Source of the DNA: Anaerolineaceae bacterium
Lineage (GTDB): Bacteria > Chloroflexota > Anaerolineae > Anaerolineales > Villigracilaceae
Length of the DNA: 44,173 nucleotides
Assembly: GCA_009885525.1 (NCBI GenBank)
Contig: VFKN01000033.1
Span: 1-44,173 of the forward strand
Direction: 5' to 3'
Shown here: positions 1 through 44,173 of the stretch, one piece after another
How the letters are laid out: each line of letters starts with the position of its first letter
Numbering within the stretch: position 1 is the stretch's first letter
Position numbers and translations under genes: made by a program
Notes under the pieces: model-generated
Databases searched by the model: none
The model's input: only the letters and a program-made list of their open reading frames with translations
Told to the model about the DNA's origin: nothing

Positions 1-240
1 AAAACAGATCCCACCCATGTCCCTTTTGGTGACAAAGCGCGCTCGTGAACTCAACCTCAGTTGCTCGTGGGGCTGAGTGACTCTCCCCTAATTTTTGAGA
101 TGATACGTTCTCTGTGGTAAATATTCTTTTCCGCGCACTATGCGGGCTATTAAGAAACAGTCTCTAAGGCCGTATACTTCGTAACGTATAAGAGTAAGAA
201 CTTATCGTTGCGTGTTGACTAAATTTCGGAGGAAGTGTAA

Positions 241-1503
241 ATGAAAAAGTTCTTTGAAAGATTTTCACGCAGGACATGGATCATTATCGGCGCAGTCGCT
301 GTAATCCTGCTGGTAGCGCTGATCATCGCCGTTAGATCGGGGAGTGGAACACAAACCACTTACGAAACCACCCCCGTGGCGCGCGGCAATTTGATCGCCA
401 CAGTCGGCGCTACGGGCAGTGTGCGCGCGCTGCAAAGTGCAACCCTCGTTTGGCAGACAACTGGATCGGTGAAAGAAATTAGTGTGAATGTTGGTGATCT
501 GGTCAAACACGATGATGTGCTCGCCAGTCTCGATAAAAGCTCACTTAACCAAAGCATCATCCTTGCAGAAGCCGATCTTGCCAGCGCAAAAAAAACGCTG
601 GATGACCTGCTTAATTCAGATACTGCACGCGCACAAGCCCTGCGCACATTGGATACAGGCGAAACAAATTACCAAAAAGCCTATGACTACCGTAAAGGCT
701 TGAATGGCAAGATCGATATTGTCGAAACCTACTGGAAGTTCGGAAAACTGCGGTCACGCACCTACAAAGGATACGCCGATGCAGAAACCATTAGAGATGC
801 AGATGAAAAACTCGCGCTCGCGGAAGCACAGTTAAATGATGCGCGCCGCAATGCAGAACGATTAAAGAACGGCGTTGACCCTGTTGATATTGCCTCTGCA
901 GAAGCGCATGTCGCTGCCGCGCAATCCACTTTGAATATGACACACGTTGTGGCGCCATTTGATGGCACAGTCACACAAGCTACGCCCGCAATAGGTGATC
1001 AGGTTTCCGCAGGAAGCATCGCTTTCCGTATAGATGATCTCTCGCATTTGCAGGTTGATCTGCAAGTTTCGGAAGTGGACATTAATAATATCGTCGTTGG
1101 CCAGGATGCTACGTTGACCTTTGACGCAATCCTAAACAAGGAATATCACGGCCAAGTCGTAAAAGTAGGACGGGCCGGCGATACGGTGCAAGGCGTGGTT
1201 AATTTCGTGGTCACGGTTGAATTGACTGACGCGGATGAATTTGTCAAACCAGGCATGACCGCTGCAGTGAACGTAGTGATAAAAGAACAAAACGATGTGG
1301 TCCTGATCCTCAATCGCGCAGTTCGTCTGGTGGATAAGGAACGCGTAGTGTATGTGCTGGTCAACGGTCAAGCGGAGTCGATCAAAGTACAGCTCGGCAC
1401 AACAGATGGAGTGAACAGCGTACTTGTCGGCGGCGATATTAAAGAAGGTGACGCGATCATTCTGAATCCGCCTTCAAGTAACCGCGGTCCGTTTGGAGGT
1501 TAA
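241..1503 (+). CDS. Efflux RND/ABC transporter periplasmic adaptor subunit (HlyD/MacA family)
   Basis: N-terminal TM helix, coiled-coil hairpin, lipoyl-like [11 protein letters not shown] motif; followed directly by a MacB-type ATPase and permease. Confidence 0.9.
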
Positions 1504-1504
1504 T

Positions 1505-2203
1505 ATGGATTGGGTGATCGAGGCCCGCAACCTGACAAAAACCTATAAGATGGGCGAATTTGACGTGCAAGCTTTACGCGACGTCTCATTCAGCATCGAA
1601 CGCGGCGAAATGGTATCCATCATGGGACCTTCCGGCTCGGGTAAATCCACAATGATGAATACGCTCGGCTGTTTAGATAGACCCACCTCCGGTGAATATA
1701 TTTTGGATGGCGAATCTGTCGCAGACATGAGTGACGACCAGCTCGCCAGCGTCCGCAACCGCAAAGTTGGATTTGTCTTTCAGAGTTTTAATCTACTCTC
1801 GCGCTTAACCGCACTGGGCAATGTCGAATTGCCATTGCGGTATGCAGGGCTTGCTGAAGGGCGAAAAGAACGCGCGCGCGCCGCCCTGGAGGCAGTCGGC
1901 TTGGGTGACCGCATGACTCACCGCCCGTATGAACTCTCCGGCGGACAGCAGCAGCGCGTGGCGGTTGCGCGCGCATTGGTCAATGATCCCGCCATTATCA
2001 TGGCAGACGAACCGACCGGGAATCTGGATTCAAAAGTCGGCAAAGAGATTATGAACCTGCTGCTGAAACTTAATAAAGATCGCGGCACAACATTGATCAT
2101 CGTCACACATGATCCAAACATCGCCGAGCAAACCCAGCGCGTAATCCGCTTGCGCGACGGCGAGCTCGACCCGGCTTACGATGAAAAAGGAAACAAAAAA
2201 TGA
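1505..2203 (+). CDS. ABC transporter ATP-binding protein (MacB/LolD type)
   Basis: Walker [10 protein letters not shown], signature [15 protein letters not shown], Walker [14 protein letters not shown]; start chosen at internal ATG 1505. Confidence 0.93.
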
Positions 2204-3456
2204 GCTTCTTACAAGCGCTCCTTGAAGCATTAGAAAGTTTGAACGGAAATAAACTACGCTCCGGTCTGACTGTGCTTGGCATTGTCATCGGCGTTGCAGC
2301 CGTGATCGCCATGCTTGCGCTCGGCAACGGCGCGCAAGCCGCCATCACCGGTTCGATTAGCAGCATCGGGACAAATCTGCTCTTCGTATTTAAGGGTACC
2401 CGCGATGGTCCGCCTGGCCCCGGGGGCGATCGCAGGAGCGGAAATAATGACCGCCCATTAACTCTCTCCGACGCAGATGCGATTGCAGATCCGTTCGCCG
2501 CGCCGTCGGTGGCATCCGTCGCGCCGGCTATTCAAACAAATGGAACAATCGCTTTTGGCGGCGAAAATACCACCACGCAAATTTCCGGTGTCACGACGGC
2601 GTATGCATCCGTGCGTAATATGGAATTGAGCGAAGGCGAGTTTATCAATGAAGAGCATTTACTTGGACGCATGTCTGTCGTTGTACTCGGACCTGAAACA
2701 GCGGATACGCTTTTCGGACATCATGATGGCGTGGTTGGCGAGGTCATCCGCATTGAAGGTCAGCCGTTCCGTGTGATCGGTGTGCTGGTTGCCAAAGGCG
2801 GCGGCACATTCGGAAGCGAAGATAACGCCGCTTATATTCCTTTCACCACCGCGCAAGCGCGCCTGATCAAAAACAACTCACGCGACGAGGTGGATGTTCT
2901 GTTAATACAAGCCACCAGTTCCGAAACTGTGGATCTAGCGGTGGATGAAATTTCAAATATTTTACGGCAGCGCCATCGCACACCCATTGGCGCAGACGAT
3001 TTTACTGTCCTCACACAGCAGGATTTTTTGAAAACTTTTGAAACGATCACAGGCGTTTTGACTGTTTTCCTCGGCGGCATCGCGGCAATCTCTCTGCTTG
3101 TGGGCGGCATCGGCATCATGAACATCATGCTTGTCTCGGTCACCGAGCGGACGCGCGAGATCGGTTTGCGTAAGGCTTTGGGTGCGCGCAAAAAAGATAT
3201 TTTGATGCAATTCCTAACGGAATCCTCCCTGCTCAGTTTGATCGGCGGCATTATCGGGATTACCTTTGGCTGGTTAATCGCATTCACTGCAGGGACAGTC
3301 GCCGAGGCGTTAGGCTATGATTTCACCCCCATCGTCGGCACAGACGCGGTCATCCTTTCGACCAGTTTCTCGGCAGCCATTGGTTTGTTCTTTGGGATCT
3401 ATCCCGCGAGCCGCGCCGCGAACCTTGAACCCGTGGAAGCCCTGCGCTACGAGTAA
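2200..3456 (+). CDS. ABC transporter permease (MacB/FtsX family)
   Basis: N-terminal [28 protein letters not shown] and C-terminal [28 protein letters not shown] motifs; overlaps the upstream ATPase by 4 nt. Confidence 0.93.
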
Positions 3457-3462
3457 GCATCC

Positions 3463-4164
3463 ATGATCAAGCAAAAACATAAAAGCCTGTATATATTCCT
3501 CTTGCTTGTTCTTTTAACTCAGGCTTGTATGCAGGTAAAATCAGACGCAACTGTTTCACCAACCGCGCAAAACACCTCGCTGCCAATACAAACCAAAGCC
3601 AGATCAACTGCAACTACGCAGGCGATTTCTACCGCGACGCCGGTCACTATTCCAACCGCGACAGAAACATCCGCGCCCAAGATAACGATTAGCGCGGTAA
3701 GAGGGAATTTATTCATCCGCCGCGGACCAGACACAGCGTACAATCAGGTCGGCGTGCTTTACAAAGGCACAACTGCCAACGTCATTGCGCGGGATGTACT
3801 TGCCAAATGGGTGCAGATTAACATTCCACACTCCGCGGAGAAAGGCTGGGTTTCGGTGTTGACCGAATATTCAAAAGTGGAAGGCGATCTGGACACCCTG
3901 CCGCAATTCACTCCCACCGATTGGCCCCTGCCCGCGTATTTGCGCAACTGCACACATCACCAAATGTTCATCGAGCCTGGAAAAATATTTCTGGATTCGT
4001 CCTATACACTAGAAAATGAAGTCTGGTTATATCCGGGACATTACACCGTTTACGACATCAGCATGCCCGATGAACCCGCCTTCCTTGAAGTGGATATGCG
4101 CGAAGGCGCGACCGTAGAGATCAACGAAGATGGCGCGGGTGAGTATCGTAAATGCCCGCAGTAG
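3463..4164 (+). CDS. SH3-domain-containing lipoprotein
   Basis: Signal peptide with lipobox LTQAC; SH3b-like segment GNLFIRRGPDTAYNQVGVLYKGTTANVIARD. Confidence 0.7.
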   Translation: MIKQKHKSLYIFLLLVLLTQACMQVKSDATVSPTAQNTSLPIQTKARSTATTQAISTATPVTIPTATETSAPKITISAVRGNLFIRRGPDTAYNQVGVLYKGTTANVIARDVLAKWVQINIPHSAEKGWVSVLTEYSKVEGDLDTLPQFTPTDWPLPAYLRNCTHHQMFIEPGKIFLDSSYTLENEVWLYPGHYTVYDISMPDEPAFLEVDMREGATVEINEDGAGEYRKCPQ

Positions 4165-4207
4165 ATAATTGGTAATTAGAAAAAAACAAACTCAGGAGAA
4201 TCGTTTC

Positions 4208-5701
4208 ATGTCCGAAAAGTTTAATCAGTTAAAAGAAGTTCTCGGAGAGGTCTCAGATTTACATCACGTTACTGCGATGTTGGAATGGGATCAGCAGGTG
4301 AACATGCCGCCCGGAGGCGCCGAGGCACGCGGGCAACAAATCTCGACCATCAGCACGATCGCGCACAAAAAAGCCACCTCTCAAGAAGTGGGCAATCTGC
4401 TTGACGATTTGGAGGGCCAATTCGCAGAGGGCTCGGATGAAGCCGCGCTGGTGCGCGTCACTTCGCGCGAGTACGGCAAAGCCATCCGCGTACCGTCTGA
4501 ATTCGTGGCGGAACAGGCGATTGTCACCACCAAGGCATTCGAGGCGTGGATCGAAGCGCGCAAGAAATCAGACTTTTCCATCTTCCGCCCGCATCTCGAA
4601 AAGATGGTGGAGATGAAGCAAAAATATATTCAATATTTTCCGCCCACTGAGCATCCTTACGATGTGCTGCTGGATGATTACGAACCGGGCATGAAGACTT
4701 CCGAGGTGAAGGAAATTTTCAACAACCTGCGCCCTAGACAAGTGGACTTGATCAAGAAAATTAAATCCGCCAAACAGGTGAAGGATGATTTCCTGCATAA
4801 AGCCTATAACGAAAAAAAAGTTTGGGATTTTAGCGAGACGATCATCTCGCAATTTGGATATAATTTTAATCGCGGCAGACAGGACAAAGCCGCGCATCCT
4901 TTCCAAACCACATTCAGCGTGAACGATACGCGCATCACGAATCGCTTTGAAGAGGGAAGTCCGCTCTCGACGCTTTTCAGCGCGATGCACGAAGCGGGTC
5001 ACGCGATGTACGAGCAGGGCAGCAACCCGGCGTATGAACGCACCCCACTCGCGGGCGGCACGTCGCTCGCGGTGCATGAGTCGCAATCGCGCATGTGGGA
5101 AAATTTGGTGGGCCGCTCACTCCCGTTCTGGGAACATTTTCTGCCTAAGTTAAAAAAATCATTCCCTTCGCAGCTCGATGGGTTGAGTGTCAAGTCGTTC
5201 TATAACGCGATCAATAAAGTTGAGCCGTCGCTGATCCGCGTCAATGCGGACGAAGCGACTTATAACCTGCATGTGATGCTGCGCCTCGAAATGGAAATTG
5301 GTATGATCGAAGGTAAGTTTGCGATCAAAGATTTGCCCCAAATTTGGAACGAGAAGATGAACGATTATCTTGGCATCGTCCCGCCGAACGACGCGCAGGG
5401 TGTGCTGCAGGATATTCACTGGTCGAGTGGCTTGATGGGATATTTTTCGACGTACGCGCTCGGGAATTTGGTTTCGGCGCAGTTGTGGGAGAAGATCAAC
5501 GCGGATATCACTGACCTCGATGAACAGATCCGCGCGGGCAAATTTGACGCGCTGCTCGGCTGGCTGCGCGAAAAGATTCACGTCTTCGGTCATAAGTATG
5601 ACCCGCAAGACCTTGTGCAAAAAGTGACCGGCTCGAAGATCGACGCTGCGGCGTATGTGCGCTATTTGACCAGGAAATACAGCGCTATTTACGAGCTGTA
5701 G
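4208..5701 (+). CDS. Carboxypeptidase M32
   Basis: HEAGHAMYEQG zinc motif and HESQSRMWEN motif typical of M32 peptidases; start at internal ATG after aggag. Confidence 0.93.
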   Translation: MSEKFNQLKEVLGEVSDLHHVTAMLEWDQQVNMPPGGAEARGQQISTISTIAHKKATSQEVGNLLDDLEGQFAEGSDEAALVRVTSREYGKAIRVPSEFVAEQAIVTTKAFEAWIEARKKSDFSIFRPHLEKMVEMKQKYIQYFPPTEHPYDVLLDDYEPGMKTSEVKEIFNNLRPRQVDLIKKIKSAKQVKDDFLHKAYNEKKVWDFSETIISQFGYNFNRGRQDKAAHPFQTTFSVNDTRITNRFEEGSPLSTLFSAMHEAGHAMYEQGSNPAYERTPLAGGTSLAVHESQSRMWENLVGRSLPFWEHFLPKLKKSFPSQLDGLSVKSFYNAINKVEPSLIRVNADEATYNLHVMLRLEMEIGMIEGKFAIKDLPQIWNEKMNDYLGIVPPNDAQGVLQDIHWSSGLMGYFSTYALGNLVSAQLWEKINADITDLDEQIRAGKFDALLGWLREKIHVFGHKYDPQDLVQKVTGSKIDAAAYVRYLTRKYSAIYEL

Positions 5702-5719
5702 TTTATAGCCTTAAACATA

Positions 5720-5784
5720 TTTCACCACAGAGATCACGGAGCGCACAGAGGTTTTTCTGTGAATCTCGGTTCTCTGTGGTGAAA
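5720..5784. repeat. Inverted repeat element, 14-bp perfect arms TTTCACCACAGAGA / TCTCTGTGGTGAAA
   Basis: Arms at 5720-5733 and 5771-5784. Confidence 0.85.
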
Positions 5785-5800
5785 TGCTTTTTAGGAATTT

Positions 5801-5826
5801 GTAACGCGACATAAATGTCGCGTTAC
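5801..5826. repeat. Short palindrome GTAACGCGACAT-AA-ATGTCGCGTTAC
   Basis: 12-bp perfect arms, 2-nt centre, ending 13 nt before the next start codon. Confidence 0.85.
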
Positions 5827-5839
5827 GGTATTACTCACT

Positions 5840-6778
5840 ATGAAAAAAATTATCCTCTTCGCCACCCTACTTGGACTTTTATCTGCCTGCGCCCAGCAAA
5901 TTGGAACTGCCGCGCCGACGGCTTTGCCGCCCAATTATCTCTCGACTGTCGTGGGGTTGACCGGCGAAGCCGCCTTCGCAACTGCGGATGCGTTGACGCC
6001 GACTGCCACAGCCGAGGTGACATCTGCGCCTACACAAACACAAACGCCCGCGCCGACTTCCTCGCTGCCGAGTCCAACTCCCACGTATGAAGCGGGCTTC
6101 ACCAAATTCGCGGACTTGCGTTTCGTCTCACCGGGTCCCATGTCCAGCCTTGTTTCGCCAATCAACCTGAAATTATTACTGACTTCCGGTAAAAGCGATC
6201 TCGTGAAAGTAGACCTGCTCGGCGAAGATGGGCGCATGTTATATACCGACCTGCTGCGCGTGGATCACGGCAACGCTGGCAGTTACCGGGTTTTCGATGT
6301 GGAATATGAAACTCGCGCGGTTTCTGAAAAAGGTTACTTCCGCTTAAGCACCAAGGACGAGCACGGCAATCTGCAAGCGCTCAACAGCATGCCTGTGCTT
6401 TTATATTCGCTTGGCGATGCGCAACTTAACTTACCCGGTAACATGATCTATGAACGCGTTTCGTTTAAAGATTTGAAGAACGGGTCAGTGATCATCGGCA
6501 GCGAACTTAAACTCAAAGGCCGCTACTGGCCCTTCAATAACCAGCCCACTTTTTTGGATATGATCACGTCGGACGGCGGCAAGGTGATTGCCTCGCGCGT
6601 ATTGAATTTCAAAGGCATTGACCCCGAAGATTTCGAGACAACCCTGCCCTACAAAGTGACCGAACCCACCAAGGCCCGCCTCACCATTCACCAGGAAAAC
6701 CCGGTTTTGAGCGTGGATGATCCACTGTTGAAGAAATATATTTATTATTATTCGATCGAGGTTTTGTTGAATCCATAG
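5840..6778 (+). CDS. Hypothetical lipoprotein
   Basis: Signal peptide with lipobox LLSACAQ; Thr/Pro-rich linker. Confidence 0.7.
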   Translation: MKKIILFATLLGLLSACAQQIGTAAPTALPPNYLSTVVGLTGEAAFATADALTPTATAEVTSAPTQTQTPAPTSSLPSPTPTYEAGFTKFADLRFVSPGPMSSLVSPINLKLLLTSGKSDLVKVDLLGEDGRMLYTDLLRVDHGNAGSYRVFDVEYETRAVSEKGYFRLSTKDEHGNLQALNSMPVLLYSLGDAQLNLPGNMIYERVSFKDLKNGSVIIGSELKLKGRYWPFNNQPTFLDMITSDGGKVIASRVLNFKGIDPEDFETTLPYKVTEPTKARLTIHQENPVLSVDDPLLKKYIYYYSIEVLLNP

Positions 6779-6819
6779 AAAGAACTCGCCCCACGGCTTA
6801 TTCACAGGATGCTTCGCAT

Positions 6820-7911
6820 ATGGAACTCAAATCTCTGCTTAAACTTCTCGTTGAAACTGAATCCCCTTCCCATGATAAAGCCGCCGTGGATCGTGTCGGC
6901 ACGCTCGTGGCGGATGAAGCGCGTAAACTTGGCGCTGAAATTGAAATTATCAAGAACGCCAAAACCGGCGACCATGTCATCTCAAGATGGGGGCGCGGCA
7001 GCGGCGGCATCTTATTGATGTGTCACATGGATACAGTCTTCCCGCTCGGCACGCTCAAAAAAATGCCATACCGCGAAGCCGATGGAAAAATATTCGGTCC
7101 CGGCACGCTGGATATGAAAGCGGGCATTGTCATCTCGCTGGGAGCAATCGCGCGCTTACAGGAATCCGGTAAAGATTTTACGCGGCCCGTAACTCTGCTT
7201 TGCACATCCGATGAAGAGATCGGCAGTAGCACTTCGCGCGAACATATCGAGCGTCTCGCAAAAGAATCGGAGATGGTCTTTGTACTCGAGTCCGCACTGC
7301 TGGATGGCTCGCTCAAAACATGGCGCAAAGGCGGCGGCACAATGTACGTCAAAACAAAAGGACGCGCTGCGCACGCGGGTGGCGACCATGAAAAGGGGCG
7401 CAACGCCATCGAAGAAATGGCGCATCAGGTGCTTGCCATTCAAAAATTAACCGATTACGAAAAAGGCACGACGCTCAGTGTTGGGACGATTCAAGGCGGG
7501 ACAGTTTCGAATGTTGTGCCCGAAGAATGTTCGGTGAAAGTGGATATCCGCGTGCTTCATCCCGAAGAGTGGACGCGCATCGAATCCGCGTTTGCAAACC
7601 TTAAGCCGATTCTCGACGGGACTTCGATCAAAGTCGGCGGCGGGATGAATCGTCCGCCGATGCCCTTCGACGATAAGATCAAATCCGCGTTTGATAAAGT
7701 CAAATCAATTGGCGAGAAACTTGGGATGGAAATCAAAGCCGGCGGCAGCGGCGGAATGTCCGACGCGAATTTTGTCGCGCCGCTCGGCATCCCGGTCATC
7801 GACGGCATGGGCGCAATCGGTGAAGGTTATCATTCGGAACGCGAGTTCATATTCGCAGATTGTCTCGAAGATCGCACAAAATTATTGGCGGCGCTGCTGG
7901 CAGAATGGTAA
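6820..7911 (+). CDS. M20 family metallopeptidase (glutamate carboxypeptidase-like)
   Basis: LLMCHMDTVFP, GPGTLDMKAG, CTSDEEIGSSTSRE, GGSGGMSDANF motifs. Confidence 0.92.
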   Translation: MELKSLLKLLVETESPSHDKAAVDRVGTLVADEARKLGAEIEIIKNAKTGDHVISRWGRGSGGILLMCHMDTVFPLGTLKKMPYREADGKIFGPGTLDMKAGIVISLGAIARLQESGKDFTRPVTLLCTSDEEIGSSTSREHIERLAKESEMVFVLESALLDGSLKTWRKGGGTMYVKTKGRAAHAGGDHEKGRNAIEEMAHQVLAIQKLTDYEKGTTLSVGTIQGGTVSNVVPEECSVKVDIRVLHPEEWTRIESAFANLKPILDGTSIKVGGGMNRPPMPFDDKIKSAFDKVKSIGEKLGMEIKAGGSGGMSDANFVAPLGIPVIDGMGAIGEGYHSEREFIFADCLEDRTKLLAALLAEW

Positions 7912-7992
7912 AAAATCAGTGACTCCGCATACAGATTTTCATCTCCATAAGGAGGTTCGTTGAAATTCTTTAGGCAGCATAGTGACATTTTA

Positions 7993-9456
7993 TTACAGCA
8001 TCTCTTGCGCCGCGGCAACGCCCGAAAGATATGCCCCATGCACCGTTGACGGGTATTCGCGGTTGGTCGCTTCACCCGCAAAATATAAAACATCGCCCAC
8101 AGGCTCGGCCAGCGTATCGTAATCCTTTCCACTCGCAAACGGCGAAATGTGCGAATACGAACCAAACGCAAACGGATCTTTGCCCCAGCGCGTAATCACG
8201 TATCCAACCGGCTCAGGAATCGCATCACCATAGATCACGCGCAGGGTTTTCATCGCACCCGCGATAATTTCTGCATCCGAAAGTTCCTCGATCGCAAAGC
8301 CCTTCGCGCCGCCGTGAAACGCCATCAACACCGGCTTATTGATATACGGCACAAAATTCAACCAGTCACACCATTCACCCGCGCGCTCACCCACATACGA
8401 GATCGCCTCCTCTTCCTCATCCCAAAACACCGCGGGGAATTTCAAATAAACTTTATTCAACACGCCCATCTCAAGACGGTCAATTGCCTTTTGCTTTTTT
8501 GGAGGAAGCAGCGGGTCGAATCGCACCACATTGTTTTTCAACACCCCCAATGGGAACGTAACCACGCTTTTGCTTGCGCTAAACCCGCCCGCGGATGTTT
8601 CCACCTTAACCCCATTCTGGTCATACGAAACGGAGTTGACCATCACCCCCAGTCGAATATCCAAGCCTTGCGCGAGTCCGTCCGTGATCTGGTTGTAGCC
8701 GTTGGGCATCACAACCTCCACGCCGCCGAACTCTTCATCCTGATCCCATTCCCATAAAGAAAGATGGTCGGGGTCTGCGCCATACTCTAAAGCGAAATTG
8801 CCTTGGATAACAAATTGCAATTTGCGCAACTGATCCGCCGAAAGAGTCCAACGCTTGAGCACCCTGTCAAAGGCTTGCTGCAAAGGCATATCGTTATCTT
8901 CATCTTCCTGCATAAATTCAATCTCGCTGTAAATAGAATCAAACATATTTTCCATTTCTGCGTATTCTTTATCAGACATCTTACGTCCGTCAAAATCATA
9001 AACCACGCCATTGGTATCGTCTGACACGACCGTTTCAACGCCGAATTGCGCGGCAAGTTTTGCAATCGGATTTCCCTTCACGCCCTCGATCCACGACGCG
9101 CCGAGATCGAGCGGCAAGCCAAGCGAATGATCCGTCCACATGCGCCCGCCGACTCTCTCCCGCGCTTCGAGGACGATCACACTCAAGCCGTTATCCACCA
9201 ATGTGCGCGCCGCTGCCAAACCAGAAATTCCGGCGCCCAGCACCAGCACATCCGCTTCGCGCGGACGCATGTCTTCAGTTGGGGCTGGGGAAATATCCGC
9301 TGTGGCCGTGACAGGATCGGTGGGAGTCGGGCTGCGCGAGGGTTCAGTCAACGTGGGCAACGTATTTTCAATCGCGCCGCAAGACATCGCAATCGCAGAA
9401 GCCGTCGCAAGCGAAGCGGCTTTCAAAAAATCGCGTCGTGTGAATCTATTTTTCAT
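7993..9456 (-). CDS. FAD-dependent flavin amine oxidase, Tat-exported
   Basis: Tat motif RRDFLKAA with lipobox-like MSCG; VLVLGAGISGLAAARTL, ERVGGRMWT, C-terminal YFAGEATNREYPSTVHGAYLSG. Confidence 0.9.
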   Translation of the reverse strand: MKNRFTRRDFLKAASLATASAIAMSCGAIENTLPTLTEPSRSPTPTDPVTATADISPAPTEDMRPREADVLVLGAGISGLAAARTLVDNGLSVIVLEARERVGGRMWTDHSLGLPLDLGASWIEGVKGNPIAKLAAQFGVETVVSDDTNGVVYDFDGRKMSDKEYAEMENMFDSIYSEIEFMQEDEDNDMPLQQAFDRVLKRWTLSADQLRKLQFVIQGNFALEYGADPDHLSLWEWDQDEEFGGVEVVMPNGYNQITDGLAQGLDIRLGVMVNSVSYDQNGVKVETSAGGFSASKSVVTFPLGVLKNNVVRFDPLLPPKKQKAIDRLEMGVLNKVYLKFPAVFWDEEEEAISYVGERAGEWCDWLNFVPYINKPVLMAFHGGAKGFAIEELSDAEIIAGAMKTLRVIYGDAIPEPVGYVITRWGKDPFAFGSYSHISPFASGKDYDTLAEPVGDVLYFAGEATNREYPSTVHGAYLSGVAAAQEML

Positions 9457-9820
9457 ACTTCCTCCGAAAAATAAAATATACCAAAAGCCCAAACAGCGCG
9501 CCAAAGTTATCGAATACCATCACGTCAAACATGGATGCATTTCTGCTTGAAACAAAGGATTGATGGAATTCATCTGTTACGGCATACAGCACAGCCAGCA
9601 GCCACGCCAGCCAGTAATATTTTTTGTTGTATCGCAGCCAATGGAAATACGATAACGCCAGCAAGCCATAGCCCAGCATGTGACCGGACTTTTTGAACAC
9701 ATGATCCCAACTGGCTAAATTGGGGAGCTTATCGCCGGGCTGCGACGAGAAGTAAAAGATCACCGCCATTATCAAAAACGGAGGAAACCAACGCGGTAAA
9801 ATTGTAAGGAATTTTTTCAT
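9446..9820 (-). CDS. VanZ family protein
   Basis: Polytopic; FYFSSQPGDKLP, GYGLLALSYF, YAVTDEFHQSFVSSRNASMFDVMVFDNFGALFG. Confidence 0.85.
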   Translation of the reverse strand: MKKFLTILPRWFPPFLIMAVIFYFSSQPGDKLPNLASWDHVFKKSGHMLGYGLLALSYFHWLRYNKKYYWLAWLLAVLYAVTDEFHQSFVSSRNASMFDVMVFDNFGALFGLLVYFIFRRKYEK

Positions 9821-9831
9821 GATGAGGAACC

Positions 9832-11571
9832 TTGATCCAAAAAAATGAAGTTTTATTGAAGCATAACAACGAGTGGCTTTATTTCACAAACCCGCACCAT
9901 ATTATAAGCGCAGCAAAGGTGGAAGATGTACGCGGCGCGTTGCAGGCAGTGGAGAATCTCGTCAACGAAAAAAACTGGCACGCGGCAGGATTTGTCAGCT
10001 ATGAAGCCGCGCCTGCATTTGACAAGGCGCTGCGCGTCATTGAGGCAGAGAATTTTCCGCTGTTATGGTTTGGGTTGTATTCCGCGCCAAAGACCTCCGA
10101 GGTTTTTAAAAACCTCGGAGGTCTGCCGACATTAACCTGGCAGCCAGGCGTTGAGCGTGATGTGTACAACGCCGCAATTGAAAAAGTAAAAGAAAATATC
10201 GCGCTGGGAAAAACATATCAGGTCAATTACACCATGCGTTTGAATTCGGCATTTGAGATGGAGGCATGGGATTTATTCACTCACCTCGCGCAAGGCCAAA
10301 ACAAATATGCGGCATATCTCGACACAGGTCAATATGCAATCTGCTCCGCGTCGCCTGAATTATTTTTTTCATTGGACGGGGAAACAATCACAAGCCGCCC
10401 GATGAAGGGCACAGTCAAGCGCGGACGCACGACGCTGGAAGATAAAGAAAAAGCGGAATGGCTGCATCGCTCGATCAAAAACCGCGCCGAGAATGTGATG
10501 ATCGTGGATATGGTTCGCAACGATATTGGGCGCATCGCCGAGATCGGCAGCGTGCACGTACCTGAATTGTTTACCGTTGAAAAATATCCCACGCTTTTCC
10601 AAATGACATCCAGCGTGCAGGCGAAGACAAAAACCGGTATCACAGAAATATTCGACGCGCTGTTTCCGTGCGCATCCATTACGGGCGCGCCAAAAGTCAG
10701 CACCATGAAGATCATCGCAGAGTTGGAAACGACGCCGCGCAAAATTTACACGGGCAGTATCGGATACATCGCACCGAATCGTCAGGCGCAATTTAATGTG
10801 GCCATTCGCACCGCGATCATTGACCGGGAAAATAAAACCGCCGAATACGGAGTTGGCGGCGGCATCGTCTGGGACTCGACCAGCGCGGATGAATACAGCG
10901 AAGCCCTGCTCAAAGCGCGTGTGCTGACAGAATTTCCGCAAGAGTTTTCACTAATCGAAACTTTATTATGGACTACCAAAGATAAATATTTTCTGCGCGA
11001 GAAACACATTGCCCGAATGCAGGATTCCGCTGATTATTTTAATTTTCCATTTTCAAGGGAAAGATTTGAAACTCACCTCGAACAGCTGGCAAAAGATTTT
11101 AATTGCCCGCAAAGAGTGAGAGTTACGCTGGATAAATTTGGTGAGTTCAAAGCGCAAGTGACAGTCTACTCACAAGTGACTATCACCTCGTTAAAAGTTT
11201 GCCTTGCAGAAAAACCAGTCAACTCAAATAATGTATTTCTCTTTCACAAAACCACACAGCGCGGAATGTATCCATCCATCCAAGGCTATGATGATGTGCT
11301 TTTGTATAACGAAAATGACGAAATAACCGAATTCACTATTGGAAATGTGGTTGTTGAAATGGATGGCGCATTGTTTACTCCGCCCGTTTCATGCGGACTT
11401 TTGGCAGGCACATTCAGATCGCATTTATTGGAAACAGGCCAAATCAAAGAACGCATTATTTATAAAAACGAACTGGAACAATGCACAAAAATATTTTTGA
11501 TCAACTCGGTGCGAAAATGGGTGGATGTAAAGTTAAATACTTACCTTACGCACCCAAGCGTGATTCCCTGA
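9832..11571 (+). CDS. pabB: Aminodeoxychorismate synthase component I fused to 4-amino-4-deoxychorismate lyase (PabB-PabC)
   Basis: Chorismate-binding motifs CSASPELFF, SRPMKGTVKRG, SVQAK, PCASITGAPKVSTMKII, Y.GSIGY; C-terminal aminotransferase class IV region TEFTIGNVVVEMDG..PPVSCGLLAGTFR; TTG start. Confidence 0.9.
   Translation: MIQKNEVLLKHNNEWLYFTNPHHIISAAKVEDVRGALQAVENLVNEKNWHAAGFVSYEAAPAFDKALRVIEAENFPLLWFGLYSAPKTSEVFKNLGGLPTLTWQPGVERDVYNAAIEKVKENIALGKTYQVNYTMRLNSAFEMEAWDLFTHLAQGQNKYAAYLDTGQYAICSASPELFFSLDGETITSRPMKGTVKRGRTTLEDKEKAEWLHRSIKNRAENVMIVDMVRNDIGRIAEIGSVHVPELFTVEKYPTLFQMTSSVQAKTKTGITEIFDALFPCASITGAPKVSTMKIIAELETTPRKIYTGSIGYIAPNRQAQFNVAIRTAIIDRENKTAEYGVGGGIVWDSTSADEYSEALLKARVLTEFPQEFSLIETLLWTTKDKYFLREKHIARMQDSADYFNFPFSRERFETHLEQLAKDFNCPQRVRVTLDKFGEFKAQVTVYSQVTITSLKVCLAEKPVNSNNVFLFHKTTQRGMYPSIQGYDDVLLYNENDEITEFTIGNVVVEMDGALFTPPVSCGLLAGTFRSHLLETGQIKERIIYKNELEQCTKIFLINSVRKWVDVKLNTYLTHPSVIP
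10091..10124. repeat. Perfect 34-bp palindrome inside the pabB coding region
   Basis: AGACCTCCGAGGTTTTTAAAAACCTCGGAGGTCT equals its own reverse complement; encodes KTSEVFKNLGGL in-frame. Confidence 0.95.
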
Positions 11572-11642
11572 GCGTTAGCGAAGGGTCTCTGAGATAAACG
11601 TAGAGACTCTTCGCTCCGCTCAGAGCGACACTGCGTAAGGTG
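11540..11642. mobile_element. MITE-like element with TIRs and 9-bp target site duplication AGTTAAATA
   Basis: Direct repeats at 11531-11539 and 11643-11651; inverted ACTTACCTTACGCA (11539-11552) / TGCGTAAGGTGAGT (11632-11645), 1 mismatch. Confidence 0.85.
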
Positions 11643-11655
11643 AGTTAAATAAATA

Positions 11656-11681
11656 GCCGCCGCTTGATCTCAAGCGGCGGC
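11656..11681 (-). terminator. Strong hairpin between convergent genes
   Basis: GCCGCCGCTTGA-TC-TCAAGCGGCGGC; on the minus strand followed by TATTTATTT. Confidence 0.65.
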
Positions 11682-11696
11682 AGGAAAAATTTAGCG

Positions 11697-12188
11697 TTAG
11701 ATGTCAGCCAGTGTGATGGAAATATTGATGGTGCCGTCACCCAAATCCACACCTTGAACTGTAATGGCTTTGCCACTCTTATGACCATCAAAGACCATAC
11801 TAAATGTAGTGCCTGCGGTAAATGTCAATTCGGTACGTTCGGTGTAGCCGAGTTTTCCAAACTGGTCACGGTAAAACTTCATGCCTTCATCGAGACTCAA
11901 TTTGGTTTGAAAATTAACAATATCATTGCCCATACTGACCACATTCGCCGCATCATCAGGCAAGGGGAAATCGGTCTTGTCACCGAAGGTGAAGCTGCCA
12001 TCATCAGTTGCCACAGCGGGCATTGTAGGCAGGTCAGTTGCGACAGGCGGCACGGTGGGAATACCACTGCTATCGTCCGATGGAATTAAAGTGGGCGCGC
12101 CGTTATTTCCGCCGCCCATCACTGCCTGACAGGCAAGTGAAGCAAATGCAAGGGCAAGAATCGCAAACAAAATATTATATTTTTTCAT
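11697..12188 (-). CDS. Hypothetical lipoprotein
   Basis: Signal peptide with lipobox FASLACQ; low-complexity linker; globular C-terminal half. Confidence 0.7.
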   Translation of the reverse strand: MKKYNILFAILALAFASLACQAVMGGGNNGAPTLIPSDDSSGIPTVPPVATDLPTMPAVATDDGSFTFGDKTDFPLPDDAANVVSMGNDIVNFQTKLSLDEGMKFYRDQFGKLGYTERTELTFTAGTTFSMVFDGHKSGKAITVQGVDLGDGTINISITLADI

Positions 12189-12315
12189 ATCAGCATCTCC
12201 TTTGGAAAGTTATTGGCAAAATTATACGCCCTTCCGCGCAGGCAAATGATGGTACAAAAGTAAGCGCGGAGAGTCTGCCGGCTGCCCGGACAGATTCACA
12301 CCTTTGACAACTTCT

Positions 12316-12897
12316 CTATACCGGCTGCCCGCGGCCATCCAAAAAAGATTGCGATATCCTGTGAACTTCGCTCACGCTTTCAGCATCCAATATCTGCTTC
12401 GCGAGCAAACGAACTTCCTTTGTATCCATTGCGCGGACAATTGATTTTGTGAGCGGAATACCGCCCGGATTCAGGCTCAGCTCATCCACGCCCAAGCCGA
12501 TCAGGACCGGGACAGCCAGCGGATTGCCCGCCAATTCACCGCATACGCCGACCCATTTACCGGCAGCATGGGCGGCTTCGACCACTTCAGCGATCAGCCG
12601 CAAGACGGCGGGGTGAAGCGCGTCTGCCATATCCGACAGCAGGGGGTTGCCGCGTTCCGCCGCCAGCGTATATTGCGTAAGGTCGTTCGTGCCGATGCTG
12701 AAGAAGTCCACTTCCTGCGCGAGGACGCGGGACAACAACGCCGCAGACGGGATTTCAACCATAATGCCTGTTTCAATGGGCCAGGCGTGCGGTAGGTTTT
12801 CATCCACCAGTTGTTGATGCGCTTTCTCAAGCCAGGCGCGCGCCTGCTTGATAAGTTGGGAGGTCATACGGAGCCCACCGAAGTTCCCAATCATCAT
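12316..12897 (-). pseudogene. Truncated PTS enzyme I / DhaM EI-domain (C-terminal part only)
   Basis: GIMVEIPSAALL, VDFFSIGTNDLTQYTLAAERGN, VGVCGELAGNPLAVPVLIGLGVDELS are EI hallmarks; phospho-His and N-terminal domains absent. Confidence 0.75.
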
Positions 12898-12966
12898 GAA
12901 CGCTGGAAAAACTATCGTAAGAAAGAGTCATTCATTACTCATCCTGCCCGGAGGATCAGCGTTTTA

Positions 12967-12999
12967 AAAAGGAGGAGCGGATGATCCACCCCTCCTTTT
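12967..12999 (-). terminator. Hairpin downstream of glpK
   Basis: AAAAGGAGG...CCTCCTTTT stem just after the glpK stop. Confidence 0.6.
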
Positions 13000-13011
13000 G
13001 TAAGTAAAAGA

Positions 13012-14508
13012 CTATTCGATCCAGTCGAAGGTGCGGGTAACGGCTTTCTTCCAGCCTTTATATTCCTTGTCGCGCAAAGTGGCATCCATTTGCGGCTTCC
13101 ATTCTTTATCCTTCGCCCAGTTGGCGCGCAGGTCTTCCACGTTCTTCCAGAAGCCGACAGCCAAACCGGCGGCGTAAGCGGCGCCAAGCGCGGTGGTCTC
13201 AGCCACCTGCGGGCGGACAACGGGCACGCCGAGAATATCGGATTGGAACTGCATGAGCAATTCGTTATAGACCATGCCGCCGTCAACTTTCAGGGCGGTC
13301 AGATCCACGCCGGAGTCCTTGTTCATTGCGTCCAAGACTTCGCGAGTCTGGAAAGCGGTCGCTTCGAGGGCGGCGCGGGCGATGTGTCCACGGGTGATGT
13401 AACGGGTCATGCCGACGACAGCGCCACGGGCATCGCTCTTCCAGTAAGGAGCGAACAGGCCGGAGAAGGCCGGCACGAAATAGATACCGCCGTTATCTTC
13501 GACGGTGCGGGCAAGCGGTTCAATATCGGCGGATTTCTCGATCATCTGCAAATTATCGCGCAGCCATTGAACCAGAGCGCCGGTGATGGCGATGGAGCCT
13601 TCGAGGCAGTATACGGCGGCTTCGCTGCCGATCTTATAGCCAAGTGTGGTCAGCAGACCGTTCTTGGATTGTACGGGCTTGGTGCCGGTGTTAAGCAACA
13701 TGAAGCAGCCGGTGCCATAAGTGTTCTTTGCTTCGCCAGCGCTGAAGCATGTCTGACCGAAGAGAGCAGCCTGTTGATCGCCCAGATCGCCGGCAACGGC
13801 GATGCCTTCGAGGGAGCCGACGGCATAACCGTAGACTTCGGAGGAAGCCTTGATGGCGGGGAGCATGGCGTGCGGGATGCCCATGACCTTGAGCATGTCC
13901 GGATCCCAATCCAGGGTTTCAAGGTTCATCAACATGGTGCGGGACGCGTTGGAAACATCTGTGACATGTACGCCGCCCTTGGGTCCGCCGGTCAGGTTCC
14001 AGATGACCCAGCTGTCGATATTGCCGAAGAGCACTTCGCCTTTTTCGGCTTTTGCACGTACACCTTCAACATTGTCCAGAATCCACTTGACCTTGGGTCC
14101 AGAGAAATATGTCGCCAGCGGCAGGCCGACTTTCTCGCGGAAGCGATCCTGGCCGCCGTCTTTAGCGAGTTCATTGCAAATCGTGTCGGTGCGGGTGTCC
14201 TGCCAAACGATGGCGTTGTAAACGGGTTTGCCGGTCGCTTTTTCCCAAACAACCGTGGTTTCGCGTTGATTGGTAATACCGCAGGCAGCGATATCTTTCG
14301 TGGAAATATTGCCCTTCTTCAAAGCGCCTGCAATGACTTCCTGCGTGCGCGTCCAGATTTCGGTCGCATCATGTTCGACCCAGCCGGGCTTGGGGAAAAT
14401 CTGTTCGTGTTCTTTTTGATCGATACCGACTACCTGACCCGCATGGTCGAAGATCATGAAACGGGTGCTGGTGGTGCCCTGATCTACTGCAACAGAATAT
14501 TTAGCCAT
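13012..14508 (-). CDS. glpK: Glycerol kinase
   Basis: [82 protein letters not shown]. Confidence 0.96.
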
Positions 14509-14642
14509 TTTAGTACTCCTTATATATGTATGATGAAAATCGTTTTGAAATTGAATTTCACAATATGCAGATGCCTGGTTTGTTAAAGGCGCCTGCTTTT
14601 TTCAGTCAGCTACGATCTGGAAAATTGGGCAGCCTGCATGGA

Positions 14643-15281
14643 TCAAGCGCTTTCTTTCCATACGTCAGCGGCGGCTCTTAGCATCAAATAGGTGGAGGTT
14701 GCTCCCGGATCCTGATGCCCGGCGCTGCGTTCGCCCAAATAACTGGCGCGTCCTTTGCGCGCAACCAACGGAGTGGTTGCCTCCATGCCTTTTTGGGCCG
14801 AATCTGCCGATAGCGCCAGCGCCGCGCTCAGCGGCCGATTTTCTGTAATCGATTGTTTCAACGCGTCAACGGCGGGCGTGAGCGCATCCACCATGGTCTT
14901 ATCGCCCAATTCAGCTTTGCCGCGCATGATAACGCCGCTCAGCGAGGCCTCGAGAGATTCAGTCCAGTCTGCAAGAGTGAGTTCCATCTTACCGGCTGTT
15001 TTCACGCCTGCCTGCAGGAACCAGGTTCCATACAGTGGACCGCCCGCCCCGCCAACGGTGGAAAGTAATGTCATGCCAATGGTTTTAAAAATTGTGCCAA
15101 TATCTTTATCGCTGATTTCGGGCAGCTTGTTAATAACCGCCTTAAATCCGCGTTCCATGTTGGTTCCGTGATCGGCATCTCCTATGGCAGAATCAAGCTC
15201 TGTCAGGTATCGACTGTTTTGAGTAATTATCTCAGCAACAGATTTGATCCAAGCGACAACGTCATCACGATATATGGGCAT
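14643..15281 (-). CDS. dhaL: Dihydroxyacetone kinase subunit DhaL
   Basis: ELDSAIGDADHGTNMERGF and GRASYLGERSAGHQDPGATSTYLML. Confidence 0.92.
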   Translation of the reverse strand: MPIYRDDVVAWIKSVAEIITQNSRYLTELDSAIGDADHGTNMERGFKAVINKLPEISDKDIGTIFKTIGMTLLSTVGGAGGPLYGTWFLQAGVKTAGKMELTLADWTESLEASLSGVIMRGKAELGDKTMVDALTPAVDALKQSITENRPLSAALALSADSAQKGMEATTPLVARKGRASYLGERSAGHQDPGATSTYLMLRAAADVWKESA

Positions 15282-15348
15282 ATTCGACTCCATTGGCATG
15301 GTCAGGGCGGGCGCTTCCCCCCGCCCTGACCATGAAATTTACAAGAAT

Positions 15349-16110
15349 TTAGGCACCCCAGCGCAGGCCAGGCGTCTTAACCGGCGCATCCCACAACTTG
15401 AGCATGTCCGCATCCATCTTCAATAGCGTAATGGACGTCCCAGCCATTTCTAGGCTTGTCATGTACGAGCCCACCAAGCTGCGAACAACTTTCAGTCCAT
15501 GCTTGGTTGCGATTTCATGCGCCTTGCGATAGACGATGTAAAGTTCGATCGGCGGAGTTCCACCCAGACCATTGACGAACATCAGAACTTCATCACCGGC
15601 CTTGTAAGGGATATCGCTGATGATCGGCTCCATGAGCATTTCAGTGATTTCATCTGCGCTCTTGAGCGGCATGCGAACGCGTCCCGGCTCGCCGTGGATG
15701 CCAATACCGATTTCCATCTGATCTTCGGGCAGGTCAAAGGTGGGCTTGCCGGCATGCGGCACCGTGCAGGATGTAAGCGCCATGCCCATCGAACGGCCCA
15801 GGCTCTTTGCCTTGCGGCATACATCTGCCACATCTTTGAGAGAGCGCTTCTGTTCGGCGGCCGCGCCGCACAATTTTTCGGCAAGAACGGTCACACCAAC
15901 GCCCCGGCGTCCGGCGGTGTAAAGGCTGTCTTTCACCGCCACATCGTCATCGGTCACCACCGCTTCGACATCTATGCCTTCCGCGCGAGCCAGCTCGGCA
16001 AGGATATAAAGCAGAACCTTGCTCCACGGGAAGTCGCGTTTGAATGCAAGGGCAATCGTAACCGCGGGATTCAGGTGAGCGCCTGAAACGCCGGCGGAAT
16101 AAATATTCAC
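15349..16110 (-). pseudogene. In-frame chimera: GlpF (aquaglyceroporin) fragment fused to C-terminal two-thirds of DhaK
   Basis: N-terminus AGVSGAHLNPAVTIALAFKRDFPWSKVLLYILA (MIP NPA region) runs into DhaK sequence [31 protein letters not shown]...[13 protein letters not shown] start. Confidence 0.85.
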
Positions 16111-16300
16111 AGCCTGATCCGGCTGCCGTGGACACGCATATCAGCCTGCTGATCTCCGTCAAGGTTTCGATCGCTTAACCATATCGGGCCGGTTACCAGT
16201 TCTTTGAAGATGCTGGTTGTCCAAACCCTGTTCCTGGTGCGGACTCATCATATGTTTTTGGCTTGCCAACAAAAATTGCTAAAATTTTTCCCGTAGTCAT
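16098..16300 (-). pseudogene. Frameshifted N-terminal remnant of a MOSC-domain protein (YiiM-like)
   Basis: Three successive frames: MTTGKILAIFVGKPKTYDESAPGTG / VWTTSIFKELVTGPIWLSDRNLDGDQQADMRVHG / PDQAVNIYS, matching the MOSC order G.IFK.PV.GP..L...NL.GD.QAD..VHGGPD.AV. Confidence 0.7.
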
Positions 16301-16334
16301 ATTCATTTTCCTATTTGTGTCGCACCGTTGTACC

Positions 16335-16350
16335 GCGATATTTATATCGC
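16335..16350. repeat. Short palindrome GCGATAT-TT-ATATCGC, variant of the 5801-5826 palindrome
   Basis: Same 7+2+7 core as GCGACAT-AA-ATGTCGC with paired (compensatory) changes. Confidence 0.6.
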
Positions 16351-16444
16351 ATGGCACTGTTCCTTTTTCTTCTAAAATTACCAGGAAGCGGATTTGTTTT
16401 CATTTACACTGGACGCAGGTAAGATTTATATCAGGCGCACAAAC

Positions 16445-17560
16445 TTACTGCATCCTGGCAAGCATTTCAGGCGTAGAAATAACTGCTTCTTTGAAATATT
16501 TCTTCTGAAAGAAGAACGCGACATTGACCAATCCAATCATCACCGGTACTTCCACCAGCGGACCGATGACCGCCGCGAATGCCGCGCCGCTGTGGATGCC
16601 AAAAACCGCAACGGCAACGGCGATTGCCAGTTCAAAGTTGTTGCTCGCGGCAGTGAAAGAAAGCGTGGTGGTTTGGGAATAATTCGCGCCGAGGCGATGT
16701 CCCATCCAAAAAGAGACGAGGAACATGACCACGAAATAGATCAACAGCGGGATGGCAATCCGCACCACGTCACCGGGGATTTGCACGATCAAGTTACCCT
16801 TGAGCGAGAACATAACCATAATCGTGAACAGCAAGGCGATCAGAGTCAACGGGCTGATCTTGGGCACAAAATTCTTGTGATACCACTCCTTGCCTTTCAT
16901 CCGCACCAACACGAAGCGGGTGAGAAAACCGGCGAGGAACGGAATCCCTAGATAGATGAATACACTGCGTGCAATTTCACCGATCGTGATTTCCACCACT
17001 GCGCCAGTCATCCCAAACAGGGGCGGCAGAACTGTGATGAACACCCACGCATATATGCTGTAAAACAAAACTTGAAACACGCTGTTGAATGCGACAAGCC
17101 CAGCCGCGTATTCAGTATCGCCATGCGCGAGTTCATTCCAGACGATCACCATCGCGATACAACGCGCGAGACCGATCATGATCAGCCCCGCCATGTATTC
17201 AGGATAGCCGCGCAGAAAGATGATGGCGAGCGCAAACATCAACACGGGACCAATGATCCAGTTTTGAATGAGCGAGAGCGTCAACACTTTTTTATTGCGG
17301 AACACATCTCCCAATTCCTCGTACTTGACTTTGGCAAAGGGCGGGTACATCATCAAGATCAACCCAATTGCAATCGGGATGTTGGTCGTCCCCACCGAGA
17401 CTGCCTCGTTGAAATTATTGACTCCCTCTGGAAACAAAAAACCGATCCCCACACCCACTGCCATTGCTAGGAAAATCCACAGCGTCAGGTAGCGGTCAAG
17501 GAAAGAGAGTTGTTTGCTCAGGCTTTTTGCCTGGGCTTGCGTTGCTGCAACTTTAGACAT
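16445..17560 (-). CDS. acr3: Arsenite efflux transporter Acr3 (ArsB/ACR3 family)
   Basis: [82 protein letters not shown]. Confidence 0.95.
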
Positions 17561-17583
17561 ACAGAACCTCCAGATTCAAAATG

Positions 17584-17985
17584 TTATCCAAACTGTTGAA
17601 GCAGTTTGGTGATTTCGATTTCAATACTATCGTGCACTTTACGAAAGTCACCCATGTTATCGGTGATGGCGGGGTCTGGAAAACTATGATGAACGCGCTT
17701 GCCTTTTCCAAGCCAGACGGGGCATTCTTCCGCCGCCGAATCGCAGACTGTAACGACTAGATCAAAATCCGCGCTGCGGAATTCGTCTGCGGGTTTTGAC
17801 CGCCCCGCGTGTTGAATCCCCATTTCAGCGAGAGCGGCAATCGCTTTGAGGTGGACATATCCCGCAGGTTTTGTCCCCGCGCTTACGGCTTCCCAAGTTT
17901 CGCCCAACTTCGCATTGACAATCGCCTCCGCCATTTGCGAGCGACAGGAATTACCCGTACAAAGAAATAAGACTTTGCGTTTCAC
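17584..17985 (-). CDS. arsC: Arsenate reductase ArsC (low-molecular-weight phosphatase type)
   Basis: VLFLCTGNSCRSQMAEAI P-loop; VVTVCDSAAEECPVW; HHSFPDPA. Confidence 0.95.
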   Translation of the reverse strand: MKRKVLFLCTGNSCRSQMAEAIVNAKLGETWEAVSAGTKPAGYVHLKAIAALAEMGIQHAGRSKPADEFRSADFDLVVTVCDSAAEECPVWLGKGKRVHHSFPDPAITDNMGDFRKVHDSIEIEITKLLQQFG

Positions 17986-18272
17986 ACAGGTTGCTTCTCC
18001 AAAATAGATTCAATTTTTCGCCGAATGGCTGGTACGGAAATTTTTCCACCGCTACTCAACACTTCATGATTGACCAACACCAATGGCAACTGCGCATCAA
18101 TCGGCATGGGCGGACAATCCGCGTCGAACAGGTCGAAATAACAGACTTCAACTGCGTCGTCGAAATACGCTTTCAACTGACTCGCCGCCCATTTAGCAAC
18201 ATCACGCCATGAATCTTTTACGCCATCCTTACATGCAATCGGCGCGCCGATAATTTGAACGAGAATGCTCAT
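17982..18272 (-). CDS. Small thioredoxin-fold-like protein in ars operon (resembles YuzD/DUF1462)
   Basis: VQIIGAPIACKDGVKDSW..., ...LPLVLVNHEVLSSGGKISVPAIRRKIE; overlaps arsC and arsA by 4 nt each. Confidence 0.6.
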   Translation of the reverse strand: MSILVQIIGAPIACKDGVKDSWRDVAKWAASQLKAYFDDAVEVCYFDLFDADCPPMPIDAQLPLVLVNHEVLSSGGKISVPAIRRKIESILEKQPV

Positions 18273-20110
18273 GCGTTCACCTTCTCTCCATAAGCCAACG
18301 ACCCCAACTCTGCCAGCATTTCAAGTCCCTTCACTTCATACGGCAGGAGCGGAATTTCCAACACGGGCACATTAAACCGTTGACGAATTTCAGCCAAATA
18401 TTTTTCCTGCATAATGCGTCGCGCCTGTGCGAAGGGCGTCACCTGGTTTGGCGGAATAACAAAATTCGCGACCACCAATCCTGGGTGAATACCCACTGTC
18501 TCCAATTCCTTCGCCGTGCGCCATGCTTCCAAGATCGGCGTGGACTCGGGATACATCACAAACGCAAACGTGCTTTGTGCAGGGTCGCGCATCATCTCGA
18601 TCACCTGACCGAAACGCTGCTTGGCAACATCATCTGCGGCGCTGCCATCCACCGAAGCGAAGACCTTCACATCAATCTGCTGACTCCAATCCATGGGTAG
18701 TTCCAACAGGCGCATCGTGTGACCCGTGGGCGCAGTATCGAACACCACGGCTTCCCAGTCCGCTTGCGAGGCGTAATCAATGAACTGGTCAAACGCCGCC
18801 ATCTCTTCGGTACAAGGCGAGTCGAGTTCTTCTTCCATGACCTTGATCGCGGATTCAGGTCGCCCGCGTTGACTCGCATCATCGAGAATACGCGACTTAT
18901 AAGTTTCCGCCGCAGCTTTCGGATCGATCTTGACCGCCCACAACGAGGGTTGTCCGCTGACAGCCGCAACATCATCGCCCACGGGTTGACCCAACACATC
19001 GCCCAAATGCGCGGCGGGATCGGTTGTCAATAATAAAGTTTTATATCCTTGCTGCGCCAACCAAACCGCAGTGATACACGACGCAACCGTTTTTCCAACT
19101 CCGCCTTTGCCTGCAAAAAATATCGTGCGACGTTGACCATTTTTGGGTTGAATGTTGAAATGTTGGAAAGTTGAAGGTTGACTTTCAGCCTTCAATCCTG
19201 CAACCTGCAACCTTTCAATCTGTAACTCTTCCCCGCCATCAAAGAAAATTTTTGCCACTTGACGTAACCGCGCCGCGCCTTGAATCTCACCCGAAAGCAG
19301 AGTCATGCGCTGGGATGGATACGGCAACTCGATTTCAATCTGCTCCAGATAGCGCGCCTGCATTTCGGAGCGCGCGGCAAATAACGGATTAACTTTTTCA
19401 GAAGCGGGAATAATTCCGTTGATAATTAATCGGTGCGTGTGAATCCCCAGTTTACCCAATTCACCGATGGCGCGTTTCGTTTCGCGGATGGCAATCGCTT
19501 CGGGGTGCAGGACAAAAATAAAAGTGGAAAGTGATTCATCGCGCAGAGTGGCTAACGCGTTTTCGTATTTGTGTTTCGCGTCCTGAATAGCGGCGGCAGG
19601 ACCGATACAAGTCTGTCCGCTGCCGGCGCTGGCCGCGTCAATGGATTGACTCCACTCAGCGGGCAATTCCAGCAAGCGGATCGTGTGCCCCGTGGGCGCA
19701 GTATCAAAGATGATGATGTCAAATTGAGGCGCGGATTCGTCGCGCACGATGAAATCGGTGAAGCGATCAAAAGCGGCGACTTCCGCTGTGCATGGACCGC
19801 TCATCTGCTCTTCCATCACCTGCACCATTTGCGCGGGGAAGGCAGCGCGCAGGGGCGACATGGCGTGGTCAATATATTCTTGCGTGGCAATGTCAGGGTC
19901 GATCTCCATCGCCGATAAATTTGGCACACCAGTAATCGATGTGATTTGATGTCCGATTATCTGTTCAAAAACATCCGCTAAATTTGAAGCAGGGTCAGTG
20001 GTAACGATGAGCGTGCGCTTGCCTTCATCCGCGTAACGGACAGCGTGGGTGCAAGCCATTGATGTTTTGCCTACGCCACCTTTGCCGGAAAAGAAAATAA
20101 ATTGGGTCAT
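18269..20110 (-). CDS. arsA: Arsenical pump-driving ATPase ArsA, tandem (two ATPase halves)
   Basis: Two P-loops (FFSGKGGVGKTSMACTHA and FFAGKGGVGKTVASCITA), two FDTAPTGHTxRLLELP motifs, metalloid-site cysteines SGPCTAEVAAFDRF / DSPCTEEMAAFDQF. Confidence 0.96.
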   Translation of the reverse strand: MTQFIFFSGKGGVGKTSMACTHAVRYADEGKRTLIVTTDPASNLADVFEQIIGHQITSITGVPNLSAMEIDPDIATQEYIDHAMSPLRAAFPAQMVQVMEEQMSGPCTAEVAAFDRFTDFIVRDESAPQFDIIIFDTAPTGHTIRLLELPAEWSQSIDAASAGSGQTCIGPAAAIQDAKHKYENALATLRDESLSTFIFVLHPEAIAIRETKRAIGELGKLGIHTHRLIINGIIPASEKVNPLFAARSEMQARYLEQIEIELPYPSQRMTLLSGEIQGAARLRQVAKIFFDGGEELQIERLQVAGLKAESQPSTFQHFNIQPKNGQRRTIFFAGKGGVGKTVASCITAVWLAQQGYKTLLLTTDPAAHLGDVLGQPVGDDVAAVSGQPSLWAVKIDPKAAAETYKSRILDDASQRGRPESAIKVMEEELDSPCTEEMAAFDQFIDYASQADWEAVVFDTAPTGHTMRLLELPMDWSQQIDVKVFASVDGSAADDVAKQRFGQVIEMMRDPAQSTFAFVMYPESTPILEAWRTAKELETVGIHPGLVVANFVIPPNQVTPFAQARRIMQEKYLAEIRQRFNVPVLEIPLLPYEVKGLEMLAELGSLAYGEKVNA

Positions 20111-20466
20111 GCCGTTACCCCATTCAACGCGGCGCGGATTTCATCCGCGCTCGGATATGCGCCCACCTTGATTACCTTGCCACGCACAACTGCAATAGGC
20201 AGGGCAGCCATTTCTTTTTCACGCACCAGTTTCATCACTTCAGCGTTGCTCAAAAAAGCGTTGGGATTGCTGGTCATTTGATAACGTTCCACGCGTAGAT
20301 TTTCACGCTGGAGCGACATGACCATCTCGTTTACATCCAGCAAAGTTTGGTCGAGCGCGGGGCCGCACAATCCGCTGGGACAACACATCGGCGGGTCGAA
20401 TAATTCCACGTCCGCTGGGACAATGGAAGTCGGCAGGGTATTCAATATAGGGATAAGATTGTTCAT
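20107..20466 (-). CDS. arsD: Arsenite metallochaperone ArsD
   Basis: VELFDPPMCCPSGLCGPALDQ vicinal-Cys motif; AALPIAVVRGKVIKVGAYPSADEI. Confidence 0.92.
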   Translation of the reverse strand: MNNLIPILNTLPTSIVPADVELFDPPMCCPSGLCGPALDQTLLDVNEMVMSLQRENLRVERYQMTSNPNAFLSNAEVMKLVREKEMAALPIAVVRGKVIKVGAYPSADEIRAALNGVTA

Positions 20467-20475
20467 GATATTTCC

Positions 20476-20859
20476 TTATGGAGTAGATGCGGGTGAACAT
20501 TGTGGACATTCACATGATGGATTGACCTGAGCATTGATAAGCGCGGAAACAGATTCGGGGGAGAGACCACTCAGGCGGGCGGAAGTAGTTATCAGGTCTA
20601 GCAGAGATACATCTTTAAGTCGATAGAAAATATAGCGGCCTTCACGCCGATCCTGCAAAATATCCGCTTTACGCAATGCCATGAGGTGCTGAGAGATATA
20701 GGCTTGCCGCCAGCCAAGTGCGGTCTCAAGGTGGCATACGCAGGCTTCGCCGGTGCCAATGGCAAGCAGAATGGCAATGCGCTGCGGAGCAGCAATAGCG
20801 GTCAGGGGCGCGGAAATTTGTTCGGAAATTTTAACGAAGGGTTGTTTTTTCACATTCAT
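20476..20859 (-). CDS. arsR: ArsR family transcriptional regulator
   Basis: Winged HTH ACVCHLETALGWRQAYISQHLMALRKADILQDRREGRYIFYRL; first gene of the operon. Confidence 0.93.
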   Translation of the reverse strand: MNVKKQPFVKISEQISAPLTAIAAPQRIAILLAIGTGEACVCHLETALGWRQAYISQHLMALRKADILQDRREGRYIFYRLKDVSLLDLITTSARLSGLSPESVSALINAQVNPSCECPQCSPASTP

Positions 20860-20881
20860 GATCCTGAATATATTATAGCAA

Positions 20882-20903
20882 CATATTCAAAAATTGGAAT
20901 ATG
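20882..20903. promoter_or_regulatory. Candidate ArsR operator
   Basis: Perfect 7-bp inverted repeat CATATTC-N8-GAATATG immediately upstream of arsR. Confidence 0.6.
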
Positions 20904-20936
20904 ATATTTGTCATGACTTTATTAGGAATTTACAAG

Positions 20937-21224
20937 TTATTTGCTGTGACCAAGTTTTGTGTAAGAAGCGATAATGTGGCTTTTTTTAGTTCGAACTTCG
21001 CCCAGGCTGCTTAATCCTGTTTCGTCTTTTACGTATTGACCGATCGCGGTGTTGACCACGGCATCACGCAGGTTGTCACATAATTCATCGTAACGCCTGC
21101 GCCATTCGGGATTATGCTCAATCGCCATACATACGTCCAACATAATGTCCTCGCCATAGGGCTTGGGAAATATTGCAAGCACATCGTGGACAAGAGTTTT
21201 AACGCCTTTCGTTCTATTGTTCAT
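20937..21224 (-). CDS. Hypothetical protein
   Basis: 95-aa ORF, plausible composition, no recognised domain. Confidence 0.5.
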   Translation of the reverse strand: MNNRTKGVKTLVHDVLAIFPKPYGEDIMLDVCMAIEHNPEWRRRYDELCDNLRDAVVNTAIGQYVKDETGLSSLGEVRTKKSHIIASYTKLGHSK

Positions 21225-21245
21225 GGTAATTTTCTCCTTTGATCT

Positions 21246-21364
21246 TCTCTACTGTATATTTTTAAAATGGGACGCTGATGAACGCAGAAAAACGCGGATT
21301 TTTTCTTTTCATCAGCGAAATCAGCATTTTTCTGCGTCCAAAAAAGATTTTGTACGGTAGAGAA
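21246..21364. mobile_element. MITE-like element with TIRs and 9-bp target site duplication CTTTGATCT
   Basis: Direct repeats at 21237-21245 and 21365-21373; ends TTCTCTACTGTA / TACGGTAGAGAA inverted with 1 mismatch. Confidence 0.85.
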
Positions 21365-21391
21365 CTTTGATCTAATACTTCTTGTTCTTCG

Positions 21392-21670
21392 TTAACTTTT
21401 TCCGGCCACGTTCATCTCGGGGATGAGAATATAAGGGGCGTAGAAGGTATTGTAGACCCAGTGCGCTTCCTTGCTGACTGCGCCTACGTCTTTAAGTAGA
21501 TCATAGATATTTCCCGCAATAGACATATCTTTGACGCGCCCAACGATCTCACCTTTCTCGATCTTGAAAGCCAGCGCCAGCGGATTCGAGAATGCACCAG
21601 AGATGATGTTGCCTTGCCCTAAACCGAGCAAGTCTTCGACCAAAATGCCTCCGTCAATGCTAGCGAGCAT
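21392..21670 (-). pseudogene. C-terminal fragment of TldD/PmbA-family metalloprotease
   Basis: LASIDGGILVEDLLGLGQGNIISGAFSNPLALAFKIEKGEIVGRVKDMSIAGNIYDLL...ILIPEMNVAGKS; N-terminal domain missing. Confidence 0.8.
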
Positions 21671-21684
21671 ATCTTTATTTATAC

Positions 21685-21776
21685 TCAGTAGATCACGAAA
21701 ACGTAGTAACGACTTCAGTCGTTCGGCTAAAAAGCGACTAAAGTCGCAACTACGAAGTCTTTTCGTGAAGTACTGA
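21685..21776. repeat. Inverted-repeat element at the TldD breakpoint
   Basis: Outer arms TCAGTAGATCACGAAAA / TTTTCGTGAAGTACTGA (15/17); internal short palindromes CGACTTCAGTCG and GCGACTAAAGTCGC. Confidence 0.75.
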
Positions 21777-21995
21777 TACTACCAATTTTATTAATTGTCT
21801 TGTTACTATCGACTCATGCATACATAAAATATTTCAAATGTGACGCGGCACTTCTCCCTTATTCCCAGCCCTTTCCTCGAAGGCGAATGAAGCGTGTATA
21901 TCGGATCGCAGACAATCTTTGCGTCTGAAATATATGGGTTTAATTTAAATTTTTATAGTAGGCTATAATCCCAAAACATCCTTTATAGGTTCTCC

Positions 21996-24098
21996 ATGCC
22001 AAATCATCTTGTAAATCAAAGTTCTCCCTACCTATTACAACACATCAACAACCCTGTGGATTGGTTTCCCTGGGGTGAAGAAGCATTGACAAAAGCCAAA
22101 GCCGAAGACAAGCCAATCTTTCTCAGCATCGGATATTCCGCGTGCCATTGGTGTCATGTCATGGCGCACGAGTCTTTTGAAGACGCCGAAACCGCCGCAT
22201 TCATGAACGAGCATTTCGTCAACATCAAAGTGGATCGCGAAGAACGCCCCGACCTCGACGCCATCTATATGCAAGTCACCGTCGCCATGACAGGTTCAGG
22301 CGGCTGGCCCATGTCTGTTTTTCTCGCGCCCGATCTCAAACCTTTTTACGCTGGCACATACTTCCCGCCCACGCGCAAATACAACATGCCCGCTTTCAAA
22401 GAAATTCTTTCAGGTCTTGCCAACGCGTGGCAAAGCGATAGAAACGAAGTTCTAAAAGTTGGGCAGCAAGTTATCACGCATTTGCTGAGTCAAAACTCCA
22501 CGCAAAAAAGCGACCTGCTTGTGCGCGAACATTACGACGCCATCGCAAAATCAATTACAAATTCTTATGACTGGGGTTATGGCGGCTGGGGCGCTGCGCC
22601 CAAATTTCCACAGGCGATGACCATTGAATTCATGCTCGCGCATGCGGTCACCAACAACCAACCCGAACATCTCAAACTCATCAAGCATTGTCTTGATGCA
22701 ATGTCACGCGGCGGCATGTATGATGTCGTCGGGGGCGGCTTCTCGCGTTACAGCACCGATAATTTTTGGCGTGTGCCGCACTTTGAAAAAATGCTTTACG
22801 ACAACGCCCTGCTTATCCGCGCTTATTTGCACGCGTGGCAAGTCACCAAAGAGCCCGCCTTCAAACGCATTGTCGAAGAAACACTCGAATTCGTCATGCG
22901 CGAAATGAGTCATCCACAAGGCGGATTTTATTCCTCGCTCGATGCCGACTCCGAACACGTTGAGGGCAAATTCTATGTATGGACTTTGGAAGAGATCAGA
23001 GAACATTTAAAAGAGAACAGTGAATTATTTGAAACGGCTTATGGAATCACCGCTGCTGGAAATTGGGAAGGCCGAGTAGTTCTCCAACGCTCGATAGATG
23101 ACTCCTCCCTCGCCGCGCGCTTCAAACTAGACGCGGAGTCAGTGCCTGCAAAGCTGAAAGAATCTCATCTCAAATTATTATCCGCCCGCGGCTCAAGAAT
23201 TCGCCCCGGCACCGATGACAAGATACTCACCGCGTGGAACGGTCTCATGCTCGCCGCCTTCGCCGAAGCCGCGCGCGCTAATGTCATTGCGAGCGATAGT
23301 GAAGCAATCTCCACGCCATCAGGGAGATTGCTTCGTCGGGAAGATCACCCTCCTCGCAATGACATATATCTCCAAGTAGCTACGCGCTCGGCAGAGTTTT
23401 TGCTGAGCGAGATGCGCCCCAACGGTCAACTGCGCCGCTCGTGGCGTGAAGGCAAAGCAACGAGTGAAGTTTTCCTAGAGGATTATGCCGCATTAATTCT
23501 CGGCTTGCTTGAACTGTACCAAACTGATTTCAACGTTAAATGGTTCAAATCCGCGCGTGAATTGGCGGATGAGATGATTCAAAAGTTCAGCGACCCGCAA
23601 GGTGGATTTTTTGACACACCCAATGACGGCGAAACATTACTGATCCGCCCGAAAGATGTTTCTGATAATGCCACGCCATCAGGCAATGCGCTGGCGTGTG
23701 AAGCATTGTTGAAATTAGCAGCGTTCACTGGTGATGAAAAATATCGCAGTCTCGCCGAAGAATCTTTAACACTGGTCAGTGAGTATGCACTCCGCGCGCC
23801 AACTGGATTTGCACGCTGGTTATCGGCGGGAGAGAATGCTTTGGGTCACATGAAACAAATCGTGGTTATGGGTGAGGCGGGCGAGGAAAACTTCGAGCGG
23901 TTGATTCAAATTGTCCGTGCAGAATATAAACCGGGCATGATCATATCCGCATCCCCTTATCCCGCACAAAAAGATGCGCCGGAATTATTGAACGAACGTG
24001 TGTTGTTAAACGGCAAGGCGACGGCCTATGTGTGCGAAGGGTTTGTATGCAAGCAACCTACCACCGACCCGAATGTGTTGATAGAACAGTTACAATAA
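21996..24098 (+). CDS. Thioredoxin domain-containing protein, DUF255 / YyaL (spermatogenesis-associated protein 20-like)
   Basis: [64 protein letters not shown]. Confidence 0.95.
23281..23365. mobile_element. Palindromic MITE/REP-like element inserted in-frame in the DUF255 coding sequence
   Basis: 13-bp perfect terminal IR ATGTCATTGCGAG / CTCGCAATGACAT, inner 12-bp IR GAAGCAATCTCC / GGAGATTGCTTC; second copy of the core near 41361-41455. Confidence 0.85.
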
Positions 24099-24233
24099 TT
24101 CTATGAACGCCATCAGGCTAAATCAGCAACAGCGATCATAGTATATGGAAGATAGCCAGCACATCGCAGAATGGGGAATTTTTTTACAACTCATGATGAA
24201 GGATAAAAGCATCAAAGAGCTGGGTTATTAAAA

Positions 24234-24266
24234 ACACAAAGGCTCTCTATGTGAGAGCCTTTGTGT
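24234..24266 (-). terminator. Rho-independent terminator (bidirectional)
   Basis: Perfect 14-bp stem ACACAAAGGCTCTC / GAGAGCCTTTGTGT with 5-nt loop; T-rich on both sides. Confidence 0.8.
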
Positions 24267-24268
24267 AA

Positions 24269-24454
24269 TTATTTTTTTTCTTCTTCTTTTGTTTCAGATT
24301 TTTCAGCCTGCTCGGCGCTACCACCCAACCCATCACGGAAAGATTTGATGCTGTTTCCGATTTCTCCGGCAATCTTGCCAATGCGACCTGGCCCAAACAA
24401 CAGAACGACTATAATAAGAATGATGATCCATTCCGGACCGCCTAAATGAAACAT
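24269..24454 (-). CDS. tatA: Twin-arginine translocase TatA/TatE subunit
   Basis: MFHLGGPEWIIILIIVVLLFGPGRIGKIAGEIGNSIKSFRDGL. Confidence 0.93.
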   Translation of the reverse strand: MFHLGGPEWIIILIIVVLLFGPGRIGKIAGEIGNSIKSFRDGLGGSAEQAEKSETKEEEKK

Positions 24455-24530
24455 TTGTAACTCCTTTTGTTAATATTAAAATGTATAGTACCACAATTAA
24501 ATGAAAAAATGGCTAGAACAGGGCTTACGC

Positions 24531-24642
24531 CAGCAATTCTCAGCACGGCTTTTTTCATCCGCAGATTTCGCAGATTGAAAGGAAAAAATCTACTAAGTCT
24601 GTGCAATCTGTGGATATAGATTTTTCATAATGAGAATTGCTG
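24531..24642. mobile_element. MITE-like element with 12-bp perfect TIR and 9-bp target site duplication GGCTTACGC
   Basis: TIR CAGCAATTCTCA / TGAGAATTGCTG; direct repeats at 24522-24530 and 24643-24651. Confidence 0.85.
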
Positions 24643-24657
24643 GGCTTACGCAAGACG

Positions 24658-24763
24658 CTCCCTCATCCCCAATCCCTTCGACAGGCTCGGGACACCACCC
24701 TTCCCTTTCGGGGGAAGGGAGTCCCTTCTTCAACGGGAGAGAGGTTAGGGTTAGGGTGAGGGT
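24658..24763. repeat. Imperfect inverted intergenic repeat (CCCTCAtCCCcAatCCC ... GGTTAGGGTTAGGGTGAGGG)
   Basis: C-rich left and G-rich right ends roughly complementary; internal hairpin CTTCCCTTTCGGGGGAAGGGAG. Confidence 0.6.
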
Positions 24764-24855
24764 GCATCGCGCGGCAGACATATATACGGTATGGAATACA
24801 TTGCGACTGCTCGAAGAAATCACCCAACACAAAAATTGGTTCAAAGGCAAAAGAA

Positions 24856-26886
24856 ATGACAAGAACCGCATCGCTGCCAGACAACGAAAATTCTAAAAAA
24901 GAGAAAAAGCAGTGGCAGCTAAATTATATAATCTGGCTGGTTTGGATCAGCACATTAGCGGCACACTTGCTACAATTACCCTCAAAAACCGACTTGAACG
25001 CAAAAGGTCCGACAGTTTGGGTAAATATATTCTTTTTAATTCTTCTATATGGATATATCATTTTTGTAGTGTTTGGGACAGGGCGCATTATTTTACGATA
25101 TCTCGACTTGAATCTAAGAAGCCTTGAATTCAATGTGCTTGCTTTTATGTTCGGTTTGGCAGTCTTTTCATGCGCCATATTGGTCATTGGTCTAGCTGGC
25201 TGGCTGAACAACATCGCCATTCTATGCGTTCTTGGCATCGCGGGAATTATTTCCTGCCCGGAATGGGACAAAATCCGACAGGGAGTCCGGCAAAGAATAA
25301 AAAATATCCGCTTTTCACCCGCAAAAAATCTGGATGAAATCATACTGGTAATTGTTCTAGCTTTTCTGTTGCCTGTGCTCTTCCTGAATGCGCTTTCCCC
25401 AGCCTGGGATTACGATGCGCTGCTGTATCACCTGAAAATTCCATCCTTGTTTTTATCGCAGGGAAAGATTTATTTCGACCCCGACGTTTTTCGTTCGACT
25501 TATCCTTTTTTGGGAGAAATGCCATTTCTCGTCGGACTTGTTTTTGGGGTTGCTTCCCTGTCGAAATTGATCAACCTGACTTACGCAATCCTGCTTGCGT
25601 TAAGTGTGTATGCCTTCGGCAAGCGTTTCTTTGGACGTGAAACAGCCGTCATTGCCGTAATGATGTTGGTAGGCGCTCCGTCTATTACCAATTGGGCGAC
25701 CTGGGTCAGCATAGATTTTGCATGGGCAGTCTATGAATTTTGGAGCGTCTACGTTGTGATGTTGTGGCTGGAAAACGGGGGAAAAAATACCAACCAATGG
25801 CTGGCGCTGGCAGGCATCCTCTCTGGGCTGGCAGCCAGTACAAAATATCTTTCACTGGCAGCGATGGGAATCGTCGGCATAATCATTGCCTGGCAATTGC
25901 AGAGTCGCCCGCGTCATTCCGTGGTTGATACAATAAAAAGCCTGGTGGTTTTCGGTTTATCAGCGGGGCTTGTCATGTCGCCGTGGTATATCAAAAATTG
26001 GCTTTGGACTGGCAATCCAATTTATCCTTTGGTCTGGGGGGGTGTGGGCTGGGGGCCGTTAAAGGAACAGGTAATGAGCGATTATCTGCACAGTTTCGGG
26101 GTCGGCAATAACTGGCTGAATTATCTTCTTCTCCCATATAATGTCTACGCCAAACAGAATCGATTTTCAACCAATTTCCTGGAAATAATCCACCCGGCGC
26201 TCTGGCTTGCCTTTGCATATCCTTTTTTGAAGCAATCGAAAAAACAAACTGTTCCGTTGATATATTCAGCATTGTACTGTGCCATCTGGGCGGTCAACTC
26301 ACAAGTAATACGCTTCCTACTTCCAGCATCGGCGTTTCTGGCTTTACTCGCAGGGGATGTGATCCAAAAGTCATTGCCTGTGATAAGAAAAACCATAACA
26401 TACGGACTATTAAGCAGCCTGCTGCTTGCAAGTTTGGTATATCAGATTTTACTTTTTCTAAGTTATGTTCCATATTTTATCGGTCAAAAATCCGCAGCGG
26501 ATATATTGAGATTATCAGTTGATAATTTTCAAATCACCCAGTACATTCAAGAGAATCTCAAACCCGATGAACGCGCCCAATTCCTATGGGACGGGCGCGG
26601 GTATTACTGCGACGCGCGCTGCATCCCCGATGATGAACAATCCACGGCTGTTTTGCTGGCAATAAATTCACCGTCCCCGGAAACACTGGCACACGAGTTA
26701 CACGCGAAAGGAATCACGCATCTGATGATAAGCAGTACCGATGCCCTCTGGTTCATTAATTACCATGATCCCCATCACCTGCATCAACAGGCGTTGGGTT
26801 ATTTCAAAAATATTTTCCTCCCTGCCTGCGGAAATTCCGTTTACAAAGACAGACAAATGGAATTATTCCAAATCACCTGCCCATAA
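24856..26886 (+). CDS. Polytopic glycosyltransferase family 39-like membrane protein
   Basis: Many TM helices; LSPAWDYDALLYHLKIPSLFLSQGKI and SPWYIKNWLWTGNPIYPLVWG. Confidence 0.75.
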   Translation: MTRTASLPDNENSKKEKKQWQLNYIIWLVWISTLAAHLLQLPSKTDLNAKGPTVWVNIFFLILLYGYIIFVVFGTGRIILRYLDLNLRSLEFNVLAFMFGLAVFSCAILVIGLAGWLNNIAILCVLGIAGIISCPEWDKIRQGVRQRIKNIRFSPAKNLDEIILVIVLAFLLPVLFLNALSPAWDYDALLYHLKIPSLFLSQGKIYFDPDVFRSTYPFLGEMPFLVGLVFGVASLSKLINLTYAILLALSVYAFGKRFFGRETAVIAVMMLVGAPSITNWATWVSIDFAWAVYEFWSVYVVMLWLENGGKNTNQWLALAGILSGLAASTKYLSLAAMGIVGIIIAWQLQSRPRHSVVDTIKSLVVFGLSAGLVMSPWYIKNWLWTGNPIYPLVWGGVGWGPLKEQVMSDYLHSFGVGNNWLNYLLLPYNVYAKQNRFSTNFLEIIHPALWLAFAYPFLKQSKKQTVPLIYSALYCAIWAVNSQVIRFLLPASAFLALLAGDVIQKSLPVIRKTITYGLLSSLLLASLVYQILLFLSYVPYFIGQKSAADILRLSVDNFQITQYIQENLKPDERAQFLWDGRGYYCDARCIPDDEQSTAVLLAINSPSPETLAHELHAKGITHLMISSTDALWFINYHDPHHLHQQALGYFKNIFLPACGNSVYKDRQMELFQITCP

Positions 26887-26902
26887 AGAAGAAGAAATCA
26901 AT

Positions 26903-28093
26903 ATGAAATCCATGGACAAAAATTGGACAAAGCACCTTGACTTTTTCTTTCTAAGTGCCTGGCTGATGATAAGCCTGGGGGCGGCGATTATCTCTCTGAT
27001 CTGGTTTGGGGTGGATTTCCGCGGATATTATGCAGCTGCGCAAGTATTACTCGCGGGCGGGAATCCTTATGACTATCATCAGGTTGCGGAGGTATTACAA
27101 AAAGTCACCGGTGAAATGGGCAATAATCCCTATTATTATCCGCCCTGGTTCGCGTGGTTGTTTATCCCTGTTGCAAAACTTCCTTTTCAGATTGCGCGCT
27201 CGATCTGGATGGCATTTAATTTAATCCTTTGGAATGTCAGTCTTTGGCAATTAGGGAATTCAGTCAACTGGCCCGCTAAAGGCTGGAAGCGTTATGCTTT
27301 TTTTATCCTTGCTACAATATCTTTTGCATGGATAACCTTCAGGTATGAGCAGGCGGGCATCCTTGTTTTTGCCATGCTCGTCGCCGCGCTGCTTTCTCTG
27401 CAAGACCAAAAATGGTTTGCGTCAGGGATATGGCTGGCTCTTTTACTGATTAAGCCGAATATTACACTGGTTGTCGTGCTGGGAATCTGTTTATGGTTGA
27501 TTCGCAAAGGTCAATGGCGCCCTGTTTTGGTAATGGCGGGCACTATTCTGGTTCTGCTGGCAGTCTCCACACTTATTACGCCTGACTGGTTCAGGCCATT
27601 CTCTGAATCCGGATTTGGACGCGGGTTAACCATGGTAATGGACGGGCCGGGGAAAATTGTAGCGGTTAGAATGAACACGACCATGCTGGACTGGATGGCA
27701 AATATGAATGTTCCAGCAAATCTACGTATTATCGTTTATGGAATATCCATTCTCATTGCCGCCGCGGTTTTTTTCCTAATTAGCCTGCGTTCGCAATCGC
27801 TGCTGGAAATAATCAGCCTGTCTTTACTGATCTCCTATGCCATCACCCCTTATGCCTTGCAATATGATTACCCGCCGCTTGTCATCACACTTTTTTGGGC
27901 GCTTTCCCTGCCCATGTCAACGCGGTTAGCAGGGCAAATCAATGTTCTACTTACCGCGTTCATCTTTTTTGCAAGTATGTGGCAGCCATCGATTGCTTTT
28001 AGATACTGGATGGTTGTTGGTTTAATTGCGCTGGTCATCAACACGCTTTATTATTCAAAAATAAGAACAAATTCATTCGCTCCAACAGTATGA
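26903..28093 (+). CDS. Glycosyltransferase family 87 (DUF2029) membrane protein
   Basis: DFRGYYAAAQVLLAGGNPYDYHQV, NPYYYPPWFAWLFIP, LIKPNITLVVVLG. Confidence 0.8.
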   Translation: MKSMDKNWTKHLDFFFLSAWLMISLGAAIISLIWFGVDFRGYYAAAQVLLAGGNPYDYHQVAEVLQKVTGEMGNNPYYYPPWFAWLFIPVAKLPFQIARSIWMAFNLILWNVSLWQLGNSVNWPAKGWKRYAFFILATISFAWITFRYEQAGILVFAMLVAALLSLQDQKWFASGIWLALLLIKPNITLVVVLGICLWLIRKGQWRPVLVMAGTILVLLAVSTLITPDWFRPFSESGFGRGLTMVMDGPGKIVAVRMNTTMLDWMANMNVPANLRIIVYGISILIAAAVFFLISLRSQSLLEIISLSLLISYAITPYALQYDYPPLVITLFWALSLPMSTRLAGQINVLLTAFIFFASMWQPSIAFRYWMVVGLIALVINTLYYSKIRTNSFAPTV

Positions 28094-28103
28094 TCATACA
28101 ACA

Positions 28104-30086
28104 ATGGAAAACGCACTGATGAAAAAAAAATTTCTCTCACTGATACTTACGCTCTGGCTGGCAGCTATCCTGACCATATTTTTTGTCGTCCAAAAGCCGG
28201 ATTTTCTAAATATCCTGGCGGGATTAAAAGATTTCCTTCTCATTATATTTATACCCATTTGGATGGCCTCTTTATCAGCATGTATTGGGGCATATGTATT
28301 ACCAAATGTTGAGCCAGAAGAAAGGTTGATCCTAGGCATTGCATTGGGTTTAGGATTTTTTGGACTGGCAGGTTTTGGGTTTGCAGTTTCGGGCTGGGCA
28401 AACCCGATTATTTTATGTGCCGCTTTATTTGCTCTGACGGGATATTTTATATACACAGGGAAATTAATGCAGGCATGGCAAGATACCGTATGGATTACCA
28501 AAGAAATAAGTGCCAGCACAAACAACGTGGCGTACTGGATACCCGCAAGCGCGGGTATGGCCTTTGCACTCGCCCTTATCATGGGGCTCGCTCCGCCCGT
28601 GGAAGATTTCGATGCGCTTTTATATCATCTTGCCGTCCCGGAGTGGTGGCTGCGGGACGGCGGTTTAATTCCCAGCCAGGCGCTGACCTATTGGTATCCG
28701 CACATTGTTGAAGGAAGTTTTATCATACCCATGGTATTCGGCGTGGATACGGCGGCGCACTTGATCCACTTTCTTTGGTTCGCATTAACCGCGCTCATCG
28801 TATGGCATTGGGCGCGTCAGGCATGGAACGACTCCATCGCATGGGATGCAGTTGCCATTTTATTAACCATGCCGTCGCTGCTGTGGCTGGCGAGTTGGGC
28901 ATACACAGATTACGCATTAACTTTTTCAGGCATCGCCGCCTTATATTCAATATGGAAATGGCGCGGCACAGAAAATAAAAAATGGATCATGATTGGCGGC
29001 ATCATGGCTGGTCTGGCAATGGGCATGAAATACACCAGCTTTGTCATCCCATTGGCTGGCATGGCGCTGCTCGCAATTTGGGAAAAGGGAAATTTGCAGC
29101 GGATTAAGAATGTGATTCTTTTTTCACTCGCGGCGGCTTGGGTCGCATCTCCGTGGTACATCCGCAACTGGGCGTGGATGGGAAATCCCGTTTATCCCTT
29201 TATATTCGGCGGGCGTTTTTGGGACTCGTTTCTCGCTCAGAAATTTTCGGGAGTGGGTTCAGGAATCGGCTTCGATATCGGCGCGCTGCTGCTGCTCCCG
29301 TTGACTGCCACTCTCGGCACGCAGGACGCAAATTTTTTCGATGGGCGCTTTGGCCCGTTCTTTCTAATCCTTTTTCCGATAGCATTATGGGCGCATTGGC
29401 AAAATGATCAAAAAAAAGACGGGCAGCAACAGGCGCTGTTGGCAATTTATTTACTAAGCCTGGCTGGGGTCGTTATTTGGACATTTGGAGTAATGAACAG
29501 TAATAAGTTATTTCAAACCCGCTACCTTTTCCCCGCGCTTATCCCCTTCACAATTCCCCTTGCCATTGGGCTGAACGCGCTGCACAAATTGGACACCCCT
29601 TACCTGAAAATCAGTTTTATATTTCGAACGATGCTGGCGCTTGTCGTATTTGTAAACCTATTTAATTTCAGTTTATTCACCCTCGTCCGCAACCCAATCA
29701 GCGCGGCAATTGGAACGACCCCGCAGAAAATCTATATGGAAAAACAACAGCCGGGTTACGCAAATGCATTGGAGTTAGTAAAAAAAGTTCCGAACAATGC
29801 AAGGATTTATTTTCTGTTTGAACCGCGCAGTTATGGCATGAAAGCATACGCCGAACCTGACATCATAAACGCCCACTTTCTGCACGATCTGTGGCTTTAT
29901 GGAACTCCAGAAAAAACCGTTGCAGCCTGGAAAGAACAGGGCTACACCCACGTCCTGATCTCAAGGAGAGGAGCAAAATTCATACTTAAAAATAATGAAA
30001 ACATACTGCTCACACAAATGGAAAGATTGTTAATAAAAATGGGTACAACAGAACATCAAGATTACGATCTATACAAGATCCCTTGA
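28104..30086 (+). CDS. Polytopic glycosyltransferase family 39-like membrane protein
   Basis: APPVEDFDALLYHLAVPEWWLRDGGL and SPWYIRNWAWMGNPVYPFIFG; similar to the 24856 ORF. Confidence 0.75.
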   Translation: MENALMKKKFLSLILTLWLAAILTIFFVVQKPDFLNILAGLKDFLLIIFIPIWMASLSACIGAYVLPNVEPEERLILGIALGLGFFGLAGFGFAVSGWANPIILCAALFALTGYFIYTGKLMQAWQDTVWITKEISASTNNVAYWIPASAGMAFALALIMGLAPPVEDFDALLYHLAVPEWWLRDGGLIPSQALTYWYPHIVEGSFIIPMVFGVDTAAHLIHFLWFALTALIVWHWARQAWNDSIAWDAVAILLTMPSLLWLASWAYTDYALTFSGIAALYSIWKWRGTENKKWIMIGGIMAGLAMGMKYTSFVIPLAGMALLAIWEKGNLQRIKNVILFSLAAAWVASPWYIRNWAWMGNPVYPFIFGGRFWDSFLAQKFSGVGSGIGFDIGALLLLPLTATLGTQDANFFDGRFGPFFLILFPIALWAHWQNDQKKDGQQQALLAIYLLSLAGVVIWTFGVMNSNKLFQTRYLFPALIPFTIPLAIGLNALHKLDTPYLKISFIFRTMLALVVFVNLFNFSLFTLVRNPISAAIGTTPQKIYMEKQQPGYANALELVKKVPNNARIYFLFEPRSYGMKAYAEPDIINAHFLHDLWLYGTPEKTVAAWKEQGYTHVLISRRGAKFILKNNENILLTQMERLLIKMGTTEHQDYDLYKIP

Positions 30087-30091
30087 TAAAA

Positions 30092-30282
30092 CTTACGCCA
30101 CCACCGCATCGATCACGATCGCGAGGAAGATGAACATCAAATACATGCTCGACCACTTGTACATCACTCACGCGCCACGCGGCGTAAAGTAAAAGCCCGC
30201 CCAACACCAGCACAAAAAACCGGGTAAATTACGCCAGCCTTTTCGTAATCCTTCATGCGGGCAATTGCCAACGCTCCGAAGC
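30092..30282 (-). pseudogene. Decayed duplicate of the ctaB 3' end with internal deletions
   Basis: Blocks GALAIARMKDYEKAGV, VLGGLLLYAAWRV and MYKWSSMYLMFIFLAIVIDAVVA match the CtaB C-terminus at 31499-31830 but are separated by deletions/frameshift. Confidence 0.85.
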
Positions 30283-31476
30283 GCTGATGTTCATCTTGTT
30301 TGCGCGCAGGTATAAAACACACCCGATCACAACTGTGACAATGATCAATGAAATATTCCCGGATCGCCCATACATCGCAATCGCTACAGTTGGAGTAAGA
30401 TAACAAACTGTAATAAGAATCCTCCCTGCCATGCCTTCAGTTCTTACAAGAACTGAAAATGGGATCAGCAGCAAGATAAAATCATAGTTATACAAATACG
30501 GACTAGATAACAAAACAGCCAGTAAGCCCACACTTAACAAGAAATCCGGGCGGAGTATAAAAACTTTACGAACAGAAATAAACACAATACCGATGACCAT
30601 AAATATCGGGATCGCGACCCACGCTGCCTGCAAAAGAGAAGGGGCGTTAAATAGCCAACGCGCTAAAAAAACGGGCAGGCTTGAGCATTGCAAGCAGGAT
30701 ACGATATGATTTTGTGTATGATATGCGAACAATGATCGCGGGTAATTGACCAGCCAGAAAGAATCCGCGGCAAAACTTATCAAAAACAGAACCGCGCCGG
30801 AGATAAAGATCGCTCGCAGCATCCGTTTTGCAAAATCAGTTTTAATGTAAATTAAATAAGCCAGCATCAAAAGGAAGATTAACGCACCTACATGCGGTTT
30901 GATCATAACGAGCCATGCACCTGCTGCGCCCAGCGAAATAACCTCCTGCTTACGGAGTGAATATATAAGCATACTAACACCAAGCAGAATTGGAAAATCA
31001 TATTGTCCGACGGCAAGTGTCCCCAAAACAGGAAGAAAAAGTAAGACAAGGGGGAAAGACCAAAGTCTGGCTCGCGGCGGCCATTCATCCGTCAGCAGCC
31101 AGATTGACGCGAAAAGCATCATAATGTTCAACTCCAACCAGAAGGTCATGGATACATTCATGGGGAGGAGACCAAGATAAAGCGTGCCCAGCGCCAGCCA
31201 AGGCATATATGGGAAAGGAATAACGAAAGAAATTTCCACAGGCATGTTCATAAAATTCGAGATCATGCGCACCTGGCTGGAGTAGTCATAAAGCGCAACA
31301 CCATTCAAGATACCTTTATTTGCAAAATACAATACTCTAAAATCCAAATACGGCGAAATTGGAAGGCGCACAAAGAATGCGACAACAAGCATGACACCTA
31401 TAACAACGAAAAAATATAATATTTTTTGAAAGAGATGGAAAAGAATGTTTTTTTTCATCAAAGAATTGAATATCAC
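30253..31476 (-). CDS. Glycosyltransferase family 87 (DUF2029) membrane protein
   Basis: Polytopic; DFRVLYFANKGILNGVALYDYSSQV, FPYMPWLALGTLYLG, VMIKPHVGALIFLLML. Confidence 0.75.
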   Translation of the reverse strand: MIFNSLMKKNILFHLFQKILYFFVVIGVMLVVAFFVRLPISPYLDFRVLYFANKGILNGVALYDYSSQVRMISNFMNMPVEISFVIPFPYMPWLALGTLYLGLLPMNVSMTFWLELNIMMLFASIWLLTDEWPPRARLWSFPLVLLFLPVLGTLAVGQYDFPILLGVSMLIYSLRKQEVISLGAAGAWLVMIKPHVGALIFLLMLAYLIYIKTDFAKRMLRAIFISGAVLFLISFAADSFWLVNYPRSLFAYHTQNHIVSCLQCSSLPVFLARWLFNAPSLLQAAWVAIPIFMVIGIVFISVRKVFILRPDFLLSVGLLAVLLSSPYLYNYDFILLLIPFSVLVRTEGMAGRILITVCYLTPTVAIAMYGRSGNISLIIVTVVIGCVLYLRANKMNISASERWQLPA

Positions 31477-31498
31477 TTTCTAATAACAGACGATCTTC

Positions 31499-32815
31499 CT
31501 ATGTCACCACCGCATCAATTACAATCGCGAGGAAGATGAACATTAGATACATGCTCGACCATTTGTACATCATCCACGCAGGTTTATTGCCGCCAATTGT
31601 AAAGACGCGCCACGCGGCATAAAGCAAAAGTCCGCCCAAAACAATTGATGAGATCAGATACACCATCCCTGTCAAATTGAACAGCGGGAGCAGCAACGTG
31701 ACTGCGATCAGCGCAATCGTGTAGATCAAAATCTGCTTGCGCGTCTCTTGCTCGCCGCGCACAACGGGCAGCATCGGCACACCCGCCTTTTCGTAATCTT
31801 TCATGCGCACAATCGCCAGCGCCCAGAAATGCGGGGGTGTCCACATAAACACGATTGCAAAGAGAATCCACGCGGTGAGACCGAGGTTATTTGTCGCGGC
31901 CGCCCAGCCCACCATCGGAGGAATCGCGCCTGCGCCGCCGCCGATCACAATATTTTGCACAGTCGCTTTCTTTAACCATACGCTGTAAAAGAACACGTAA
32001 TAAAAAATTCCCGCAAGCGAGAGAAGCGCAGCCAAAAGGTTAACCATTCCAGCCATTACATAATAACTGGTCAAACACAACGCCAGCCCAAACGACAAAC
32101 CTTCAGCAGCGGTTAATCTTCCATCTGCGAGAGGACGTTTCGCTGTGCGCACCATATTCTTATCCAGTTCGCGGTCAATGTATTGATTCAACGCGCTTGA
32201 GCCGCCCGCTGCCAACGCGCCGCCGAGTAAAGTCCACATGGTTAATACCGGGGCTGGCCACGCCTTACTTCCGATCACCAACCCGCCGTATGTAGTAATG
32301 AGCAGCAACACAACGATCAAAGGTTTGGAAAGCGCAAAGAAATCCTTGAAGCGCTGGCGCGTGCTGAAAACTTCGGGCGCGTTATCTACTTTAATCAAAG
32401 CACCGGATGTAAAAGTTAACATTGCAAGCGCAATCCATAAAGAGAACGCGGTTAGCAAATGCAAAACAGTAATATGCGGCTGCGGATTGGCCACACGCAG
32501 CGCGCCGATAAATGCCTGCCCCAAAAATAAAACAGTCATCACAGTCGTTAAAGGCAAGATCACGCTGCTCTCACGTTGTTCCCGCCATGCCTTACGAAAT
32601 ATCCATAAGACCAACAACATCGCAATCCCTACCAGCAATTGATGACTCAATTGCAGCCAGCCCAAGGGCGCGCTTGGCATACACACGGGCCAGCCCACGC
32701 ACAAAGCGGATGCGCCTGTCAGCGTTGCGTAACGTCCAACAACCGTTAAAATAAACATCACAACGAACAAAGCCAGCATTAAACGCGCAAACGATGACTT
32801 GAGCGAATATTTCAT
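31499..32815 (-). CDS. ctaB: Half-length CtaA/COX15-like domain fused to protoheme IX farnesyltransferase (heme o synthase)
   Basis: N-terminal about 145 aa with LQLSHQLLVG and VLHLLTAF; C-terminal UbiA family NQYIDRELDKNMVRTAKRPLADGRL, WTPPHFWALAIVRMKDYEKAGVPMLPVVRG. Confidence 0.92.
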   Translation of the reverse strand: MKYSLKSSFARLMLALFVVMFILTVVGRYATLTGASALCVGWPVCMPSAPLGWLQLSHQLLVGIAMLLVLWIFRKAWREQRESSVILPLTTVMTVLFLGQAFIGALRVANPQPHITVLHLLTAFSLWIALAMLTFTSGALIKVDNAPEVFSTRQRFKDFFALSKPLIVVLLLITTYGGLVIGSKAWPAPVLTMWTLLGGALAAGGSSALNQYIDRELDKNMVRTAKRPLADGRLTAAEGLSFGLALCLTSYYVMAGMVNLLAALLSLAGIFYYVFFYSVWLKKATVQNIVIGGGAGAIPPMVGWAAATNNLGLTAWILFAIVFMWTPPHFWALAIVRMKDYEKAGVPMLPVVRGEQETRKQILIYTIALIAVTLLLPLFNLTGMVYLISSIVLGGLLLYAAWRVFTIGGNKPAWMMYKWSSMYLMFIFLAIVIDAVVT

Positions 32816-33567
32816 TCTTTATTCTCCACAAATTGATTTCTAAGTTGCTTTCTTAAATAGAACGGGTATCCAAAAAACAGGATCGCCGCAAAAGTAAACC
32901 ATTGTAACGCATACCCAAAATGAGAACCTTCGGTCAGATCTACTTCGGGCTGGTATGGGATGGGCGGCGCGACATCCAGTGCATCCATGTTCGGTTGAAT
33001 AAAAACCGGTAAAACGGGATAAGATAATTGAGCCGCGATTCCTTCCACGCGAATAGAATTCCAAAACTCGAGTCGCGTCTGCCCAGGAGCAAGCGCATCT
33101 GGATTCCCACCGATCTCAACGTCATTGCCGAGTCTAATCTGCCCCGTGATTTTTACCGCACCTGCCACATCGTATTGATGCCAATCGGCAGGCGATTTAT
33201 TTCCAGCAGCGGGGATAAATCCGCGGTCAACAAGAATCGCTCCGTGGTCGAATCGCAGCGGCGTTACGAGATGAAATCCATATTCGCTGTTGAGGTATTG
33301 ATTCCGCAGGGCAACTTGATTCGCGAAGTCGTATTCTCCAACAACTTGAACCATATGCCACTCCATTTTGGAAATGTCTTTCGGCTGTTCAAGATTCAAA
33401 TCAAAAGCAGGCATGGCGCGCATGGTAATCACCTGCGTATTTGCAATACGGCGCTGGGCTAATCGATCGAGCTGCCAGATGCCAAGTCGAATACAAAACG
33501 CGCTGCCGGCAAGGACAAGCAGGGTCGTCAAGATCCATGCGCGGCTGAACATTTTAAGCAGGAGCAT
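32812..33567 (-). CDS. SURF1 family cytochrome oxidase assembly protein
   Basis: LGIWQLDRLAQRRIAN, DFANQVALRNQYLNSEYGFHLVTPLRFDHGAILVDRGFIP, GYALQWFTFAAILFFGYPFYLRKQ. Confidence 0.92.
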   Translation of the reverse strand: MLLLKMFSRAWILTTLLVLAGSAFCIRLGIWQLDRLAQRRIANTQVITMRAMPAFDLNLEQPKDISKMEWHMVQVVGEYDFANQVALRNQYLNSEYGFHLVTPLRFDHGAILVDRGFIPAAGNKSPADWHQYDVAGAVKITGQIRLGNDVEIGGNPDALAPGQTRLEFWNSIRVEGIAAQLSYPVLPVFIQPNMDALDVAPPIPYQPEVDLTEGSHFGYALQWFTFAAILFFGYPFYLRKQLRNQFVENKE

Positions 33568-34057
33568 TTTTCTTCTTCTCTTTGGATGGAATGACAACGC
33601 TATAAATAGCCAGCAATATCCCCATCGGCATGCCTGAATATAAAATGCCATACAAACGCGTGCTTAAAGTAAGCGGCTCATGCACATCAAGGCCAAAGTA
33701 TTTTCCCGTCTGAAAGGAACACTCATACGCATATGATTGTTCAGAATCAAGATTCAGGCTTGCAGATGCCCCGGCAGGAATCCACAGCGGACCAAGTTGG
33801 TGGTCTTGCATGTCTTGATTAATGACAAGCAATTTATCACCAACCACAAAGGTCATGTTATCAGGCAGGGACGGAGGCTGTTCGCCGCGCGCGATACGTT
33901 TTGCTGTACCGGCGGGAATAACCAATTCAACAATCTTAGGTGCGCGCGCAGTTTCACGCAAAAAATAAAATGTGGCTTCATTGAGAATAACGCCAAGTAC
34001 AAGACCGATAGCCAATGAAATCAGAATTCTTTTTACAACAAACGAGGAAGTGAGCAT
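33554..34057 (-). CDS. Membrane-anchored protein with cupredoxin-like segment, cox-cluster associated
   Basis: N- and C-terminal TM helices; NQDMQDHQLGPLWIPAGASASLNLDSEQSYAYECSFQTGKYFGLDVHEPLTL. Confidence 0.55.
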   Translation of the reverse strand: MLTSSFVVKRILISLAIGLVLGVILNEATFYFLRETARAPKIVELVIPAGTAKRIARGEQPPSLPDNMTFVVGDKLLVINQDMQDHQLGPLWIPAGASASLNLDSEQSYAYECSFQTGKYFGLDVHEPLTLSTRLYGILYSGMPMGILLAIYSVVIPSKEKKKNAPA

Positions 34058-34069
34058 GGGAGTTTCTTT

Positions 34070-34675
34070 CTATTTGAGCAGCAATTTAATATCGTGGACA
34101 ATATCGTCGACGGGTGTTTGAAACCCATACGAGAGGCGCAGGTTGCCATCGATATCAATAAGCGTGATGCGCACTGTATGATCAACACTGTAACTTGATT
34201 CAGAATTCGCAGCAGGGACGATTTGACGAAATACTCCGTAATCGCTCCAAACCTTTTCCAAATTGTCGATGGAACCGCTCAAGCCGATAAAGTTTGAATT
34301 GAAGTGATTAACGTATGCTTGAACTTTTTCGGGCGTATCACGTTCGGGGTCAACGGTGATAAAAACAACTTTAACGGAGTCAGCAGCACTACCAAGATCA
34401 TCCGTGACAAGTTTTAGTTCCGCCATCGTGGTGGGGCAAACATCAGGACAGGCCGTGTAACCAAAAAAGAGCAAAACAATTTTTCCTTTTTGATCTGCAA
34501 GATGAAAATCTTTTCCATCGGATTGCGTCAATTGAATTGGGGACGCAGACGGATAAGGTTCACCGTAAGCTGTGCCGCGAAACGAAACGGGCTGAGACAA
34601 GAAAAAGGTCACCGCCGCAATAATGGCAATGACCAAAAGCGCGCTGATACCAACTTGAAAAGTCTTTTTATTCAT
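34070..34675 (-). CDS. SCO1/SenC family copper chaperone
   Basis: IVLLFFGYTACPDVCPTTMAEL CxxxC motif, VFITVDPERDTPEKVQAYVNHF, VDHTVRITLID. Confidence 0.95.
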   Translation of the reverse strand: MNKKTFQVGISALLVIAIIAAVTFFLSQPVSFRGTAYGEPYPSASPIQLTQSDGKDFHLADQKGKIVLLFFGYTACPDVCPTTMAELKLVTDDLGSAADSVKVVFITVDPERDTPEKVQAYVNHFNSNFIGLSGSIDNLEKVWSDYGVFRQIVPAANSESSYSVDHTVRITLIDIDGNLRLSYGFQTPVDDIVHDIKLLLK

Positions 34676-34705
34676 ATTTCCTTTACATGTAATTTTGCTG
34701 CACAA

Positions 34706-34744
34706 AAAATCGAGGCGACCCTATATAAGAGCCGCCTCGATTTT
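34706..34744 (-). terminator. Rho-independent terminator downstream of coxIII
   Basis: AAAATCGAGGCG...CGCCTCGATTTT 12-bp stem. Confidence 0.7.
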
Positions 34745-34774
34745 ACTACTCATTTTATATCTGAACTTGCAAAA

Positions 34775-35542
34775 TCAGGAGGACAATACGCCGATAAGAT
34801 ACAGCGCGGGGTAGAAGAAGATCCAAACTAAGTCCACGAAGTGCCAGTAGACGGCAACGGCCTCAACGGGATAATGCTTTTCATCATACAAACCGCGTGA
34901 ACCGTTACGCAGGACGATCAGCAGGAAGATTATACCCGTCAACACGTGGAAGGCGTGCATACCCGTCATCATAAAGAAGACTGCGCCATAAGTATTCTTG
35001 GAAGCCCAAACACCTTCAGCGATCGCATTGGGCCATTCCACGCCAACCACACCGAGTAGGAAGCCAATTCCCATCACCAGGGTGATGATGATATTGGTCT
35101 TGAAGCCTTTACGGTCGCCATTTTCGATGGCAACCTCAGCGCGGTTCATAAAGAACGAAGAGATGAGCAGGACGGCGGTGACGATCAAACCGAGCGTCTG
35201 GCTAAGCGGCGGGCGGGTCATTCCAAGCAAATTGAAGCGTACGACGAGCAAAGCGCCAAAGACAAATGAATCGGAGAGCAGGAATAACCATAAACCGAGC
35301 CGATTTGTGCCAGTCTTGTATTCGTATGAATTTTCTTCGCCTTCATTATCGTTGTTGAGTTTATAGATGTGCATGTAATAATACATGACCAAAGCAGCCT
35401 TAACAACTGCAACAGCAACCATGATCTGCACAAATCCGATCGTAACGGCGACAAAAAACTCAAGCGCGGTCAATACCGCAAGATACACGAAGATCGTGAT
35501 TCCCTGACTATACGCGGAAGATTTATCTGATGTGTGTGTCAT
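34775..35542 (-). CDS. Cytochrome c oxidase subunit IV-III fusion
   Basis: N-terminal 2-TM domain (TALEFFVAVTIG..VKAALVMYYYMHI) followed by subunit III motifs LGLWLFLLSDSFVFGALL, MTGMHAFHVLTGIIFL, VYWHFVDLVWIFFYPALYL. Confidence 0.9.
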   Translation of the reverse strand: MTHTSDKSSAYSQGITIFVYLAVLTALEFFVAVTIGFVQIMVAVAVVKAALVMYYYMHIYKLNNDNEGEENSYEYKTGTNRLGLWLFLLSDSFVFGALLVVRFNLLGMTRPPLSQTLGLIVTAVLLISSFFMNRAEVAIENGDRKGFKTNIIITLVMGIGFLLGVVGVEWPNAIAEGVWASKNTYGAVFFMMTGMHAFHVLTGIIFLLIVLRNGSRGLYDEKHYPVEAVAVYWHFVDLVWIFFYPALYLIGVLSS

Positions 35543-35544
35543 AT

Positions 35545-37599
35545 TTATTTCTTCTTCTCAATGAATTGGACATACTTCGAGCCTGCCAGCCCGTAATCAT
35601 ACGGCTCGCCTACAACCTCAAACGGCTGATCATAGTTGTGCGTGGGCATGGGTGAAGGGACCTGCCACTCAGGTGAGCGTGAGTTCCATATATTGCCTTC
35701 AGCCTTTTCACCGTTATTGATGCTGTTGAAGAAGTTATAGATAAAGATCAACACCGAGAGAGCGATAAGGTAACCCATTACGGTCAGCATCAGATGATAA
35801 GTATCAAATCCCATCGTGGGATCGTAATCCACGATACGGCGGCGCATACCGAGCAAACCGATGCGCATCATGCCCAAGGTTAGGGCGAAAAAGGCAGGTG
35901 TCATCAACCAAAAATGGATCTTGCCAAGCGTTTCGTTCATGCGGCGACCAGTCGCTTTGGGGAACCAGTAATACAGCGCAGCAAAGAACGGGAAAACGAA
36001 TCCACCAAAAATTGTGTCGTGGAAATGGCCAACGATGAAGTAGGTATCATGTAAGTGCAAATCTACAGAAACCGTTGCGTTGGGCGGGCCTGTCAGACCT
36101 CCCAGCAAAAACACAACGATACCGCCAAGCACGAACAGCATCGGCGTAGGTGTCTCGATTTTCCCCTTCCACAATGTGGCAACCCACGAGAAGAATTTCA
36201 CGCCCGTAGGGATCGCAACCAACAAGGTGCTATACATGAACGGTACGCGCAGATATTCGTTCATGCCGGAGGTAAACATGTGATGCGCCCACACAAGGAA
36301 ACCGACGAGCGCAATACCAAGCGAAGACATCGCGATCCATTTATATCCAAACAACGGCTTGCGAGAGAACACAGGCAGAAGTTCAGAGATCACACCGAGA
36401 CCGGGCAGCACAAACACATACACGGCTGGGTGTGAATAGAACCAGAAAAGATGCTGGAAGAGAACGGGGTTTCCGCCTTTGGCTGGATCAAAGAAGCCCA
36501 TGCCAAACAAGCGCTGAAACATCACCAACTGGAAGGAGAGACCGATCAACTGTGTGGCGGTCAGCGAAATGATGGATGTGGCAATCGAAGCCCACACGAG
36601 GATCGGCATACGGAACGCGGTCATACCTTTTGCACGCATACGCAACACAGTGGCGACGATATTCAAACCACCCAGGATGGATGACCACCCCGCAACAAAT
36701 ACGCCGAGAAAGAACATCTGCATACCGACAGGCGCACGAGCGGAAAGCGGAGGATAAGCAGTCCAGCCTGTATCGAAGCCTCCGAGCACAAGGCTCATCA
36801 ATAATAAAACGGAAGCAGGAACTGCCACCCAGAATGAAAATGCATTCAAGCGAGGAAACGCCATATCCTGCGCGCCGAGCAAAAGCGGAACGACATAGTT
36901 CATAATACCCGCAACGCCCAATAGAATCGACACGATCATAATCATGCCGTGCAGGGACATCAGCGTGTTATACAACTGCGGGCCGTTCTGCCCAAACAGT
37001 TTCATATCCAATGTCAGGAACTGCAAGGAAGACTGCGCCAACTCCGTGCGGAAGATCAACGCGAACAAACCGCCGATACTGATCAACAAAAGCGCAGTAA
37101 CTGTATATTGAATACCAATCACCTTATGATCCAAAGAGACGGCAAAGTATTTTTCCCAGCCATGATAATGTTCTTCATGTTCTTCGGGAGTATCAATGCC
37201 GCGCGCCCACTTCACCCAATCATCCACAGCGCCAACGCCGAAGATAAAAGAGATGGCACCAACAAATGCGCCAAATACCCATGACGGTTCGGTAAAGAAG
37301 AAATCACCAAAAGCCGACAGCCCCATAATCGCGCGAATACCCGCAACAAAAAAACCGCCCAGCAACGTGCCGACAACCTGCCAGACCAAGCCGCGCGTAA
37401 TTCCGCGATATCCAAATAGGCCGAAGAAAAAAGCGGTGAAGCCGAGAAGCAAAGTAAACAAAGACGGCACAGAACCTGAGAAGCGCAATGAACGCACTAC
37501 CAGAAAATCTACGCCAAGCCCAAGCGCGTATCCTACAAGTCCGAAGAGGACTAAAAACAATAAGCCGCGCCAAACGGGATTCATATTTTTCATCATCAT
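35545..37599 (-). CDS. ctaD: Cytochrome c oxidase subunit I with extra N-terminal TM domain
   Basis: LMSLHGMIMIVSILLG, WFYSHPAVYVFVLPGLGVISE, VWAHHMFTSGM, DLHLHDTYFIVGHFHDTIFGG; about 150 aa N-terminal extension. Confidence 0.95.
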   Translation of the reverse strand: MMMKNMNPVWRGLLFLVLFGLVGYALGLGVDFLVVRSLRFSGSVPSLFTLLLGFTAFFFGLFGYRGITRGLVWQVVGTLLGGFFVAGIRAIMGLSAFGDFFFTEPSWVFGAFVGAISFIFGVGAVDDWVKWARGIDTPEEHEEHYHGWEKYFAVSLDHKVIGIQYTVTALLLISIGGLFALIFRTELAQSSLQFLTLDMKLFGQNGPQLYNTLMSLHGMIMIVSILLGVAGIMNYVVPLLLGAQDMAFPRLNAFSFWVAVPASVLLLMSLVLGGFDTGWTAYPPLSARAPVGMQMFFLGVFVAGWSSILGGLNIVATVLRMRAKGMTAFRMPILVWASIATSIISLTATQLIGLSFQLVMFQRLFGMGFFDPAKGGNPVLFQHLFWFYSHPAVYVFVLPGLGVISELLPVFSRKPLFGYKWIAMSSLGIALVGFLVWAHHMFTSGMNEYLRVPFMYSTLLVAIPTGVKFFSWVATLWKGKIETPTPMLFVLGGIVVFLLGGLTGPPNATVSVDLHLHDTYFIVGHFHDTIFGGFVFPFFAALYYWFPKATGRRMNETLGKIHFWLMTPAFFALTLGMMRIGLLGMRRRIVDYDPTMGFDTYHLMLTVMGYLIALSVLIFIYNFFNSINNGEKAEGNIWNSRSPEWQVPSPMPTHNYDQPFEVVGEPYDYGLAGSKYVQFIEKKK

Positions 37600-37620
37600 A
37601 TTTCCTCTTTCCTCCGCCAA

Positions 37621-38643
37621 TTATTTTAATGTCTGGATGTACGCGACAAGGTTGGCAATTTCTTCAGGTGTGAAGGGATACTGAGGCATGGCAGGCTGGA
37701 AGCCTTCCACAACCTTGGCATTTGGAGCCGCAATCGACTCGGTTAAATAGGCTTCATCTGCAGTCACAGTTGAGCCATCAGCCAGTTTCACTTGAGAATT
37801 GAACAAATCCTGCCATGTAGGGCCAACGCCGGCTTTACCATCAAGCGAATGACAGCCTGTGCAGCCATTCGCTGCCACAAGCAACTGCCCCGCTCCTTCA
37901 GGAGTCTTGGCGGCTTGGGCTTCGACTTGGCGCGCATTCAGCCATGCATCGAAGTTTTTCTGCGACACAACATTAACCGGGCTTTCCATATTATAGTGCG
38001 AGGTACCGCATAACTCCGCGCAGCGCACTTTATACGAACCTTCCAATGTCGGCGTGACGCGATACTCAGTCACGCGGCCCGGCACTACATCCTGCTTCAT
38101 GCGAAACTCGGGGACAAAAAATGAATGGAGAACACCATCCAAAGGAGATTCCATTTTCAATAACACCTGTTTCCCTACTGGCAGGTACAACTCATTGGAA
38201 ATCACGCCGGCTTGAGGATATTCAAAACTCCATGACCATTGTCTGGCCATCACCTTGATAACCATTGCATTCGGGTCTGCGCGCAGCGTTTCACTCAATG
38301 AGTACGCACCAAAATAGGCAAACGCCACCACTATAAACAATGGAACAACCGTCCATGTAATTTCCAACGCGGTATTGCCCTCAATATGTTCCGCATCGGT
38401 TGTGTCGCCCTTTTTGCGCCGGAACATAATCAGGCTATACCCAATCGGCACAGCGATCAACGCAAAAAGGAAGGACATGGCAATCATTTGCAGATTCCAC
38501 ATCCAATCAATTGAGCCAGCCTGGCTGATCGACCCTGCCTGCGCGCTTGCCGCAACGGGCATCAATCCAAGGGAGGTCAGACCAAAGTATGTGGCAAAAG
38601 CCATTACAATGATCAACACCCCAACAACAATGAAATGTCGCAT
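37621..38643 (-). CDS. ctaC: Cytochrome c oxidase subunit II with C-terminal cytochrome c domain
   Basis: CuA motif VRCAELCGTSHYNM; ARQWSWSFEYPQAG; heme c motif CTGCHS. Confidence 0.95.
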   Translation of the reverse strand: MRHFIVVGVLIIVMAFATYFGLTSLGLMPVAASAQAGSISQAGSIDWMWNLQMIAMSFLFALIAVPIGYSLIMFRRKKGDTTDAEHIEGNTALEITWTVVPLFIVVAFAYFGAYSLSETLRADPNAMVIKVMARQWSWSFEYPQAGVISNELYLPVGKQVLLKMESPLDGVLHSFFVPEFRMKQDVVPGRVTEYRVTPTLEGSYKVRCAELCGTSHYNMESPVNVVSQKNFDAWLNARQVEAQAAKTPEGAGQLLVAANGCTGCHSLDGKAGVGPTWQDLFNSQVKLADGSTVTADEAYLTESIAAPNAKVVEGFQPAMPQYPFTPEEIANLVAYIQTLK

Positions 38644-38836
38644 ACACTCTCTCCTCAAAACAGACATAAAGGGGAAAACCACCCCGAATTACAAACGCTT
38701 TAATTTACCAAAGTTTCTTATATTTGTCACTAATTTTAAGGGTGATTGTCACAAATACTACAAACAGACGAATCCCGCGCAGACATACTCAACTCGGGTT
38801 TAATCCTGATTTCAAAATAGATTCGCGTCCTGAGTA

Positions 38837-39304
38837 TTATTCGGTAACCCTTAAAGCAGACAGCAGTTCCGCGCTATGCTCCGCCGGACGGACATTCTCA
38901 AACATCTTCTTGATATTTCCTTCCCCGTCAATCAAAAACGTAGTTCGTAATACACCTTCATATTCCTTGCCCATAAATTTCTTGGGCCCCCATACCCCAT
39001 ATGCATCACACACTTTATGTTCTTCATCCACCAACAGTGGAAAGGGCAGCGAAAACTTTTTCTTAAACTTCACATGCGACTCAACCGAATCAGGGCTGAC
39101 TCCCAAAACGACCACGCCCGCCTTTTCATACGCGGAGTAATCATCGCGAAAATTACACGCCTCTTTTGTGCAGCCCGGCGTATCATCCTTGGGATAAAAA
39201 TATAGCACCACATTCCTTCCGCGAAAATCAGATAATTTTCGGAGGACACCCGTATCGTCAATCATTTCAAATTCAGGAGCAGGTATTCCAGATTGAATTG
39301 GCAT
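38837..39304 (-). CDS. bcp: Thioredoxin-dependent peroxiredoxin (Bcp type)
   Basis: YFYPKDDTPGCTKEACNFRDDYSAY. Confidence 0.95.
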   Translation of the reverse strand: MPIQSGIPAPEFEMIDDTGVLRKLSDFRGRNVVLYFYPKDDTPGCTKEACNFRDDYSAYEKAGVVVLGVSPDSVESHVKFKKKFSLPFPLLVDEEHKVCDAYGVWGPKKFMGKEYEGVLRTTFLIDGEGNIKKMFENVRPAEHSAELLSALRVTE

Positions 39305-39355
39305 TTTAAAAATATCCTTTATTTAAGTAATCGATCCGATTTGCGACGAATAAAA

Positions 39356-39385
39356 AAACGACGCATCATAATAGATGCGTCGTTT
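39356..39385 (-). terminator. Rho-independent terminator
   Basis: AAACGACGCATC-ATAATA-GATGCGTCGTTT downstream of the cytochrome c gene. Confidence 0.75.
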
Positions 39386-39403
39386 ATAAATCAAACTTAC
39401 CTG

Positions 39404-39808
39404 TTATGGCTTAAGTGTGCGGACAAAAGCAACAGCCTGCCAGATCTGCTCATCGGTAAGCACGCCCTTCCACGCAACCATGGAAGTGCCTTCCTTGCCG
39501 GTGTTAATGCGCCAATACAGGAAGTCATCACCAACGGTGGGAGCAAGTATCGCGAGGTTCTTCGGAGCAGGATCAAGCGCTGCGCCGGCAGGGCCATCGC
39601 CATGACCCTGAGGGCCATGGCAGGATACGCAATTTGTCTTAAAAACTTCCGCGCCAGCAGTGGCAGCATCCGCACCAAGAGGGCTGGTCTTGCCCGCATA
39701 TTCAGCAGGAACTGGAACCGGAGTAGCCACAGCAGCCGAGCTGCCCCCGCCACAAGCGGTCAGCACAACCGCGATCAAAACCAATACGACAAACAAAACT
39801 TTCTTCAT
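39404..39808 (-). CDS. c-type cytochrome lipoprotein
   Basis: Signal with lipobox LTACGGG; TNCVSCHGPQGHGDGPAG; methionine-ligand region GTSMVAWKGVLTDEQIWQAVAFVRTL. Confidence 0.9.
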   Translation of the reverse strand: MKKVLFVVLVLIAVVLTACGGGSSAAVATPVPVPAEYAGKTSPLGADAATAGAEVFKTNCVSCHGPQGHGDGPAGAALDPAPKNLAILAPTVGDDFLYWRINTGKEGTSMVAWKGVLTDEQIWQAVAFVRTLKP

Positions 39809-39915
39809 TCTGCACTTCTCCATTTGTGAAAATATTTGCAATAGCAAGATGCAATTATATACACATTCTGGAATTATGTACAGAATTCGACTGGTCTTTG
39901 TTATTTGTACTAAGT

Positions 39916-41148
39916 TTACGCTCCAATTGTCACAGCCAGAACATCATAATATGTTCCAGCGCCAAAACCATCAAAGAGGATATTGTCATTGGGTCTCATT
40001 TTTGGCAGTTGCCGCAGAAAAGCGACCATGTTGCTTGCCGCGCTCACATTCCCAAAGTCACTCACCAGCCATGGCATGGGGAAATCAATGCCAATATTCT
40101 GCAGTTGCTTCGCCTTTAATAAATTGATCTTGTAATTGGCATGGTGAACAATACCAACTGAAATTTTCTTATCAGGCGTGCCCACCTTGTTCATTAATTC
40201 GGCATATTCATTGAAGACTTCAGTCACAACCTGTACGCCCGTGCGGACAAATAGTTTGACCATGCCCATCGGTCCTGACATGGCAATTGGAGAGCCGTCT
40301 TCGGGTTCATGCATCAAACCCGCCACGCGGATGTGGGATGGGGCTTCCTGCGTAAACTCAATCAGTGACTCTTTTCCCTTTTCGCGTGAATGCGGATAAT
40401 ACATGCGGATCGCCAATACACCCTCCCCATCAAAGGCTTCGCGGTCTTTTCCTACTAAAAACTTAAAAGTTTCACCGGGGATCACGCCAATAACCCCAGC
40501 CGCGTTTGCAAATAACTGTAACGCATTCTTATCGCGTGCGTGATATGTAAATCTGCTCAAGCCTTCGATCCCGCCCACCAAAACTTTTTTACCTTTCAAT
40601 TCCTCGGCGATGTTCATCTGGCCTTTACGTGTGAGAGCAGGATTGAGCGCCAAATGCAGACTCGCAACAGAACTATCGCACGCTTTATGTACGCTGACCT
40701 TTAACGCACTTTCAGGAATTCCAGCAAGATTTGATATCCGGCTGACATAATCAGGCACAACCGGTCCACCCGCGCCAATCAAGACAGCCTGAACATCTTC
40801 GGGCTGCCAGCCATTGGCAAGCGCAGCTTCACGCAGTAAACGCGCGCCGATGGTTAACTCAAGCTCGGTGTGTTCAGCATCACTTAAGTTGGGTGTATGG
40901 TGACGGCTAAGAAAACCCAATTCCGCAAGGTTAATGGCCTCTGAATCTTTAAGGATTTCCCCTGAACGTTGCGCAACCAGATCAGGCATATGCGTATTAT
41001 CATAACTTTCACCCCATGAACCATACACGCCGCCAACCCCTACCGCGGAATTGGTTACGCTTTCAAATCCGAATGGAATTCCACCTGCAACGGGGATAAT
41101 TTCCTTTACAACATTCGGACGGTCAAAAAAAGAATTACTTTTCGTCAT
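39916..41148 (-). CDS. 3-oxoacyl-ACP synthase III-like thiolase-fold enzyme
   Basis: Cys in KACDSSVASLHLAL, His in VHHANYKI, Asn in FGNVSAASNM form the KAS III catalytic set. Confidence 0.8.
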   Translation of the reverse strand: MTKSNSFFDRPNVVKEIIPVAGGIPFGFESVTNSAVGVGGVYGSWGESYDNTHMPDLVAQRSGEILKDSEAINLAELGFLSRHHTPNLSDAEHTELELTIGARLLREAALANGWQPEDVQAVLIGAGGPVVPDYVSRISNLAGIPESALKVSVHKACDSSVASLHLALNPALTRKGQMNIAEELKGKKVLVGGIEGLSRFTYHARDKNALQLFANAAGVIGVIPGETFKFLVGKDREAFDGEGVLAIRMYYPHSREKGKESLIEFTQEAPSHIRVAGLMHEPEDGSPIAMSGPMGMVKLFVRTGVQVVTEVFNEYAELMNKVGTPDKKISVGIVHHANYKINLLKAKQLQNIGIDFPMPWLVSDFGNVSAASNMVAFLRQLPKMRPNDNILFDGFGAGTYYDVLAVTIGA

Positions 41149-41337
41149 GTTCGTTTACTCCAATTTTTAAATAAAACATCAAGTTCATTACCATAACACC
41201 AATCTTCACATTTCGCTACTATTCTTTCAATCTAAATTAAAAATAATTATATATTATTTCAACCTTAAAATATTTCAAAACACATCCAAATATCTTGTAA
41301 TTAACTCAAATACCAATATACTAAAGAAATAAATTTT

Positions 41338-41470
41338 GTAACTACTCGGCCCCCGTAAGCATGTCGCTGCGAGGCGCTCTTGTTCTTGCCGAAGCAGTCA
41401 CCTCATCAAGAAGATTGCTTCGTCGGAAAGAGCAACAGCCCTCCTCGCAATGACATGGCTGAGTAGTTAC
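41338..41470. mobile_element. 133-bp MITE-like element with 13-bp TIR and 8-bp target site duplication TAAATTTT
   Basis: GTAACTACTCGGC / GCTGAGTAGTTAC (1 mismatch), flanked by TAAATTTT at 41330-41337 and 41471-41478; contains the GCGAG..AGATTGCTTCGTCGG..CCCTCCTCGCAATGACAT core seen at 23281-23365. Confidence 0.9.
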
Positions 41471-41511
41471 TAAATTTTCAACGCGTTTTATTATACAAGG
41501 AGATGACAAAC

Positions 41512-42000
41512 ATGGTATCAGTAATGGAAAGACTTGCAATACGAACGGAAAATAAATTTAGAAGTCTTATTACAAAACAGGCTTACAAAAAAGGCGAAGT
41601 AATGTGCATCATCCCCAGCGAGAACATCATGGACAAACCCAATCGCTTCACGGTGCAAATCGCAAAAGACAAGCACACACACGTCGGCAAGCTGGCTGCG
41701 CTCAATCACTCCTGCAACCCGAATGTAATTCTTGACACAGAACACATGGTGATGATCGCATGCCGCGACATCGAAAAAGGCGAGGAACTTTCCTTCTTCT
41801 ACCCAGCCACGGAATGGGAGATGCAAGCGCCGTTCATTTGCTTATGCGGCTCCGCGAACTGCATCCACGTTGTAGCGGGCGCGCGCTTTCTGCCGCTCTC
41901 CACACTGGAAAATCATTACCTGAGTAAACACATCCGCGAGGAAATGATCGAACTGCTCAACGGCACAAAATCGCATTTAGAAAAGTTACAGGGAAATTAA
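41512..42000 (+). CDS. SET domain-containing protein
   Basis: AALNHSCNPNVILD, DIEKGEELSFFYPATEWEM, post-SET-like CLCGSANC; SD AAGGAG at 41497-41502 favours ATG 41512. Confidence 0.85.
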   Translation: MVSVMERLAIRTENKFRSLITKQAYKKGEVMCIIPSENIMDKPNRFTVQIAKDKHTHVGKLAALNHSCNPNVILDTEHMVMIACRDIEKGEELSFFYPATEWEMQAPFICLCGSANCIHVVAGARFLPLSTLENHYLSKHIREEMIELLNGTKSHLEKLQGN

Positions 42001-42005
42001 TCCAG

Positions 42006-42040
42006 AAACTCGGAGGTCTTGAAGACCTCCGAGTTTTTTT
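42006..42040 (+). terminator. Rho-independent terminator after SET gene, related in sequence to the pabB palindrome
   Basis: AAACTCGGAGGTCTT-G-AAGACCTCCGAGTTTTTTT. Confidence 0.85.
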
Positions 42041-42055
42041 ACCCGGTCAGGCTTT

Positions 42056-42478
42056 TTACAACTTTCGATGCAGCGCCAAAAGCGTATACGCCCCCACCCA
42101 GGGTTTGCCCAAGCGGTGATTGTCTGAAACAATGATCGTGCCAAACTTTGAAGCGATCTGCGGCATGAGCATGGCAATCGCAGCCCAGTCATCGGTCAAC
42201 ACGGCTGCTTTCATCTTCGTTGCGGATTGCCCGGCCCACATCCACTCCATGCGGAACTTATCCGCCTTGACCCAGTAGTCGCGTTTTTCCCACGCAACCA
42301 CAGAAGTATCGATTCCTTCAGAAATAGATTGCAAAGCGAGCGCAATAAACGCCGCTAAATCTTTCGTCTCTGGTGTAACATTTTGCATTCTGGCAAGTTC
42401 ACGAATGCACAGCACAATGGACTTTGTCAAACGGGTTCGTTCTTTTCCAACAGAATCGGGGTTAATCACACGGCTCAA
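42056..42478 (-). CDS. Hypothetical alpha-helical protein
   Basis: 140-aa ORF with plausible coding composition; no recognised domain. Confidence 0.55.
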   Translation of the reverse strand: MSRVINPDSVGKERTRLTKSIVLCIRELARMQNVTPETKDLAAFIALALQSISEGIDTSVVAWEKRDYWVKADKFRMEWMWAGQSATKMKAAVLTDDWAAIAMLMPQIASKFGTIIVSDNHRLGKPWVGAYTLLALHRKL

Positions 42479-42656
42479 CAGAAATTCTCCAAGATTAAAT
42501 TTGAAATTACAAGAGCGGCATTATACCGCCAATCGAAGGTCAAGCGCTGCCACTCGAAATATTTTAAAGATACCTTTTGTTGTATACTTACTCCATTGCG
42601 GACACTAAACAGCAAGCAAAACTTAGGGTCTTTATCAAAATTTCCAAGGTAGATCA

Positions 42657-44168
42657 ATGACCGACAACATTCTCCAATATGAATCGAAAATCTGGGCGAC
42701 CGCCGATCTTTTGCGCGGCTGCGGCATTAAAGAATCTGAATGGCCGTCTTATATGATGCCATTCTTTGCGTTGATTATGATCGAAAGCCGCTTGCTTCGC
42801 CTATTTGAAGAAGAAATCAAGATTGCAGGTGGAGAAAAAGCCTTTGAAGCCATGCGCGAAGATGACAGACTCGCACTCCTTTTGGACAAAAAACAAGGCT
42901 ACAACAAATATCTCTTCGAGCAAAAGAAGTCGCTGGTAGAGATTTGCGCGAATGACAAAACCTTTGAAATTGACTTCGACGCCTACCTGAAAGGCTTTGA
43001 CGAAGAGACCAAAGACCTGCTCGGCGTGGAACCTGGCGATGAAGGCGAAAAATTCCTCAATATCAAAAACTACATCTCCATTTTGAAGAACAAAAAAGTC
43101 CTGCTTGGATATGTCAAAAAGTGGAGCGAGATTGACCTAAAGCCATACAGCAACTCCGACATCACCACATTGGAAGAACACATCAAACGCCGTTGGGCGG
43201 ACATGTCTGCCGAGACAGCAGGCGAGCAATACACGCCCGATGATGTGATCGCGCTCATGGCAGATATTATCGCCTCCAAGATCGAACCGAAAGAAACCCT
43301 GCTCAAAATTTATGACCCTGCCTGTGGTGGCGGAAATTTGCTCTTCGGGGTGGAAGACCGAATCAAGGAATCATTCCCCAATCGGTATACCCAAACCTTT
43401 GGACAGGAATTGAATGACGCCCTCTTCGCGCTTGCCAAGATCGAGAGCCGCTTCCGTGAAGACTCAAAGATCGAAGCAGGCAACACGCTGACAGATGACA
43501 AATTCTACAATGATGAGTTTGACGTTTCCATTGCCAACCCGCCTTTTGGCGTGGACTGGAAAGGCTTCCAAACCGACATTCGCAACGACAAGACGGGACG
43601 CTATAAATATTTCCCCTCCGTTGGCGATGGACAATTGCTCTTTACCCAACACCTGATTTCCAAAATGGCGCATGATGGTGTGGCGGTGATCGTTCACAAC
43701 GGTTCGACCTTGTTCTCAGGTGACGCGGGCAGCAATGAAAGTAACATCCGCAAATGGATGTTGGACGCTGACATCGTAGAAGCCGTAATTCAATTACCCA
43801 CCGATGAATTTTTCAACACGGGTATTTACACCTACCTGTGGGTACTAAACAAAAACAAGAAGCCTCACCAAAAAGGCAGGGTGATGTTGCTCAACGCCAG
43901 CGAGAAATTCAAGCCATTAAGAAAGAATAAAGGCTCGAAGCGCAAGGAAGTGGACGCAGGTAGTCGCCTCGACATTGTGACCACGCTCGGCAAATTTGAA
44001 GATAACGATTATGCCCGCGTCTTCGATAAGGAGTATTTCTATTTCAACAAACAGGCGATTCTGCTCACGAATGTGGACGAGCAAGGTAAGTTTTTACCCG
44101 ACAGCATAAAACTTTCCCCGATCAAACTGGAAAACGGACAGCGGGAAGCACGACTTCGCCTTCTTTGA
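42657..44168 (+). CDS. N-6 DNA methyltransferase, type I HsdM-like (3' part apparently frameshifted; continues past window)
   Basis: SAM motif YDPACGGGNLLFG and catalytic ANPPFGVDW; YTPDDVIALM; the +1 frame at the end reads GKHDFAFFDE to the window edge. Confidence 0.85.
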   Translation: MTDNILQYESKIWATADLLRGCGIKESEWPSYMMPFFALIMIESRLLRLFEEEIKIAGGEKAFEAMREDDRLALLLDKKQGYNKYLFEQKKSLVEICANDKTFEIDFDAYLKGFDEETKDLLGVEPGDEGEKFLNIKNYISILKNKKVLLGYVKKWSEIDLKPYSNSDITTLEEHIKRRWADMSAETAGEQYTPDDVIALMADIIASKIEPKETLLKIYDPACGGGNLLFGVEDRIKESFPNRYTQTFGQELNDALFALAKIESRFREDSKIEAGNTLTDDKFYNDEFDVSIANPPFGVDWKGFQTDIRNDKTGRYKYFPSVGDGQLLFTQHLISKMAHDGVAVIVHNGSTLFSGDAGSNESNIRKWMLDADIVEAVIQLPTDEFFNTGIYTYLWVLNKNKKPHQKGRVMLLNASEKFKPLRKNKGSKRKEVDAGSRLDIVTTLGKFEDNDYARVFDKEYFYFNKQAILLTNVDEQGKFLPDSIKLSPIKLENGQREARLRLL

Positions 44169-44173
44169 CGAGG

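Follow-up and report, generated by a model that had tools for sequence, protein, structure and literature searches.

The window (the whole 44,173-nt stretch analysed, contig VFKN01000033.1 of Anaerolineaceae bacterium assembly GCA_009885525.1) carries a folate-pathway gene, the pabB-pabC fusion (pabBC), whose reading frame runs into a short inverted-repeat element of the MITE type and which converges on a lipoprotein-like gene (Table 1). In PabBC, the chorismate-binding domain occupies residues 109-361 and the class IV aminotransferase domain residues 374-567. The 107-bp element contains no transposase ORF, and an Rfam search with it returned nothing but a chance-level miRNA match. The genome (G000) is represented by 4.1 Mb in 206 contigs (89% complete) and has the appearance of a metagenome assembly, which makes the junctions described here dependent on the assembler.

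Table 1. Features at the 3' end of pabBC, in window coordinates.
Feature	Position	Strand	Basis or remark
pabB-pabC fusion ORF	9832..11571	+	579 aa; final 10 residues and stop MITE-encoded; Pfam PF00425, PF01063; NCBIfam pabB
Left target-site duplication TAAAT	11534..11538	+	Flanks of aligned copies
107-bp MITE, foldback hairpin over full length	11539..11645	+	MFE -59.5 kcal/mol, z -9.5
Left terminal inverted repeat ACTTACCTTACGCA	11539..11552	+	Aligned copies
Element-derived tail TYLTHPSVIP and new stop TGA (11569-11571)	11539..11571	+	ORF, orthologue comparison
Right terminal inverted repeat (ACTCACCTTACGCA on - strand)	11632..11645	-	Aligned copies
Right target-site duplication TAAAT	11646..11650	+	Flanks of aligned copies
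Displaced ancestral pabBC stop TAG	11654..11656	+	Restored sequence
Terminator-like hairpin of convergent gene	11656..11681	-	Syntenic relatives also have a hairpin directly after the stop
Convergent lipoprotein-like gene	11697..12188	-	Adjacency to pabBC kept in 10 relatives

Positions 11531-11651 read AGTTAAATA, CTTACCTTACGCA...TGCGTAAGGTG, AGTTAAATA, as given in a first-pass annotation of the window, which interpreted them as a 103-bp element with inverted termini between 9-bp direct repeats. The repeats and inverted termini stand, but the copy family and its target-site duplications (TSDs) revise the lengths to 107 bp and 5 bp. Across 43 copies in the own genome, terminal bases 1 (the A1 of ACTYACC) to 14 are almost fully conserved, with a drop to background level at the fifteenth; the ends are therefore set at 11539 and 11645. 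The 14-bp terminal inverted repeats (ACTYACCTTACGCA/TGCGTAAGGTGAGT), conserved in these 43 copies, are 13/14 in this one, and the 9-bp repeat AGTTAAATA resolves into the 5-bp TSD TAAAT plus AGT and A, which are common to the element ends and the target. When the element and one TAAAT are removed in silico, the gene ends in ...RKWVDVKLNK-stop, with a hairpin like that of the relatives immediately after it. As 103 + 9 and 107 + 5 both equal 112 bp, the net removal is identical under either set of boundaries, and the ending VDVKLNK-stop that had been proposed on excision is retained, as are the reading frame and the assignment of TYLTHPSVIP to the element (the present protein ends in VDVKLNTYLTHPSVIP). 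The statement that the element replaced the stop codon is better expressed as insertion one codon before the stop, with a new stop supplied by the element.

PabBC orthologues from 15 same-genus genomes (approximately 61-73% identity) end about 2-20 residues past RKWVxV, with unrelated tails. A tail shared by orthologues had been named as evidence against an insertion; TYLTHPSVIP is absent from all 15, and their ends fall near the same point. An empty site is present in two syntenic relatives (L187 and L188), in which pabBC, its stop codon, an immediate G+C-rich hairpin and a convergent lipoprotein-like gene (60% identical) follow in that order. Because all relatives are 73% identical or less, the event is not datable and an identical element-free flank is not shown.

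The expectation that further genomic copies would share these ends and differ in their flanking duplications was borne out, with duplications of 5-6 bp rather than 9 bp. Matches in the own genome amount to 52 rows from approximately 40 separate places, some being counted on both strands, and more than 40 elements bounded by these ends are intact; exact matches to the 14-mer ACTCACCTTACGCA number 67 in 4.1 Mb, against none for its reversed control. The closest sibling copies are up to 96% similar. Approximately 20 aligned copies, relatives included, are exactly 107 bp in length, and the element region has matches in 25 of the 41 genomes searched (the own genome counted), with many of them in genomes of the same genus. 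Exact TSDs flank 27 of the 43 intact own-genome copies (5 bp in 21, 6 bp in six, 7 bp or more in none), whereas re-pairing the two flanks at random across copies yields a mean of 1.9 and a maximum of 9. The preferred target is T-TAWTA-A, given also as TTANTAA. Plasmid sequences gave no match to the 107-bp body, viral contigs held no element bearing both exact ends, and the end sequences were not found in the literature searched.

Six of the 27 copies with a duplication overlap or abut the stop of an ORF 100 aa or longer (these ORFs are not proper gene calls), where the target preference alone predicts 1.45. That several insertions lie at stop codons is partly due to the TTANTAA target, and the excess can be explained by selection against intragenic insertions. 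In these cases the duplication keeps a stop and the protein stays as it was; of the copies lying near a stop, the window copy and L073 (G000:C145:11279-11385) are the only two that alter a C-terminus. In L073, which has an unrelated interior, the end of a 375-aa ORF changes from ENWKELINELE to ENWKELINSPYAV (ELE-stop to SPYAV-stop).

A search with the NCBIfam model NF049921 (transpos_IS701_2) located a partner IS in relatives: it is approximately 1.1 kb in length and encodes a DDE transposase of this family, and its 14-bp ends and 5-6-bp duplications are the same as those of the MITE. The transposase of one such IS, L301, matches this curated model at 358 bits (cut-off 250) and scores 80 bits against NF033540 (transpos_IS701), below the cut-off of 150. 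IS701 proper has 4-bp target duplications in ISfinder, as opposed to 5 or 6 bp in the five IS examined from the subgroup found here (L160, L300, L302, L305 and L311). L160, from the same-genus genome G019 (C100, 1461-2564; 74 copies of the exact end in the genome), is a 1104-bp IS in which both ends are exact and the TSD is GATTTA; its transposase is without the VDDS segment that holds the relatives' conserved aspartates and is probably dead. The IS in G019, where these ends are most numerous, may thus be inactive. A 1115-bp IS with exact ends in another genome (L301, G286) retains the DDS motif and looks intact. L300, from the same genus, encodes a transposase 91% identical to that of L160, with two mismatches in each end and the TSD TATTA, while L302, L305 and L311 are related IS with ends like ACTGATGTTACGCA or ACTCATGTTACGCA and 6-bp duplications. 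A MITE directly adjoins an IS end at two loci (L179 and L309), with TAATA common to both. In the own genome (89% complete), the search turned up no intact IS bounded by these ends, only a fragment (C143, L240) of a related IS whose ends differ. In G027, ends at contig breaks adjoin sequence coding for the N-terminus and C-terminus of the transposase, and contigs C17, C40, C83, C94 and C108 end approximately 127 bp inside a collapsed IS, which is therefore multi-copy there and not readable whole.

Several other candidates for the partner were rejected. A pair of ends 1836 bp apart in the own genome (C93) encloses a histidine-kinase-like gene and no transposase, and an ISAzo13 transposase near an end on C134 has no matching left end. 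IS1634, the first candidate tested, has a TSD of 5-6 bp, and no IS of this kind with these ends was found. The ends of an IS4_2-type (NF033591) IS (GATTACCTTACACA) match the MITE at 10/14 positions, less exactly than those of the IS701_2-type; its copies (L100 662-1902 in G000:C97 and L094 223-1465 in G002:C65) encode a transposase that is only remotely related despite the likeness of the ends.

Element, TSD, empty site, sibling copies and IS are each seen in the sequence, and we consider it very probable that PabBC received its new tail when a MITE, moved in trans, inserted through a 5-bp staggered cut. The cut would have fallen at AGT-TAAAT-AAA, directly ahead of the last pabBC codon, with duplication of TAAAT. 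The element would be a non-autonomous MITE mobilised by an NF049921 (IS701_2)-type DDE transposase, which appears to require the 14-bp ends only. The reading frame would then run into the element and meet TGA after ten codons, K-stop being lost and TYLTHPSVIP-stop gained. As neither the PabB nor the PabC domain is affected, the insertion, and with it the C-terminal change, is probably neutral. An addition to this account, not an alternative to it, would be co-option, with selection for an effect of the new tail or of the hairpin on how PabBC functions or is expressed: the frame stays open, the element provides a clean stop, and there is a precedent for MITE-derived C-termini (PMC2759123). We think such co-option unlikely, as the tail is confined to one genome and the orthologue tails are short and variable, from which the end of PabBC looks unconstrained.

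Beyond the 14-bp ends, MITE and IS have nothing evident in common. Exact ends at MITE spacing delimit 56 stretches in the GTDB collection, with titles from Anaerolineales, Thermoflexales (Chloroflexota being among the phyla), Thiomargarita, Ignavibacteria, Bacteroidetes, Armatimonadetes and Chlamydiae; these titles name metagenome bins, some of which may be misnamed or misbinned. TSDs of 5 or 6 bp flank 41 of the 56, and the interiors, which vary between taxa, fold more than 3 standard deviations better than shuffles in 46 (a few form no hairpin). Among 30 own-genome loci examined that contain the inner hairpin CCCTGAGCG..AGCGAAGGGTCTC, it has ACTCACC ends at 18, one recognisable end at two and no recognisable ends at ten; three further copies (L046, L055 and L058) have ACTGATG ends and duplications. 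The same hairpin is thus found bare or under differing ends, and the same ends on unrelated interiors, so ends and interior behave as exchangeable parts; the transposase may capture host palindromes. One hybrid MITE (L343, G000:C151) has one ACTCACC-type and one ACTGATG-type end with a TAATA duplication, which suggests that two IS subgroups recognise each other's ends or have exchanged ends. Members of the inner hairpin family at L317, L319 and L333 (G000:C50, C56 and C130) are flanked in a third way (GTTTAATAAC ... GAGTTATTAA) and may represent another mobile type. A 783-bp element between exact 14-bp ends (L113 217-999, G003:C174) carries a passenger 115-aa membrane-protein-like ORF.

The ten loci at which the inner hairpin is without transposon ends, together with the single long fold of the window copy (z -9.5), are what would be expected if the hairpin were a resident, immobile regulatory structure of the pabBC 3' end (a terminator, mRNA 3'-end stabiliser or REP-like palindrome). 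This reading is highly improbable: orthologous loci have empty sites with an ordinary hairpin directly after the stop, and the window element has a TSD and copies at unrelated loci. Arrival from another dispersed copy through recombination or gene conversion, for which closely similar sequences (up to 96%) do exist, deserves almost no credence, as the copies have unrelated flanks, the TSD is perfect and the flanks listed contain no donor homology beyond it.

Transposition of the MITE can be placed in a wider scenario, possible but held tentatively, in which one type of transposase needing only a 14-bp end has capped host palindromes and so made MITEs with unrelated interiors independently in several phyla, its TTANTAA target favouring mostly harmless landings on stop codons that repeatedly edit or brush C-termini. 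A family with identical 14-bp ends on unrelated hairpins across distant phyla, the hairpin occurring bare or under two IS end types, is a natural series in which to ask how bacterial MITEs arise and what a transposase minimally requires.

TIMEs are non-autonomous elements of the Tn3 family that have little beyond their ends in common with the autonomous transposon; this is also true of the MITE described here, but the ends of TIMEs are much longer than its 14 bp, and the transposase of its partner IS is a DDE enzyme with IS4/IS701 relatives. The name denotes Tn3-derived inverted-repeat miniature elements (PMC4133298). That small repeats can replace a stop and extend a C-terminus is already known, and the end-sharing family is the more interesting result. 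In Erwinia carotovora, the MITE-like repeat RU-1 at the 3' end of the amidase gene ECA3499 removed the normal stop and extended the C-terminus past the conserved domain (Delihas 2007, PMC2759123). The two cases are alike in the short MITE-like repeat at a gene 3' end, the loss of the normal stop and the C-terminal extension; RU-1 belongs to another element family and its extension is longer (approximately 34 residues). Rickettsia palindromic elements (RPEs) are likewise small mobile palindromes that add peptide sequence to proteins (PMC10969869), but they lie inside ORFs and are translated through in frame, whereas the window element lies at a stop codon and terminates translation. What the window case adds to RU-1 is the ends, the TSD, the empty site and the partner IS; with these and the sibling copies all identified, it shows cleanly how a mobile element has changed the C-terminus of a conserved enzyme.
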